From positions 1,922,001 through 1,986,000 of the forward strand of contig NZ_AP019846.1 of the NCBI RefSeq assembly GCF_007990635.1: a stretch of DNA of 64,000 nucleotides. The letters are read 5' to 3'. The first letter of the stretch is position 1. Each line of letters begins with the position of its first letter. This stretch comes from Leptotrichia hongkongensis (GTDB lineage: Bacteria > Fusobacteriota > Fusobacteriia > Fusobacteriales > Leptotrichiaceae). This document shows, piece by piece, positions 1 to 64,000 of this stretch. Both the position numbers and the translations under genes were made by a program. The notes under the pieces are model-generated. The model made no database searches, had not been told where the DNA came from, and saw only the letters and a list, made by a program, of their open reading frames with translations.

Positions 1-383
1 GAATTTTTTTGAAATAAAAACGAAACTCGCTACGTAAAACTTCGCTCAAACAATCGTTTTCATTCCAAAAAAATCACGACAATTTTAGATTAATTATAAT
101 GTTAGTTTAATTAATTCAAATAACAAGTAAAATTTCGTTAAAGGAAAAATAACTGTTTGAGATTTTGGTATAAAATCGAAACTGTGTTTAGTTAATTGTA
201 TCAAAATAATCTTTATTCAAAATCGAATTTTATTTTTCTTTTATAAGAAAATTTTGCGTAAAGCGTGAGTAGTTCGTAGAACTTTCGCAAACATTATTAA
301 GTGCTGATTAGTTAATTATACTAAAATAACTGTTATTGCGAAACAGAGAAGATGGCGTCTGATCTCCCTGCTTAAATAAACTT
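1..383 (+). repeat. Dispersed structured element, copy 1 (left end outside window)
   Basis: No gene is seen in bases 1-437. The stretch aligns by eye with 35040-35389: both contain a TTGAAATAAAAAC arm, an AAATCACGAC block, a long A-rich arm (140 on) pairing with a T-rich arm ending near 242, and a TTTTGCGTAAAGCG block. It ends with a weak hairpin around loop GGCGTCTG (355-362). Bases 270-383 also match the copy at 56070-56165, including a TTTCGC/GCGAAA pair. The promoter of the downstream carboxylase gene must lie inside or just after this element. Confidence 0.6.
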
Positions 384-437
384 AGATATAAACAAAATAA
401 AAAAATATAAAAAAAAAGAAAGAAAGGCGATGTATTT

Positions 438-1781
438 ATGATAAAAAAAGTATTAATTGCAAATCGTGGGGAAATTGCGGTTAGAATTATTAGAGCTTGT
501 AGAAATATGGGGATTTTGAGTGTTGCAATTTACTCAAAGGAAGATAAGGATAGTCTTCATATAAAATTGGCTGATCAAAGTATTTGCATTGGAGAAGGTC
601 CTGCAAGAAATAGTTATTTGAATAAGGAAAGTATCATTACGGCTGCCTTGAATGTGGGAGCAGATGCGATTCATCCTGGATACGGCTTTTTGTCGGAAAA
701 TTCAGAGTTTGTAAAAATGTGCGAGGAAAATGGAATAAACTTTATTGGTCCAACAGCCAAAGTTATTGACAGAATGGGAAATAAATCTCAGGCTAGAAAA
801 ACAATGATGGATGCTGGAGTCCCAGTTGTACCAGGAACAAAAGAACCTATTTACGATGTAGAATCTGGAATGAAAGCTGCGGAAAACATCGGCTACCCTG
901 TTATGGTAAAGGCTTCTTCTGGTGGTGGCGGAAAAGGGATGCGTGTTGTAAAGGATAGGAATGGTTTTGAATTTTTATTTAATGTGGCTCAGCGGGAATC
1001 TATAAATGCGTTTGGTGATGATACTATGTACATTGAAAAATTTATAGAAGATCCAAGACATATAGAAATTCAAGTAATTGCTGATAATTTTGGAAATGTA
1101 GTGGCTCTTGGGGAAAGAGACTGTTCCGTTCAGAGAAACCATCAAAAATTAGTAGAAGAATCGCCATCTCCTGCAATTTCCCCAGAAATTCGGGAAGCAC
1201 TAAATAAATATGCTATTCTGGCAGCAAAAGCAGTAAATTATACAAACGCTGGAACGATAGAATTTATAATGGGTGCGGATGGCTCATATTATTTTATGGA
1301 AATGAATACCCGAATTCAAGTAGAACACGGAGTTACTGAAATGGTGACAGGAACAGATTTAATCATTGAACAGATTAGAGTGGCAATGAATGAAAAATTA
1401 AGTTTTACACAGGAAGATATACAATTGCGAGGACATGCAATAGAATGTCGTATAAATGCAGAAATTCCTGAAAAAAACTTTATGCCAAGTCCAGGAAAAA
1501 TAACAAACATACATTTACCAGATGGTAATGGAATAAGAGTTGATACTGCCATTTACACAGGCTATACAATACCAACTGAATATGATTCAATGATTTCCAA
1601 AATTATAGTTCACGCTCCAACTCGTGAAATGGCACTTCAAAAAATGCGTTCAGCACTAAACGAAACTGTTATTTTAGGTGTAGAAACTAACTTAGATTTT
1701 CAATATCAAATCATGAGAAACGAGGTTTTCTGTCAAGGAAAAGCAACTACAAGTTTTATTGAAAATGTATTGCTTTATTAA
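438..1781 (+). CDS. accC: Biotin carboxylase subunit (AccC-type)
   Basis: This 447-residue protein is the usual length of a stand-alone biotin carboxylase, which uses ATP and bicarbonate to carboxylate the biotin of a carrier protein. Seen: the N-terminal MIKKVLIANRGEIAVRI motif, an ATP-grasp glycine loop SSGGGGKGMR near residue 160, and the EMNTRIQVEH catalytic segment near residue 290. The usual Pro after this His is Gly here. An AAAGAAAGG ribosome site precedes the ATG. A PxpA gene follows after 32 bases, so the carboxylase probably belongs to a 5-oxoproline or related biotin-dependent pathway, not only to fatty acid synthesis. Carrier and carboxyltransferase partners are not in the window. 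Confidence 0.9.
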   Translation: MIKKVLIANRGEIAVRIIRACRNMGILSVAIYSKEDKDSLHIKLADQSICIGEGPARNSYLNKESIITAALNVGADAIHPGYGFLSENSEFVKMCEENGINFIGPTAKVIDRMGNKSQARKTMMDAGVPVVPGTKEPIYDVESGMKAAENIGYPVMVKASSGGGGKGMRVVKDRNGFEFLFNVAQRESINAFGDDTMYIEKFIEDPRHIEIQVIADNFGNVVALGERDCSVQRNHQKLVEESPSPAISPEIREALNKYAILAAKAVNYTNAGTIEFIMGADGSYYFMEMNTRIQVEHGVTEMVTGTDLIIEQIRVAMNEKLSFTQEDIQLRGHAIECRINAEIPEKNFMPSPGKITNIHLPDGNGIRVDTAIYTGYTIPTEYDSMISKIIVHAPTREMALQKMRSALNETVILGVETNLDFQYQIMRNEVFCQGKATTSFIENVLLY

Positions 1782-1813
1782 AAATTTAAATAAAAAATGA
1801 AAAGAGGTAAAAT

Positions 1814-2584
1814 ATGGCTTTTAAAGTGGATTTGAACTGTGATTTGGGAGAAAGTTTCGGTAATTATAAAATTGGAGGAGATGATAAAATTATTCCTCTT
1901 ATTTCCAGTGCTAATGTAGCTTGCGGATTTCATGCAGGAGATCCTGTCGTTATGAAAAAAACGATAGAAACTGCTAAAAAAAATAACATTGGAATAGGAG
2001 CTCACCCTGGATTTCTCGACTTAATGGGATTTGGACGGCGTGAAATGAAGATTTCAATAGACGAAGCGAAAGCTTATGTGCTGTATCAATTAGGAGCTTT
2101 AGGAGCTTTTTGTAAAAGTGAAGGTGTAAAACTGCAACACGTAAAGCCTCACGGAGCTTTGTATAATATGGCCGCAAAAGACTATAATCTATCAAAGGCT
2201 ATTTGTGAGGCTATTGCTGATTTTGACAGTTCTCTCATAATTCTTGGACTTTCAGGAAGCGAAACTTTAAGAGCTGCAAAAGACCTAGGTTTAAAACATG
2301 CCAGCGAAGTTTTTGCAGACAGGGCTTACGAGGAAGATGGAAGCCTTGTGGCACGTTCAAAGGAAGGGGCAATGATTCACGATGAAAACGAAGCAATAGA
2401 ACGTGTAATAAAAATGATAAAGGAACAAAAAGTAACTTCAATAACAGGAAAAGAAATAGCGATAAAGGCTGATTCCATTTGTGTTCACGGCGATGGTGAA
2501 AAAGCTTTGCTTTTTGTAAAAAAAATACGTGAAAAATTAGAAAATGAAGGAATTATAATTCAAAAATTATCAGAAATCATATAA
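1814..2584 (+). CDS. pxpA: 5-oxoprolinase subunit A (LamB/YcsF family)
   Basis: The 256-residue protein matches the LamB/YcsF (PxpA) family in full length: [12 protein letters not shown] at the start, then [20 protein letters not shown] and KPHGALYN, and a C-terminal SICVHGDG. PxpA works with PxpB and PxpC to open 5-oxoproline (pyroglutamate) to glutamate using ATP. It is cytoplasmic and follows the biotin carboxylase in an apparent operon (AAGAGG ribosome site). PxpB and PxpC are not seen here, and the 437 bases upstream of the carboxylase hold no gene, so they must lie elsewhere. Confidence 0.9.
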
Positions 2585-2675
2585 TAAATTTGTAGTTTGT
2601 TAATTAATTGAATTAAGTAAATCTAAAAAATAAGAAAGGAGTTTTATTATTTTTCTTAAAAAATAAAATTAAAAA

Positions 2676-3551
2676 ATGAGTTTATTATCAAATATTGCAG
2701 TGCCAATCGCAAAATTGGTGAATATGAAAAAATATAAGGAAAAAGATTTTTTAAATCCAAGAAGAGATACAGATTTTTTGAATAAAAAAAATTTTGACAA
2801 GTCGCTTATTACTGACGAACAATTTATTGATGAATATCAAGTTCTGACAGTTTTTTCAGAAGAAAACTATAACAAGCATGTTGTTTTTTTACACGGCGGA
2901 GCTTATGTAATGCGTGCTGTCAAAGCTCACAAAAATATTATTGAAAAATTAGTTAAGAAATTTCATTTAAAAGTTACATTCATTGACTATCCGCTTGCTC
3001 CAGAAAATACTGCTGACAAAGCTCATAGAGTATTAATGGATGCCTACAGACATATAACTAATAACTATAAAGATGATGAATTTTACTTATTTGGTGATTC
3101 TTCTGGCGGTGGCTTGGCACTTGCATTTTTACAAATATTGAAAAATAAGGAAGATTTGCCATTTCCAAAGAAAACTGCATTAATGTCACCTTGGGTCGAT
3201 GTTTCAATGACAAATGAAGAAATACCTGAATTTGCAGAAAAAGATCCTCTCTTGCCACTGAATGGGCTTGTTATAACAGGAAAACAGTTTGCAGGAGAAC
3301 TGGATGTGAAAAATCCTATGATTTCACCAATTTATGGAAATATGGATAATCTTGGAGAAATTTTTCTAATTTTTGGGACAAATGAAATTTTGTATCCTGA
3401 TTGCTTAAAATTAAGCGATATGCTTGAAGTTGCGATTGGAACAAGCGTAGAAATAAAAATCGGGGAAAATTTGTGCCACGACTGGATTTTGGCACCTCTC
3501 AAGGAATCAGAAGAAACTATTGATGAAATCGGAAATTTTTTTCTGAAATAA
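2676..3551 (+). CDS. Alpha/beta hydrolase (hormone-sensitive-lipase-like esterase)
   Basis: A 291-residue cytoplasmic protein with the HSL-type esterase signature: oxyanion motif HGGAYV near residue 74 and nucleophile elbow GDSSGGG near 143, with a candidate His in the late LCHDW motif. No signal peptide is seen. The substrate cannot be predicted; such enzymes cut short acyl esters. The start is awkward: the only nearby purine-rich site (AGAAAGGAG, 2632-2640) is about 35 bases before the ATG, and an in-frame stop at 2670 excludes an upstream start. The next in-frame ATG is codon 17 and has no better site. Confidence 0.8.
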   Translation: MSLLSNIAVPIAKLVNMKKYKEKDFLNPRRDTDFLNKKNFDKSLITDEQFIDEYQVLTVFSEENYNKHVVFLHGGAYVMRAVKAHKNIIEKLVKKFHLKVTFIDYPLAPENTADKAHRVLMDAYRHITNNYKDDEFYLFGDSSGGGLALAFLQILKNKEDLPFPKKTALMSPWVDVSMTNEEIPEFAEKDPLLPLNGLVITGKQFAGELDVKNPMISPIYGNMDNLGEIFLIFGTNEILYPDCLKLSDMLEVAIGTSVEIKIGENLCHDWILAPLKESEETIDEIGNFFLK

Positions 3552-3583
3552 AATAAAAAATAATAAAACGAGGAATTTTAATT

Positions 3584-4285
3584 ATGTCTGAAAAAAAACA
3601 AAAAAAGAATATAGAAAACAATGAAATTAGCAAAAGAATTGATAAGGAAAAACACGAAGAAATTCTTAAAATTTATAAAGAAATAAAAAAAGGTATCGGA
3701 AAAGCTATAGAAGGCTATAAAAAGGCTTGGAAAGGTACAGAAAAAGAAGTATTTGCAGAAATGGCATTTTGTATTCTGACACCTCAGTCAAAAGCAAAAA
3801 ATGCTTGGCAAGCCATTACAACTTTGGTGGAAAATGGACTGCTTTACAACGGAAAGCCTGAAGAAATAGTAGAATTTCTAAATATTGTCAGATTTAAGAA
3901 TAATAAATCACGATACTTGGTGGAATTACGGGAATTAATGACAAAAGATGGAAAATTGCAGCCAAAAAAAATATTATCAGAAATTGGAGATACTCTTGAA
4001 AAAAGAAAATGGATTTTGAAAAATATTAAAGGAATGGGATTAAAAGAGGCAAATCACGTATTGCGAAATCTTGGATTTGGAGAAAATATTGCTATTTTAG
4101 ATAGACACATTCTAAGAAATCTTAAATCACTTAATATAATTAGTGAAATTCCTAAAACAATAACAGAAAAAAAATACTATGAAATTGAAGAAAAAATGCA
4201 GGAATATTCAGAATTTTCTAAAATAAAAATGGACGAGCTGGACTTGGTTTTATGGTACAAGGAAGCTGGCGAAATTTTTAAATAA
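3584..4285 (+). CDS. ogg: 8-oxoguanine DNA glycosylase/AP lyase (Ogg2-like, HhH-GPD)
   Basis: The 233-residue protein carries a helix-hairpin-helix GPD core: KGMGLKEANHVLRN followed by ILDRHILRNL, where the Lys and Asp would be the catalytic pair. The AFCILTPQSKA segment and overall length fit the Ogg2/AGOG-like branch that removes oxidised guanine and nicks the abasic site. The C-terminal four-Cys iron-sulfur cluster of classical endonuclease III is absent. It sits 32 bases after the hydrolase gene with an ACGAGG ribosome site. The first 30 residues are a Lys/Glu-rich extension. Family is likely; exact substrate is inferred. Confidence 0.8.
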   Translation: MSEKKQKKNIENNEISKRIDKEKHEEILKIYKEIKKGIGKAIEGYKKAWKGTEKEVFAEMAFCILTPQSKAKNAWQAITTLVENGLLYNGKPEEIVEFLNIVRFKNNKSRYLVELRELMTKDGKLQPKKILSEIGDTLEKRKWILKNIKGMGLKEANHVLRNLGFGENIAILDRHILRNLKSLNIISEIPKTITEKKYYEIEEKMQEYSEFSKIKMDELDLVLWYKEAGEIFK

Positions 4286-4435
4286 TTTTATAGTGAATTC
4301 TTTTTCAAAATATGATAAAATATTATTGGAAAAATATTATAAATATCAAATTACACATAATTTAACTTTAAAAAATAAATTTATAAATTAAGATTCAAAA
4401 AACAATATTAAAGTATTGAAAGGAGAGTGTTTTTT

Positions 4436-7372
4436 ATGACTTCTAATTTAAAGCAATTAAAAAATGATATAAAAAAAAGGTCAATCCTTATCGGAATAGC
4501 TGCTTTGCTAGTTAGCTGCGGCGGAGGCGGAGGTGGTGGCGGAGGTTCAACATCAGCTGCAACACCAACTACACCAAGTACACCAACAACTCCTGCTACA
4601 CAGCCTACTACCCCGGCACCTGTAACAAATAAGCCAACTGTAACAACAGCAGCAGCTGGGTTAACATGGAATGATACAACTCTATCATACAACAAAGATA
4701 ACCCACATAACAATTCAAATACTGCACTTACAGGTTCGAATGTTAAAGTAGGAATTATTGACGTTGGATTTGAAAACTCAACTTTTTCAGCTGATCTTAC
4801 ACAAAAATTTGGAAGCCGTTTAACAAAACTTACAGTTCCAGGATTCACATCACAAGCTACCGCAAATGATGACCATGGAATAGTTGTCGCTGATCTTGCA
4901 GCAGGCGCTTCTAATGGAATTGCTAAAGGTGCCAGTGTTTATGCAATTGATGCAGCAAAACATGAAGCAGACAAAGGAACATACCCTCATGTAACATTAG
5001 ATATGTATCAACAACTAAAAAATCATGGTGTTACTATTTATAACCAATCTTTTGGAATTGATGGAGTTGTGACAGATTTTACCAGCATTCCAACTTCAAG
5101 CCGTTATTATGGTTATCAAATAGGAAATGATATCCTTAACTTCTATAAAAACGAAGTAAATAGCGGTTCATTATTTGTATGGGCTGCAGGAAATGACTCG
5201 TCTGATAAACAACCTACTCTTGAAGGAGGATTACCATATTTTGAAAACAGCCTTCAAAAAGGATGGATAAATGTTGTTGCATTAACTTCAAAAGTCGAAT
5301 CAAAATTGGGAGACACCAGCTGGAATAACTTGACTCCCCTTTCGCCAGCAGGAGTTGCTAAGAACTGGACTGTAACTGCGGTTGGAGATCAAACATTTAC
5401 AATAAAAGGACAAAATTATGTTGGTGGAGGTTCTTCTTTTGCAGCGCCACTTGTAACAGGAACTGCGGCATTGCTTAAAGAAAAATATCCTTGGATGGAT
5501 GCCAGCCTAATTCGTCAAACAATCTTATCAACTGCAACAGATATAGGAGCAGTCGGAGTTGATGAAGTTTATGGATGGGGACTTTTAAATATTGATAAAG
5601 CACTTAAAGGACCTGCATTATTTGATAAAAGACTAGCACTTGGAGATACTGTAAATATTAATATTCCTAATGGAAGTTATACTTTCTCAAATAATATTTC
5701 AGGAAATGCTGGTGTAGTTAAAGATGGAAATGGAGATTTGATTTTATCTGGACACTCTACATTTACAGGACCTACAACAGTAAATGCAGGAAGATTGCAA
5801 GTAAACGGTGTTTATTCTTCCTCTATTAGTGTAAGAAGACAAGCTACTCTTTCCACAAATAATGCTGTAATAAAAAATGATATTACAAATAATGGAACTC
5901 TAGAAAACTCTGGTTCAACACAAATTAGTGGAAATTATCAGGCTTTAGAAAATTCGAGGGTTGTATCAGATTTAAATTCTAATATTCATGTAAAAGGAAA
6001 AGTTAATTTAAACAATTCAAGACTTGAAATTAAGCCAGAAGAAAATGGTGAAAGAAAATACGTAACAGCTAACGGGACTACACAAAATGTAATTACGTCA
6101 GATAATAAAATTGATGGAAACTTTGAAAATGTAAATACTGATGATATGCTAAATGCTAAAATCAATCAAAACGAAAATACTGTTTCAGCAGAAGTAACCA
6201 GAAAAAATGTACTAGACTATGTAGAAAAAATAGCAGAATCTGACGAAATGCAGAAAAATACTGCTCAAAACTTGGAAACTGCTTTCCAAAACCTAGATCA
6301 AAGCATTGAAAATGGTACTGCTGGAAATGTAGCTCAATTTGAAAGAAAAGCCGCTACTCTACAGGCTCTTACTTCTTCTAACAGAGCTGCAGTCTTAGAC
6401 AGTCTGTCTGGACAAATCTATGCTTCTGCACAAGCACTTACATTCCAACATTCACAAACTGTAAACAAGGACTTGTCAAACAGATTAGTTATGCTTGGAA
6501 CTCTTGACAATGTTGGGGATAAATTTGGACTATGGATTTCTGGGTTTGGTGCCAATGGTACGCTAAAACAGGATGGATACGGCAAGGGAGATACTAAAGT
6601 TGCTGGTGGACAGGTCGGAGTGGACAAGCAGTTTGGTGAAAATCTCATCTTAGGTACTGCACTGTCTTATTCAAAAGCTGATGTTAAATTTGACAGATAT
6701 GGTGGAAAATCTGATGCTAACAACTTCGGAGTTTCGTTATATGGAAGATTAGGAAACAAGGATGTTCCGTTCTACCTTCAAGGCCGTCTTGGTATCGGAT
6801 TTGTTGACAGTGATGTTGAAAGAGACATTATTTTAAGCAATAATGACTTTACAAGAGCAAAAATAAATCACAATGACAAAGTTTATTCTGGATATCTGGA
6901 AACAGGATATGACATAAAAAATAGTAATGGAGATTTCGTTGTAACACCATTTGTGGGATTAACTCACGATACAGTGGTAAGAGGTTCATTCTCTGAAGAG
7001 AAGAGCCAGTTCGGACTGACTGCTGACAAGAAGAACTACAACCAGACAGCAGCATTACTTGGACTTAGAGTTGGGAAATCTGTAAACTGGAACAACGGAA
7101 GCAAGACTACATTCCAAGGTTATGTAACACATCAGAGAGCATTCAATGATCAGGACTTGAGCTTTGACGCAAGATACACTGGACTGCCTGGAGCAACTTT
7201 CAAGGTAAAAGGTATTGGACTTTCTAAGAACAAGACTTGGGCTGGAATTGGAGCATTGACAGAAGTGAATTCTGGATTTGGATGGTATGTGAACTATGAC
7301 GGTTCTATTGACAGTGGAAAAGGTAAAGGTAATAACAATGTCTTCACTACTGGACTTAGATTCAACTTCTAA
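4436..7372 (+). CDS. S8 (subtilisin-type) serine protease autotransporter, lipoprotein type, copy 1
   Basis: About 978 residues. A GTG at 4427 extends the frame but lies 2 bases after AAGGAG; the ATG at 4436 is 11 bases after it and is preferred. Numbered from this ATG: hydrophobic segment with lipobox LLVSC (Cys28), a run of nine Gly, a Thr/Pro-rich linker, then an S8 protease with candidate Asp109 (GIIDVG), His147 (DDHG), Asn253 (AAGN) and Ser334 (GGSSFAAP). A PATR-like beta-strand repeat (GDLILSGHSTFTG) and a C-terminal barrel ending in LRFNF follow. This is the NalP/SphB1-like layout, so it is probably surface-anchored or self-released and may process other surface proteins. The last 390 residues are nearly identical to those of the gene at 21201. 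Confidence 0.9.
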   Translation: MTSNLKQLKNDIKKRSILIGIAALLVSCGGGGGGGGGSTSAATPTTPSTPTTPATQPTTPAPVTNKPTVTTAAAGLTWNDTTLSYNKDNPHNNSNTALTGSNVKVGIIDVGFENSTFSADLTQKFGSRLTKLTVPGFTSQATANDDHGIVVADLAAGASNGIAKGASVYAIDAAKHEADKGTYPHVTLDMYQQLKNHGVTIYNQSFGIDGVVTDFTSIPTSSRYYGYQIGNDILNFYKNEVNSGSLFVWAAGNDSSDKQPTLEGGLPYFENSLQKGWINVVALTSKVESKLGDTSWNNLTPLSPAGVAKNWTVTAVGDQTFTIKGQNYVGGGSSFAAPLVTGTAALLKEKYPWMDASLIRQTILSTATDIGAVGVDEVYGWGLLNIDKALKGPALFDKRLALGDTVNINIPNGSYTFSNNISGNAGVVKDGNGDLILSGHSTFTGPTTVNAGRLQVNGVYSSSISVRRQATLSTNNAVIKNDITNNGTLENSGSTQISGNYQALENSRVVSDLNSNIHVKGKVNLNNSRLEIKPEENGERKYVTANGTTQNVITSDNKIDGNFENVNTDDMLNAKINQNENTVSAEVTRKNVLDYVEKIAESDEMQKNTAQNLETAFQNLDQSIENGTAGNVAQFERKAATLQALTSSNRAAVLDSLSGQIYASAQALTFQHSQTVNKDLSNRLVMLGTLDNVGDKFGLWISGFGANGTLKQDGYGKGDTKVAGGQVGVDKQFGENLILGTALSYSKADVKFDRYGGKSDANNFGVSLYGRLGNKDVPFYLQGRLGIGFVDSDVERDIILSNNDFTRAKINHNDKVYSGYLETGYDIKNSNGDFVVTPFVGLTHDTVVRGSFSEEKSQFGLTADKKNYNQTAALLGLRVGKSVNWNNGSKTTFQGYVTHQRAFNDQDLSFDARYTGLPGATFKVKGIGLSKNKTWAGIGALTEVNSGFGWYVNYDGSIDSGKGKGNNNVFTTGLRFNF

Positions 7373-7411
7373 TATGATTTTGTCATAAATAATTACTTCT
7401 AAGATAGGAAG

Positions 7412-7446
7412 GCTGTAACATAAAATTTGAGTTACAGCTTTTCTTG
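7412..7446 (+). terminator. Rho-independent terminator of autotransporter copy 1
   Basis: Perfect 8-bp stem GCTGTAAC/GTTACAGC with an 11-base loop, followed by TTTTCTTG. It lies 40 bases after the stop codon. The rest of the gap up to 7680 is AT-rich and shows no gene. Confidence 0.75.
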
Positions 7447-7689
7447 TTTACTTAGACTTTTTTTATACTAACTCCCATTTATAAAATGAGAATAAATTTT
7501 TTAATAGTGATATTCAGTAGTTAATTTACAATTATTCAATTTTTTTATTTTATGCTAAATCCTGTTAAAAAAATGAAAACCATATCTTAGAATTAATTGG
7601 AAATATTAGGTTTATATCTTTTATAAAAAAGTTTGTAATAAACTCGTTATTTAAATGAGGTTTAGTATAAAATTATAAAAATGACTTTA

Positions 7690-7718
7690 TTGACTTTTGG
7701 TATAACAAGTGTTACAAT
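7690..7718 (+). promoter_or_regulatory. bioY promoter with palindromic operator candidate
   Basis: TTGACT (7690-7695), a 17-base spacer and TACAAT (7713-7718) form a near-consensus housekeeping promoter. The palindrome TAACAAGTGTTA (7703-7714) lies across the spacer and the -10 edge, a position expected for a repressor. A biotin-responsive repressor such as BirA is an obvious candidate because the gene is bioY, but that is inference. The leader is only about 25 bases, so no riboswitch fits. Confidence 0.6.
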
Positions 7719-7749
7719 ATTATAAATGAAAAAAATGGAGGTTTTAATT

Positions 7750-8322
7750 ATGAAACAGAATGCTTTGATTAACAATATCATTAAAATTGAAACAAAAGAA
7801 AAAGAAATTTTAAAAAATGTTCTTTTAGTATTTGGTGGAACTGTATTTTTATCTATACTGGCACAAATCTTAATTCCATTAAAGCCTGTACCAATTACTC
7901 TTGGATCATTTGCAGTTACATTAATGGGACTGTTATACGGTAGAAAATTAGCAACAGCAACTATTCTTTCATATGTAGTGGCTGGTACAGCTGGAATCCC
8001 TGTTTTTGCTAACTTTAAGACAGGCGTACTATTTTCACCAAGTGGCGGATATATTTTTGGATATATTGTTGCTGCAATATTTCTAGGGTATTTGGCTGAT
8101 AAAGGATTTACAAAATCTTATGCAAAAACAATTTTAGCATTAATAATTGCCAATGTAATTATTTATGCATTAGGAGTATTGCAATTATCGTTATTTGTAC
8201 CTAACAAAGACGTATTTAAATTAGGGGTTTATCCTTTCTTAATAGGAGATACTCTAAAAATGTTGGTAGTTGCCTCTTTAGTTCCAACATTATGGAAATT
8301 CGTTCCTAAAAATGATAAATAA
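7750..8322 (+). CDS. bioY: Biotin transporter BioY (ECF S component)
   Basis: A 190-residue membrane protein with about six hydrophobic helices and the BioY hallmarks PLKPVPITLGSFAV, LMGLLYGRK, AGIPVFANF and FSPSGGYIFGY. BioY binds and imports biotin, alone or with an energy-coupling module; no such module is in the window. The start at 7750 is chosen because GGAGG (7737-7741) is 8 bases away, whereas the in-frame ATG at 7726 has no ribosome site and lies at the predicted transcription start. Imported biotin could serve the carboxylase at 438-1781. Confidence 0.92.
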   Translation: MKQNALINNIIKIETKEKEILKNVLLVFGGTVFLSILAQILIPLKPVPITLGSFAVTLMGLLYGRKLATATILSYVVAGTAGIPVFANFKTGVLFSPSGGYIFGYIVAAIFLGYLADKGFTKSYAKTILALIIANVIIYALGVLQLSLFVPNKDVFKLGVYPFLIGDTLKMLVVASLVPTLWKFVPKNDK

Positions 8323-8340
8323 TAAAATTTTAAATATTAT

Positions 8341-8384
8341 AAATTCCCATTTTTATGAAAAATCTAGATGGGGATTTTTTTTAT
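8341..8384 (+). terminator. Terminator of bioY
   Basis: Stem TTCCCAT/ATGGGGA (one G-U) followed by eight T residues, about 20 bases after the bioY stop. Confidence 0.65.
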
Positions 8385-8469
8385 GTAACTAAAATCACGC
8401 TATAATTCTAAAAAAATGTTGTACAATAAAAGTGGAGAAAAAATTAAATTTGAAATTGATTTGGAAAGT

Positions 8470-8583
8470 TATATATGAAACTAAGTAATTTTTTTACTTG
8501 GTCTTATATATCTTCTTTATCTTTCATTCAGTTAAGTGCACTTTAACATCAGTTAAATCTGTATTATAAAGTGCATTTTTTTA
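8470..8583 (+). ncRNA. Possible small structured RNA between bioY and the metal regulator
   Basis: After the bioY terminator there is a long hairpin: 8470-8487 pairs with 8495-8512 over about 18 pairs with one A-C mismatch and two G-U pairs. A second hairpin follows (TGCACTTT 8537-8544 with AAAGTGCA 8568-8575) and then a T-run, which is terminator-like. No reading frame in this stretch needs that terminator. A TATAAT-like box occurs near 8400 but no good -35 was found, so transcription is unproven. Confidence 0.3.
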
Positions 8584-8671
8584 TTTACCAGATTTTAAAA
8601 GTATTTTTAGTATAACAATTATAATTTTTAAATCAATCTTACTAATTCTTTAAAAGTTTTATTAATTAGTA

Positions 8672-8743
8672 TTGACAATTTAAATATTTGGTGGTAATAT
8701 AACATTGTTAGGTTTACCTAATTTTACAATTAGGCGTATCTAA
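8672..8743 (+). promoter_or_regulatory. Promoter and two DtxR-type operators of the metal-uptake operon
   Basis: TTGACA (8672-8677), a 17-base spacer and TAATAT (8695-8700) form a promoter. Just downstream lie two palindromes, TTAGGTTTACCTAA (8708-8721, perfect) and TTAGGCGTATCTAA (8730-8743, imperfect), with centres 22 bases apart, two helical turns. They resemble the DtxR/IdeR box (TTAGGTTAGGCTAACC). Binding by the product of the first gene, with metal as co-repressor, is the natural inference. Confidence 0.75.
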
Positions 8744-8764
8744 AACAGAAAGAAAGGAGTTGAG

Positions 8765-9439
8765 ATGAGTAAAAGTATTGAAGATTATTTAAAAGGGATA
8801 TACACTTTGAAAAAGAAAAAAGAATACTCCAACAAAAAACTTGCAGAATATTTAAATATATCTCCAGCATCAGTTAGCGAAATGATAAAAAAGCTAGTAA
8901 ATGAAGGATATTTAACTATTGAAAAAAAGAAAGTGAAGCTTACTGAAAAAGGAAGTAATTTTGCATTAGATATTATTCGTAAACATAGAGTTTGGGAAGT
9001 TTTTCTATTTGAAAAACTGGGATATGATAAGGAAGATGTTCATAAAGAGGCTGAGATTTTAGAACACGTTACAAGTAACAAACTTCTTCAAAAACTTGAA
9101 AAGTTTTTATTTTATCCAAAAGAATGCCCGCATGGAAGTCCAATTTTTTATGATTTGAAAGACTTTGATGAAGGAAATGTCATAAAATTGTCAGAGGCTG
9201 AAGAAGATGATGAAATTGTTATACTGAGTGTAGAGGATAATATTGAATTATACGACTATCTGCGGGATTTAAACATAAATTTAAAAGAACAGTATATTGT
9301 TGAAAAAAAAGATCCCTTTGATGGTCCAATATATTTGAAAAGCGAAGAAAATAATAAAAAAATAGTGGCTTTTAATGCAGCAGCAATGATTGAAGTTTAT
9401 AAAAAAAATAAAGACTTGGAGGAGATTGACTATGAGTAA
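8765..9439 (+). CDS. DtxR-family metal-dependent transcriptional regulator
   Basis: 224 residues. Residues 1-60 form a winged helix-turn-helix (LAEYLNISPASVSEMIKKL), 65-130 the dimer and metal-binding domain with His74, Glu97/Glu100/His101 (EAEILEH) and Cys121-His123 (CPHGSPI), and 140-224 an SH3/FeoA-like domain. The CPHG motif and third domain point to the DtxR/IdeR/TroR branch rather than the short MntR type. AAAGGAG lies just before the ATG. It is first gene of the operon, overlaps the next gene by 8 bases and has two matching palindromes in its promoter, so it probably represses itself and the transporter when metal is abundant. Whether Mn, Zn or Fe is sensed cannot be read here. Confidence 0.9.
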   Translation: MSKSIEDYLKGIYTLKKKKEYSNKKLAEYLNISPASVSEMIKKLVNEGYLTIEKKKVKLTEKGSNFALDIIRKHRVWEVFLFEKLGYDKEDVHKEAEILEHVTSNKLLQKLEKFLFYPKECPHGSPIFYDLKDFDEGNVIKLSEAEEDDEIVILSVEDNIELYDYLRDLNINLKEQYIVEKKDPFDGPIYLKSEENNKKIVAFNAAAMIEVYKKNKDLEEIDYE

Positions 9440-10367
9440 AAACAATATTCTTAAAAAATTAAATTTATTAATTGCAATATGTGTGGTAATGATGCTACTT
9501 GTATCCTGTGGAAAAGATGGCGCTTCATCAGGAAAAAAAATAAAAGTTACGACAACAACGACAATGCTTTCTGATCTTGTAAAGACAATTGGTGGAGATA
9601 AAGTCGAAGTTACAGGACTTATGGGAGAAGGAGTAGATCCACATTTATACAGTGCCAGTGCAGGGGATATTGAAAAACTTGGAAATGCTGACATTATAGT
9701 CTATGGTGGACTACATTTGGAAGGTAAAATGACAGAAATTTTTGAAAAATTAACTTCTCAAAACAAAAATATATTAAATGTTGGAGAGAAACTGGATAAA
9801 AGTAAAATTCATCTAGTTGACCAAAATACTCCTGATCCGCATGTATGGTTCAATACAGAATTATGGGAAAAGGAAGCTGAGGCAGTAGAAGCTGAATTAA
9901 GTAAATTTGATCCTAAAAATAGTGAATATTACAAAGAAAACCTAAAAAAATATAAAGCTGAACTAAATGAACTTACAACTTATGTAAAAACAAGAATTAA
10001 GGAAATTCCTGAAAAAAGCAGAGTTCTTGTAACAGCTCACGATGCATTTAACTACTTTGGAGAACAATTTGGACTAGAAGTAAAAGCAATACAAGGTGTG
10101 TCTACAGATTCTGAAACTGGTACAAAAAATATAAGTGACTTAGCCAACTTCATTGTGCAAAGAAATATAAAAGCAATATTTGTAGAATCTTCTGTTCCGA
10201 AAAAAAGCATAGAAGCACTGCAGGAAGCTGTAAAAGCTAAAGGAAAAGAAGTTAAAATAGGTGGAGAATTATATTCAGATTCATTGGGAGATAAGGCACA
10301 TAATTCTGAAACTTATATTAAAACAGTTAAAGCAAATGCCGATACCATTGTAAATGCCTTAAAATAA
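9432..10367 (+). CDS. Metal ABC transporter substrate-binding lipoprotein (ZnuA/TroA/SitA family)
   Basis: About 311 residues from the ATG at 9432, which overlaps the regulator stop and has GGAGGA just upstream. A lipobox LLVSC anchors it outside the cytoplasmic membrane. Metal-ligand candidates of the cluster A-I family are present in order: His in GVDPHLYSAS, His in DPHVWFN, His in TAHDAFNYFG and Asp in GELYSDSLG. The typical long His-rich loop of zinc-specific ZnuA is missing, which leans towards Mn/Fe or mixed Zn use but does not prove it. Confidence 0.92.
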   Translation: MSKNNILKKLNLLIAICVVMMLLVSCGKDGASSGKKIKVTTTTTMLSDLVKTIGGDKVEVTGLMGEGVDPHLYSASAGDIEKLGNADIIVYGGLHLEGKMTEIFEKLTSQNKNILNVGEKLDKSKIHLVDQNTPDPHVWFNTELWEKEAEAVEAELSKFDPKNSEYYKENLKKYKAELNELTTYVKTRIKEIPEKSRVLVTAHDAFNYFGEQFGLEVKAIQGVSTDSETGTKNISDLANFIVQRNIKAIFVESSVPKKSIEALQEAVKAKGKEVKIGGELYSDSLGDKAHNSETYIKTVKANADTIVNALK

Positions 10368-10514
10368 AGATAGTAATTATTTTTTACTAACAAGGTTGTA
10401 AAGAATCGAATTTTATTTCTAAGGATTCAAATTAAATTTATTTTTGAGTTCTATAAAAAAATTTTTGTTAATAAAGATTTTTTCTATATTTTTCATGTTT
10501 TTTCTTTTTTAAAC

Positions 10515-10690
10515 GTAAAGGGGATCAGTCGTCATCCCCTTTACAATCTTGGCTCGTCTAAGCATTCTTTGAAAATAAAAATTAAACTCGCTTTGCTTAG
10601 ACAGAAATTTTTATTTCCAAAAAATCACGACATTTTTAGTTTAATTACAAAAATTAATTTAATTAAAAAATCTAAAGATATAAAAGAGAA
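10515..10690 (+). repeat. Dispersed structured element, copy 2 (short form)
   Basis: Starts with a perfect 11-bp hairpin GTAAAGGGGAT/ATCCCCTTTAC around loop CAGTCGTC (10515-10544). An AAATAAAAATT arm follows that pairs with AATTTTTATTT after the ACTCGC block, then AAAAAATCACGAC. It matches the first half of the long copy at 34997-35400 but lacks the second half. It separates the binding-protein gene from the ATPase gene inside the metal-uptake operon. The bases 10368-10510 hold no gene. Confidence 0.65.
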
Positions 10691-10748
10691 AATAATTACT
10701 AAATAAATATAATGGAATAATTTTTACAATTTAGGAGAAGGAGGAAAG

Positions 10749-11516
10749 ATGATTTCTGATGATGTTATTATAAAAGTTGAGGATTTGACAATAGCCTACG
10801 AGGATAAACCTGTTTTATGGGATGTTGAGCTGGATATCAAAAAAGGTATTCTTATGGCTATTGTTGGACCGAATGGTGCGGGGAAATCGACTTTGATTAA
10901 AGCTATGCTTGATTTGATAAAGCCTATTACTGGAGAAGTTAGGTTTTATGATGAAAAATATAGCAAAGTACGTGATAAAATAGCGTATGTGCCTCAAAGA
11001 GGTAGTGTTGACTGGGATTTTCCTACTACTGTATTTGATGTTGTGGAAATGGGGCGTTACGGGAAAGTTGGATGGTTAAAGAAAGTTAGAAAAATTGATA
11101 AGGAAAAGACTAAGGAAGCTATTCACAAAGTGGAAATGGATGAATTTTCAGATAGACAGATAAGCCAGCTATCTGGTGGGCAGCAACAAAGAGTATTTTT
11201 GGCAAGAGCCTTAGTGCAGGATGCAGAGATATACTTTATGGATGAGCCTTTTCAAGGCGTTGACAGCAAAACTGAAAAATCTATTGTGAATATTCTAAAA
11301 AAATTACGGGATGAGAAAAAGACTGTAATCGTTGTTCATCATGATTTACAAACAGTAAAGGATTATTTTGACTACGTAACATTTATAAATGTTTCTGTTA
11401 TAGCTTCTGGTCCTGTAGAGGAAATTTTTACTCCTGAAAATATTGAAAAAACATATAAAAGTAAAAAATTAACTCAAGATAATAAAAATCATCTTGAAAT
11501 TGAAAAGGAGGATTAA
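10749..11516 (+). CDS. Metal ABC transporter ATP-binding protein (ZnuC/TroB/SitB family)
   Basis: 255 residues with Walker A GPNGAGKST, Q-loop VPQRG, signature LSGGQQQR, Walker B AEIYFMDEP and the H-loop His in VVHHDL. It powers uptake through the two permeases that follow. AGGAGAAGGAGG lies before the ATG. The gap of 381 bases to the binding-protein gene contains a dispersed element but no evident terminator with a T-run, so one transcript is possible, perhaps with altered stability. Confidence 0.93.
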   Translation: MISDDVIIKVEDLTIAYEDKPVLWDVELDIKKGILMAIVGPNGAGKSTLIKAMLDLIKPITGEVRFYDEKYSKVRDKIAYVPQRGSVDWDFPTTVFDVVEMGRYGKVGWLKKVRKIDKEKTKEAIHKVEMDEFSDRQISQLSGGQQQRVFLARALVQDAEIYFMDEPFQGVDSKTEKSIVNILKKLRDEKKTVIVVHHDLQTVKDYFDYVTFINVSVIASGPVEEIFTPENIEKTYKSKKLTQDNKNHLEIEKED

Positions 11517-11517
11517 A

Positions 11518-12474
11518 ATGCATATATTAAATCTTCTTGTTTCAGATCATACTTTTAGGACAGTTGCACTTGGCTGTTCATTACTTGGAATGGTTTCTGG
11601 AATACTTGGATGTTTTGCTGTTTTACGGAAGCAAAGTTTATTGGGAGATGCAGTTTCTCATGCTTCACTTCCTGGAGTCTGCTTGGCTTTTTTATTTACA
11701 AATGTGAAAAATACAGAAGTTTTGCTGCTTGGAGCCTTGTTGACTGGGATTGTATGTATTGGTTTGATTCAGATAATTCAAAATTATACAAAAATAAAAT
11801 TTGACAGTGCTTTGGCATTGATTTTATCGGTATTTTTTGGATTGGGATTAGTCTTGCTTTCTTATTTAAATAAATTGCCAGGTGCAAATAAATCAGGATT
11901 AAATAAATTTATTTTTGGACAAGCGTCAACATTTATTAAAAGAGATGTAAATATTATCCTCGTTACAGGGATTGTTCTTCTAATTATAATTATTCTTTTC
12001 TGGAAGGAATTTAAAATTGTTTCGTTTGACTCTGATTTTGCTAAAACATTGGGATTTCCAAGCAAGAAAATCGAAATATTAATTTCCATATTGATTGTAA
12101 CTACTGTAATAATAGGTATTCAGGCAGCAGGAGTAATACTAATAAGTGCAATGCTTATTTCTCCAGCAGTTGCAGCACGGCAATGGACAGACAAACTTTC
12201 AATTATGGTAATTCTGGCAGCATTTTTTGGTGGAATATCAGGTCTGTTTGGAACTTTGATAAGTATAAGTGAAAGCAATTTGCCAACTGGACCTGTTATC
12301 GTTATAATTATAAGTATAATCGTAGTTATTAGTATTCTTTTCTCAAATAAAAGAGGGATTATATTTAAAATTATAAGAAATCAGAAAAGAAAAAAAGAAT
12401 TTAGAGAAAAACTTAAAAATAAAAAAATAGAATTAAATAGTTTAAAAATAAATAATTTGGAAAGGGGGAAATAA
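11518..12474 (+). CDS. Metal ABC transporter permease, ABC-3 family (first)
   Basis: About 318 residues from the ATG at 11518, right after the ATPase stop and 7 bases after AAGGAGG. The protein has eight or nine hydrophobic segments and the ABC-3 family signature (SLLGMVSGILGCFAVLRKQ, LGDAVSHASLPG, AAGVILISAMLISPA). The tail after residue 280 is charged and cytoplasmic. It shares the transporter with the next gene. Confidence 0.92.
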   Translation: MHILNLLVSDHTFRTVALGCSLLGMVSGILGCFAVLRKQSLLGDAVSHASLPGVCLAFLFTNVKNTEVLLLGALLTGIVCIGLIQIIQNYTKIKFDSALALILSVFFGLGLVLLSYLNKLPGANKSGLNKFIFGQASTFIKRDVNIILVTGIVLLIIIILFWKEFKIVSFDSDFAKTLGFPSKKIEILISILIVTTVIIGIQAAGVILISAMLISPAVAARQWTDKLSIMVILAAFFGGISGLFGTLISISESNLPTGPVIVIIISIIVVISILFSNKRGIIFKIIRNQKRKKEFREKLKNKKIELNSLKINNLERGK

Positions 12475-12477
12475 ATT

Positions 12478-13572
12478 ATGGGTTTTTCGTTAGAAATACA
12501 GCTTATTGCAATAATGGTCGCAAGTGCCTGTTCGATTTTGGGAACATTTCTGGTTTTAAAACGTATGGCAATGGTGTCAGATGCGATTACACACACTATT
12601 TTACTTGGAATTGTAGTTGCATTTTTTGCAGTTCACGATTTGAATTCCCCTTTGTTAATAGTAGGTGCAGGAATAGTTGGCGTTTTAACTGTTTATCTTG
12701 TGGAACTTCTTAATTCTACAAAACTTGTCAAGGAAGATTCTGCAATTGGAGTGGTTTTTCCATTGTTATTCAGTATAGCTGTAATTTTGATCTCAAAATA
12801 TGCTGGAAATGTACATTTGGATGTTGATTCAGTATTATTGGGAGAGTTGGCATTTGCACCGTTTAATCGGGTACAAATATTTGGTTTTAGTGTTGCAAAA
12901 GGGCTAGTTACAACTTTTGTAATATTTTTAATAAACGTTTCTTTCGTTATTATTTTTTTCAAGGAATTAAAAATTTCAGTATTTGACAAGGCTCTTGCGA
13001 TAACGCTTGGAATGAAGCCGATATTGATTCACTACATGCTTATGTCGCTTGTGTCAATGACGGCAGTAGCTTCATTTGAGGCAGTAGGTTCAATACTGGT
13101 AGTTGCCTTTATGATTGGACCTCCAATTACAGCATATTTATTAACAGATAAATTAAAAGTAATGATAGGATTGAGCATCGTTCTAGGAGCTGCGGCAAGT
13201 GTGGCTGGATTTCATTTTGCAAGGCTTTTTGACATTTCAATCGCAGGAAGTATCGCAGTTGCAATTGGTATAATTTTTCTTTTGACATTGATATTTTCTC
13301 CGAAAAAAGGGCTTATTTTTACAATAAATCGAAAAAAATCTCAAAAAATGACATTTTCTGTCAGAATTTTGCTAATCCATTTATCAAACCATGCAAATAC
13401 TAAGCAGGAAAAAGATGAATGCGGAATTGAAACAATTGATAGTCATCTTCGTTGGAATAAAAGTTTTTTAGATAAAGTTATTGAAAAAGCAAAAAAGGAA
13501 AAATATATTTATGTGGATAATGATGTTTTCAAGGTTTCTGAAAAAGGAGAAAAATATTTACTAAATATCTAA
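12478..13572 (+). CDS. Metal ABC transporter permease, ABC-3 family (second), with C-terminal winged-helix-like tail
   Basis: 364 residues. Residues 1-275 are a normal ABC-3 permease (FLVLKRMAMVSDAITHTILLG, FEAVGSILVVAFMIGPP). The last 85 or so are hydrophilic and end in KAKKEKYIYVDND then FKVSEKGEKYLLNI, which reads like the recognition helix and wing of a DtxR-type domain. Related manganese permeases of the TroD type are also about this long, and a permease-DtxR fusion is known in Chlamydia (YtgCR). Function of the tail here is inference. Last gene of the operon. Confidence 0.9.
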   Translation: MGFSLEIQLIAIMVASACSILGTFLVLKRMAMVSDAITHTILLGIVVAFFAVHDLNSPLLIVGAGIVGVLTVYLVELLNSTKLVKEDSAIGVVFPLLFSIAVILISKYAGNVHLDVDSVLLGELAFAPFNRVQIFGFSVAKGLVTTFVIFLINVSFVIIFFKELKISVFDKALAITLGMKPILIHYMLMSLVSMTAVASFEAVGSILVVAFMIGPPITAYLLTDKLKVMIGLSIVLGAAASVAGFHFARLFDISIAGSIAVAIGIIFLLTLIFSPKKGLIFTINRKKSQKMTFSVRILLIHLSNHANTKQEKDECGIETIDSHLRWNKSFLDKVIEKAKKEKYIYVDNDVFKVSEKGEKYLLNI

Positions 13573-13691
13573 TATTATATCCATTCAAATAAAAAATTTA
13601 TTATAAATTCTTATTTAACAAAGGGACAAAATCTCTTATTACTAAATTTCTATTTTTTTAATTAATAAATTTAAAATAAATCAACTATTAT

Positions 13692-13730
13692 GGATTGTTT
13701 TTTATAAATTATATGAAACAATCCTTTTTA
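13692..13730 (+). terminator. Terminator of the metal-uptake operon
   Basis: Perfect 9-bp stem GGATTGTTT/AAACAATCC with a short AT loop followed by TTTTTAT. The rest of 13573-14070 is very AT-rich and shows no gene. Confidence 0.8.
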
Positions 13731-14074
13731 TATTACTTTTCTCCAATACAAGGCTCCATTCGTTTAAAATTTTTCTAATTTACTTTGTCTGCCTCTAAAA
13801 TATATCGAATACTAACTTAGTTAGAAGAACAAAAAACTGTATTTTATTTATTTTATAATAAGAAATCTAAATTTTTTATTTAAAAAATTCATACAAAATC
13901 TAACATTTAAATAAGAAATATTATAAATAGTAAGCTCATAACAAATTCAAAAATTTATGATATATATAATTAAAATAAGATAAATAAATTTTTTTTATCC
14001 TAATTAATAGTATAAAAAATCTAAAAATTCGGAAAAATAGGGAACTATGAAATTATATATTTTTTTTATGAAAC

Positions 14075-14129
14075 TTGAAAAACACAAAATATTGTGTTAT
14101 CATTATGTTATAAAAACAATATATAGTGT
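14075..14129 (+). promoter_or_regulatory. nrdDG promoter with two NrdR-type boxes
   Basis: Box 1 ACACAAAATATTGTGT (14082-14097) and box 2 AAACAATATATAGTGT (14114-14129) start 32 bases apart. Tandem boxes with three helical turns between them are the known NrdR arrangement. Box 1 fills the 17-base spacer between TTGAAA (14075-14080) and TATCAT (14098-14103). An nrdR gene is not in the window. Confidence 0.75.
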
Positions 14130-14238
14130 TTTAGGTAAAAAAACCTGAATGAATTAGATATGTTTAGAGGGATAAGGGAAATTGATGGTTTGCAGAAAAG
14201 TGGAAAAATATGAAAGTAAAAATAAGGGAGGAATAAAA

Positions 14239-16431
14239 ATGCAACCACAATTAACAGAAAATTTAAAAAATATAATAGCAGGAATAGTGAATGTTGAAAG
14301 CAACGATACTTGCAATGAAAATGCTAATATGTCTTCAATGACACCAGCGGGACAAATGATGAAATTTGCAAGTGAAGTATCAAAAATTTACGCTTTGGAA
14401 AATTTAGTTTCACCAAGATTCAAAAAAGCTCATGAAAAAGGGCTTATTCATATTCACGATTTGGATTTTTATTCCAGTAAAACTACAACTTGCCTGCAAT
14501 ATGACTTGGCAGATATGTTTGAAAATGGTTTTTATACTAAGCATGGATACATTAGGGAAGCACAAAGTATTTCCACTTATGCAACACTTGCTACCATTAT
14601 TTTTCAGACAAATCAAAATGAACAGCATGGTGGACAAGCAATACCGGCATTTGACTTCTATATGGCAAAAGGTGTGCTAAAATCGTTTAGACGGCACTTG
14701 AAAAGAAGAATTTTGAGCTTCGTAGAAATTAAAAATGGAGTGGAAATTACACAAGAATATGAAAAAAATGCTAAAGAATTTTTGAAAAAAAATGTTTCTT
14801 CGATTAAATGCAATGAAAATGAAATCAAATTACTGGAAGAATACTTTAAAATAAATAGAGATGATTTAATTAAGTTGCTAGTTGAGGCTTATGATGATAC
14901 TCAAAATGAAACTTATCAAGCAATGGAAGGATTTTTGCATAATTTGAACACAATGCACTCTCGTGGTGGAAATCAAGTTGTCTTTTCTTCAATAAATTAT
15001 GGAACTGATACCTCAGAAGAAGGTAGAATGGTTATCCGTGAATTATTAAAGGCGACATCAAGCGGACTCGGTAAAAATGAAACTCCAATTTTTCCGATAC
15101 AAATTTTTAAGGTAAAGGAAGGGCTTAATTATTCTGACAATGACTATGAACTAGCTAGAAGCGACTTTGATGGAATTTTGGAAACTGTAAAAAAACAAAA
15201 AATTTCTTATGACGATAATTCAGAAAATAAAAAATCACTTTTTGAAACACCAAATTTTGACTTGTTATTATTGTCTTGTGAAACTTCAAGCAGAAGATTA
15301 TTTCCAAACTTTGTATTTCTGGATTCTGAATTTAACAGACACGAAAAATGGAGAATGGATGATCCAGAAAGATACAAATATGAAATCGCAACAATGGGTT
15401 GCCGAACACGTGTATTTGAAAATGTAAATGGTGAAAAAACTAGCCTTGGACGTGGTAATTTGTCCTTTACAAGTATTAATTTCCCTAGAATTGCGATTTT
15501 GACTAGAAAAAATGTAGAAAAAGAGATTACAGAAATGGAAAAAGATGGAAAATTTGCGAATGAAGAAGAAAAAAATAATAAAAAAGTTGAACTTTTAACA
15601 GAAGAATTTCAAAAAAGAGTGCTTGAAGCAACATATTTAGTTGGAGATCAACTTTATGAACGTTACAATTTCCAAAGAACAGCTTTGGCAAAACAATTTC
15701 CATTTATGAGAAGCAATAATTTATGGAAAGGGCTTGGAGAAAAAGATGGAAATGATGAAGTTGGAGATGCGATAAATACAGGTTCTCTTTCAATTGGTTT
15801 TGTTGGAGGGGCAAATGCGATGTATGCTTTATTTGATGCAGAACACGGAACAAGTGAAGTTGCTTATAAGGTGCTTTATGATACGATTGAAAAAATGGGT
15901 ACAGTTGCAGATGAATTTAGAGATAAGTATCATTTGAATTATTCAATTTTGGCAACTCCGGCAGAAAGTTTGGCAGGAAGATTTTTGCGTATCGATAGAA
16001 ATGAGTTTGGAATAATTAAAAATGTTACAGACAGAGATTATTACGTAAATTCATTCCATATTGACGTAAAAAAAGAAATCAGTCTTTTTGATAAAATTAG
16101 AAAGGAAGCGCCGTTTCATAAACTAACAAAAGGAGGGCATATCACTTATGTTGAACTGGATGGAGAAGCTCGTAAAAATATAGGTGTTATGCTAAAAATT
16201 GTAAAAGTTATGAAAGATACGGGAATTGGCTACGGTTCGATAAACCACCCTGTTGACAGATGTAGAGATTGCGGAACAGAAGCCATAATTTATGATAAAT
16301 GTCCAATTTGCGGAAGTCACAATATTTCTAGAATTAGAAGAATAACAGGTTACTTGACAGGAGACTTGGACAGCTGGAACAGTGCAAAACAGGCTGAAGA
16401 GCAGGATAGAGTAAAACACGGCGTAAAATAA
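14239..16431 (+). CDS. nrdD: Anaerobic (class III) ribonucleoside-triphosphate reductase
   Basis: 730 residues from the ATG at 14239, preceded by GGGAGGA; the in-frame ATG at 14182 has a poorer site. The enzyme reduces ribonucleoside triphosphates with a glycyl radical under anaerobic conditions. Seen: four Cys of the zinc site near residues 675, 678, 688 and 691 (CRDC and CPIC), then the glycyl-radical motif RRITGYLTG with Gly704. No N-terminal ATP-cone of about 90 residues is apparent, so activity control by ATP/dATP may be lacking or different. nrdG follows after 23 bases. Confidence 0.93.
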   Translation: MQPQLTENLKNIIAGIVNVESNDTCNENANMSSMTPAGQMMKFASEVSKIYALENLVSPRFKKAHEKGLIHIHDLDFYSSKTTTCLQYDLADMFENGFYTKHGYIREAQSISTYATLATIIFQTNQNEQHGGQAIPAFDFYMAKGVLKSFRRHLKRRILSFVEIKNGVEITQEYEKNAKEFLKKNVSSIKCNENEIKLLEEYFKINRDDLIKLLVEAYDDTQNETYQAMEGFLHNLNTMHSRGGNQVVFSSINYGTDTSEEGRMVIRELLKATSSGLGKNETPIFPIQIFKVKEGLNYSDNDYELARSDFDGILETVKKQKISYDDNSENKKSLFETPNFDLLLLSCETSSRRLFPNFVFLDSEFNRHEKWRMDDPERYKYEIATMGCRTRVFENVNGEKTSLGRGNLSFTSINFPRIAILTRKNVEKEITEMEKDGKFANEEEKNNKKVELLTEEFQKRVLEATYLVGDQLYERYNFQRTALAKQFPFMRSNNLWKGLGEKDGNDEVGDAINTGSLSIGFVGGANAMYALFDAEHGTSEVAYKVLYDTIEKMGTVADEFRDKYHLNYSILATPAESLAGRFLRIDRNEFGIIKNVTDRDYYVNSFHIDVKKEISLFDKIRKEAPFHKLTKGGHITYVELDGEARKNIGVMLKIVKVMKDTGIGYGSINHPVDRCRDCGTEAIIYDKCPICGSHNISRIRRITGYLTGDLDSWNSAKQAEEQDRVKHGVK

Positions 16432-16454
16432 TGCAAAAAGTGAGGTAATTTAAA

Positions 16455-16976
16455 GTGAATAAAGAACAGGAAAAAAATTCAGAAAATCTAAAAAATAATT
16501 TTACATTAAGGCTTTTAATGACTTATAAGGAAACCATTGTTGATGGTATCGGTCTTCGTTATTCACTTTATTTTGCAGGTTGCTCACACGCCTGTCCTGG
16601 CTGCCACAACGAATATTCATGGAACCCCAATCACGGAAATGTACTCACATATGAAAAACTAGAAGAAATTGCTAAGGAAATAAATGAGAACACCTTGCTT
16701 GATGGAATCACAATAAGTGGCGGCGATCCTCTTTTTAATCCCACAGATATGTTAAAAGTGCTAAAATTTCTAAAAGCAAAGACAGGAAAAAATATATGGC
16801 TTTATACGGGCTATACAATTGAACAGTTACGTGAAGATGAATTCCGTAAAAAATGCCTCAAATATGTAGATGTACTAGTTGACGGACGATTTGTAAAAGA
16901 ACTTTATGACCCAAATATAAAATTTAGAGGAAGCAGTAATCAGAGAATTATTAATAAAGAAGAATTCCTTATTTAA
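16455..16976 (+). CDS. nrdG: Anaerobic ribonucleotide reductase activating protein (radical SAM)
   Basis: 173 residues starting with GTG after GTGAGGT. The radical-SAM iron-sulfur motif is Cys43-xxx-Cys47-xx-Cys50 (CSHACPGC), and the SAM-binding GG motif appears as TISGGDPLFN. It makes the glycyl radical on NrdD using a 4Fe-4S cluster and SAM. Directly downstream of nrdD, so both share the NrdR-type promoter. Confidence 0.93.
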   Translation: MNKEQEKNSENLKNNFTLRLLMTYKETIVDGIGLRYSLYFAGCSHACPGCHNEYSWNPNHGNVLTYEKLEEIAKEINENTLLDGITISGGDPLFNPTDMLKVLKFLKAKTGKNIWLYTGYTIEQLREDEFRKKCLKYVDVLVDGRFVKELYDPNIKFRGSSNQRIINKEEFLI

Positions 16977-17096
16977 ATCTTAAAAAATAAAAATTTCATT
17001 TTATACCAAAAACATATAGAAAAAACTCAAAAATAATGCTAAAATACTTGTATAATATTATGTTTTATAAAAAATTTTAATAAATAGAGGTGAAAA

Positions 17097-18641
17097 GTGA
17101 AAGAAAAAATTATTATCATCGATTTTGGTTCACAATACAGCCAATTAATTGCCAGAAGAATTAGAGAGATGGAAGTTTATTGTGAAATTGTGCCTTTAAT
17201 TGATATTGAAAAAATAAAAAATGGAGAAGAAAAGGTAAAAGGTATCATCTTTTCAGGAGGCCCTGCTTCAGTTTATGAAAAAGGCGCTCCAACTGTAAAT
17301 CCTGAAGTATTTAACTTAAATCTTCCTATTTTGGGCATTTGCTATGGAATGCAACTAATCACACACTTAAACGGCGGAAAAGTTGAAAAGGCAGATTCAA
17401 GAGAGTTTGGGAAAGCTGTATTAGAAGTAGAAAATAACGACAATCCTTTGTTTACAGGAGTAAAAAAATCTTCTAACATCTGGATGAGCCACAACGATCA
17501 CATCACAGAATTGCCAACAGGCTTTGAAATTATCGCAAAAACAGATTCATCAATTGCCGCAATTACAAACAACAACGGAATTTATGCACTTCAATTCCAC
17601 CCAGAAGTAGTACATTCTGAATGTGGAACACAAATTTTGGAAAACTTTGTATTTAACATCTGTAAATGTGAAAAAAACTGGAAAATTTCAAGTTTTATTA
17701 CTGAAAAAACAAAATCCATCAAGGAAACCGTCGGAGATGAACACGTACTGCTTGCTCTTTCTGGTGGAGTAGATTCATCAGTCGCCGCAGTTCTGATTAA
17801 CAACGCAATAGGACATCAGCTTACTTGTATGTTTGTAGATACTGGTCTTCTAAGAAAAGATGAAGGAAAAAAAGTTCTTGAATATTACAAAAAGCACTTT
17901 GACTTAAACATTGTTTTCGTTGATGCAAAAGACAGATTTTTAAACAAATTAAAAGGTGTAGATGAGCCTGAAGCCAAGAGAAAAATCATTGGAAACGAAT
18001 TTATCGAAGTATTTAACGAAGAAATTAGAAAACTTAAAGGACAGGAAGGTGCAAAATTCCTAGCACAAGGTACAATCTATCCTGATGTAATCGAATCACA
18101 GTCTATAAAAGGCCCTTCTCACACAATAAAATCTCACCATAACGTAGGAGGATTGCCAGAAGACTTGCAATTTGAACTGTTAGAACCTTTAAAAGAATTA
18201 TTTAAAGATGAAGTAAGAAAAGTAGGACATGAACTTGGACTGCCTAACACAATTATAAAAAGACACCCATTCCCAGGCCCAGGACTTGGAATCAGAGTTA
18301 TCGGAGAAATAACCCCTGACAAAGTAAAAATCCTTCAAGAAGCCGATGATATCTTTATCACAGAACTAATGGCACAAGGACTTTACGACAAAGTAGATCA
18401 AGCATTCGTAACATTACTGCCTGTAAAAACTGTTGGAGTTATGGGCGATCAAAGAACTTACGAATACGTAGCGGCTATTCGTTCAGTAAATACCATCGAC
18501 TTCATGACTGCTACTTGGAGCAAACTTCCATACGAATTTCTAGAAGAAGTGTCAAATAAAATTATAAATAAGGTGAATGGGATTAACAGAATTGTGTATG
18601 ATATTTCTTCTAAGCCGCCGGGGACAATTGAGTGGGAATAA
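17097..18641 (+). CDS. guaA: GMP synthase (glutamine-hydrolysing)
   Basis: 514 residues, the usual GuaA length. Residues 1-190 are a class I glutamine amidotransferase with GICYGMQ (catalytic Cys), and the His-Glu pair in QFHPEV. The ATP pyrophosphatase domain follows with the P-loop LSGGVDSSV, and the protein ends in the dimer domain motif KPPGTIEWE. It converts XMP to GMP in purine synthesis. The start is GTG, 5 bases after GAGGTG. The 120-base leader shows no purine riboswitch. Confidence 0.96.
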
Positions 18642-18803
18642 TAGAAAACATCAGGAACAATACACACGATAAATAAAATTTATCATTTGCATTCTCTGTT
18701 TTTGAACTTTAGTTCAATATTTTTAATCAAAATAAAATTATCGCTATATTTTAATTTGAAATTATATTATAATATAAAAAATTTTTATATCTGGGCGATT
18801 AAT

Positions 18804-18968
18804 ATGTCACAAAATTTAACAAATAATCAAATTTTATTAAAGGAATTATTAAATAAGAATTTGCAGATAGTGCAGGATATAAAGATATTAATAGTTAATT
18901 TGAACATTTTGGGGTCAGTACATTATGGGTTAAAAAAATTTGGTAACCTGAAAAAGCTTATCTCTTAA
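18804..18968 (+). CDS. Small ORF of unknown function, doubtful
   Basis: A 54-residue frame (MSQNLTNNQILLKELLNKN at its start) with no clear ribosome site; GGGCG 8 bases upstream is weak. The frame can be extended upstream to 18687, but that part is low-complexity. It may be a remnant of a longer gene. No family recognised. Confidence 0.25.
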   Translation: MSQNLTNNQILLKELLNKNLQIVQDIKILIVNLNILGSVHYGLKKFGNLKKLIS

Positions 18969-19113
18969 GGTTATTGAACTTTTTCTATCTACATACTTGG
19001 CAAAGAGCCTAAAATTAAGTAGAATTAGAGAAAAAAATAGTATAATTAAAGTAATAAAAGTCGTAAAATAAATTTATGCAAACTTTGGTTTATCATCTGA
19101 ATAAGGAGGAAAA

Positions 19114-19575
19114 ATGAAAAAAATGATAGTCTTATTATTACTATACTTGTTGACAGTAGCGCTTTCCGCCGGGATTTACTTTGTTTTTTCTAATACCATT
19201 ATTAAATCTTTAAGTGATTTTCCCTCAGAGTTGGCTACAAAAACCATGCAAAAAATCAACCAAGTTATTCAAAATCCTTTCTTTTTAACCATTTTTTTTG
19301 GACCACTTTTGTTGGGTAGTACTCTATCCTGGCATTACTTAACAGTAAAAGAGGCAAGAGGCAGATTATGGATTTTACTCAGTTTCCTGACATATTTTCT
19401 AGGAGTCTTTTTAATCACAATAATATTTAATGTTCCTATGAATAACAAGTTGGACAATAATACAGATGGAAGCTATTGGCCATACTATATGATACATTGG
19501 ACTAGATTCAATACTTTAAGATTTCTATGTTGTTTATTGACTATAATCTTTCTCTTCTTGGGACTTATTGCTTAA
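19114..19575 (+). CDS. Small four-helix membrane protein, unknown function
   Basis: 153 residues with a strong AAGGAGG ribosome site. Four hydrophobic segments are seen at about residues 4-25, 54-76, 86-108 and 133-153. A soluble loop with DNNTDGSYWPYY lies between the third and fourth. No catalytic motif or family was recognised. It stands alone between decayed sequence on both sides, so it may itself be recently acquired or orphaned. Confidence 0.6.
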   Translation: MKKMIVLLLLYLLTVALSAGIYFVFSNTIIKSLSDFPSELATKTMQKINQVIQNPFFLTIFFGPLLLGSTLSWHYLTVKEARGRLWILLSFLTYFLGVFLITIIFNVPMNNKLDNNTDGSYWPYYMIHWTRFNTLRFLCCLLTIIFLFLGLIA

Positions 19576-19616
19576 ATAAGAAAGTTAATTGATTTCTTTC
19601 AGATTCTTTTATTTTT

Positions 19617-19935
19617 GAAGACTCTTGATGACGGAGAATATGATGCAATTGTCTTTGTGGCTACAAGACTTAAAAGGGCGGAACTGTATTCGGAAGTTAT
19701 ATCAAAAGGGAAAAACAAAACCTACTTTACAACATTTGTGGAATTAAAGAAAAAACTCAATACAGACCGCTAAAGGAGCATTTAAGACTTTCACATTAGA
19801 CAAGTGGTAAGAAATTTTCATGAAAAGACCGATATATCAAAAGTAGAGACAGAAGACTTGATAAGAACCTTAATGACTATAAACTCAAAACTAAGAAAAT
19901 GTTTAAACTATACAACACAGTTTATTGTACCGTAA
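19617..19935 (+). pseudogene. Decayed gene remnants, 3' part IS30-type transposase
   Basis: Two open stretches separated by stops. The first (about 19620-19772) reads LDDGEYDAIVFVATRLKR, which resembles the HemC motif LDxGEYDAIVLAxAGLKR, then an unassigned Lys-rich piece. The second (about 19808-19935) reads RNFHEKTDISKVETEDLI followed by TINSKLRKCLNYTT, which fits the C-terminal end of IS30-family transposases (INxRPRKCLxYKTP). No inverted repeats were found. Both pieces are too short to work. Confidence 0.5.
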
Positions 19936-20147
19936 TATTACCATTCTATTCATCTGAATAATCTGAAAAACTAGGATAGTCTGAATCTACTTTTATTATA
20001 GAGTAAAAAAATTCATGTAGTATATCAAAAATACATTATAAAACCAACAAATTTATCCTTTTAAGTAAAAAATAATAATAAATATAAAAGAAACAAACTT
20101 TTTTATGTTATAAATTAATTGATAATAATAAAAAGGAGAAAATAAAA

Positions 20148-20603
20148 ATGAAAAATTTGAAAGTAATTATGATTACATCTATGCTAGTTATCTCAATTAC
20201 TGGAATGGCAGCAAATTTTAAGATGTTCAAAAAGAAAAAGAAAGACAATACTTCTTCAACACAAATTGCTCCATCTACAAAAACAGGAAATCCAGCATCT
20301 GTTTACTGTGAAAAACAAGGTGGTAAGTCTGTTGTTGTAAAAGGAAGCAAAGGAGAATATGGAGTTTGCCAATTAAAAGATGGTACAACTATTGAAGAAT
20401 GGGAATTTTATAAACAACATAATACTCCACAAAGTCTTGAAGCAGAAATGATAGGAACTCCAAATCCAGCTGCAAAATTCTGTGTTGACAAAGGTGGTAA
20501 ATCTATTACAGTTAAGGATAAAAGAGGTAACGAAAAAGGTATATGTAAATTTAAAAATGGTACACAAATTGATGAATGGGATTATTACAGACAGAATAAC
20601 TAA
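20148..20603 (+). CDS. Secreted protein with two DUF333 domains
   Basis: 151 residues with a signal peptide (cleavage likely after GMAA near residue 23). Two tandem repeats follow, each beginning NPAxxxC and ending DEW or EEWxxY, at about 48-87 and 108-149: NPASVYCEKQGGKS and NPAAKFCVDKGGKS. This is the DUF333 pattern, seen in small putative haemolysin-like periplasmic proteins of unknown role. Each repeat has two Cys that could pair. AAGGAG precedes the ATG. It is followed by its own terminator, so it is monocistronic. Confidence 0.8.
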   Translation: MKNLKVIMITSMLVISITGMAANFKMFKKKKKDNTSSTQIAPSTKTGNPASVYCEKQGGKSVVVKGSKGEYGVCQLKDGTTIEEWEFYKQHNTPQSLEAEMIGTPNPAAKFCVDKGGKSITVKDKRGNEKGICKFKNGTQIDEWDYYRQNN

Positions 20604-20635
20604 TGATTTTAAACTCCATAATACTATTTAAAGAT

Positions 20636-20665
20636 GACAAATTTATTGATTTGTCATTTTTTATT
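20636..20665 (+). terminator. Terminator of the DUF333 gene
   Basis: TGACAA pairs with TTGTCA and is followed by a run of T residues, about 33 bases after the stop. Confidence 0.65.
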
Positions 20666-20690
20666 ATCAAAAAGTTTAAAATCTGAAAAT

Positions 20691-20794
20691 ATACTCAAAC
20701 CTATTTTAAATTAAACTGCTAAAATTATACAAATTTAAGGTTTGAGTAAAATAGTCATAGCTTTTGAGTTTGGTTTTAAAGAAGTTTTACTATA
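20691..20794 (+). repeat. TATA-ended 105-bp repeat (MITE-like), copy 1
   Basis: Begins ATACTCAAACC and ends GTTTTACTATA, which are imperfect inverted ends; ACTCAAACC and GGTTTGAGT pair inside. It is the most diverged of five copies (others at 28454, 41601, 50887, 57024). The remaining sequence up to 21200 is AT-rich without a gene. Confidence 0.75.
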
Positions 20795-21200
20795 ATAGTA
20801 ATCCTAATTTTAAAAATATTATACTAATACTATTCCCCATTTAAATAACTGACTTAATTACAAACTTTTTTAATAAAGTATATAAAACTAATATTTTTAA
20901 ATGATTGAAATATAATTTTTATTTTTTAAATATAGTCTAGTATAAATAAGTTGAATGATTATGAGTTAATTATCAAATAATCTTATTATAAAAACTTGTT
21001 ACTATTTTTAAAAATGATTTATTATTAAATAATATCTGTGTTTTTTAAATTTTGCTCTAATTTCTAAGAAAATTAATTATAAATATGAAAAAATTGATAT
21101 AAAAAAGACTTATATTTAAAACTTTTTGTTGTTTTATATGGTATAATTATAACGAATGAAAAATTAATTGTAAACAAATAATATACAAAGGAGTTTTAAT

Positions 21201-24200
21201 ATGAAAAAGATTTTATTATTAATTAGCCTTATTACCGTACTATCAAGTTGTGGCGGTGGTGGAGGCGGTGGAAGTTCTTCATCACAAACAGGTTCAGCCA
21301 CTCCTGTTCCAACTCCAAACCAACCGAACAATAATAACCAGACACAAAATCCAAATCTCCCAAATAACAGTCAAACACAAAATAATCCGTCCCAATCGGG
21401 ATTAAATAACCAACCAGGAACTAACAATAATAATTCTTCTCCAAGTCAAGTTCCAGAAAATAAAACTTTTACAGGAAGAGGAGTTGATGTTGCTGTATTA
21501 GATAGTGATTTTTTATCATCTGATTTGACAACTAATCAGCTATATCATAAAACAAGCGGACTTAATGAAGTTATCAGCAAAGAATTTGGAGACAGGTTTG
21601 TTCAGGAATCAAGAGCTGACAGAACATATTTATCAAAGGATGAACATGGTATTCTCGTTGCTTCTATATTGGGAGGAAAGAGCGGAAAAGGTGCAACAGG
21701 AGCAAGAATTCACGGAGTTACTGTTGGAGAAGGAAGCGGATTTTATATTGATGTTGAAAAATATAAAGAATTACAACGAAATGGCGTTAGAATTTATAGC
21801 CATTCTTTTGGAACAAAAAAAGGATTTAAAGAAAACAGTAATTATATACAAGAAATGCGTATATATCTAAGAAAACTTAGTGAAGGATATATTCTTGAAA
21901 CTGAAAATGACAGAAGAGTCAACGAATTGATAAATTTTTATAAAAATGCTGTGAATGAAGGCTCTTTATTTATCTGGGCTGCAGGTAATAGAGGAGCTGG
22001 AGGACAAACTATGAATGAAGTTAGTGTTCAAGCTGGATTACCTTTCTATGTAAATGACTTATACAAAGGATGGATTGCTGTAATGGGAGTTCAACCTGAT
22101 GGTAGCGAGTATAATCCTCACTTAGCAAGAGCAGGTGCAGGGAACGGACAAAAACCTGGAGGAGCAAAATGGTGGACTGTTGCAGCAAACGGAAATTGTG
22201 AACTTGAAGGTTGCACACAATTTGGATCATCATTTGCAACACCAAAAGTATCTGCCGTTGCTGCTAAATTAAAAGAAAAATTTCCATGGATGACTGGACA
22301 CGAAATACAGCAAACGATACTTACAACTGCAACAGATTTAGGAGATCCAGGAGTAGACAGTACTTTTGGATGGGGATTTTTAAATGAAGAAAAAGCATTA
22401 AAAGGCCCTTCTCAATTCAGTAATGAACTACTTGTTGGGGAACATGCTTCTAATGCAGGAGCAAAAGGTCAATTTAATGCAAATATTGGAGATAACATAA
22501 CTTCAAAATTTGAAAATGACATTACAGGTTTAGGCGGTTTAAAAAAATCTGGTAATGGGACATTAATATTATCTGGAAATAACGACTATCAAGGAGCTAC
22601 TACCATAGAAGGCGGAATTTTAGAAATACAGAAAGAAAATGGATCGCCAATAACTATAAAATCAGGTGGAACTTTAGTAACTACTCCTACAACTGTTATT
22701 GGATTGAGAAATTACAGCGGGAATCTATCGCCAGTAAATGTTAAAAATGAAGGTGGAACTTTAGAAAATAGAGGCTCTGGAGCAGTTATAACTGGAAACT
22801 ATGAAGCAACCGCAGGTTCTGTAACAAAAGCTCAAATAGGAACAAAACTCACAGTAAGAGGAACAGTAAACTTAAATGGAGGAAATACAACTTTGCAAAC
22901 ATTAAGCAATGGAAGATATATTACTGCAAAACCTCTTTCCTCAACTGTGATTGAAGCTGAAAAGGGGATTAATGGAAATTTTGATAAAGTAGAAACTCCT
23001 GAATTGATAAATGGAGCTGTAGAAACTGTTGATAATAAGATAAATGTAAAATTAAGTCGAAAAAATGTACTAGACTATGTAGAAAAGATATCAGAATCTG
23101 ACGAAATGCAGAAAAATACTGCTCAAAACTTGGAAACTGCTTTTCAAAACCTAGATCAAAGCATTGAAAATGGTACTGCTGGAAATGTAGCTCAATTTGA
23201 AAGAAAAGCCGCTACTCTGCAGGCTCTTACTTCTTCTAACAGGGCTGCAGTCTTAGACAGTCTGTCTGGACAAATTTACGCTTCTGCACAAGCACTTACA
23301 TTCCAACATTCACAAACTGTAAACAAGGATTTATCAAACAGATTAGTTATGCTTGGAACTCTTGACAATGTTGGGGATAAATTTGGACTATGGATTTCTG
23401 GGTTTGGTGCCAATGGTACGCTAAAACAGGATGGATACGGCAAGGGAGATACTAAAGTTGCTGGTGGACAAGTCGGAGTGGACAAGCAGTTTGGTGAAAA
23501 CCTCATCTTAGGTACTGCACTGTCTTATTCAAAAGCTAATGTTAAATTTGATAGATATGGTGGAAAATCTGATGCGAACAACTTTGGAGTTTCGTTATAT
23601 GGAAGATTAGGAAACAAGGATGTTCCATTCTACCTTCAAGGTCGTCTTGGTATCGGATTTGTTGACAGTGATGTTGAAAGAGATATTATTTTAAGCAATA
23701 ATGACTTTACAAGAGCAAAAATTAATCACAATGACAAAGTTTATTCTGGATATCTGGAAACAGGATATGACATAAAAAATAGTAATGGAGATTTCGTTGT
23801 AACACCATTTGTAGGGTTGACTCATGATACAGTGGTAAGAGGTTCATTCTCTGAAGAGAAGAGCCAGTTCGGACTGACTGCGGACAAGAAGAACTACAAC
23901 CAGACAGCAGCATTACTTGGACTTAGAGTTGGGAAATCTGTAAACTGGAACAACGGAAGCAAGACTACATTCCAAGGTTATGTAACACATCAGAGAGCAT
24001 TCAATGATCAGGACTTGAGCTTTGACGCAAGATATACTGGACTGCCTGGAGCAACTTTCAAGGTAAAAGGTATTGGGCTTTCTAAGAACAAGACTTGGGC
24101 TGGAATTGGAGCATTGACAGAAGTGAATTCTGGATTTGGATGGTATGTGAACTATGACGGTTCTATTGATAGTGGAAAAGGTAAAGGAAATAACAATGTC

Positions 24201-24230
24201 TTTACTACTGGACTTAGATTTAATTTCTAA
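21201..24230 (+). CDS. S8 (subtilisin-type) serine protease autotransporter, lipoprotein type, copy 2
   Basis: 1009 residues. Lipobox LSSC (Cys17), a seven-Gly run, an Asn/Gln/Pro-rich linker to about residue 88, then an S8 protease with candidate Asp101 (AVLDSD), His149 (DEHG), Asn263 (AAGN) and Ser344 (GSSFATP). A PATR-like repeat (GTLILSGNNDYQGATT) follows, then the same 390-residue C-terminal segment as in the gene at 4436, with two residue changes, ending in LRFNF. The passengers share only general architecture, so substrates may differ. AAGGAG precedes the ATG. It may anchor by its lipid and cut surface proteins; that is inferred from NalP/SphB1. Confidence 0.9.
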   Translation: MKKILLLISLITVLSSCGGGGGGGSSSSQTGSATPVPTPNQPNNNNQTQNPNLPNNSQTQNNPSQSGLNNQPGTNNNNSSPSQVPENKTFTGRGVDVAVLDSDFLSSDLTTNQLYHKTSGLNEVISKEFGDRFVQESRADRTYLSKDEHGILVASILGGKSGKGATGARIHGVTVGEGSGFYIDVEKYKELQRNGVRIYSHSFGTKKGFKENSNYIQEMRIYLRKLSEGYILETENDRRVNELINFYKNAVNEGSLFIWAAGNRGAGGQTMNEVSVQAGLPFYVNDLYKGWIAVMGVQPDGSEYNPHLARAGAGNGQKPGGAKWWTVAANGNCELEGCTQFGSSFATPKVSAVAAKLKEKFPWMTGHEIQQTILTTATDLGDPGVDSTFGWGFLNEEKALKGPSQFSNELLVGEHASNAGAKGQFNANIGDNITSKFENDITGLGGLKKSGNGTLILSGNNDYQGATTIEGGILEIQKENGSPITIKSGGTLVTTPTTVIGLRNYSGNLSPVNVKNEGGTLENRGSGAVITGNYEATAGSVTKAQIGTKLTVRGTVNLNGGNTTLQTLSNGRYITAKPLSSTVIEAEKGINGNFDKVETPELINGAVETVDNKINVKLSRKNVLDYVEKISESDEMQKNTAQNLETAFQNLDQSIENGTAGNVAQFERKAATLQALTSSNRAAVLDSLSGQIYASAQALTFQHSQTVNKDLSNRLVMLGTLDNVGDKFGLWISGFGANGTLKQDGYGKGDTKVAGGQVGVDKQFGENLILGTALSYSKANVKFDRYGGKSDANNFGVSLYGRLGNKDVPFYLQGRLGIGFVDSDVERDIILSNNDFTRAKINHNDKVYSGYLETGYDIKNSNGDFVVTPFVGLTHDTVVRGSFSEEKSQFGLTADKKNYNQTAALLGLRVGKSVNWNNGSKTTFQGYVTHQRAFNDQDLSFDARYTGLPGATFKVKGIGLSKNKTWAGIGALTEVNSGFGWYVNYDGSIDSGKGKGNNNVFTTGLRFNF

Positions 24231-24245
24231 TTACTTTAAATAAAA

Positions 24246-24285
24246 AAGGACTGACTTAAAATTTAGGTACAGTCCTTATTTTTAT
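24246..24285. terminator. Bidirectional terminator between autotransporter copy 2 and the MliC-like gene
   Basis: AAGGACTG pairs with CAGTCCTT; T-rich sequence follows on the plus strand (ATTTTTAT) and also on the minus strand (TTTTTTA), so it can serve both converging genes. Confidence 0.75.
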
Positions 24286-24287
24286 TG

Positions 24288-24653
24288 TTATTTTGTAAGA
24301 TTACATGAAATATCTTTACCGTCTTGATTGAATACTGCCTCATCACCTTTTATGTGAATTTCAATTTTTCCATTGCTGTATCGTGAACCGCTTCCCGATA
24401 CAACCTGATCCAGTTGAAATTTAGCATTTGATGCAGCATCTACTAATTGAATACTATTATTTGTAATATAATTTACAACATATTGCTTTCCATTACAACT
24501 AAATTTTTGTGAAACAATAGCTTTACGTCTGTCATTTATTACTGGATGTTTTCTCTTTATTCTTCTATGTCGGTTTGCTGCGACTACATTTAATGAACTT
24601 CCTAATAATAAAATTCCTGCTATTATTGTCACTGCTTTTCCAATTAATTTCAT
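24288..24653 (-). CDS. Secreted MliC-like protein (putative C-type lysozyme inhibitor)
   Basis: 121 residues with an N-terminal signal peptide (hydrophobic to about residue 25). The mature part has the MliC/PliC pattern: FSCNGKQYVVNY, then VVSGSGSRYSNGK, KGDEAVF and a final Cys in ISCNL, giving two Cys for a disulfide. Family members bind host C-type lysozyme with the SGSGxxY loop. No lipobox is seen, so it is probably periplasmic. It lies 18 bases after the NlpC/P60 gene and probably shares its transcript. Confidence 0.7.
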   Translation of the reverse strand: MKLIGKAVTIIAGILLLGSSLNVVAANRHRRIKRKHPVINDRRKAIVSQKFSCNGKQYVVNYITNNSIQLVDAASNAKFQLDQVVSGSGSRYSNGKIEIHIKGDEAVFNQDGKDISCNLTK

Positions 24654-24671
24654 AAAATTCCTACTTTCTTT

Positions 24672-25319
24672 TTATGCGTTGTGAACTCTCACACCATATT
24701 TAAAATATTTTCTCCAATAAGGGCTCTTTAATGAAGACATTACTACTCCTTTTGAAGACGAAGCATTTATAAACAATGAATTTCCAACATAAACTGCTGT
24801 ATGGCTTACTCTATTATCTGGTCTAAAATAAACAATATCCCCTGATTTCAAATTCTTCGCTGAAACTCTTGTCCCTTTTTTTATTTGCTGCTGTGAAACT
24901 CTAGGAAGTTCTTTATTAAAGGCTTCACGGTAAACTCTACGTGTTAAGGCCGAACAGTCAATTCCATTTTTAGAATCTCCACCCCATGCATATTTTGTCC
25001 CTCTCCATTTTTTGTAAGATGTCAAAAGTTTTCTTTCAACAGCTACTTTTTTTCTTTCATGAGCAGATCCTGAAGACATTACTTTAGCATGTCTTTGTCT
25101 TAATTCTGTCATTTTTGTCTCAATAAGAGCACTTTTATTATTTGAAGGAATTCCATAAATTCCTGTATTTCCTGCACTATGACTTTTTCTATTATTTACA
25201 GGTTTGTGAGAAGTTTTCGCTTTGTCAATTTTTTTAGTTTTTGAAGTTTTTGCGTGTAAATTTGATCCTACAAAAGCAGATAACATACATACTGCTGTTA
25301 AAAACTTATTTTTTCTCAT
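24672..25319 (-). CDS. Secreted NlpC/P60 peptidoglycan hydrolase
   Basis: 215 residues: signal peptide (to about AHA/LHA near residue 24), a basic Ser/Lys-rich linker, then an NlpC/P60 domain from about residue 95. The catalytic Cys is in GIDCSALTRRVY, the His in RVSHTAVYVG, and a third polar residue follows near NASSSKG. Such enzymes cut stem peptides of peptidoglycan, often between D-Glu and diaminopimelate. AAAGGA precedes the ATG. Co-transcribed with a lysozyme-inhibitor-like gene, which suggests a shared cell-wall role. Confidence 0.88.
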   Translation of the reverse strand: MRKNKFLTAVCMLSAFVGSNLHAKTSKTKKIDKAKTSHKPVNNRKSHSAGNTGIYGIPSNNKSALIETKMTELRQRHAKVMSSGSAHERKKVAVERKLLTSYKKWRGTKYAWGGDSKNGIDCSALTRRVYREAFNKELPRVSQQQIKKGTRVSAKNLKSGDIVYFRPDNRVSHTAVYVGNSLFINASSSKGVVMSSLKSPYWRKYFKYGVRVHNA

Positions 25320-25512
25320 ATATTTTTTATTCCTTTCAAATTTAATTTTATATTATAATATTTCATCTTAACAATTGTATCATTTATTTTGAAAAAAGTA
25401 AATTAACTTTCTTATATTTTTTTTTATTATAACTTATTTTTCAATTAAAAATGAAAAGAAATAACGAACTTTATTAAATGTATCTAACGCGAATTGAGTT
25501 TCTGCACTCACA

Positions 25513-26331
25513 TCACCAAAACTTATTCCATTTAAAAATCTTTGTTTTTAGAAAAAGTCTAATCATAAATTTTTCAAAAGTTAAAGTTTTCCCATTTTCT
25601 GTAGTCAAAACTAAACTTCTCTCATCAGTCATTTTCATTTTTTTAACTTTTTCCAAAAGACTCAGATACTCTGTTTCTATTTTCATTAAATTTTGAGAAC
25701 CTGCCATTTTTGTAGCACCAATTCCAGCAATTTCAATAATATTACCTGTTATCTTATAACTTCCAAAATAATTATTTATTCCTGCATTACCATTTATCCC
25801 ATTTTCGTTAAAGATAAGAGTAATTCCGTCTTCATATTGTAAAAAAGAAGAACTTATATCTTTTCCTGCCATATTTACAAGTTTCCATTTTGTATTCTGT
25901 ATTTTTTTAATTAAATCCATAACTTTAAAAGTCCAAACTTCTCCTTTATTATTTCTCAATATTAAAGATGTTCTATTATAATTTATTTTTGGAAAAGATT
26001 GGAGAATATCAAAGAAACTTTGCTCAATATTCATTTTTTCTTCAGGCCCTGCCATCAAAGTAGTAGCTACACTAGCTGATAAAATAGAATTATTTTTAAT
26101 TTTATATTGACCGTTATAATTATTCACTCCTGAAAAACCACCAATTCCATTTTTTGTAAAATTAATTGTAATATTCGCCTCCTTCGGAATAACAGCATTT
26201 TTCCCTTTTTTCTGAATCTGTGCCAATTCCCATGATGTTCCATTCAAATCAATAGTTTTAACTGCACCTAAGACAAAACAATTAACAATAAACATCGAAA
26301 TAATCCCGATTAAAATAAATACTCTTTTCAT
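25513..26331 (-). CDS. Secreted protein with two META (HslJ-like) domains
   Basis: 272 residues with a signal peptide ending near residue 24. Two META domains follow: GTSWELAQIQKKGK with GIGGFSGVNNYNGQY and ATTLMAGPEE, and NTKWKLVNMAGKD with GINGNAGINNYFGSY and ATKMAGSQN. META-domain proteins such as HslJ are periplasmic and linked to stress or antibiotic tolerance; no enzyme activity is known. The last 16 residues (after TFEKF) are basic and aromatic and do not look like the domain, as if the original stop had been lost. Bases 25320-25512 hold nothing recognisable. Confidence 0.8.
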   Translation of the reverse strand: MKRVFILIGIISMFIVNCFVLGAVKTIDLNGTSWELAQIQKKGKNAVIPKEANITINFTKNGIGGFSGVNNYNGQYKIKNNSILSASVATTLMAGPEEKMNIEQSFFDILQSFPKINYNRTSLILRNNKGEVWTFKVMDLIKKIQNTKWKLVNMAGKDISSSFLQYEDGITLIFNENGINGNAGINNYFGSYKITGNIIEIAGIGATKMAGSQNLMKIETEYLSLLEKVKKMKMTDERSLVLTTENGKTLTFEKFMIRLFLKTKIFKWNKFW

Positions 26332-26476
26332 TTTAAATACCTCTTTTCATCTTTCTTAATTGAATAATATCACATTTTAATTAGGAATGATAACTGCTGA
26401 AAAGAAAAAGAAGAATAAATTTCTTCCAAATTTTGACAAGCAATCAATATATACAACTTGAAAGGAAACCAATATT

Positions 26477-27298
26477 ATGAAGCAATATATAATTGACGCT
26501 TTTACAGACAAAGTTTTTTCAGGGAATCCAGCCGCAATATGTATTCTAGACGAATGGCTTTCTGACGACACTATGCTTTTAATAGCAAGGGAGAACAATT
26601 TGTCCGAAACAGCCTTTACAGTAAAAGGAGAAGGAAATCATTATAAATTACGCTGGTTTACGCCAGGCGGTGAAATTGATTTATGTGGACATGCCACGCT
26701 TGCCTGTGCTTTTGTAATTATGAATTATTATGAAAAAAATTTAAAAACTGTAATTTTTGATACATTGAGCGGAAAATTGACTGTAAATAGAAAAAATGGA
26801 GATTTATACGAGCTTGATTTTCCTGCTTATGATTTGAAAAAAGTTGAAATAACTGATAAAATGATTGAATTGATTGGGAAAAAACCAGCTGAAGCATATT
26901 TAGGAAGAGATTTAATGTGCATCTTTGACGATGAAGAGTTTATTTTCAGTGCAGATTTAGATTCGGAAAAAATTAAAAAACTTGATGGATTATTACTCCA
27001 TATTACTGCTCAACATAGTAATTATTCTTTAAATTCTAAAATAAAAAATACAACTGATAAAATAGACTGTATTTCTCGTTCTTTTGCTCCTAAATTAAAT
27101 ATTTACGAAGACCCTGTCTGCGGCTCTGGACACTGCCATATTGCTCCCTACTGGATGAAAAAACTGCAAAAGGAAAATTTAATCGCTTATCAGGCTTCTG
27201 AACGAAGTGGAACACTTTATTGTACTCTAGCAGATAGCGGAAGAATAAAAATGAGTGGAAAAGCAGCTTTATTTGCAATTTCAGAAATTTTCATATAG
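26477..27298 (+). CDS. PhzF-family isomerase/epimerase
   Basis: 273 residues matching the PhzF fold in full length: DAFTDKVFSGNPAA at the start, the conserved Glu in NNLSETAFTV (near 46), LRWFTPGGEIDLCGHATLA, and DPVCGSGHCHIAPYW near 212. These enzymes isomerise or epimerise small molecules; the substrate is unknown. AAAGGA precedes the ATG. It is divergent from the META gene and alone on its strand here. Confidence 0.88.
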   Translation: MKQYIIDAFTDKVFSGNPAAICILDEWLSDDTMLLIARENNLSETAFTVKGEGNHYKLRWFTPGGEIDLCGHATLACAFVIMNYYEKNLKTVIFDTLSGKLTVNRKNGDLYELDFPAYDLKKVEITDKMIELIGKKPAEAYLGRDLMCIFDDEEFIFSADLDSEKIKKLDGLLLHITAQHSNYSLNSKIKNTTDKIDCISRSFAPKLNIYEDPVCGSGHCHIAPYWMKKLQKENLIAYQASERSGTLYCTLADSGRIKMSGKAALFAISEIFI

Positions 27299-27399
27299 CA
27301 AAATGTTTTTAAAACTTTACTCACAAATTACGATAGACTACTCAAACCTCAAGTTTTATAATTTTTTACTATTCTATTTAAATCAAATTTTACTTATAA

Positions 27400-27432
27400 A
27401 ATAAAAGAGGAGAAAATTCTCCCCTCAAAGCA
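27400..27432 (-). terminator. Terminator of the EamA transporter gene
   Basis: On the minus strand GAGGGGAGAATTTTCTCCTC forms a hairpin and is followed by TTTTATTTTA. It begins about 30 bases after the stop. Confidence 0.65.
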
Positions 27433-27457
27433 TTTTTTTATCAGAATTCAATAATTT

Positions 27458-28348
27458 CTACAATCTCTTTTCCAAAATAAAAATTGAGACAAATACTAAT
27501 ACAAAACCAACTATTTCAATAAAAGAAAATTTTAAACCAAAAATAGCAACAGATAATATTGCTGCAAGTACAGGCTCAAAAGCAGTTAAAATTCCTGCAA
27601 GGGAAGAGGAAATATAATTTAGGCTTGCGATATAAATTAAATAAGCTATAGAAGTTCCTAAAATTACAACTATCATTACTTGAATAATTGATTGTGTATT
27701 TACATCTCCTTCAATTTTCCAAATTGGATGAATAACATTTGAAATTATGCTCCCTACTATCATTCCCCATCCAACTACTGTAATGCTTCCGTATTTTTTT
27801 AAAAGTTTTTTTGGATATGTTGAATAAAAAGCTATCATAATTGCTGAAATTATTCCTAATAATAATGCTTCTAGCGAAACTGATAAATTTGAAAAATTCC
27901 CCTTAGTGGCAATAAATATAACGCCTAAAATTGTCATAAGCAACAAAATCACAGTTGAAACAGCTGGAACTTTTTTATTTTTTATAGATTCATAAATAAA
28001 TATAAAAAATGGTGCAGTAAATTGTAAAATTGTAGCAAACGAAACATTGCTTAATTCAATTGTCTTAAAATATGTATACTGAACTAAATACATTCCTGCT
28101 GTCCCAAATAAAATTATTCCAGCACAATCTATTTTATTTTTTAATGGTCTTAAAATAGATTTTTTTTCAATGAAGATAACAATTAAAAATAGTAAAATTC
28201 CAGAAATTAATGTTCTAGTTGAAACTAACCAGTCTGAAGAAAAATTGAATTTTTTAAAAAGAATTTCTCCAGAAATTCCTGAAACAGCCCATAAACTTGA
28301 AGCTAGACTAGCCAATGTCATTCCACGTAACTTTATTTTAGTTTCCAT
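27458..28348 (-). CDS. EamA/DMT-family transporter
   Basis: About 296 residues with ten hydrophobic helices in two repeats of five, the drug/metabolite transporter layout. Seen: ASSLWAVSGISGEILFKKF in helix 1 and a second EamA half with PVLAAILSVAIFGLKFSFIEIVGFVLV. The start at 28348 is chosen because GAAAGGAAAG lies 8 bases upstream; the in-frame ATG at 28372 has none. The substrate is unknown; relatives export amino acids or other metabolites. Confidence 0.85.
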   Translation of the reverse strand: METKIKLRGMTLASLASSLWAVSGISGEILFKKFNFSSDWLVSTRTLISGILLFLIVIFIEKKSILRPLKNKIDCAGIILFGTAGMYLVQYTYFKTIELSNVSFATILQFTAPFFIFIYESIKNKKVPAVSTVILLLMTILGVIFIATKGNFSNLSVSLEALLLGIISAIMIAFYSTYPKKLLKKYGSITVVGWGMIVGSIISNVIHPIWKIEGDVNTQSIIQVMIVVILGTSIAYLIYIASLNYISSSLAGILTAFEPVLAAILSVAIFGLKFSFIEIVGFVLVFVSIFILEKRL

Positions 28349-28453
28349 ACATATCTTTCCTTTCAAATACATAACGATTCTCTTTATAAATTATATTATA
28401 GTATAAAACTATTTCTATCATTAATTTATTGATTTTTACTTTAAATTTTAAAT

Positions 28454-28560
28454 ATACTCAAACCTATTTAAAATTAAACTACTAAAAATTATATAGATTT
28501 AGGGTTTGAGTAAAATAGTCATAGCCTTTTGAGTTTAGTTTTAAAACAGTTTTACTATAT
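28454..28560 (+). repeat. TATA-ended 105-bp repeat (MITE-like), copy 2
   Basis: Nearly identical to the copies at 50887 and 57024. Inverted ends TATACTCAAAC/GTTTTACTATA and an inner ACTCAAACC/GGGTTTGAGT pair. It lies between the EamA promoter region and the terminator of the FadA pair. Confidence 0.8.
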
Positions 28561-28589
28561 ATTGACTATAAAATAAAAAAAATATAAAA

Positions 28590-28625
28590 AAAATGCCTTT
28601 CCAAATAACTTGTCAAAGCATCTTT
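28590..28625 (-). terminator. Terminator of the FadA pair
   Basis: On the minus strand ATGCTTT pairs with AAAGGCAT (one G-U) and is followed by eight T residues. Confidence 0.6.
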
Positions 28626-28647
28626 TTAATATTAACTTATTTTATTA

Positions 28648-29052
28648 CTATCTTAAAGATTTAATTAATTCAAAGTTATCGATAATTTGTTGTTCTCTAG
28701 CGATTTCTTTGTCTAATTGATTTCTTAAGTTTTTGTATTCAGAAATTTTTGCTTTAAATTCTTTTCCGAAGATAGTTGTATCAACATTTGCTTCAATTTC
28801 TGCAAGTCTTTCATCAATTTTAGCTTGCATTGCAGTGTAATTGTTTAATCTTTGAGCTGCTTCATTTGCTTGAGCTTCTTGTTGTCTGAATTTTGCATCT
28901 TCCATTTGTTGTAATTTTTCTAATTGGTTTTCTAAGTTACTTAAGCTGCTTTCAATTGATCCACCTGCTGCTTTTCCTGCTTTTGCAGGTGCTGCAAATG
29001 AAATACTGCTTAATACTAAAACTCCTAATAATACTGCTAATTTCTTTTTCAT
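28648..29052 (-). CDS. FadA-family adhesin (second of pair)
   Basis: 134 residues: a signal peptide ending in SFAA near residue 20, a short Ala/Gly/Lys linker, then an almost fully helical region (LENQLEKLQQMEDAKFRQQE ... IIDNFELIKSLR). This is the FadA pattern of Fusobacterium: antiparallel helices that assemble into filaments and bind host cadherins. Host binding here is inferred from the family. It lies 78 bases after a related gene; the two mature proteins are similar in layout but clearly different in sequence. Confidence 0.85.
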   Translation of the reverse strand: MKKKLAVLLGVLVLSSISFAAPAKAGKAAGGSIESSLSNLENQLEKLQQMEDAKFRQQEAQANEAAQRLNNYTAMQAKIDERLAEIEANVDTTIFGKEFKAKISEYKNLRNQLDKEIAREQQIIDNFELIKSLR

Positions 29053-29130
29053 CTTTCATCCACGAGAACTAAATATATTGTATATATTATATTTTCCTTC
29101 TCGCATCTCCTTTCACTGTTTTAATTTTGA

Positions 29131-29556
29131 TTAATTTCCTTTTAATGCTTCAATTGCTGCGAAATTTTCAACTCTAGTGCTTAAAGTTTTGATTTCTGAA
29201 TCTAATGCTTTAACTACAGCTTTGTATTGTTTTACTAACTCAGAATATTGAGCTTTAAACGCTTTTGAATCTGCTGCTGCTTCAATTTTAGCAATTCTTT
29301 CTTCAATTTGAGCTTTTTGAGCTTCTTTTTCAGCTAATTTATTAGCTGCTACTTCAGCATTTGCTTTTAACTTGTTGTACTCTTGATTTTCCATATTTAC
29401 TAATCTTTCATATTCTGCTTCAAGTTGATTAAATCTACCACTTACTGATTGAGTTGCTACTGTTTTTGAAGGTCTTGAAGGTTTTGTAGATTTTGTAGAA
29501 GCAGCTGAAAATGATAAAGCACTTAAAAGTACAAATAAAATTCCAACTTTTTTCAT
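29131..29556 (-). CDS. FadA-family adhesin (first of pair)
   Basis: 141 residues with a signal peptide (to about FSAA, residue 19), a Ser/Thr/Lys-rich linker and a helical domain from about residue 40 (FNQLEAEYERLVNMENQEYN ... VENFAAIEALKGN). Heptad-like Ala/Leu spacing fits the FadA hairpin. TTAGGAGG precedes the ATG. It is likely co-transcribed with the next FadA gene, so mixed filaments are possible. Confidence 0.87.
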   Translation of the reverse strand: MKKVGILFVLLSALSFSAASTKSTKPSRPSKTVATQSVSGRFNQLEAEYERLVNMENQEYNKLKANAEVAANKLAEKEAQKAQIEERIAKIEAAADSKAFKAQYSELVKQYKAVVKALDSEIKTLSTRVENFAAIEALKGN

Positions 29557-29634
29557 TTTTTGCCTCCTAAATTAGTTATTAGTTTTAATTATCTTTTATA
29601 TTATATATCATTTAACAATAATTGTCAATTTTTA

Positions 29635-29685
29635 TTTAAAAATATCTCTTTCAAATGTGTTCTAATTACTTTCAAAAGAGATATT
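29635..29685 (-). terminator. Enolase terminator
   Basis: Perfect 11-bp stem AATATCTCTTT/AAAGAGATATT (29641-29651 with 29675-29685). On the minus strand it is followed by TTTTTAAATAAAAATTG. It lies 36 bases after the enolase stop. Confidence 0.75.
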
Positions 29686-29720
29686 CTTAATCTTTTGACT
29701 TTTATTAAAATTTTATATTA

Positions 29721-31037
<1,317 letters not shown>

Positions 31038-31136
31038 TTACCTCCGTAAATTTATTTATTATAATATTTCTCAACTATAATTATATCACAATGTGTGCCG
31101 ATTTTCAAAACAAAATTTCAATTTTTTCCAAAAAAT

Positions 31137-31277
31137 TTAATAAAACTTGTTAAATTTCAACAAATAAAAATGTTCCTGTTTTGTCATTCCAAATTTTAAA
31201 GTGTTTATAATACTTTCTCCATAACTTTTTTTAAATTCTGGATTTCCAAATATAAACATTGAAAATATCAACATCAT
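31137..31277 (-). CDS. Short ORF, doubtful (46 residues)
   Basis: Reads MMLIFSMFIFGNPEFKKSYG at the start and ends LLKFNKFY. It begins 16 bases after the preceding frame, without a ribosome site. It could be a leader-like peptide or a remnant of the same decayed locus as 31294-31770. No family recognised. Confidence 0.25.
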   Translation of the reverse strand: MMLIFSMFIFGNPEFKKSYGESIINTLKFGMTKQEHFYLLKFNKFY

Positions 31278-31293
31278 TGCTAACAAAATTTAT

Positions 31294-31770
31294 TTATAAT
31301 TTTTCCAATAATTTTTTGTGACTTTTCCCAAGTAAATTATCTAATACTTTATAAAATTTTTCATTTCTTATAGAAGTTTCAAAAAAATAATGTTCATTTT
31401 TATCGTAAATTACAATCTTGCTCTTAGGATAATAATCCCTAACAACAACATTTTCATCTGGTTTTTTCATTCCATTTACTATCTGTTTCATTATTTTATT
31501 TTTTTGTTTATAATCTTTTAAAACTAAGGCAATTTTTTTTGAATGGTTTTTTTCTTCTAAATAGGAAATACTGCAATTTAGTTCTATGCATTCAAGATTC
31601 CGTTCATAATATACTGAACTTGCTTCTCCCATAAAAGATTCCTTGTGCTTAAAATCATAATTTTTACTAAAATCCAATTTTTTAAATCTTTATTGCTGTA
31701 TTTTTTCTGTCGATTTTTCCGCAAGAAATAAACATCAAGATTAAGCATATAAATAAAATTTTTTTTTCAT
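31294..31770 (-). pseudogene. Lipoprotein gene with two frame changes
   Basis: The intact-looking part (31294-31677, 127 residues, e.g. VYYERNLECIELNC and KIVIYDKNEHYFFET) has only a TTG to start on and no ribosome site. An ATG at 31770 with AGGAAAA before it lies in the same frame but runs into a stop after nine codons. One extra base in the A9 run (31759-31767) would give a perfect lipoprotein signal (ICLILMFISCGK), and a second shift near the A6 run around 31683 would return to the long frame. No family recognised. Decay, phase variation or read error are all possible. Confidence 0.55.
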
Positions 31771-31785
31771 ATTTAATTTTCCTCG

Positions 31786-32664
31786 CTACATCTCATTCAA
31801 ATATTTATCCAGATAATCTACGTCTTTTGCAGTTGCTTTCTTTATTTCCTTAGAAATATAGGTGCTTTCCAGCTTCTGTTTATTTTGTTCACGCAACTTT
31901 TTATTTGCAATTTCTTCATTTATCATCAAAACATTTAATAATAGCAATGTTTCTTTTCGGCGGTTATATTCCCGAACTTCATTTGATACATTGGCATTTA
32001 CGACGTTGTTTATATATTCCGAAACTGCTTTTTCGATTTTGCCGTCATTGTAATATTTTCTCACTTCAGACAATGTGTAAGTCAAGTTCATCGAATGTAC
32101 TTCTTCATCTGGCATTCCAAGCTGTCTTTTTACATCTTCACTTTTTAATAAATTTAAAACTTTTTTTATTTGAATCTGTCTATTATCTTCGTTTGCGATG
32201 TTAAATATTTTTACAATTTCCATAATAGGAGTATTGTTATACTTTTTTTCTATTTCTTTATAATAGCTATCACTTTTATCTTTTTTTCCAATTCCACGAT
32301 AATACACCATTTTTGCAAATAATTTTTCATACTCGTAAGGAGTGTATTTTGTGAATAAATCTAAATATTTTTGATAATCTTTTCCAATTTTAGACTCATA
32401 AATTGTGATAATATCTTCTGACACAATGTAATTTCGCTCATCTTTTTTCAAGATGGCAAGCAGTTTATTCAATTTTTCTCCGATTACAGTTTTATCATTT
32501 TCAAAAGCCACAATATCTCTTATTTCATAATCAATTTTTTTTGTTTCATCAATTATTGCCTGCTTTATTTCTATTTTTGAAAGATTTTCCTGAATTTGCT
32601 CCTTTCTTGTGTAAGCAAAGCTCAGACTGCTTAACAGTAAAAATGCTATTGTTAATTTTTTCAT
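31786..32664 (-). CDS. Secreted helical protein of unknown function
   Basis: 292 residues with a signal peptide (MKKLTIAFLLLSSLSFAYT, cleavage near residue 18). The mature protein is hydrophilic and helical, with TPR-like stretches such as KLFAKMVYYRGIGKKDKSDS and LSEVRKYYNDGKIEKAVSEY, but no clean TPR consensus. It lies 53 bases after the metallophosphoesterase gene and 16 bases before the broken lipoprotein gene. A periplasmic helper role is possible; no family is named. Confidence 0.65.
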   Translation of the reverse strand: MKKLTIAFLLLSSLSFAYTRKEQIQENLSKIEIKQAIIDETKKIDYEIRDIVAFENDKTVIGEKLNKLLAILKKDERNYIVSEDIITIYESKIGKDYQKYLDLFTKYTPYEYEKLFAKMVYYRGIGKKDKSDSYYKEIEKKYNNTPIMEIVKIFNIANEDNRQIQIKKVLNLLKSEDVKRQLGMPDEEVHSMNLTYTLSEVRKYYNDGKIEKAVSEYINNVVNANVSNEVREYNRRKETLLLLNVLMINEEIANKKLREQNKQKLESTYISKEIKKATAKDVDYLDKYLNEM

Positions 32665-32717
32665 AAATTGTTCTCCATTTTTGTATTTTTTATTTTTATT
32701 CCTTCAGCAATTCTAAA

Positions 32718-34373
32718 TTATAATCCAATTATTTCCCAGTTATTATGGCTCTTTCCATCAATTACACCTTTTTTTACATCTCGAATATAGTCAATCATCA
32801 TATTCTGAATAGTTCCCTTTATATTTCCAATTGCTTCTTTTGATGCCCATAAGACTGGGATTTCCTGCCCGTCAAAAATACCGCATTTTCTAGCCAGCTG
32901 TTCAAATCTATAGGCATTCATTCCAACTTTTAATTTCATTTCAGGCGTTACTTTAGTCCCGTTGACTAACATCAGATTAGTAATTTTATTCCCTTTTTCA
33001 TTTCTTAAATCAATTTTATATTTCACCCCGCCAAAAATATCAAATGTTACATATTTCCCGTTAGAACGTTCTGGATTATAGTGATACTCAGTATCTCCAG
33101 GCCGAATTGTATCAAAATAGTCAGCAGACCATTCCATATAGTTTTTTAACTGTTTTCCAGTCATTTCGTAAATTGTAACATCTCCACCTGTGTAACGGTA
33201 GTTGTAAACTATGTCTTTTCTCTTAATTTCCCCTTTATCCAGTTTTACATTTTCATAATTGTATGCAAATGAAACGACATCTGCACCGCTGTAATAAAGC
33301 TCAACATCGGTTATAAATGACGACAGTCCTGTATCTTTAGAAAAAGCTGCTGATACACCGTAATATTTTTCTTTGGGAACCATATCATTTAGCGTATTCC
33401 CTATTTTTTCATTTGCAATTCTACAAAGCCTATTGTGAAAAGGTTTATAAATCTCTTCAATTTTTTTATCAGGTTCTTCATCTTTTACAGGAATAGTCAT
33501 AGAATCTTTGCCTATTAATTTAATATTTTCATCCAACACTTCAAATTTTAGGTCTACTTCTGAAATAACAGTTCCATATCTATGAGGCTCTGTAATAAGA
33601 ACACCATTAATTATTTCCTTTGGTATATTCTGATGCATATGTCCAGCTACAATTACATCAATTTCAGGTACAGCGTTTGCTAAATCTCTTACTCCAGTTT
33701 CAGGAATTCCATTTTCATTTTCAATGCCCATATGAGCTACTGCAACAATAGCGTTTGCACCTTCCTTTTTAAGTCTTTTTACTTGTTTCTGAGTTTCCTT
33801 TATAGGCGACACAAAATAAAAATCCTTCAAATAGCCAGTATCTTCTTCAAATTGTGCTGACATTGGAGTTGATAATCCAATTATTCCAATCTTCACGCCA
33901 TCCTTTTCAATAATTGTAGAAGCATCTAAATATCTACTTTTATCTTTTGAAAAATTGGTATCATTTTCAGTATTTTCATTGTAATACAAGTTGGCAGTTA
34001 ATTTTTTACATTTCATATCTCGCAAAATATTTGATAAAATTGGCATCCCAAAGTTAAATTCATGATTTCCTGGTACAAAAATATCATATTTCATATAATT
34101 TAACATCTCTGGAATGGGGTGTTTTGGTGCCATTGCAAATTTTTCTATCCAATTATCCTGAATTGCATCCCCAACTTCAACCAAAATTACATTTTTATTC
34201 TTTTTTCTAATTTTTTTCACCAATGTTGAAATCTGTGCATAAGAACCTGACCTGTCCTCTTCATCAGCTGCATAGTTCCAAGCAAGCACTCTTCCATGAA
34301 CATCACTTGTTCCCAATATTTTTATACTTACTTCCCTTTTTTTTAAAGAAGTGTCGGTATCTTTTACTGTCAT
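32718..34373 (-). CDS. Metallophosphoesterase/5'-nucleotidase family protein, apparently cytoplasmic
   Basis: 551 residues. The N-terminal half is a calcineurin-like phosphoesterase (ILGTSDVHGRVL, VEVGDAIQD, VPGNHEFNFG, VAHMGIEN, VAGHMHQ), and the second half a 5'-nucleotidase C-terminal domain with the substrate-site SFAYN and NYRYTGGDVTIYEMTGKQL segments. This is the layout of 2',3'-cyclic nucleotide phosphodiesterase/3'-nucleotidases (CpdB/YfkN) and UshA. No signal peptide is seen, which is unusual because most relatives are exported. Substrate unknown. Confidence 0.85.
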   Translation of the reverse strand: MTVKDTDTSLKKREVSIKILGTSDVHGRVLAWNYAADEEDRSGSYAQISTLVKKIRKKNKNVILVEVGDAIQDNWIEKFAMAPKHPIPEMLNYMKYDIFVPGNHEFNFGMPILSNILRDMKCKKLTANLYYNENTENDTNFSKDKSRYLDASTIIEKDGVKIGIIGLSTPMSAQFEEDTGYLKDFYFVSPIKETQKQVKRLKKEGANAIVAVAHMGIENENGIPETGVRDLANAVPEIDVIVAGHMHQNIPKEIINGVLITEPHRYGTVISEVDLKFEVLDENIKLIGKDSMTIPVKDEEPDKKIEEIYKPFHNRLCRIANEKIGNTLNDMVPKEKYYGVSAAFSKDTGLSSFITDVELYYSGADVVSFAYNYENVKLDKGEIKRKDIVYNYRYTGGDVTIYEMTGKQLKNYMEWSADYFDTIRPGDTEYHYNPERSNGKYVTFDIFGGVKYKIDLRNEKGNKITNLMLVNGTKVTPEMKLKVGMNAYRFEQLARKCGIFDGQEIPVLWASKEAIGNIKGTIQNMMIDYIRDVKKGVIDGKSHNNWEIIGL

Positions 34374-34484
34374 TCTATATTTCCTTTTCTTTTATAAATA
34401 TTTAAAATTTTTTTACAATACTCAAGTCTTTCAAAAAAAAACAAATAAAATATTTATTTAAGCAGATATTCCTACTTCATAATT

Positions 34485-34883
34485 TTATTTTTTCAAGCTT
34501 TTCCATTTTTCTCTAGCTTCAAAAATTGAAAATTCCCTGTCATATTTTATTTCATTTACTTCATCTTTTATATAAAAAATCTTTTCCAAATCAATTTCAT
34601 AATCATTAGCAATTGCAATAATATAATAAAAAACATCGAATACTTCCTCTTCAATAGTTCCTTTTATGTTTTTCCCATCATATCTCACATTTTTTCTAAT
34701 ATTTTCCGCAAGTTCCCCAAATTCTTCTATTAATTTCAAAATAAGCCTTTGTCCATTTTCCTTTTTATTCTGCTTAATTTTATTATCCTTTGTTTCATCC
34801 AGAGTTCCTTTTTCTATTCTTTTTATCAAATACTGCACTTCTTTAAGTGTCATATCATCACTGTTATTATTTTTTTTATCCAT
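34485..34883 (-). CDS. MazG-like nucleotide pyrophosphohydrolase
   Basis: About 132 residues. The start at 34883 is chosen because AAGGAGG lies 7 bases upstream; the longer frame from 34952 has no site. A MazG-type metal motif is visible: EEFGELAENI then IEEEVFDVFYYII, giving the EExxE...ExxD pattern. Such proteins hydrolyse NTPs or dNTPs to monophosphates and clean nucleotide pools. The first 35 residues are a polar Lys/Asn-rich extension. Confidence 0.75.
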   Translation of the reverse strand: MDKKNNNSDDMTLKEVQYLIKRIEKGTLDETKDNKIKQNKKENGQRLILKLIEEFGELAENIRKNVRYDGKNIKGTIEEEVFDVFYYIIAIANDYEIDLEKIFYIKDEVNEIKYDREFSIFEAREKWKSLKK

Positions 34884-34996
34884 AAAACTACCTCCTTCTT
34901 TTCTAAATTCTTTGGTATAAATACTTAAAATTAATGTTTTTATTTTACACAATATACTGTTATTAATGAATTTTTTTTTTAATTTTTATGTTTTTA

Positions 34997-35400
34997 TTTT
35001 TTTTTACGTAAAGGGGATCAGTCGCCATCCCCTTTACAATCCCGGCTTGTCTAAGTATTTTTTTGAAATAAAAACTAAACTCGCTTTTTAATAAAGGCTA
35101 TTCTCGTTTCTTCAAATAATCTTAATTTCAATATTTTGAAAAAGCTCAGACAGTAGTTTTTATTCCAAAAAATCACGACGTTTTTAGTTTATTTACAACA
35201 AGATAGTTTTATTTCAAGCAAAATTTTGTTAAAGAAAAAATAACTGTTTGAGATTTTGAAATATGTTTTAAATTATACACAGTTATTTCAGTTAAAATAA
35301 TCTTGGTTCAAAATCGAGTTTTATTTTTTCTTTATAAGAAAGTTTTGCGTAAAGCGGGAGTGCAGAGGTATGGTGTCTGATACCTCTGCGTTAAAAAAAC
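34997..35400 (+). repeat. Dispersed structured element, copy 3 (most complete)
   Basis: No gene is seen in 34953-35483. The element has a perfect 11-bp hairpin at the left (35008-35037, loop CAGTCGCC), an arm GAAATAAAAACTA near 35055 pairing with TAGTTTTTATTCC near 35160, AAAAAATCACGAC, a long arm pair (35231-35258 with 35309-35333, 13 plus 7 bp), and a perfect 10-bp hairpin at the right (35362-35389, loop GGTGTCTG). Left and right loops are near reverse complements, so the ends form an inverted pair. Confidence 0.7.
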
Positions 35401-35483
35401 TAATATTAAATAAAACAAAAAATATTTATTAATCAAAATAATTTTTAATCAAAGTATCATTTATTTTCAAATTTTTTAAAAAA

Positions 35484-37274
35484 TTAGTATTTGAAGATTA
35501 CGTTTGTAGATTTTGGTTTTCCTATTTCTTTTTTCTCTTTCAAATAATCTATAAATATTTTTGTATCACTTAAATGAGTGTCTGTTCCACGTTTTTGAGC
35601 AGTGATTTTTCCTAACGTTGTGTAACCATCTTTTCCTTTGGCTATATAAGAGTTTACAGCTAACATGTAGGATTTTTTAGCGTCAATTGGTACCCATTTG
35701 TTTGCTTTAAAGTCAAATACTTCTATTTTTTTGACCCTTGTTCCAAGTTTTCCTTCTTTTGTGGCTTCGTATCTGATTCCTGCACCATAAGGGAATGCTC
35801 CTGTTGAACCTCCGTTTAGTACATAGTCAATCGCATCTTCTAATGTCTGTTTCACTTCTGCACCTGTAATATCAGTTATGAATACTGTATTTGAAGTGAA
35901 TGGCAATAATGAATATGCTAAATCATAAGTAAATACACCAGGATTTAGTGTAATTCTTACATTTCCCGCATTTCCAATCACAAAATCAACATTTCCAGTT
36001 CCTGTATTTCTTAACTTATGTAAAACTGATTCAGCTACAAGAGTTGTTGCGAAAGAACCGTCCTTATTGTGTTCATTTGGTACTCTGTTGTCTGAACCTC
36101 CTGGGATTTCTTCTGTAATTTTACCAACTGTACGTTTCCCAAGTTCTGTTTTTTCTTTCTGATATCTTTCAAGAAGTTTTGCTAAAGCTGGATCATTTTT
36201 GATGGCAGCTATATTTTTATTATTTTTTATTGAACTTAAAATTTCATTTTTTTCTTTTTGATCTAATTGAACTCCTTTTCCTTCAGCATTTTTCACTTCA
36301 AAAAAGTCATCTCCAATTAAAACTTTTGGAGTTGGAATTAATTCAGTAATTACTCCATTTTTATCAAATTTTGCCTTCATTTGTCCTAATAAATATGAAT
36401 AATTCCATGCTTCTGCAATATAAACTGGATTCCCATTAGGAGAATTCACTTTTTTAGGATAGCTGTCTGCTTCTGGAACTAACCCAAATTGTTCAAATTC
36501 TTTTCCTAAAAGATAGTGAGTATCCCCAGTTATAATTAAATCTACACCGTCAACTTTTTGTCCAATTTCAACATTTTTTTCATATCCTGCATGAGATAAT
36601 AATATTATTTTATTTATTCCTTTACCTTGTAATTCGTTTACATATTTTCTTGCTGTTTCAATTTCATCTAAAAATTTGATATCATCTCCAGGACTTGATG
36701 ATTCCTTAGTCTTTTTCACAACATCTATTCCTATAATTCCAATATTCTGACCACCGATATTCTTTATCATATACGGTTTCCATTTTCCTTCCAGAATACT
36801 TCCTTTATCAGGAACAACATTGGCTGAAACTACTGGTATTTTTAAAACATCTAGAAATGATTTCAAAAATTTGTTCCCATCGTCAAATTCATGATTTCCC
36901 AATGTATAAACGTCAAAATTTATTGCATTCATAAGTTCAGCATCGGCTTTTCCTTCAAATAACGTATAATAAAGTGTTCCTGTTACAGCATCTCCTGCGT
37001 GTAATACAAGAGTATTTTTATTATTCTGTCTAAAATTTTTGATTGCCTGTGCCACTCTTGGCAACCCTCCAATATGTACCGTAACAGTCTTCCCATTAAG
37101 TTTAAGAGGCATTTTTTCCTCTTCAAGATGCGAGTGATGGTCATTAATATGAGCCACATTTAGCTCAAATGCTCCAGATGAACTTTGGCTGTTCGATTTA
37201 CGACTAGTCTTTGCCTCCAAATTAGCTGCTGAAAATAATGCTAATGTCAATCCCAATAATAATAATTTTTTCAT
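35484..37274 (-). CDS. Secreted 5'-nucleotidase/UshA-family enzyme
   Basis: 596 residues with a signal peptide (MKKLLLLGLTLALFSAANLEA, cleavage near residue 22). The metallophosphoesterase domain shows NVAHINDHHSHLE, LHAGDAV, LGNHEFDDG, LSHAGYEKN and TGDTHY; the 5'-nucleotidase C-terminal domain begins near residue 390 (TVGKITEEIPGGSDN) and has FVIGNAGNVRITL and the late SYIAKGKDGY. It probably removes phosphate from extracellular or periplasmic nucleotides for salvage. An IS has inserted about 95 bases upstream of its start and may affect its promoter. Confidence 0.9.
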   Translation of the reverse strand: MKKLLLLGLTLALFSAANLEAKTSRKSNSQSSSGAFELNVAHINDHHSHLEEEKMPLKLNGKTVTVHIGGLPRVAQAIKNFRQNNKNTLVLHAGDAVTGTLYYTLFEGKADAELMNAINFDVYTLGNHEFDDGNKFLKSFLDVLKIPVVSANVVPDKGSILEGKWKPYMIKNIGGQNIGIIGIDVVKKTKESSSPGDDIKFLDEIETARKYVNELQGKGINKIILLSHAGYEKNVEIGQKVDGVDLIITGDTHYLLGKEFEQFGLVPEADSYPKKVNSPNGNPVYIAEAWNYSYLLGQMKAKFDKNGVITELIPTPKVLIGDDFFEVKNAEGKGVQLDQKEKNEILSSIKNNKNIAAIKNDPALAKLLERYQKEKTELGKRTVGKITEEIPGGSDNRVPNEHNKDGSFATTLVAESVLHKLRNTGTGNVDFVIGNAGNVRITLNPGVFTYDLAYSLLPFTSNTVFITDITGAEVKQTLEDAIDYVLNGGSTGAFPYGAGIRYEATKEGKLGTRVKKIEVFDFKANKWVPIDAKKSYMLAVNSYIAKGKDGYTTLGKITAQKRGTDTHLSDTKIFIDYLKEKKEIGKPKSTNVIFKY

Positions 37275-37344
37275 AATTTTTCCTCCTTAAAAAAGTTATA
37301 TTTATTAATATAATTATAACTTGATTTCCAAAAAAAAACACTAA

Positions 37345-37370
37345 AAAAAAGTAAAATTTTTAAAAAACAT
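37345..37370 (+). repeat. Direct repeat flanking the IS (left)
   Basis: Six A residues followed by GTAAAATTTTTAAAAAACAT; the same 26 bases occur at 38458-38483. The pair brackets the insertion sequence and looks like a target duplication, though unusually long. Confidence 0.65.
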
Positions 37371-38455
37371 TGTATAGATGTCAAACATTTGTTACAAAAT
37401 ATATTAAAAAAAATATTTCTTTCCTAATGTATCTTTAACCTACTGATTTTCCTTGTACTCTTTTAATACTTCATTTGGACTCTTAAAGCCTAGTACTTTT
37501 CTTGATATGTTGTTGTATCTTGTATTGTATTTCCTTATTGCCCTTAACAGTTCTTCCTTGCTTTTAAATTTCTTGTCTGCATAGTACTTGCTGTCAAGCC
37601 TGTGGCTTCTTTCCACTTTTCCATTCTCCCATGGCGAATATGGACGGGTTGTCACGTACTCTATCCCCTTCTCCTCCAGTTTCAGCTCAAACAGTGTTTT
37701 CTTATCACTTTCAGAATTTGTGAACTCTTTCCCATTATCTGTCTGAACTTTCTTTATGTCAAATCCCAGCTCCCTTTCCAAGTTCTCTAGAAACTTTGCA
37801 GTCTGATAGGTGCTTTTTTCATCTGCTATCCTTAACACTCTTTTTCTTGTATATTCATCTAATGCTGTTATTTGATAATACTTCTGGTCACGTGTTCCAA
37901 ACTGTATGCATTCTTCTGGAACATATTTTATGTCTATCTGCACTCTTTCCCCAGGTACTTCGCCTGTTCAACTTTCTTTTTTCTTTTATGCTGCTTTTTA
38001 GGCTTTTCTTTGGCATTGCCCTTCATTTTCCTTATTATCTTGCACATTGAATCGTATGTACGGCTGTAGCCTTCCTTTCTTGCTTTAACATAGACTTCTG
38101 CCAGCCCTTCATAGCCAAATTTCCTGTACTTTTTCATAACCAGCTCTATTTCTTCTTGCGTGTGCTGGTTTGGGTGGCTTTTAGGTCTTCTGCTTTTTGG
38201 CAGAAGAGACTGGACTGTTCCGTCGTATCTGTCTCTCCAACGTTTTATCTGCTGACGTGATGTCTTATACTTCACTGCTGCCTTTGAATTATTATTATGT
38301 TTTATTGCATACTCAATTGCCCGTTGACGAACACGGTATATTTCTGATATACTACTCATATGAAAGGTTTCTCCTTAATGTGGTTTGGTAGATTTACATT
38401 ATATCAGAAACCTTTCTTTTTTTGTATATTCTTGTCACATATCTATTATCTCACA
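37371..38455 (-). mobile_element. IS481-like insertion sequence, about 1.1 kb
   Basis: The element lies between two 26-base direct repeats. Its ends begin TGTATAGATG (left) and, on the other strand, TGTGAGATAA (right); they share a TGT start and an inner TGTnACAAnAATATA pattern, so imperfect inverted repeats are likely. It carries one transposase gene broken by a frameshift. Exact ends were set by eye. Confidence 0.7.
37440..38359 (-). pseudogene. IS481-like transposase, frameshifted
   Basis: The N-terminal frame (37934-38359, 141 residues) has a helix-turn-helix region (YKTSRQQIKRWRDRY). The C-terminal frame (37440-37943) has an rve integrase core: Asp in VQIDIKYVP, Asp in KKVQTDNGKEF and Glu in ENGKVERSHR. 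The second frame lies in -1 relative to the first. The change must occur in about 37943-37975, because a TGA blocks the second frame further upstream; no convincing slippery site sits there. A single-base deletion is the simplest reading, so the enzyme is probably inactive. Confidence 0.75.
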
Positions 38456-38457
38456 AC

Positions 38458-38483
38458 AAAAAAGTAAAATTTTTAAAAAACAT
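38458..38483 (+). repeat. Direct repeat flanking the IS (right)
   Basis: Same 26 bases as 37345-37370. It lies in the region upstream of the Arg-rich peptide gene. Confidence 0.65.
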
Positions 38484-38589
38484 AAATTTCAAATAGATTT
38501 TACAATATTTTAAAATAAAATAATGTTATAATTCCTTAGATAATTTTTTTAAATTATCAAAAAAGAATTTTTGTAAAGGAGAAAAGAAA

Positions 38590-38838
38590 ATGAATATAAA
38601 AAATTTTATGAAAAAACTAATTTTAATTTTAGGAATACTTGGAATTTCAGTTACTTCATTTGCAGCAACTAGAAGAAATAACAGGGTTGTATACGTAAAA
38701 AGAGAACCTTCTCGTAGAATAATAAGAAGAAGATACATCTTTATAAGAGTTCCAAGAAGAAAAAAAGTTGTATATGTGAAAAAAGAGCCTTCTCGTAGAC
38801 AAAGACGTGCAAGAATAGCTGCTGGAAGAAGAAGATAA
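38590..38838 (+). CDS. Small secreted Arg-rich protein, unknown function
   Basis: 82 residues with a signal peptide (FMKKLILILGILGISVTSFA, cleavage near residue 26). The mature part of about 56 residues contains roughly 22 Arg and several Lys and almost no acidic residues. It repeats a VVYVKxEPSRR unit (VVYVKREPSRR and VVYVKKEPSRR). AAAGGAG precedes the ATG and a terminator follows. Roles such as binding nucleic acid, LPS or other surface polyanions are possible but unproven. Confidence 0.75.
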   Translation: MNIKNFMKKLILILGILGISVTSFAATRRNNRVVYVKREPSRRIIRRRYIFIRVPRRKKVVYVKKEPSRRQRRARIAAGRRR

Positions 38839-38899
38839 CTTTAACTTAGTAAGACATTTTATGTCCTTTTATAATTTAAAAAATTTAATATTTTAAAAC

Positions 38900-38947
38900 A
38901 CAAGGGGCTTCAATTCTCTCTTATGAACTGTACCCCTTGTTTTTTAT
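38900..38947. terminator. Terminator between the Arg-rich gene and the acyltransferase gene
   Basis: ACAAGGGG (38900-38907) pairs with CCCCTTGT (38933-38940), followed by TTTTTATTG. On the minus strand GTTTT follows, so weaker use by the converging gene is possible. Confidence 0.75.
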
Positions 38948-38959
38948 TGTTATTTGTTT

Positions 38960-39877
38960 TTAGTTCTTAATATTAATTTGCTTGAAAAGATTATACAAAA
39001 TTCCTAAAATTATACTTATACCAATTGTCATTACTGATTTAAAAATCATTTCATCACTTATCTTTATAATAAAATGAAGCACTATAAGATGAACTAGGAA
39101 TGCAAAATATGTAGAATCTGCTACTATTTTTGTAATCCTGTCTCTTTTAGAAAAGTTAAATTTACACCAAAATACAAAAAAGGAAAGCGTCATAATAAAT
39201 GTTCCAAGTGAATTTTTATCAAAAAAATCAGATACACGTTTTCCTGTTACTGCTAAAACATATTTAGTAGATAAAAAACTTAGCAAGAATCCTAAAGCAT
39301 AGATAACTATTATTAAAATAAATGATGTCCTTTTTACTTTATTGTCATATTTCTTTACAAAATATCCTAAAATATAATACCCAATAAAGCCTGTCAACGG
39401 AAAATTAGAAAATGGAATTTCAGCAAGATTAAAATATCGTAAATACGGATTTAAAATATTGCACAAAAACCAGAGAAAAACTACAAAAAGAGTCTCTTTT
39501 TCTGCATATTTCAACACCTTTTGCAACCACGGCGTAAGAAGATATAGCCCCAATATCATATAAATATACCAAAAATGCGATGCTGAAATCGCTTTCCCTT
39601 TCAAAACTGGCATAATCGGAATTTTTCCAAAATAAATATATATAATATTAAATACTAAAAAAAGTGGTAAAATATTTAAAATCCTTTTTTTAAAAAATAC
39701 TATTGCCTCCTCAGTTTTATCAAGCAGCAAATATCCACTAATCATAATAAACAAATTAACCCCAATCGAAATAATTGCATAGCCTCCCATCCATACATCT
39801 ACTCCAAACTGCCTGTTTAAAGTATGTAAAAACACAATAAAAACAAATGCAAAAATTCTTATAATATCAATCGCCAT
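38960..39877 (-). CDS. Acyltransferase family 3 membrane protein
   Basis: 305 residues with about ten hydrophobic helices. The N-terminal MAIDIIRIFAFVFIVFLHT carries the family Arg and His (R-x10-H), and GVNLFIMISGYLL matches the second conserved block. Such enzymes move O-acyl groups, often acetyl, onto surface sugars or peptidoglycan. The target cannot be predicted; no glycosylation genes lie next to it. Confidence 0.85.
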   Translation of the reverse strand: MAIDIIRIFAFVFIVFLHTLNRQFGVDVWMGGYAIISIGVNLFIMISGYLLLDKTEEAIVFFKKRILNILPLFLVFNIIYIYFGKIPIMPVLKGKAISASHFWYIYMILGLYLLTPWLQKVLKYAEKETLFVVFLWFLCNILNPYLRYFNLAEIPFSNFPLTGFIGYYILGYFVKKYDNKVKRTSFILIIVIYALGFLLSFLSTKYVLAVTGKRVSDFFDKNSLGTFIMTLSFFVFWCKFNFSKRDRITKIVADSTYFAFLVHLIVLHFIIKISDEMIFKSVMTIGISIILGILYNLFKQINIKN

Positions 39878-40135
39878 CCTATTTTATTCTCCTTTTTTCT
39901 AAATTATAAAAAAATTCTAAGTTTTTGTCAATATATGCTCAATCTTTTTAATTTTCAAATGATAAATTTCATTTTAATCAATAAAATTAAACTAAAAAAT
40001 AGAATTAAAAAAATTTTTTGAAAAGAAATTTAAATAAAGACTATGAAAATTAAAAAAAATATGCTATAATTAATAAAGGAAAGTATAATTTAAATATAAT
40101 AAAAAATATAAATAAAAAAGGAAAAGAGGTTTAAT

Positions 40136-40663
40136 ATGGAGAAAAAATCAAAAATAACTGCAATGCTATCTGTATTATTAGTTTCTGCTCCAACTACAGC
40201 TAAGAAAATCACAACATCAAACCTACGTGACAATGCGATGAGAACAACTGCAATTGAAGTTGATGAAGCAAATATAGATAATATTGAAGCAGAAGCATCA
40301 AAAAATCAAAAAGAATCTGATATTGTTATATTAGATGCAAATAAATTAAAATTTGATTTTAATAGTGCTACAATAAAAGACGAATACAATTCTGTACTAG
40401 AAAAACTTAAAAACTATATTGAGGCTAAAAATCACAAAATCTCAATTACTGGTTATACTGATTCTAAAGGAACTAAGGAATATAATAAAGAATTGTCACT
40501 ACGAAGAGCTGAAAGTCTTGAAGAAAAATTAATCGAATTAGGACTCTCTCCTGATAAAATTGTTGAAACAAAAGGAAATGGAGATAATAATCCAGTAGCT
40601 TCAAATGATACAGAGGAAGGAAGAGCAGCAAATAGACGTATTGAAGTTCAATTTATAAATTAA
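40136..40663 (+). CDS. OmpA-family protein with peptidoglycan-binding domain
   Basis: 175 residues. A hydrophobic N-terminus (ITAMLSVLLVSAPTTA) is probably a signal peptide. Residues 60-175 form an OmpA C-like domain: LKFDFNSATIKDEYNSVLEK, ITGYTDSKGTKEYNKELSL, RRAESLEEKLIELGL and AANRRIEVQF, with the Asp and Arg that contact diaminopimelate. No beta-barrel precedes it and no lipobox Cys is seen, so it is a small periplasmic peptidoglycan binder. GAAAAGAGG precedes the ATG. Confidence 0.87.
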   Translation: MEKKSKITAMLSVLLVSAPTTAKKITTSNLRDNAMRTTAIEVDEANIDNIEAEASKNQKESDIVILDANKLKFDFNSATIKDEYNSVLEKLKNYIEAKNHKISITGYTDSKGTKEYNKELSLRRAESLEEKLIELGLSPDKIVETKGNGDNNPVASNDTEEGRAANRRIEVQFIN

Positions 40664-40696
40664 AATTTGTATAAATTTTAAAATATATTGTAATAA

Positions 40697-40728
40697 AAAG
40701 CCCAGTATTTTTACTTGGCTTTTTTATA
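40697..40728. terminator. Bidirectional terminator between ompA-like gene and cutC
   Basis: AAAAGCC-AGTA pairs with TACT-GGCTTTT around a TTTT loop, with a T-run on either strand. Confidence 0.75.
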
Positions 40729-40736
40729 TTTCATTA

Positions 40737-41501
40737 TTAATTAATAGTCTTTTTTAGATATTCAGATACTTCCTGTACTATTTTTTCGTCAGTTTCTAGA
40801 ATTTCAAATTCACTAAACCCTTTTATTCCCATATTTATATCCTGTTTTTTATATTCCATGCCACTCTTTCTTACTTTTTTCCCAGAAAAATGAAAATTAT
40901 TTGCACCTGTAAAATTTTTTATTTCCCCAACATTTAAAATATTTAATCCTGCTCCAACAATTATTTCGATTTTATTTTTATTATCTTTATTTGAACGCTC
41001 AACTAATTTTTTTAATAATTGTTTACCTTTCAGGCAATTTTCTTCCTGTCCTGATGTTAATATAGCCTTAACCCCTATCTTTTTTAATTCATAAAATGCC
41101 TCTAATGGATTTTTACATACATCAAATGCCCTATGAAAAGTTACTGGAATATTTTGTGCTTCAGAAATAAAACTTTTCATATTTTCCAAATCTATTTCTC
41201 CTTCTTTAGTCAAAATTCCCACAACTATCCCATCCGCTCCCATTTCTCTAAACATTCTTATTTCATTTTTTATAATTTCAATTTCATATTTAGAATACAA
41301 AAAATCACCAAATCTCGGTCTTATCAATACATTTATTGGAATATTCACATTTTTACGCACTTCTTCAAATAAACTCTTTGTAGGTGTAGTTCCTCCAATT
41401 ATCAAGTTGCTACAAAGCTCCAGTCTTGTAGCTCCACCTTTTTGGGCATTTATTGCAGATTCCACACTATCCACACATATTTCAAGAGTATACTTATTCA
41501 T
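40737..41501 (-). CDS. cutC: CutC family protein
   Basis: About 254 residues with the full CutC TIM-barrel pattern: LEICVDSVESAINAQKGGA, RLELCSNLIIGGTTPT, VLIRPRFGDFLYS, VGILTKEGEID, VTFHRAFDV, ILTSGQ and EIIVGAGLN. CutC was named for copper homeostasis in E. coli, though its direct role is disputed. The start at 41501 is preferred: AGGAG is 11 bases upstream, but only 3 bases from the in-frame ATG at 41510. Confidence 0.9.
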   Translation of the reverse strand: MNKYTLEICVDSVESAINAQKGGATRLELCSNLIIGGTTPTKSLFEEVRKNVNIPINVLIRPRFGDFLYSKYEIEIIKNEIRMFREMGADGIVVGILTKEGEIDLENMKSFISEAQNIPVTFHRAFDVCKNPLEAFYELKKIGVKAILTSGQEENCLKGKQLLKKLVERSNKDNKNKIEIIVGAGLNILNVGEIKNFTGANNFHFSGKKVRKSGMEYKKQDINMGIKGFSEFEILETDEKIVQEVSEYLKKTIN

Positions 41502-41600
41502 TTTTCTCATCTCCTATAGTTACATCATATATAACAATTCTAATTTAAAATAAAAGATTAAAATTATCTATAACCAATCTATTAATTTTTATATGCTTTT

Positions 41601-41705
41601 ATAGTAAAACTTATTTAAAATCAAACTCAAAAGCTATAACTATTTTACTCAAACCTTAAATTTATATAATTTTAGCAGTTTAATTTAAAATAGGTTTGAG
41701 TATAT
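41601..41705 (-). repeat. TATA-ended 105-bp repeat (MITE-like), copy 3 (opposite orientation)
   Basis: Reverse orientation: begins ATAGTAAAAC and ends AGGTTTGAGTAT on the plus strand. Its middle part is closest to copy 1 at 20691. It lies between cutC and the lptD terminator. Confidence 0.75.
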
Positions 41706-41749
41706 TTTGACTTTTAAGTAGATTGAATATAAATATAAAAATTTAAATA

Positions 41750-41792
41750 TGAAAAAACATTAGAAAATACTAGTTTACCAATATTTCTAATG
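41750..41792 (-). terminator. Terminator of lptD
   Basis: Perfect 9-bp stem CATTAGAAA/TTTCTAATG; on the minus strand it is followed by TTTTTTCATATTT. It lies 22 bases after the stop. Confidence 0.8.
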
Positions 41793-41813
41793 TTCACTTC
41801 ATTGTTTAATTCT

Positions 41814-44800
41814 TTATAATCCTGCTCCGAATTCAAATCCTTTTCCAGAATATTTAAACTGTGCATTCTTTTCCGGGAACGGTGTTACTCCAAATTTTAA
41901 TGAAACTACTGGATAATAACCTAATTTTTTATTACTTGGCTTATCCCACTTCATTCCTGCTCCAATTTCCCATTCTACATTTTCAAATCTATGAGATAAA
42001 GTTGCCATTCCTAAAGTTATTTTGTTAACTTTTCTTGCATACCATGAACTTTCATAAATTTCAGGATCGGAAGCTTTTGAAGCTCCATTTTGTACATATT
42101 GAATTTTTCCTCCAACCCACCATGGTTTATCAGGGTCATTCGAAAACATATATTTTCCTTCAAATTCATGTTTTCTAAAGTCAAATGTACTATTACGAGT
42201 CGCATTATTTCTATAAATTCTGTCAGGCCGTTCCATTATGAAAGCATATCTTACAAACATTTTTTCTAGATATCCTGCTTCCACTTTAAAGGTTAAGTCA
42301 TTAATTCTGTCAAATCCTTTCATTCCACTAGGATTAGCAGCATCAGAACCGTCTATTTGCATATCCATTCCAATTTGGAAATATTTTTTATGACTTCTTA
42401 AATTTTGAAGTTTTGCATTAAAATCATTTAAGCTAAATTTATTTTGACGATAATTTTCTTCTTCCACATAACTCTTATATGCTTCTTCTTCCTCACTGCT
42501 CAAAAATAATCTATCATCACTATTTACCAGAATTTTATCAATTGAATTTTTGTTGGCATTATTAATAGAAAATTCTTGCGTGTTTGAATTTCTTACCATA
42601 TTTGTACTTTTTATCTGATTTTCAGTTGTATCAATTTCAGCTTCTCTATTATTTTCTTTTTCTTTTTTCTCTAAATCAGCTGCATATCTTGGTTTGGCAT
42701 TATTTTCATATTTATACAAAAAACCAATTGTCGTATAGTCATTTCCACGAATATATCTGTCATCTGAAGTAATAATTGGAGTATTATTAAGATCTCTGTA
42801 TATTTTTTTACCAAATCCAAAATTTATTCTAAAATAGTGATCTGATTCAAATTTCTTATTTTTCATTTTTGAAGTATCGTAAACAAATCCCAATCTATGA
42901 TAATTAGTTTTTAATTTTAATGCAGGCAATCCAAAAGTTGCCACATTTCCATAAATATCATTTGCTTTATTTACTGAATTTGTATATTCAAATCCCCATT
43001 CATTAAAGTTTACTCCAAAAGTTCTTTCCTTTAAAGATTCCTTATAAACTTTCTGATTCCATCCAAGACTTGTGTTATATGGAAATAACTGTTTATTTTT
43101 ATCTGTGAATCTATATAAAAAATTATCCCCAGCATCTGACACATATCCATATTGAATTTCTCTATTAAAATTTCTATCAGATTTAAAATCCTTAAATTCA
43201 TAGTTTTCATTATTTTCAAAATTAAAACTTACAAATCTTTTATTTGCAATATCAGCCTTAAAATAATTTCTAACATATCTATTCTTTAGCCAATCATCTT
43301 TAAAATGTCTATCGTCTCTCATTGTCAAATTATAGTTAAATGTTACATTTCCAATCTGATATTTAAAATCATCTCTTAAACCTAATGCATTAGTTGGAAT
43401 TTCTACAATATCAAAACCATCAAACATTGCTCCTCCAGCTGTTGTTCTTTGGAAAGTAACTGTTGCATCATTTGTAACTTTTACATCATATTTATTATTT
43501 TTTTTCGATGTATTATCAAATAATGTAGTGTACAGTCTAGTATCAAGAGTAAAAATTCGCATTGATGGACTTTGCTTTATAGCTTTCCCACTTGCATCTC
43601 TTGCAACTTTATAGCCAGTCTGTGAATCTAAATCTTCAACTTTTCGTCCATTTCTAAATTCAGGAACTCCTAAACTGCTATAATCACGATTTTCAAATGC
43701 TAAATTATAACCAACAAACGAATTTTTTAATGGTATGTCGATTCTATCATTACCTACATTAAATCTTTGAGATTTATATTTTTCATAAAGTATTTTTTTA
43801 GGACGACGAATTATTTCATTATCTTGATATATTTTATAAATTCTACTTTCATCAGTTGTTGCAGAATTTAAGAATAATGAATTATAATTTTCATTATCAC
43901 GCGTGTAATCATATTCATATTCTTTCTTTTGTATATCAACTTTTTTTACTTGTGCACCGAAATAAAGAGTATTTGTCAAGTTTTGGTAACCTGTCTTAGG
44001 CTGGTATCCAAAAAAATCGCTTTCTCTAAATGGATAATAATTTCCAAAAGTTAATCCCCATTCTTTTCTTTTGTCATATGCAATATTCTGAACCCAGTGA
44101 ACTGTGTTATCTTCACCTCGGTCACGCATTCCAAGGAGTTCTCCATATTCATCCTTATCAGAATCTAGATAATCCAATTTTATTTTCGGTCCTCTAAAAT
44201 CAATTCCATAACTTCTTTTTTTTCTATAAGAATTCAAATCACCAATATATCCTGGATTAATATCACGAAAATCCTCATTGTCAATTGTTATTGCAACATT
44301 TGAATTACCATTTGTATATTTTATGCTTCTGTATAAATCAACATCTGTTTTTCGTGGATCTAAGTTATCATCTTCTACAATTTTGTCATTTATCTCTGTC
44401 AATGCTTTAAGAGCATGCTTATTTTGTGTCCAGTAATATTTTGCATTAAATTCACCATTTTGTCCAAGTTCCTGATTAATATTAAAATCCCAGAATCCAA
44501 TATAGCTATATTTATCTACATAATCTGTATAATCATCCTTTAATTCATTTCCATTAATAGCGTACATAAGATTTGTTGTAATATTTTGATAATTTAGATT
44601 CCATATTCCGTAACCTGCATCATAAAATTTTCTATCTTCCTTAGCTTTTTTTGGAGTATTTACAACCTTATGATTCCATTTGAAATCCCATTCTTTCCTA
44701 TGATTTCCAATTGGAACTACAAATCTGTTTACAAATATATTTCCTTTATTATTTCCCCAGAAAGCATAGTCATTTGAAAATTTTAATGCTAATTTTTTCT

Positions 44801-45500
44801 TTGTACTCAATTCAAAATCAACAAATCCCTGTGCAAGAGGACCTAAATCATAGTCAAATCCCATAATCCCAAAAAATCCTCTATCACTATCCATTCCTAT
44901 ATATGGAAATAATGTAGCTCTTTGAGTTGATGGCTTTAATGATGTTACATAATATGGTAACTTAAACCAAGTTTTTCCACCCGCAAAAAGTCCAATATTT
45001 CTTGCAATCGCTTTTCTATTTGGATAAATCTCCAGCTCATCTGCATTTATTTTATAACTTGGATTTTCGTATGGACTCGTAGTAAACCATCCATTTTTTA
45101 TAAAAATCAGCTTATTTCCTTCAGCTAATGTTTCTTCTCCACCAAAACGTAATTTCACATTTGAATCATAGCTTTCTGAATTAAATATTTTTGCTAATTT
45201 TGTATCCATATCAAAAATAAGATTATCAGCTTTTATAATTTGGGAACCTTGAATAAATTCAACATTTCCAGAGCCTGAAAGAATGTTTTTATTAGCAATT
45301 TTTCTTAACTTGTCTGCATTTATTGTAAAATCTCCATATTTTACAGTAACATTACCTTCAGTATTTATTTCTTCTGTTTCTAGATTTATCGTAGATTTTT
45401 CTGTTTTCAGTTCTATTACTTCTCCATCAGCATTCAGCTTCCCAAAAAGTATAATATAAAACAGTAAAATAAACAATCCTTTATATCTCATTATTTTCAT
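41814..45500 (-). CDS. lptD: LPS-assembly protein LptD (OstA-like), unusually long
   Basis: 1228 residues against about 780 in E. coli. A signal peptide covers about residues 1-25. Residues 25-165 form an OstA/LptA-like beta-jellyroll (ETEEINTEGNVTVKYGDFTI), then LFAGGKTWFKLPYYVTSLKP and FPYIGMDSDRGFFGIMGFDY, the LptD core. The remainder is rich in alternating aromatic strands fitting a large barrel and ends FEFGAGL. An acidic, Asn/Glu-rich insert at about 965-1085 looks unstructured. LptD places LPS in the outer membrane; its LptE partner is not in the window. KtrA is 104 bases upstream. The size is the oddity. Confidence 0.82.
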   Translation of the reverse strand: MKIMRYKGLFILLFYIILFGKLNADGEVIELKTEKSTINLETEEINTEGNVTVKYGDFTINADKLRKIANKNILSGSGNVEFIQGSQIIKADNLIFDMDTKLAKIFNSESYDSNVKLRFGGEETLAEGNKLIFIKNGWFTTSPYENPSYKINADELEIYPNRKAIARNIGLFAGGKTWFKLPYYVTSLKPSTQRATLFPYIGMDSDRGFFGIMGFDYDLGPLAQGFVDFELSTKKKLALKFSNDYAFWGNNKGNIFVNRFVVPIGNHRKEWDFKWNHKVVNTPKKAKEDRKFYDAGYGIWNLNYQNITTNLMYAINGNELKDDYTDYVDKYSYIGFWDFNINQELGQNGEFNAKYYWTQNKHALKALTEINDKIVEDDNLDPRKTDVDLYRSIKYTNGNSNVAITIDNEDFRDINPGYIGDLNSYRKKRSYGIDFRGPKIKLDYLDSDKDEYGELLGMRDRGEDNTVHWVQNIAYDKRKEWGLTFGNYYPFRESDFFGYQPKTGYQNLTNTLYFGAQVKKVDIQKKEYEYDYTRDNENYNSLFLNSATTDESRIYKIYQDNEIIRRPKKILYEKYKSQRFNVGNDRIDIPLKNSFVGYNLAFENRDYSSLGVPEFRNGRKVEDLDSQTGYKVARDASGKAIKQSPSMRIFTLDTRLYTTLFDNTSKKNNKYDVKVTNDATVTFQRTTAGGAMFDGFDIVEIPTNALGLRDDFKYQIGNVTFNYNLTMRDDRHFKDDWLKNRYVRNYFKADIANKRFVSFNFENNENYEFKDFKSDRNFNREIQYGYVSDAGDNFLYRFTDKNKQLFPYNTSLGWNQKVYKESLKERTFGVNFNEWGFEYTNSVNKANDIYGNVATFGLPALKLKTNYHRLGFVYDTSKMKNKKFESDHYFRINFGFGKKIYRDLNNTPIITSDDRYIRGNDYTTIGFLYKYENNAKPRYAADLEKKEKENNREAEIDTTENQIKSTNMVRNSNTQEFSINNANKNSIDKILVNSDDRLFLSSEEEEAYKSYVEEENYRQNKFSLNDFNAKLQNLRSHKKYFQIGMDMQIDGSDAANPSGMKGFDRINDLTFKVEAGYLEKMFVRYAFIMERPDRIYRNNATRNSTFDFRKHEFEGKYMFSNDPDKPWWVGGKIQYVQNGASKASDPEIYESSWYARKVNKITLGMATLSHRFENVEWEIGAGMKWDKPSNKKLGYYPVVSLKFGVTPFPEKNAQFKYSGKGFEFGAGL

Positions 45501-45604
45501 TTTTTCAACCTTTTATTTTTTATTATATAATACCAAAATTATACCATACTTTTATGCTTATAACAATTTATTTTACATTTGAAAGGCTTTAATTAAGTTT
45601 TTTA

Positions 45605-46267
45605 CTACAAAACGTATTTTTTCCCAAATAACATCATTTTTTCTATATTTGCGATAACTAATAGTACATTATTTTCTCTTATTATAGTATTTGGAAGCGG
45701 CATAATATTTAGTTCTTTTTCATCTTTTATCCCGATAATATTCATTTCATATTTATTTCTCAAATTTAATTCTATAAGATTTTTTCCATCAAAATCCTTT
45801 GGTGCTTTTATTTCAAACACTCTATATTTTTCTGAAAATTTAAAATGTTCCGTTATATTGGGCCTTATTACCCCAAGTGCTGTTTCCTTGGCCATCGTTT
45901 CTTCTGGATAAACAACGGAAGTCGCACCAATCTTTTTTAAAATTTTCCCCTGTAATTCATTTTTTGCCTTACAAATGATAGTTTTTATTCCCATTTCCTT
46001 TAAAATTACCGTAACAAATACACTGGACTGGGTATTGTCTCCAATACAGACAAAAGCAGTGTCAAAGTCATCATTTATTACTTTCCTGATTGAATTTTCG
46101 TCTGTCACATCCAATGTAATTGCATCACTTGCGATTTCATCATCAATTACCTTTTGTACACGATCCTCCCTTTGATCTATTGCCAGTACCATTTTACCAT
46201 TTTCATATAATGTCTGAGTTACACTTCTACCAAATGTTCCAAGCCCAATTACTAAATATCCTGCCAT
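45605..46267 (-). CDS. ktrA: Potassium uptake regulator KtrA/TrkA (RCK protein)
   Basis: 220 residues: RCK-N Rossmann domain with GLGTFGRSV and the acidic end of strand 2 (AIDQRED), then a TrkA-C domain from about 140. KtrA is the cytoplasmic ring that gates KtrB by binding ATP/ADP or NAD(H). It lies 14 bases after ktrB, in the same operon. Confidence 0.92.
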   Translation of the reverse strand: MAGYLVIGLGTFGRSVTQTLYENGKMVLAIDQREDRVQKVIDDEIASDAITLDVTDENSIRKVINDDFDTAFVCIGDNTQSSVFVTVILKEMGIKTIICKAKNELQGKILKKIGATSVVYPEETMAKETALGVIRPNITEHFKFSEKYRVFEIKAPKDFDGKNLIELNLRNKYEMNIIGIKDEKELNIMPLPNTIIRENNVLLVIANIEKMMLFGKKYVL

Positions 46268-46281
46268 TTTTCACCTCTTCC

Positions 46282-47618
46282 TTATCCTATCAAAATGTCT
46301 TCCTTTGGATAAACATATCTTCCTTTTGGATTTTTCATTCTGGACAAGGCCAATGTTATTGTTAGTGGCCCGACTCGTCCAACAAACATCGTAATCATAA
46401 TTAACAGTTTAGAAATGCTCGATAATTGCGGCGTTAAATCCCGTGATAATCCCACCGTTCCAAAAGCAGATACCAGTTCAAATCCTAATTCTATAACTCT
46501 TATATCCTCCAGCCAAATTAATAAAAATAATACTACAGCAACATACATAATTGATATAAAAACAATAACCATAGCTTTATTATATATTTTCCAGCTGATT
46601 CTTCTCTTGTTGTATTCCAGATGTTCCTTATTTTTTATAGTTGTAACTATTCCAAAAAGTATCAATCCGGCTGTAGTAGTTTTTATTCCACCACCTGTTG
46701 AGCCAGGTGAGGCTCCGATAAACATTAATACTACAAACAGAAAAACTGTAGGTTCCCGCAGTTCAGCTATGGAAATTGTATTAAATCCAGCCGTTCTTGT
46801 TGTTACACTTTGAAAAAAGGCGGCTCCTATCTTTTCAAAAAATGGCAATGTTCCTAATGTTTTATTGTTTGAATATTCTAGGATAAATGTTATAATTGTC
46901 CCAAATATTATTAGAAAAATTGACATTTTTATAGCTATTCTTGTAGTAGTAGTAAGCCTTTTATCTTTTTTTAGAAAATATTGATAAATATTAAGAATTG
47001 CTGCAAAACCTATTCCACCTAAAAAAATTAAGACAGGAATTACAGTGTTTATTATTATACTGTTTTTAAAATCACTTAAATTATTTGAAAATAATGCAAA
47101 CCCGGCATTACAAAATGCGGAAATAGAATGAAATATAGCATAATAAGCCGCTGTCTTATAATCAAATATTTTTATAAATTTTAAAAATAATATTGCAGCC
47201 CCGATAATTTCTATTATAAAAACCGTAGTCAAAACTTTTTTACAAATTTTTGTATTTCAAATGTTGTATTTGTGTTTATATCTTCCTGTATCAATTTTTT
47301 AGTAAAATATCCAACTTTTTTTGAAATCATTGTTACAACTACTGTTGAGAATGTGATAATTCCAATTCCACCAAGCTGAATTAATATCATAATAACTGTT
47401 TTTCCAAATAAATTATAGACTTTGCTCACATCATTTACTGTAAGTCCCGTTACACAGACAGCTGACGTTGCTGTAAACATACCCTCAAGTAAATTTGTTT
47501 TTTGTCCATTTTCTATTGCAATTGGCAAAGAAAGCAAAAAGCCGCCTATTAATATAATTATTACGAATGATACTAAAATTACGGTGTAAGGGGAAATTTC
47601 CTTTCGTTTTCCTAACAT
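46282..47618 (-). pseudogene. ktrB: KtrB potassium channel, split by a -1 frameshift at A6-G
   Basis: Two abutting frames, 47229-47618 (129 residues) and 46282-47232 (316), add up to a normal KtrB of about 445. The four selectivity-filter loops are divided: SAVCVTGLTV in the first part, and AFCNAGFAL, RTAGFNT and FGTVGLSRD in the second, so neither part works alone. The first frame ends GTA AAA AAG TTT TGA; the heptamer A-AAA-AAG (47235-47241) is a classical -1 slippery site, and slipping there reads straight into the second frame. Loss of one A from A7 explains it equally well. The second frame has only a TTG without a ribosome site. Confidence 0.8.
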
Positions 47619-47662
47619 CAGAATCTCCTAACTTTCTGTTTATATAAAATTATTTTTAATTT

Positions 47663-48157
47663 TTAAATAATCCAAAAATCAAAATCTTCACTTATCTGAT
47701 CATATTTCTTATCTTTTCCTAATATATCTGTGAATTCTTTAAAATCTTCTCCCATTCGTCTCAGATATTCTTCATTCCCTATAATTTCCTCTATTTTTTC
47801 AGAAATTCCATCCCATGCTTTATAAATATCTGGTATTATTTTCAATCCTTCCTCCGTTATTTTTGAAAAAGAATTTTTTCCAGCTTTTTCTCTTTTAACA
47901 TACCCTTTAGCAACCAGTTTATCAACAAATCTCGTAACTGTTGAAGGAGCTATTGCTAATGTTTCTGATATTTGATTTACTGTAAGCCCTTTTTCTTCTT
48001 CTTTCAATATAATCATAAGAAATCCATGTGTAGGGTAAATATCCATTTTCTCAAATGATTCTTCTGCAATTTTATTAACCATTCTAAACATTTTTGAAAT
48101 TGTAAAATATATACATTTTTGAATTTCTGATTTTCCTTTATTATTCATATTTTTCAC
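47663..48157 (-). CDS. MarR-family transcriptional regulator
   Basis: 164 residues with a winged helix at about 55-115: LTVNQISETLAIAPSTVTRFVDKLVAKGYV and a basic wing (KREKAGKNSFSKITEEG). The ligand is unknown. It lies 13 bases after the AI-2E-type permease gene and 44 bases before ktrB, so it may control this operon. Confidence 0.85.
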   Translation of the reverse strand: MKNMNNKGKSEIQKCIYFTISKMFRMVNKIAEESFEKMDIYPTHGFLMIILKEEEKGLTVNQISETLAIAPSTVTRFVDKLVAKGYVKREKAGKNSFSKITEEGLKIIPDIYKAWDGISEKIEEIIGNEEYLRRMGEDFKEFTDILGKDKKYDQISEDFDFWII

Positions 48158-48170
48158 TTCCTCACTATTT

Positions 48171-49373
48171 TTATTTGTTATTTGCCATATATTTTTCCCA
48201 GCAAAACAGCCATGTCAGCTTAATAATAATATACACAGGAATAGCAACAAATGCCCCGCCAATACCAAATAATGCTCCTCCAACAAGAACTACCAGAAGT
48301 GTAGTAATTGGGTGCATTTCTACAGATTTTCCTGTCAGCCATGGTTTTACAATATTTGCTTCTATTGTTTGAACAATTGTAATCAGTACTACTATCAGGA
48401 TTACGAGCTTAAATGATTTTGTAAAAGCATAAAGTATAGCAGGAATCAGTCCAATAAAAGGCCCAATAAATGGAATCACATTTCCAAAACCTATAATTAC
48501 TGAAAAAAGCATGCTATAATCCATTTTCAAAAAATAAAATATTACAAATGATACAATTCCAACTATCATACTGTCAAGCGCTGTTACAAGTATATATTTT
48601 CCGATTGTCTCATCTATATTCTTTATAAGCACTATTAATTCTTCCCTGTCCATATTTCTCAAAATCCGTTTTACTCCATTTTCAAGATTATCATAACTGA
48701 AAATAAGCATTATCGTAAAAATTGGAGTCATAAACAGCAAGCTAAATGTACTGCTTATAAGAGAAAAACTAGAACTTAGAACATTCATAACATTGGAAAC
48801 GATTACATCTTTCGAACTCATAAGCGAACTTCGTAAATCAATATTATTGCTTTCAAGAAAACCAAAAAAGTTGTTTTGCAGTTTTTCCTGATTTTTTAAT
48901 AAAAAGTCTATAAGACTTGATATTTGTTTTGTAATTATTGGCACAATCGTCAAAACTATATAAAGAAAAACTATAAAAAATACTGATAATACTATTAAAA
49001 TCGCAGTAGTTCGATTTAACTTGTATTTTTCTTTTTTATTTTTACTGGAAAGTTCATTGAACAATTTCATTTTTTTACTTCTTTCTTCATTGTCCACACC
49101 CATTTTTTCAATTTTTTCGAGTTCATCAAGTTTACTGTTCTTTATAAAATTTTCATTTTTATCTTTTTTACTAATCATATCAATAAAAGGCATTAGACAG
49201 TACACTATTACAAACGACAAAATAAATGGAAAAATGGTACTTGTAACCATTCGTATTGATTTTGCAAAATTATCATAAACCTTAAAAAACAACAAAAGTG
49301 CCCAAAGTGCTAAAACCACAACAATTAGTACATTTCTTAGTTTTAATAATTTTTCTTCATCATAAAACTTCAT
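48171..49373 (-). CDS. AI-2E/PerM-family permease
   Basis: 400 residues with about eight hydrophobic helices and the family end block IEANIVKPWLTGKSVEMHP, then LVVLVGGALFGIGGAFVAIP. Members include TqsA (autoinducer-2) and Na+/H+ or other exporters, so the substrate is open. A charged segment at about 70-115 (Lys/Glu/Ser-rich) lies between helices 2 and 3. It follows der by 27 bases. Confidence 0.85.
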   Translation of the reverse strand: MKFYDEEKLLKLRNVLIVVVLALWALLLFFKVYDNFAKSIRMVTSTIFPFILSFVIVYCLMPFIDMISKKDKNENFIKNSKLDELEKIEKMGVDNEERSKKMKLFNELSSKNKKEKYKLNRTTAILIVLSVFFIVFLYIVLTIVPIITKQISSLIDFLLKNQEKLQNNFFGFLESNNIDLRSSLMSSKDVIVSNVMNVLSSSFSLISSTFSLLFMTPIFTIMLIFSYDNLENGVKRILRNMDREELIVLIKNIDETIGKYILVTALDSMIVGIVSFVIFYFLKMDYSMLFSVIIGFGNVIPFIGPFIGLIPAILYAFTKSFKLVILIVVLITIVQTIEANIVKPWLTGKSVEMHPITTLLVVLVGGALFGIGGAFVAIPVYIIIKLTWLFCWEKYMANNK

Positions 49374-49400
49374 TTATTCTTCCTTTCTATTCGTTAACGT

Positions 49401-50726
49401 CTATCCAAAGGACTTGTCACTTTTCTTGTTAAACACAATATCAATCGGACATCCTTCAAATCCAAAATATTCTCTTAATTTATTCTCAATATATCTTTGA
49501 TAAGAAAAATGTATTAATTCTGGATTGTTCGCAAAAAATGCAAATTTTGGCGGTGCCTGACTTACCTGTGTCGCATAATTTATTTTTACTGCCCGTCCTT
49601 TTCTTGTAGGCACTGGATTCTGTGCTATCATTTCTGCCAAAATCTGATTCAATAGTCCAGTTGATATCTTTTTATGGTATTCTTCATTGATAAATTTCGC
49701 CTGTTCTAGTATATTCAACGTTCTTTTCCCAGTCAATGCCGAAATTGTAACAATCGGAGCATAATCTAAAAATGCTAAGTCTGCTTTTATCAAAGCCGTA
49801 AATTCCTTCACACTGTTGTTATCCTTTTCAATCAAATCCCATTTGTTTACTGCAATAATAATTGGCTTTCTCTCCTCATAAATCATACCTGCTATTCTCT
49901 TATCCTGATCTGTCAAAAGTTCTGTTGCATCTAGCATCAGCACACACACATCTGCCCTTTTTATAGCTTTTATTGCACGTAATACACTGTAATATTCAAT
50001 GTCATCTTCCACTTTGGATTTTCTACGGATTCCCGCTGTATCAATTAATGTATAAGTTTCTCCGTTATATCTCAAACTCGAGTCAATCGAATCTCTAGTC
50101 GTTCCCGCAATATCACTAACAATCGAACGTTCTTCGTTTAAAAGCTTATTTAAAAGCGAAGATTTTCCAGCATTCGGTCTTCCAAGAATTGCAATATTAA
50201 GTCCTTCTTCTGTCCTTTTTATTTTCTTATCCTCAAATTTATTAATTACAGCATCAAGCAAATCTCCCAAATTAGTCTTATGCTCCCCAGAAATTCCAAT
50301 AACTTCTTCAAATCCTAGTCCATAAAATTCAAAAATATTTTCCTGATCACGCATATAATTGTCAATCTTGTTTACAGCTACAACAACCTTTTTATCCTGC
50401 CTTCTAAGCACAGTTGCCACATCCTCGTCAAGCCCAGTAATCCCAGCTTTTCCATCTACCAGAAATATAATTACATCCGCCTCGTCAATTGCAACCTGTG
50501 CCTGCTGCTTAATTTTCCCCATCATAAAGTCTTCTGTACGTGGCTCAAGCCCTCCAGTATCTACCAAGATAAACTCTTTTCCGCTCCACTCCATCTCACG
50601 ATAAAGCCTATCTCTAGTAACCCCTGGCTCATCCTTCACGATAGACAGCCTATCACCCACGAGCTTATTAAATAACGTTGATTTTCCCACATTAGGTCTA
50701 CCAACGATCGCTACTGTATGTTTCAT
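49401..50726 (-). CDS. der: Ribosome-assembly GTPase Der (EngA)
   Basis: About 441 residues with two tandem GTPase domains, typical for Der: GRPNVGKST, DTGG and NKID in the first, GRPNAGKSS, DTAG and NKWD in the second, then a KH-like end. Der matures the 50S ribosomal subunit. The start at 50726 follows GGAGG by 5 bases; the TTG at 50738 would place the site inside the gene. First gene of a likely der-permease-marR-ktrB-ktrA transcript with gaps of 13-44 bases. Confidence 0.96.
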   Translation of the reverse strand: MKHTVAIVGRPNVGKSTLFNKLVGDRLSIVKDEPGVTRDRLYREMEWSGKEFILVDTGGLEPRTEDFMMGKIKQQAQVAIDEADVIIFLVDGKAGITGLDEDVATVLRRQDKKVVVAVNKIDNYMRDQENIFEFYGLGFEEVIGISGEHKTNLGDLLDAVINKFEDKKIKRTEEGLNIAILGRPNAGKSSLLNKLLNEERSIVSDIAGTTRDSIDSSLRYNGETYTLIDTAGIRRKSKVEDDIEYYSVLRAIKAIKRADVCVLMLDATELLTDQDKRIAGMIYEERKPIIIAVNKWDLIEKDNNSVKEFTALIKADLAFLDYAPIVTISALTGKRTLNILEQAKFINEEYHKKISTGLLNQILAEMIAQNPVPTRKGRAVKINYATQVSQAPPKFAFFANNPELIHFSYQRYIENKLREYFGFEGCPIDIVFNKKSDKSFG

Positions 50727-50886
50727 ATTTTCCTCCAATTTTCTATTAATTTTTTCTCTTTAAATTATCAATTAATTTTTTTACAATTCACAAAAAATTC
50801 CTGAAACCAAATTTTCATTTAATTTTCCTAACTTTTATAAATTCTCTCTCAAAATTATTCAAATAATTTTAGAAGAATTTAAATAT

Positions 50887-50992
50887 ATACTCAAACCTAT
50901 TTAAAATTAAACTACTAAAAATTATATAGATTTAGGGTTTGAGTAAAATAGTCATAGCCTTTTGAGTTTAGTTTTAAAGCAGTTTTACTATA
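50887..50992 (+). repeat. TATA-ended 105-bp repeat (MITE-like), copy 4
   Basis: Nearly identical to copies 2 and 5. It lies in the gap upstream of der. The rest of 50739-51066 is AT-rich and shows no gene. Confidence 0.8.
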
Positions 50993-51066
50993 CAATATAT
51001 TTTATCATATTTTTTGTATTTTTATTAGTTTTTTTTATTGATATTACAGAAAAAGTGCAAATAAAA

Positions 51067-51100
51067 TAAAGACTAGAGCATTATCTCCAGTCTTTTTACA
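51067..51100. terminator. Terminator downstream of the DUF1304 gene
   Basis: AAAGACTAGAG pairs with CTCCAGTCTTT (one mismatch) around a six-base loop. On the minus strand the end reads GTCTTTATTTTATTT. About 90 bases after the stop. Confidence 0.6.
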
Positions 51101-51190
51101 AATATTTTTTTAATTTTATATACATAAAACACCTAAACTCTCCAAAATCAAATTCTCAAATTTAAGAATTCCTTTGAAATCCAATTAAAT

Positions 51191-51568
51191 TTATGAAGCT
51201 ATCAATGGCAACAATACTGCAATAATAGCCATTAAAGCAGGTAAACCCTGCACTAAAAATATTTTTTTAGAAACTGTGACAGAACCATAAATAGCCGCAC
51301 AGATAATACAAATCAGGAAGAAAACTGCAATTTGAAATTGAAATTCTCCACTTTCGATTAAACTCCACACTAATCCTGTGGCAAGAAAACCGTTGTACAG
51401 CCCTTGATTTGCCATCATTTTTTTTACACGTTCATCTTTTAAAAAGTCTATTTCCAGTCCAAAGTTTCTTTGAACAGTTTCACTTTCATTAAGATACATT
51501 TCAAGGATTAATATATAATAATGCTCCAATGCCACAAATAATATTAATATGAATGCCAGTATGCTCAA
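51191..51568 (-). CDS. DUF1304 family membrane protein
   Basis: 125 residues with four hydrophobic helices and the DUF1304 pattern: LEHYYILILEMYL, ANQGLYNGFLATGLVW, IYGSVTVSKKIFLVQGLPA. Function unknown. It follows map by 46 bases; the ribosome site (GGGAGAG) is moderate. Confidence 0.85.
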   Translation of the reverse strand: MSILAFILILFVALEHYYILILEMYLNESETVQRNFGLEIDFLKDERVKKMMANQGLYNGFLATGLVWSLIESGEFQFQIAVFFLICIICAAIYGSVTVSKKIFLVQGLPALMAIIAVLLPLIAS

Positions 51569-51614
51569 AATAATTCTCTCCCTTCTTTATATTTTTATAT
51601 TCTTTCTTTTTAGC

Positions 51615-52388
51615 TTAATCTCTTACACTTAAAATTACAGGCTTTCCATCAATAATGGCAAGGCTATGTTCGTATTGGGCTGAACGTTTACCATCTTTAG
51701 TAACCGCTGTCCACATATCAGATAATACTTTCACTCTATAAGTCCCGACATTTACCATCGGCTCAACTGTAATTACCATTCCATCTTCAATTTTAGCTCC
51801 TGTTCCAGCTTTTCCATAATTTGGAATAATTGGGTCTTCGTGCATTTCCTTTCCTACTCCATGTCCTGCAAAATCTCTTACAAGCGAGAATCCAAAGCTC
51901 TCTACATATTCCTGAATAGCATGCCCAATATCTCCAATTCTATTTCCGGCACGTGCCACTTCAATCCCGATATCTCTTGCCTTTTCAGTAACTTCCATAA
52001 GCTTTTTAGAAGTTTCATCAATTTCTCCTACAGCATAAGTAATTGCAGCATCACCAAAATATCCATCGAGTACTGTAACCGTATCAACTGTCAGAATATC
52101 CCCTTCCTTTAGTATTTGCTTTTTGCTAGGAATACCGTGTACTACGACTTCGTTTACAGAAATACAAGTTGCGGCTGGATAAGGAGGATATGGATGTCCT
52201 ACATCGTAACCCTTAGTTCCTGGAATTGCTCCTTGACTTCTAATGTAATCTTCAGCGATTTGGTCCAGTTCGTATGTGCTGATTCCAGCTTTTATGTGTT
52301 TTGGCAATACATCTTCAAAAAGTCTTGCGATTATTTCATTAGCTTTTTTTATTTTTTTTATTTCATCCAATGTTTTATAAATTATCAT
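51615..52388 (-). CDS. map: Methionine aminopeptidase, type I
   Basis: 257 residues of the creatinase fold. Metal ligands and active-site residues are recognisable: His in HPYPPYPAATCISVNEVVVHG, Asp in LTVDTVTVLDGYFGDAA, His in RDFAGHGVGKEMHEDP, Glu in VITVEPMVNVG and in the late QYEHSLAI. It removes the first Met from new proteins. GAAGAAG precedes the ATG. It lies 189 bases after adk; in many bacteria the two sit together near ribosomal genes, which are absent here. Confidence 0.96.
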   Translation of the reverse strand: MIIYKTLDEIKKIKKANEIIARLFEDVLPKHIKAGISTYELDQIAEDYIRSQGAIPGTKGYDVGHPYPPYPAATCISVNEVVVHGIPSKKQILKEGDILTVDTVTVLDGYFGDAAITYAVGEIDETSKKLMEVTEKARDIGIEVARAGNRIGDIGHAIQEYVESFGFSLVRDFAGHGVGKEMHEDPIIPNYGKAGTGAKIEDGMVITVEPMVNVGTYRVKVLSDMWTAVTKDGKRSAQYEHSLAIIDGKPVILSVRD

Positions 52389-52577
52389 TTTTTGTACTTC
52401 TTCTTTCTAAATTTCTTTTTTATTTTTTTAGTATATATATTTGACAATTTAATACTTTTTTACAAAAAATCTTGTACTTTTGCAAATAAAATTTTATTAA
52501 TTATCAAATAATATCAAATAAGTTTAGTAATATTACTCTAAAATCAAATTCAATCTTAAATAATTTGAAATTATTTA

Positions 52578-53207
52578 CTATTTTTCCAAGATATCAATTA
52601 TATCTTTTGTAATTTCTTCCAGTTTTTTTGTACCATCTACACTGTAAACTTTATTTTGTTTTTTGTAAAAATCCAATACTGGTGCTGTCTGTTCGTTGTA
52701 AACTGCAAGTCTTTTTTTCACTGTTTCTTCATTATCATCTGCCCTTTGTTCCAAATCTTCTGGATTTTCATCAACTGGCGGATTATATTTTATGTGATAA
52801 ATTTTACCAGTCTTTTTCGATACTCTTCTTCCTGTGATTCTTTCAATAATTTCTTCATCGCTAACTTCAAGTGCGATTACTTTTTCAATTTCTCTGCTTG
52901 ATTTTGCCAAAATTTTGTCAAGTTCTTCAGCTTGAGCCACTGTTCTTGGAAATCCGTCCAAAATAAATCCTTTTTTACAGTCATCTTCCTGCAATCTTGC
53001 TTCCACAAGTCCATTTACAATGTCATCAGAAACCAATTTCCCTTCATCCATCAATTTTTTGGCTTCCATTCCTAGTGGAGTCTTGTTTGCAATTGCAGCT
53101 CTCAAAATATCCCCTGTTGAAATTTGAGGAATTTCATATTTTTGAATTAATTCCTTTGCCTGAGTTCCTTTTCCTGCTCCTGGTGCTCCAAATAACACTA
53201 TATTCAT
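52578..53207 (-). CDS. adk: Adenylate kinase
   Basis: 209 residues with P-loop GAPGAGKGTQ, the NMP-binding TGDILRAAI region, DGFPRT, and a LID domain (TGRRVSKKTGKIYHIKYN). The LID lacks the four-Cys zinc site found in many Gram-positive enzymes. It interconverts AMP plus ATP and two ADP. GGAGCGG lies upstream within a leader of about 130 bases. Confidence 0.97.
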   Translation of the reverse strand: MNIVLFGAPGAGKGTQAKELIQKYEIPQISTGDILRAAIANKTPLGMEAKKLMDEGKLVSDDIVNGLVEARLQEDDCKKGFILDGFPRTVAQAEELDKILAKSSREIEKVIALEVSDEEIIERITGRRVSKKTGKIYHIKYNPPVDENPEDLEQRADDNEETVKKRLAVYNEQTAPVLDFYKKQNKVYSVDGTKKLEEITKDIIDILEK

Positions 53208-53334
53208 AATTATTTATTCAGTATTTAAAATTAAATACCGCTCCTTTCCAAATTTATTTTTTCACATCTAATTTTAACATTTTAAAAGCCATTTTTCAAT
53301 TTTCTTTTTTAAATTTTCAAAAAAATAACCAAAA

Positions 53335-53368
53335 AAGAAAAAAAACTGAATTTAATCAGTTTTTTCTG
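53335..53368 (-). terminator. Terminator of the phosphohexomutase gene
   Basis: On the minus strand AAAACTGA pairs with TCAGTTTT around TTAAAT, followed by more T residues. It lies about 115 bases after the stop. Confidence 0.65.
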
Positions 53369-53481
53369 CTAAAGAACTATTTAGCTAATTTAAGTTAGAG
53401 TGGGTAATAAACCCATGTATATTTTACCACATTTATAAATTTTATCAATACCTTTTTTTAATTTTTATTTTTTATTTTTTC

Positions 53482-54975
53482 TTAAATTTCCATTTTTTCG
53501 TATTTTTTTAAATAATCCTTCAATTCTTCTAAAATATCATTCCCCATTCCTTTTTTTTCTGCTTCTATATTAACGCACAAAAGTGGTTCATGCAGTGATA
53601 ATCTGATTAAAAACCAGCTTTTTTGACCTATATTTACTCTTACACCTTCATAGTTAGGACTTTCTAGGCTCCAATCTTCTTTTTTTTCAGCATATTCTCT
53701 AAAGTTTTCCACAATTTTTTCTCCACAAGCCCGAAAATCTTTATCTTTTATAGGAATTCTTATTTCTATTTCCTCAACAGGCTCAGGCAGCTCATTCAAA
53801 ACATCTGTAAATTCAACCCCTTTTTCCCTGCTCTCTACAAGCTGAATCAAAAGCCTTGCAGCCATGTATGCTCCATCATCAAGAAAATAATTTTCTTTAA
53901 ATGCGGCATGTCCTGACGTTTCTATAGCAAGAGGAGAATACTTTCCTTCATTATTCAGTCTTATAGATTCATTTATTACGTTCTTGTATCCTCGCTGGAA
54001 TCTGTGGTGAATCCCGCCACGGTTTTCTATAAATTCTTTTAGCCCTGCCGATGTAATCGAATCTGTTACAATTGTCCCGCCAGAATGTTCTTTTAACAAT
54101 ATTTCACTAAGCAATGCGATAAGGTTATTTCTGTTAATTTCACGTCCATTCTTATCTATAAAGGCACTTCTATCTCCATCTGCATCAAATATTATTCCAA
54201 AATCTGCATTATTATCAAGAACTGCTTTTTTTATTGATTCTATCGCTTCTTTTTCTTCAGGATTCGGAATATGATTTGGAAAGTTACCATCAGGATTTAA
54301 AAATTGGCTTCCAGTAGTATCTCCACCCAAAACTTCTATTACCTTTTTGGCAAAAAATCCTGCAGCTCCATTTCCCGCATCAATCACTATCCGTAGGTTT
54401 TTTAGAGGCTTATCCCCTTTCCCAATTTTATTTTTTATTAGTTCGCATATATATGAAGCATAGTCATCTGCTAGATTTTTTACAATTTCTACACCTTTTT
54501 CTTTTTTAAGCAAATTTTTTTCTTGTTTTTCAGCCATTTCTAAAAATTCATTAACATCACTTTTTTGAAGCCCTCCGTTTTTAGTAAAAAATTTAATCCC
54601 GTTGTAGTAGCTCGGTAAATGGCTGGCAGTTATCATCATTGCGCCATCAGCTTTATAATCCTCAAATATCGTAGTCATAAATAGTGATGGTGTTATTGAC
54701 ATTCCGCAATCATATACATCAATTCCCATTTCCATCAAAGTTTTTCTTATAATTTCTGAAAATTTAGGTCCTGTATGCCTTGCATCGTGCCCAACTGCCA
54801 CTTTAACCTTCCTGTTTTCATTCTTTGCTATTTCATCACATTTTTCAGTTATCCAAAGCCCAAATCCTTTTGCTATGAACTCAACTTCCTTTTCAGATAA
54901 ATTAATGTCCTTATCCTCGTATTTTGAAACTATTCCCCGAATATCAGTCCCACTTATCATATTTTTTAAATCCAT
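53482..54975 (-). CDS. Phosphoglucomutase/phosphomannomutase family protein
   Basis: About 497 residues of the alpha-D-phosphohexomutase family: ISGTDIRGIV at the start, phospho-Ser loop TASHLPSYYNG, metal loop DADGDRS and sugar loop AIETSGHAAF. It moves phosphate between C1 and C6 of glucose or mannose phosphates, feeding surface sugars. The start at 54975 has AGAGAGG 7 bases upstream; an in-frame ATG at 55005 also has AGGAG, so up to 507 residues are possible. A hairpin covers the upstream ATG. It lies about 90 bases after the transketolase genes. Confidence 0.9.
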   Translation of the reverse strand: MDLKNMISGTDIRGIVSKYEDKDINLSEKEVEFIAKGFGLWITEKCDEIAKNENRKVKVAVGHDARHTGPKFSEIIRKTLMEMGIDVYDCGMSITPSLFMTTIFEDYKADGAMMITASHLPSYYNGIKFFTKNGGLQKSDVNEFLEMAEKQEKNLLKKEKGVEIVKNLADDYASYICELIKNKIGKGDKPLKNLRIVIDAGNGAAGFFAKKVIEVLGGDTTGSQFLNPDGNFPNHIPNPEEKEAIESIKKAVLDNNADFGIIFDADGDRSAFIDKNGREINRNNLIALLSEILLKEHSGGTIVTDSITSAGLKEFIENRGGIHHRFQRGYKNVINESIRLNNEGKYSPLAIETSGHAAFKENYFLDDGAYMAARLLIQLVESREKGVEFTDVLNELPEPVEEIEIRIPIKDKDFRACGEKIVENFREYAEKKEDWSLESPNYEGVRVNIGQKSWFLIRLSLHEPLLCVNIEAEKKGMGNDILEELKDYLKKYEKMEI

Positions 54976-54997
54976 AAAAATACCTCTCTTTTTAAGT

Positions 54998-55041
54998 AAA
55001 GCCATACCTATTCTCCTCATTTTGAAAATTGGTATGGCTTT
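54998..55041 (-). promoter_or_regulatory. Hairpin in the leader of the phosphohexomutase gene
   Basis: Perfect 11-bp stem AAAGCCATACC/GGTATGGCTTT with a 22-base loop. On the minus strand the loop exposes GAGGAG and the stem covers the ATG at 55005. No T-run follows on the minus strand, so it is not a terminator for the transketolase genes; a role in start choice or mRNA stability is inferred. Confidence 0.5.
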
Positions 55042-55064
55042 TCTATTATTGTTCACTTAATTTA

Positions 55065-55994
55065 CTATTTTAAATTATTCAGCACTGTTTGTGCAATATC
55101 CTTCGCTCTAAGCCCGTAATTTGTAAGCATAGTCTCTCCATCTGCACTTTGTCCAAAAACATCCTGTATTCCATGTTTTACAACTTTTGTCGGATGAACT
55201 TCTGACAAGTATCCTGAAACTGCACTTCCAAGTCCTCCTATTACAGAATGCTCTTCACTTGTTACAATGAATTTACATTCTTTTGCCGCTTTTAGAACTG
55301 TTTCTGTGTCTAACGGCTTTATCGTAGAAACATTTACCACTCTTGCTTTTATCCCTTTTTCTTCCAGTAATTTTGCTGCTTCAAGAGCTTCTGATACCAT
55401 AAGCCCTGTCGCTAATATTGCCACATCATTTCCTTCTCTCAAAGTTGCAGCTTTTCCTATTTCAAATTTATAGTTTTCATCAAATAATACTGGTATATTC
55501 AGTCTTCCAAGTCTTACGTATACAGGCCCTTCATATTCAGCTGCTGCAAAGACCATTTTTTCTGTTTCTACTGCATCTGCTGGCGATAGCACTACCATTC
55601 CTGGAATTGCACGCATTAAAGCCACATCTTCAACTGACTGGTGCGAACCTCCATCTTCTCCTAACGAAACCCCTGCGTGAGTTGGACAAATCTTGACATT
55701 TAAATGCGGATACGCCACCGAGTTTCTAACCTGGTCAAAGGCACGTCCAGCCGCAAAATGTGCAAAAGTTGAAGCAAACGGTATTTTCCCAGTCGTTGCA
55801 ATACCTGCCGCTGTTCCAATCATATCAGCTTCTGCAATCCCAACATTTATATGTCTTTCTGGAAACTCTTTTTTAAAATATGCAGTCATTGTTGATTTTG
55901 ACAAGTCTGCTTCCAGTACCACCACATCTTTATTTACTTTCCCCAATTTAACTAACGCTTCTCCATAAGCCACTCTAGTTGATTTTTTTTCCAT
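55065..55994 (-). CDS. Transketolase, C-terminal subunit
   Basis: About 309 residues holding the pyrimidine-binding and C-terminal domains of a split transketolase: EADLSKSTMTAYFKKEFP, NVGIAEADMIGTAAG (catalytic Glu region), FAAGRAFDQVRNSVAYPHLN, THAGVSLGEDGGSHQS and VTSEEHSVIGGLG. Start at 55994 is 9 bases after AGGAG; the ATG at 56000 is only 3 bases away. Together with the next gene upstream it moves two-carbon units between sugar phosphates. Confidence 0.93.
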   Translation of the reverse strand: MEKKSTRVAYGEALVKLGKVNKDVVVLEADLSKSTMTAYFKKEFPERHINVGIAEADMIGTAAGIATTGKIPFASTFAHFAAGRAFDQVRNSVAYPHLNVKICPTHAGVSLGEDGGSHQSVEDVALMRAIPGMVVLSPADAVETEKMVFAAAEYEGPVYVRLGRLNIPVLFDENYKFEIGKAATLREGNDVAILATGLMVSEALEAAKLLEEKGIKARVVNVSTIKPLDTETVLKAAKECKFIVTSEEHSVIGGLGSAVSGYLSEVHPTKVVKHGIQDVFGQSADGETMLTNYGLRAKDIAQTVLNNLK

Positions 55995-56039
55995 TCTCAT
56001 ATTCTCCTATTTTTTATTTCATTATTTTTAAAAACTTTT

Positions 56040-56170
56040 TAATACTATTCCACAAGCCAGAGTTAGTGCATAGCACTTTCGCCATTCTCTTTAATACACC
56101 ATTATTTAAATATGTTAAAATAACTATTATTGTGAAATGAAGGGAAATGGCGATTGATTTCCCTTGCTAT
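56040..56170 (+). repeat. Dispersed structured element, copy 4 (partial), inside the transketolase operon
   Basis: Matches bases 270-383: TTTCGC/GTGAAA arms, a TAAAATAACTATTATTG block, and a perfect 9-bp hairpin AAGGGAAAT/ATTTCCCTT (56140-56165) around loop GGCGATTG. It sits between the stop of the N-terminal subunit gene and the start of the C-terminal subunit gene. Confidence 0.65.
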
Positions 56171-56172
56171 TA

Positions 56173-56991
56173 TTAACTCAATTCTTCCATTGCCTTCTTG
56201 TATTCTTCATCATTTGGAGCAGCTCCGTGGAATCCAGCGTTATTTTCCATAAATGAGACACCTTTTCCTTTTACAGTGTTCGCAACAATAACTGTCGGCT
56301 GTCCTTTAACTGTTCTTGCTGTGTCAAGAGCATTTATGATTTCTTCATAATTGTGTCCGTCAATCTCTATTACATTCCATTTGAATGCCTTGAATTTTTC
56401 CCCAATCGGAGCAACATCCATTACATCCGAAACTTTTCCATCAATTTGCAAATTGTTATAGTCAACTATCGCAACTAAATTATCAAGCTTGTAATGTGCC
56501 GCAGTCATAGCCGCTTCCCAAACTTGACCTTCCTGCAATTCTCCATCTCCTAGAATTGCATAAACTCTGTAGTCATTATTGTAAATTTTTGCACTCAAAG
56601 CCATTCCGTTTGCTGCAGACAGTCCTTGCCCAAGTGAACCTGTTGACATTTCAACTCCAGCCAGTTTTTTCATATCAGGATGTCCTTGAAGCGGAGAGTG
56701 CCATTTTCTAAGTGTTGGAATAAGATTTTTTCCTTCATCTCCTAAAAATCCTTTTTCAATCAAAGCCGCATACAGTGCAGGAGCAGCATGCCCCTTACTA
56801 AGAACTAATCTGTCTCTGTTTTCCATTTTTGGATTTTTTGGGTCAATATTCATTTCCTTCCAGTAAAGCACAGCCAGAATATCAGCAATCGAAAGTGAAC
56901 CTCCCGGATGTCCTGATTTTGCGCTGTAAATCATTTCAATAATATCTTTTCTAAGTTCTTTTGAAATTTTTTGAATTTCCTCAACTTTCAT
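56173..56991 (-). CDS. Transketolase, N-terminal subunit
   Basis: 272 residues with the thiamine diphosphate motif GDGELQEGQVWEA ending in VDYNNLQIDG, GHPGGSLSIADILAVLYW, SKGHAAPALYA and MSTGSLGQGLSAANG. This is the TPP-binding half of a split transketolase, the usual form in many anaerobes. It provides the non-oxidative pentose phosphate step needed to use the D-xylulose 5-phosphate made by the ula operon. AGGAGG precedes the ATG. Confidence 0.93.
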   Translation of the reverse strand: MKVEEIQKISKELRKDIIEMIYSAKSGHPGGSLSIADILAVLYWKEMNIDPKNPKMENRDRLVLSKGHAAPALYAALIEKGFLGDEGKNLIPTLRKWHSPLQGHPDMKKLAGVEMSTGSLGQGLSAANGMALSAKIYNNDYRVYAILGDGELQEGQVWEAAMTAAHYKLDNLVAIVDYNNLQIDGKVSDVMDVAPIGEKFKAFKWNVIEIDGHNYEEIINALDTARTVKGQPTVIVANTVKGKGVSFMENNAGFHGAAPNDEEYKKAMEELS

Positions 56992-57023
56992 AAAAGCCTC
57001 CTATAAATTAATATTTTTATATT

Positions 57024-57129
57024 ATACTCAAACCTATTTAAAATTAAACTACTAAACATTATATTGATTTAGGGTTTGAGTAAAATAGTCATAGCCTTTT
57101 GAGTTTAGTTTTAAAGCAGTTTTACTATA
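57024..57129 (+). repeat. TATA-ended 105-bp repeat (MITE-like), copy 5
   Basis: Nearly identical to copies 2 and 4. It lies between the XRE regulator terminator and the transketolase genes, so it probably sits in their leader or promoter region. Confidence 0.8.
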
Positions 57130-57167
57130 TGGTCAATTCGCTTAAAAATTAGTTATTTTTATCAATT

Positions 57168-57215
57168 CCATATAAAAAGGGAGCAACCACCTAAAATGTG
57201 AAACTCCCTTCATTT
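57168..57215 (-). terminator. Terminator of the XRE regulator gene
   Basis: On the minus strand AAGGGAG pairs with CTCCCTT across a 23-base loop, followed by TTTATATGG. It lies 20 bases after the stop. Confidence 0.65.
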
Positions 57216-57231
57216 TTACAAAAAGCGGTAA

Positions 57232-57639
57232 CTATTTTTTATTTAGCAGTTCTATATACTGCTTGACCAGCTCTATTTTTTCTGAATTCATATCCATTAG
57301 ATTCCTAACTATTTCTCCGATATTTATATCTGAAAATTCCTCTATTATCTCATTAGTAAGCTCCTTTTTCAAATCTGACATATCCTTATCTGTGTATCCT
57401 ATTATTTTAAATAGTTTCAGATGATCTATCTTTAATATTTTAGCAATTTTTTTAAGTAGAAGAGGATTTGTCATATTATGCTTGCCTGATTCCAGATTAG
57501 ATAAATAAGCTGGACTGATTTTTAGCATTTCTGCCATTTCTCTTAGTCCTATATTTTTTTGTAGTCTTTTATTTTTTATATAATACCCTAATGCTTCCAC
57601 AAGATTAGAGTTAGTTTTTATACTGTCATTTTCAGCCAT
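57232..57639 (-). CDS. XRE-family helix-turn-helix regulator
   Basis: 135 residues with an N-terminal Cro/C1-type domain (about 12-70): RLQKNIGLREMAEMLKISPAYLSNLESGKHNM. The rest is helical with Glu/Ile-rich segments and may dimerise. It is the only regulator gene beside the ula operon, 103 bases after ulaF, but no evidence links it to ascorbate; E. coli UlaR is a DeoR-type protein. Confidence 0.82.
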   Translation of the reverse strand: MAENDSIKTNSNLVEALGYYIKNKRLQKNIGLREMAEMLKISPAYLSNLESGKHNMTNPLLLKKIAKILKIDHLKLFKIIGYTDKDMSDLKKELTNEIIEEFSDINIGEIVRNLMDMNSEKIELVKQYIELLNKK

Positions 57640-57742
57640 TTTTTCACCTTATCAATTTATTCATATAGAAATATAATATCATAATTTTATGATTTTGTGA
57701 ACTGCTGAAACTTTTTACTACACAACAAATGCGGTCTATAAA

Positions 57743-58444
57743 TTATTTTTTCTTTTGTCCATAATAAGCATTAGCTCCATGTTTTCTCAAGAAATGCTTA
57801 TCTAGTAACTCCTGTTGCATTGGCTTTATATCTTTGTTTACCATTTCAGTAAACATTGCCATTTTTGCCACTTCTTCCAATACAACAGAATTATAAACAG
57901 CTTCATCAGGATTTTTTCCCCATGTAAAAGGTCCGTGACTATTTACAAGAACTCCTGGAATATGTTGTGGATTTAGATTTCTTTTTTCAAAAGTTTCTAT
58001 AATTACCGTTCCTGTTTCTTTTTCATATTCTCCTGTGATTTCCTCTTTTGTCATTTTTCTTGTACAAGGTATTGACCCATAGAAATAATCAGCATTTGTT
58101 GTCCCGTATGCTGGAATATCCCTTCCGCTTTGAGCCCATATTGTAGCATTTGTTGAATGAGTATGAACTATTCCTCCTATTGAAGGGAATTTTTTATAAA
58201 GCTCAATATGTGTAGGAGTATCTGATGAAGGGTTTAAATCACCTTCTACAACATTTCCATCCAAATCAACTACTACCATATCTTCTACTTTCATTGTTTC
58301 ATAGTCCACACCACTAGGTTTTATGACAATCAGATTTTTTTCTCTGTCAATTCCACTCACATTTCCCCAAGTAAATAATACCAGCCCTTTTTTTGGCAAT
58401 TCTAAATTTGCCTTAAATACTTGCTCCTTTAATTTTTCCAGCAT
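57743..58444 (-). CDS. ulaF: L-ribulose-5-phosphate 4-epimerase (UlaF/AraD)
   Basis: 233 residues of the class II aldolase fold: [35 protein letters not shown], zinc ligands [15 protein letters not shown] and a third His in [13 protein letters not shown]. It turns L-ribulose 5-phosphate into D-xylulose 5-phosphate, the last ula step. Its ATG overlaps the ulaE stop by one base (TAATG), so translation is coupled. Confidence 0.93.
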
Positions 58445-59319
58445 TAGATAAATCCACCTTCCTTCATTTTATCCAGCATCCATTGCTTTGCCTTTTTTAC
58501 TTCTTCAATTGGATTATCTGATTTTTCAGTCCACATTTCTATTAAAAAAGGTCCTTTATAATTTAATTCCTTTAATTTTTTAAATACTTTTGGAAAATCT
58601 ACACACCCTTCTCCAAAAGGAACTTCCTTAAATTTCCCTTCAAAAGTGTCAGTTACTGCTAAAGTATCTTTCAAATGGATTCCTGTTATTTCTCCATTTT
58701 TTATTCCTAATTCCAATTCCTTCAGCGTGTCATTTTCAGGCCATGCTGTCAAATTTCCCACATCTGGATAAACTTTTAGCCATGGAGATTTAATTATACC
58801 CGCATATTCCATATATTTTGTAATGGAATTGATAAATGGGTGATCCATAATTTCTATTGATAGTGTTACGTTGTACGAAGATGCCCATTCCACTGCCTTT
58901 TTTAAATTTTCAGTAAAATATTTTTTAGTCTGCTCATTTCCTTTTTCATAATAAACATCATATCCAGCCATTTGAATCGTTCTAATTCCCATTTTATCTG
59001 CAAAAATTATTGCTTTTTGCATTAGCTCCATAGCCTTTTCCCTAGTTTTTTCATCCATGCTTCCCATCGGAAATCTTCTATGTCCGCTAAAGCACATTGA
59101 TGGTATTCTAATTCCATTATCTATTAATGCCTTATGAATTTTGTTTATTTCGTCATCCGACCAATCCAGTCTTGCAAGCCTTTCATCAGTTTCATCTATA
59201 GAAATTTCCACAAAATCATATCCGCATTCTTTAACAAGCTTTATTCTCTCAACCCAGTCAATATCTTTAGGAAGAGCTTTTTCATATATTCCTAAATTTA
59301 ATTTATTAAGATCTTTCAT
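58444..59319 (-). CDS. ulaE: L-xylulose-5-phosphate (L-ribulose-5-phosphate) 3-epimerase
   Basis: 291 residues of the xylose-isomerase-like TIM-barrel family: [86 protein letters not shown] and [10 protein letters not shown]. It makes L-ribulose 5-phosphate from L-xylulose 5-phosphate in ascorbate use. It lies 9 bases after ulaD. Confidence 0.94.
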
Positions 59320-59328
59320 ATTATTCCT

Positions 59329-59988
59329 CTATTTCCAATATTTATCAATTTCCGCTTTAAATGCTCTGGCAGCTGCCGCAGGATTTTCTGCTTCAGTAAT
59401 TCCACGCCCTGCAATAAATGTAAACACATCTACACCTTCAAATAATTTTAGTGTATCAGTATTAAGTCCACCTGTTACAGAAACTTTAAATCCCATTTCA
59501 ATTAATTTCTTGACTTTATTCAAGTCCTTTTCTCCCCAAGTTTCTCCAGCCAGCAAGGCATCTCTGCTTTGATGGTAAATAGCCTGATTAATTCCCGCAT
59601 CTAACCAAAGCTGAGCTTGTTCATAAGTCCAGTCACCATACAGTTCCACTTGAATTTCTCCACGTTCTCCACGTTCTTCCTTTATAGCTTTTAAAGCCGC
59701 TTTCATTGTAGGAATTGTTGCAGAACAGATGCAAGTCATCCAGTCTGCTCCACGTACAGCATTATTTTTAGCAACTGTTCCCCCTGCATCTGCACATTTT
59801 GTATCTGCCACTATTATTTTATCAGGAAATAAATTTCTTAACACTTCAACTAATTCACTCCCAACTTGTAGCAAGCACACCGTTCCAGCTTCTATCACAT
59901 CAACTTCTTCCCCAACTGATACTGCTGCTTTTATCGCACCTTTCAAATCCGAATGATCAAGTGCAACTTGTAATAATGGTTTTGCCAT
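59329..59988 (-). CDS. ulaD: 3-keto-L-gulonate-6-phosphate decarboxylase
   Basis: 219 residues from the ATG at 59988, 7 bases after GGAGG. The family pattern is clear: PLLQVALDHSDL, EAGTVCLLQVG, VADTKCADAGGTVAKN and the late VSVTGGLNTDT and FIAGRGITEAENP. It decarboxylates 3-keto-L-gulonate 6-phosphate to L-xylulose 5-phosphate. Preceded by a 105-base gap with a strong hairpin. Confidence 0.94.
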   Translation of the reverse strand: MAKPLLQVALDHSDLKGAIKAAVSVGEEVDVIEAGTVCLLQVGSELVEVLRNLFPDKIIVADTKCADAGGTVAKNNAVRGADWMTCICSATIPTMKAALKAIKEERGERGEIQVELYGDWTYEQAQLWLDAGINQAIYHQSRDALLAGETWGEKDLNKVKKLIEMGFKVSVTGGLNTDTLKLFEGVDVFTFIAGRGITEAENPAAAARAFKAEIDKYWK

Positions 59989-60030
59989 CACTTTTCCTCC
60001 ATTTCATAATTTATGCGTTTTTAAAATATA

Positions 60031-60068
60031 CTCAAACTCTTAAAAAATTATTTAAGAAAGAGTTTGAG
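60031..60068. promoter_or_regulatory. Hairpin between ulaC and ulaD
   Basis: Perfect 11-bp stem CTCAAACTCTT/AAGAGTTTGAG with a 16-base loop. On the minus strand no long T-run follows. Its CTCAAAC end resembles the 105-bp repeat family, so it may be a relic of one. It divides the transport genes from the catabolic genes and could alter relative expression. Confidence 0.5.
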
Positions 60069-60093
60069 CAATTTAAAGTGGTTTTTTTATATG

Positions 60094-60543
60094 TTATGCT
60101 TTTTCTTCTATCAAGTTATAAATATCTTGTGATGTTTTAGCCTCTCTTATTTTTTCAAAAACATCTTCATCATCAAAAAGCATTACAATTTGAGGTATTG
60201 CTTCTCCTGCATGAACTTCATCATTTTCAGCTGCCAGTCCAATTAATATATCCACTTCCTGTCCATCTGGAAATGATACTGGTTTTTTCAATGTAACAAG
60301 ACTGAAAGAATTTTTATTAACTCCCATTTCAGGACGTTCATGTGGCATTGCCAATCCTGGAGCCAAAATGTAGAAAGGTCCTAACTCCTTTGTTCTTTTT
60401 ATTATATTTTCTATGTATTTTTCCTCTATTGAATTGCTTTCCAAAAGAGGTTTCATACATACTTTTATTGCTTCTTCCCAATTATTTGCCTCTTGCTGTA
60501 ACACAACAGAATTATTTTCTTTCAAAGAATCCAGCAAATTCAT
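60094..60543 (-). CDS. ulaC: PTS ascorbate-specific EIIA component
   Basis: 149 residues of the fructose/mannitol-type EIIA fold. The phospho-His lies in GLAMPHERPEMG near residue 68. It passes phosphate from HPr to UlaB. AGGAGA precedes the ATG. Gene order matches the ascorbate operon of E. coli. Confidence 0.92.
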   Translation of the reverse strand: MNLLDSLKENNSVVLQQEANNWEEAIKVCMKPLLESNSIEEKYIENIIKRTKELGPFYILAPGLAMPHERPEMGVNKNSFSLVTLKKPVSFPDGQEVDILIGLAAENDEVHAGEAIPQIVMLFDDEDVFEKIREAKTSQDIYNLIEEKA

Positions 60544-60569
60544 AAAGATCTCCTCTCAACTTTTATTTT

Positions 60570-60851
60570 TTAAGCTATTCCAGCTTCTGTCAATTTACTT
60601 TCCAGCTCTTTTTCATCAAGTAAGTTTAAAAGCCCTATTATTTTTGTGTTTGATCCACCTTTTAATTCAGATGCGATATGAGTTGAAGCAAGAACTAAAT
60701 CATAATTTGAAAGTCCTGATTTAGCTTCTCCTAGACTGCATGAATTTACATCTGCCTGTACTCCCAATTTTTGTAAAACTTTTCCAACTTTTAACTTCAT
60801 AATCATACTTGTTCCCATTCCACTTCCGCAGACTGCTAATACTTTTATCAT
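60570..60851 (-). CDS. ulaB: PTS ascorbate-specific EIIB component
   Basis: 93 residues with the phospho-Cys near the N-terminus in VLAVCGSGMGTSMIM. It receives phosphate from UlaC and gives it to ascorbate during import by UlaA. The ATG at 60851 is preferred to the GTG codon before it. Confidence 0.93.
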   Translation of the reverse strand: MIKVLAVCGSGMGTSMIMKLKVGKVLQKLGVQADVNSCSLGEAKSGLSNYDLVLASTHIASELKGGSNTKIIGLLNLLDEKELESKLTEAGIA

Positions 60852-60880
60852 CACTATTCACTTCTTTCCTTTTTTTTATT

Positions 60881-62404
60881 TTAATTTTCTTCTAAATCTA
60901 CTGTACCTTCATAATATTGCTCTTTATTTTTAGATTTTGCATATTGAATTTGAGGAATTATAAGCATTGCAGCAATTACCAATACATACCCTATTATTCC
61001 TAAATATTTCATTACAAATCCTTGCGCTAGCCATACCGTACTTTGGTCGATATTTCCATGCCATCCACCTTTTAACTGGAATAACGCTACAGCCACAGCT
61101 CCGCATAATACTTGCAATACTCCTGATAAAGCTGATAATATGAATGCAGCTCTTGCTCCTCCACGTTTATCAGCATACACAGCAATAGTTGCATTATCAA
61201 AGAACACTGGAACGAATCCTGTTATAATAAATACAGGCGATTTGAATATTAATAATCCTGCTATTGAAATAAATTGAGCTATTGTTCCTACTAAAAATCC
61301 GAATAATACTGCACTTGGCGATCCAAATCCATAAGAAGCCGCACAATCTACTGCAGGCAATGATCCAGGCAATATTTTATTTGAAATACCTTGGAATGAT
61401 ACTGTCAATTCTGATACGAACATTCTAACTCCTGTTTTCAAAATTGTTAAATATACTGCAAACAATAATGTTGTTGAAACAATATAAGTACCAAATGAAA
61501 GTTTTTTAGGATCAAATGCCCCTGCTGCAACACCATTAGGATTTATAACTGGACAAGTCTGTACACTATTTTCAATAACACATTTACCAAATTTCGCAGT
61601 AAAGAATTCAGGCCCTAGCACCCACATTATGATTCCAAAGAACACTATCATTATAAGTCCTGTTGCAATAATATCATCGTGAAGCATTGATAACCATTTA
61701 GGCAATTTCAAATCATCTAGTTTCTTTTTAGGATTTCCTATTTTAGGAGCCAATTTATCTGCCACCCATATAGCAAACATTTGTTGATGCCCTATTGCAA
61801 ATCCAGCATTTTCTGTTAATCTCTGAGTTGGTTCCACTGATAAGTTTGATCCAACTGCCCAATATATTCCTGCAAAAATTCCTATTAATATTACTCCCTT
61901 TATATTTTGGAACTGAGGAAACAGGAAGAATATCATCCAAGCTGCTGTAGAAGCCTGTTGTTGCATAATATGCCCTGTTATGAACAATGTTCTTACTTTA
62001 GTAAATTTTCTAAATAACACTAATAGTATATTTATAACAAATCCTATAAGAAGTGCCATCATAACAGCCGCTGCCAAATTAGATTTAGATGAATCCTGTT
62101 CAATAATATTTTTTATTGCTTCATCCACAGCCTGTAATCCAAAGTAGGGATCTATAACGGCCGCATTTAATTCAAATTTAGTCTTTAATGCCGCTAGTAT
62201 TGGTCTAAACGTTGTTACTAGCCCTCCTGCACCGACATTCAATATCATGTATCCTACAGTTGCCTTAATAAACCCTCCAACTGCCTCGTATATTTTTTTA
62301 CCTAAGAACAAATATCCAACAAAAACCAGTAAACCTACAAAAAATTCTGGCTTAGTTAAAATATTTTGTCCAAACCATGTTCCAATTGCCATTAATAAAT
62401 TCAT
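60881..62404 (-). CDS. ulaA: PTS ascorbate-specific EIIC permease
   Basis: 507 residues with eleven or so hydrophobic helices. UlaA features: an N-terminal NILTKPEFFVGLLVFVGY, VGGFIKATVGYMILNVGAGGLV, HIMQQQASTAAW, ENAGFAIGHQQMF and ADKRGGARAAF. It moves L-ascorbate across the inner membrane as L-ascorbate 6-phosphate. The loop with two Cys (FGKCVIENSVQTCPV) around residue 275 may be specific to this lineage. Confidence 0.95.
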   Translation of the reverse strand: MNLLMAIGTWFGQNILTKPEFFVGLLVFVGYLFLGKKIYEAVGGFIKATVGYMILNVGAGGLVTTFRPILAALKTKFELNAAVIDPYFGLQAVDEAIKNIIEQDSSKSNLAAAVMMALLIGFVINILLVLFRKFTKVRTLFITGHIMQQQASTAAWMIFFLFPQFQNIKGVILIGIFAGIYWAVGSNLSVEPTQRLTENAGFAIGHQQMFAIWVADKLAPKIGNPKKKLDDLKLPKWLSMLHDDIIATGLIMIVFFGIIMWVLGPEFFTAKFGKCVIENSVQTCPVINPNGVAAGAFDPKKLSFGTYIVSTTLLFAVYLTILKTGVRMFVSELTVSFQGISNKILPGSLPAVDCAASYGFGSPSAVLFGFLVGTIAQFISIAGLLIFKSPVFIITGFVPVFFDNATIAVYADKRGGARAAFILSALSGVLQVLCGAVAVALFQLKGGWHGNIDQSTVWLAQGFVMKYLGIIGYVLVIAAMLIIPQIQYAKSKNKEQYYEGTVDLEEN

Positions 62405-62475
62405 GATTTTTCTCCTTTATATATTTTTTTAATAATTTCATTTTATCCAAATATTTTTCCATATATTTAATTTTC

Positions 62476-63537
62476 CTACAAGAATGATTTGAATGGCAAA
62501 TCAGGTTCTATTGTAAATGCGTCTTCAAATCCTCTTCTGTACATATATTCCATATCATCTTTGTTATCAGGGAATACAAATTTCCCTCCAGGCTGCCATA
62601 TATATGGCTTAAATTCATACTTCATTCTGTCTTTTCTATAATTCCACAATAATGTTATTTCTTTTGGATCTGCCATAAAGTTAGACCAAATATCGTGATG
62701 AAGCGGTATAACAACTTGTGTTTTCAATTCTTCAGCTACTCTTAGCACATCTGAAGAAGTCAATTTATCTGTCATTCCTCTTGGATTGTCTCCATATCCT
62801 ACAAATGCCACATCTACTTTATTTTCATCTCCATGTTTTACAAAATAGTTTGAATGGTGTGAATCTCCTGCATTGTAAATATTTCCACCTGTTGTTTCAA
62901 CTAAATAGTTTACTGCCATTTCATCCATATCAGGCGGTAAATTTCCTTTTAATGTTACATCTTCAGCAACTGTTAAAAGCATAGTTCTGTCAAATGATTC
63001 CAATGCTTTTATTTTTGCATCTTTTATTGTAATTTCATCTCCTGGTTTTACTTGTACCAGTCTATCTTCAGGCACTCCCCATTTTCTCCAAATTTCAATA
63101 CATGTTTTTGGTCCTACGAATTTTGCTTCTGGACAATTTTTTACAACTGCCGCCGCAACATTTACATCTATATGGTCACTATGTGAATGTGTTGCAAGCA
63201 ATGCATCAAGACCTTCTATTGCAAAAGGATCTATTACGCACGGAGTAAGTCTCAAGTTTGGCTGTAAAGCTACACATCCGACTGCTCTTTGATGCTGATG
63301 CTTAGGTTTCATTAATTTATTTTTTTGACTTCTTTTACCTGTTGCTACCCAGATATCCATTGCAATATTTGCATTTCCTTCTGTTTTTATCCAAAGTCCC
63401 ATGTTTCCAAGCCACCACATTGCTACAGTTTTTGGTTTTACTACTGTTTCGGCTATTTCCTCATTTAACCAAGTTCCCCATTCAGGAAATGTTCCTAAAA
63501 TCCAAGATTCTCTTGTGATTTCATCTAATTTTGACAT
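62476..63537 (-). CDS. ulaG: L-ascorbate-6-phosphate lactonase
   Basis: 353 residues of the metallo-beta-lactamase fold with HSHSDHID near residue 115, further metal ligands in [11 protein letters not shown] and [11 protein letters not shown], and the UlaG start block [19 protein letters not shown]. It opens the lactone of ascorbate 6-phosphate to 3-keto-L-gulonate 6-phosphate. It is the first gene of the operon, as in E. coli. TAGGAGGG precedes the ATG. Confidence 0.95.
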
Positions 63538-63569
63538 AATTGTCCCTCCTAAAAATGTTATTAAATTGT

Positions 63570-63624
63570 ATATATCGTTTTCTTTTTGCTAACAATAGTA
63601 TACCCCACTTTTTTTTAAAGTCAA
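63570..63624 (-). promoter_or_regulatory. ula operon promoter with a cre-like site
   Basis: On the minus strand TTGACT (63619-63624), 16 bases, then TATACT (63597-63602). Just downstream lies AGAAAACGATATAT (63570-63583), matching about 10 of 14 positions of the CcpA cre consensus. Promoter assignment is good; catabolite control is only a suggestion. Confidence 0.6.
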
Positions 63625-63647
63625 TAATTTTTCAAAAAAATTTTTAT

Positions 63648-63690
63648 AAAAATAAAAGAGGCATAATCAGCCTCTTCTAAAATGTTATTA
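63648..63690 (-). terminator. Terminator of smpB
   Basis: AGAGGC/GCCTCT stem with a seven-base loop; on the minus strand TTTTATTTTTA follows. It lies about 75 bases after the smpB stop. Confidence 0.7.
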
Positions 63691-63762
63691 TTAAAACAAA
63701 TAATTTTTACTTTAATTTGTATATTATTGTCTATTTTTTATTTAAAAATATTTTATTCTCAT

Positions 63763-64000
63763 CTATCTTCCAAAATTCTTTTGAATTTTCTTCATATCCC
63801 TGTCAATGTCTTTCCTTTTCAGCGATTCCCTCTTATCATGCATCTTTTTACCTTTTGCCAGCCCTATTTCCATTTTTACAAGCCTTTGCTTTGTGTAAAC
63901 TGAAATTGGAACAATAGTGTATCCCTGTTCCTTAATTTTTTCGCTCCATTTCTTTATTTCACGTCTATTCAAAAGCAATTTTCTCACACGAGATTCTGCC
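63763..64000 (-). CDS. smpB: SsrA-binding protein SmpB (5' end outside window)
   Basis: The last 78 or so residues of SmpB: AESRVRKLLLNRREIKKW, TIVPISVYTKQRLVKMEIG and the basic tail AKGKKMHDKRES that enters the ribosome with tmRNA. The frame stays open to the window edge (AESRV precedes the apparent GTG at 63987), so the true start is beyond 64000. SmpB brings tmRNA to stalled ribosomes. No tmRNA gene is visible here. Confidence 0.93.
   Translation of the reverse strand, partial: AESRVRKLLLNRREIKKWSEKIKEQGYTIVPISVYTKQRLVKMEIGLAKGKKMHDKRESLKRKDIDRDMKKIQKNFGR

Follow-up and report, generated by a model that had tools for sequence, protein, structure and literature searches.

A conserved, exported polycationic peptide with repeated VYVK(K/R)EP units in Leptotrichia and its tentative assignment to the cell envelope

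RESULTS

A small exported peptide and its surroundings

The window analysed here, a stretch of 64 000 nucleotides from Leptotrichia hongkongensis (NZ_AP019846.1, positions 1 922 001 to 1 986 000 of the forward strand), contains a short open reading frame, a divergent gene for a 5'-nucleotidase-type enzyme and, separating the two, an insertion sequence (Table 1). A signal peptide had been noted in a preliminary description of this DNA, and residues 1–25 of the peptide, MNIKNFMKKLILILGILGISVTSFA, indeed form by eye one of the Sec type that would be cleaved at S-F-A; n-, h- and c-regions with an SPase I site were likewise seen by eye in the aligned homologues, with K8, K9, G15, S20 and F24 of the signal peptide being invariant in 14 of them. 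A lipoprotein could be ruled out, with no lipobox Cys found and Cys lacking altogether in 14/14 homologues, signal peptide included. With the presumed cut the mature chain has 57 residues, and the 56 residues first given for it apply if cleavage occurs one position later. It holds 20 Arg, 5 Lys, 2 Glu and no Asp, corresponding to 35% Arg and 44% Arg+Lys, so that its Arg-rich nature and its near lack of acidic residues were described correctly while the original figure of about 40% Arg was slightly high. The unit VVYVK(R/K)EPSRR indeed occurs twice, at residues 33–43 and 60–70.

Table 1. Features at the peptide locus, in positions of the window
Feature	Position	Strand	Basis
Divergent 5'-nucleotidase-type enzyme	35484-37274	-	Pfam 5_nucleotid_C and Metallophos
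Insertion sequence, apart from the peptide gene	37371-38458	-	HTH_28 and rve domains, copies, direct repeats
Extended -10 promoter box TGTTATAAT (hexamer 38527-38532)	38524-38532	+	TGnTATAAT in 13/13 orthologous upstream regions
Ribosome-binding site AAAGGAG, 8 nt before ATG	38575-38581	+	Sequence
Peptide ORF, 82 aa	38590-38838	+	Read from sequence
Signal peptide, 25 aa, presumed cut between SFA and AT	38590-38664	+	Read from sequence
Mature chain with stop codon; 57 aa, polycationic, net charge +23	38665-38838	+	Composition, purifying selection
Repeat unit 1, VVYVKREPSRR (core VYVKREP, 38689-38709)	38686-38718	+	Sequence; core in 14/14 homologues
Repeat unit 2, VVYVKKEPSRR (core VYVKKEP, 38770-38790)	38767-38799	+	Sequence; core in 14/14 homologues
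Terminator-like hairpin, ACAAGGGG...CCCCTTGT, then five T	38900-38940	+	Fold, letters

The -10 box is accompanied by no good -35 box as judged by eye, and GGAG or GGGAAG stands near the position of the ribosome-binding site in 12 orthologues. A fold of 38890-38950 gave -17.4 kcal/mol (z -4.9, with none of 200 shuffles as good), and the hairpin could serve both of the convergent genes. A consensus promoter and terminator scan, with a hairpin loop limit of 8, reported neither the -10 box nor the hairpin, and the window gave no Rfam match at gathering scores.

Having its own promoter box, the peptide gene looks like a stand-alone gene. The 5'-nucleotidase gene adjoins it on the opposite strand in 10 of the 13 genomes examined of a Leptotrichia-type genus, while in the other three (G005, G007 and G009) the peptide gene is found elsewhere, between genes presumed by eye to be rfbC and rsmG/mnmG. 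The downstream genes vary, the next one being on the same strand at about 300–480 bases in five genomes. Across the 13 neighbourhoods of about 15 kb, no constant neighbour of at least 60 residues was found apart from the 5'-nucleotidase side, and no immunity, dedicated export or modification gene was recognised as constant, in a comparison that covered frames of at least 60 residues and in which most clusters were unannotated.

The insertion sequence is one of nine near-full-length copies in the genome that are 99–100% identical, and its borders were set from seven of the other copies. Its HTH_28 and rve frames overlap, and it is flanked by identical 25-bp direct repeats (37346-37370 and 38459-38483) that represent the target duplication. 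Although located just upstream of the peptide gene, it left the promoter box intact. The length of the 25-bp duplication is reminiscent of the IS1202 family. PMC10132070 deals with that family.

Conservation of the gene within the genus

A search for homologues with repeated units, as suggested in the preliminary description, yielded orthologues in 13/13 genomes of the genus, the present one included, as well as a homologue in one other genome of the family. Of the two refuting conditions named in that description, the lack of homologues is thereby answered. The orthologues have 82–89 residues in 10 genomes and 69–70 in three. The additional unit-bearing member, having three units, was found in G014, a genome of another genus, by a profile search of 33 family genomes (the 13 of the genus and 20 others). 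We also noted that the orthologue of G001 (L014, 1501-1770, + strand) carries a third unit as well, its spacers being Lys-rich. When 98 genomes of the phylum were searched, matches at E ≤ 0.001 came from 26 of them and the unit occurred in the same 14 alone among the translated matches, which besides the 14 members and a second cationic family (see Discussion) comprised L053, L054, L055, L058 and L084–L088; further distant members could be present among the unread matches of the family and phylum searches, which are L056, L057 and those lacking a locus.

For the mature part of the peptide, dN/dS was 0.16–0.47 in 15/15 pairs among six near genomes, 0.07–0.27 in three pairs of a second genome group and 0.55–0.66 in three pairs of a third group having few changes. 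Taken together, the orthologues, the purifying selection, the -10 box, the ribosome-binding site and the terminator-like hairpin argue, at the level of sequence, that the frame is a real conserved protein-coding gene. A chance frame or low-complexity artefact, for which one could cite its short length and the lack of relatives in BLAST-based scans of public collections, was accordingly rejected as next to impossible, being contrary to each of those five observations, while the scans themselves were insensitive here: a tblastn-confirmed scan of genome contigs missed a 94% identical relative present in that very collection, which was found by an exact DNA pattern.

Since that relative was missed, the BLAST-based negatives are weak. 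They include the phage and plasmid collections, in which neither tblastn nor word-11 blastn gave a match to the peptide. The exact DNA pattern hit a single viral contig, with an unrelated-looking frame (18 K+R, 20 D+E and no signal-peptide-like start). Pfam and NCBIfam gave weak and scattered matches alone, the best having an E-value of 0.0086 in one of the 13 members, and in a PDB profile search no match had an E-value below 0.25. Membership of a known family was thus rejected, with no convincing relative in these three collections and with the Asr profile absent. Among open-licence papers, none dealing with this peptide or containing VYVKREP or VYVKKEP was found. The best reading of these searches is that the peptide is probably restricted to the genus, with the one homologue in another genus of the family.

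Charge and core motif are retained while Arg and Lys interchange

Among the 13 genus members the Arg to Lys ratio drifts from 25:4 (G010) to 7:14 (G009), with Arg+Lys steady at 41–49% and the net charge between +19 and +27; the mature chain of G014, with 42% Arg+Lys of 55 residues and a net charge of +20, is of similar composition. In the K/R columns of nine genomes, 10 of 15 changes were between Lys and Arg as compared to 18–37% expected from codons, a range set by the transition rate and giving one-sided P from 0.00004 to 0.02 in what is a column count, not a tree-based test. With Lys thus replacing Arg freely, Arg, the residue stressed in the preliminary description, had to be abandoned as the essential one, and it appears from the alignments that selection keeps the charge together with the VYVK+EP core.

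That core was nearly invariant. In 30 units from the 14 genomes, V-Y-V-K-(K/R)-E-P was seen with V in 30, Y in 30, V in 29, K in 29, K/R in 30, E in 30 and P in 29, so that positions 3, 4 and 7 each deviated once. Each chain has two or three units, separated by basic spacers that differ in length and sequence. In 14/14 chains there are as many acidic residues as units, the Glu of the unit being the sole acid of each mature chain, and His is absent from 12 of the 14. That the two units were recently duplicated or evolve in concert was rejected, as their DNA shares a mean of 18.1 of 21 bases within a genome, which is no higher than the 17.7–18.3 seen between genomes. A looser DNA pattern of the motif was not enriched in the genome of the window, occurring at 12 places against 15 for a reversed control; one of the 12, which encodes IYIKNE close to the start of what is taken for RlpA, was regarded as chance.

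The original remark that a charge of this kind is rare beyond the inner membrane could be confirmed locally. Among 63 exported-looking frames, collected with a crude signal-peptide regular expression from the window as well as from 12 related regions of 15 kb and thus representing a local and not a genome-wide sample, the 13 members had net charges of 0.38–0.45 per residue, with the next highest at 0.16 and a median of 0.02. Elsewhere in the window, two adjacent exported-looking frames on the minus strand (24288-24653 and 24672-25319) have basic stretches, with net charges of 0.09 and 0.16 per residue, respectively.

AlphaFold2, supplied with 14 sequences, gave a mean pLDDT of 55.9, with residues 28–64 under 50 and a low-confidence helix at residues 69–79. 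This result fits a largely disordered mature chain without proving it, as an alignment of 14 rows may lower the confidence just as disorder does.

DISCUSSION

Proposed role and alternatives

Of the roles considered, we tentatively favour, by analogy and short of calling it probable, that of an envelope polycation which would stabilise the envelope electrostatically or be a charge-based chaperone, similar to Asr in its working. A housekeeping function of this kind is suggested because the charge is constant and hardly titrates and because the gene is found throughout the genus. The peptide gene would be expressed constitutively and its product exported by the Sec route, whereupon the signal peptide would be cleaved and the mature chain would stay largely disordered. 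Its charge would then hold the chain on anionic polymers of the envelope (LPS phosphates, lipid head groups and possibly extracellular DNA), where it might serve as stabiliser or chaperone in the manner reported for Asr in E. coli. The VYVK+EP units, which are taken as docking motifs because hardly any drift is seen in them, in contrast to the rest of the mature chain, would bind a fixed partner. The putative ligands listed in the preliminary description, namely LPS, peptidoglycan, DNA and glycans, would be plausible with regard to the charge of the peptide.

In favour of the envelope reading we counted the genus-wide presence, the selection, the steady charge, the core, the low-confidence fold, the promoter box, the hairpin and the existence of a second cationic family. 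Against it stand neighbours that name no pathway, a 5'-nucleotidase that is divergent, another gene context in 3 of the 13 genomes, a weak C-terminal helix in the model, the His-poor chains and the lack of an Asr match in 33 genomes.

It is also conceivable, but rather unlikely, that the disordered chain with its two or three VYVK(K/R)EP docking units is a multivalent electrostatic tether, which would link a specific partner bound to the outer membrane or to peptidoglycan with anionic polymers. About equally doubtful is a function in biofilm formation or coaggregation, where the polycation would be released, bind extracellular DNA or partner cells and glue the biofilm. The charge and the export signal would agree with that function, as would the ability of Leptotrichia to adhere to many oral species in biofilm formation, stated in PMC11534697; the sequence, however, holds no sign of release past the outer membrane and no visible surface anchor.

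A secreted antimicrobial or competitor-directed cationic peptide, an option raised at the outset, is now not favoured and must be considered distinctly unlikely. High positive charge, small size and a signal peptide are what such a peptide would have, but the gene is present in 13/13 genomes of the genus, dN/dS was under 0.5 in all of the near pairs, and no constant gene of at least 60 residues lies beside it except on the 5'-nucleotidase side, a criterion that shorter immunity genes would escape. Moreover, lytic peptides seldom carry near-invariant cores like VYVK+EP. Very improbable, finally, is a precursor from which trypsin-like cleavage would free VYVK+EP units as messages: two or three near-invariant cores in variable basic spacers might suggest it, but the core's own Lys/Arg would be cut, the core is nearly the same between species, unlike species-specific pheromones, and, the 5'-nucleotidase side aside, no constant gene lies nearby.

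Few parts of bacterial genomes are annotated as poorly as the small exported proteins. The present one belongs to the core of a common oral genus and still has no convincing Pfam or NCBIfam model. Should it be a charge-based stabiliser of the envelope, or feed the biofilm matrix, it would offer a simple handle on envelope cohesion and on life in mixed biofilms. Since the motif is near-invariant while the basic chain around it drifts freely, it would furthermore lead directly to a binding partner.

Comparison with Asr and other cationic peptides

According to PMC10746267, which cites Ren et al. 2022, Asr is an intrinsically disordered periplasmic chaperone of E. coli that aids outer membrane integrity, and the same paper describes it as strongly acid-induced. 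Membership of the Asr family was ruled out, since the Asr profile (PF06392) matched in 0/33 genomes of the family while matching in E. coli among 14 control genomes; the Pfam scan of the 13 members also gave no Asr match. The likeness is instead one of character, both being small, exported, strongly basic, low-complexity chains with few acidic residues. Mature Asr, with a start chosen by us, has 17 Lys, no Arg, 8 His and 3 D+E in 81 residues, whereas the Leptotrichia peptide has 41–49% Arg+Lys, almost no His and the VYVK+EP units. An acid-specific role for the latter is not supported by its composition, because with His nearly absent its charge hardly shifts with pH, unlike that of the His-bearing Asr. 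PMC11534697 reports that unassigned Leptotrichia correlated negatively with plaque acid tolerance in caries-free children, although it also counts Leptotrichia species among the taxa with a higher abundance in caries-active samples.

Members of the second exported cationic family are present in 9 of the 13 genus genomes (G000, G001, G002, G003, G004, G006, G008, G011 and G012), and its alignment (A3, 11 rows) also includes one protein each of G014 and G015. It resembles the peptide in having a similar signal peptide and a mature chain with 30–40% Lys+Arg, but is Lys/Pro-rich and lacks the VYVK+EP unit in all 11 rows. Its gene adjoins a small gene having, by eye, a J-domain-like start in 5/5 examined loci of the genus (L002, L018, L023, L025 and L031) and in 0/2 of other genera. 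Another genus of the family has an exported-looking, Lys/Pro/Ala/Thr-rich peptide of 66 residues with an Asr-like composition (G016, L087, 1504-1704, + strand).

Cationic antimicrobial and cell-penetrating peptides are alike in size and charge. The Leptotrichia peptide differs from that class in that no constant partner gene was seen, in carrying a near-invariant motif that bears a Glu, and in being a core gene of its genus.
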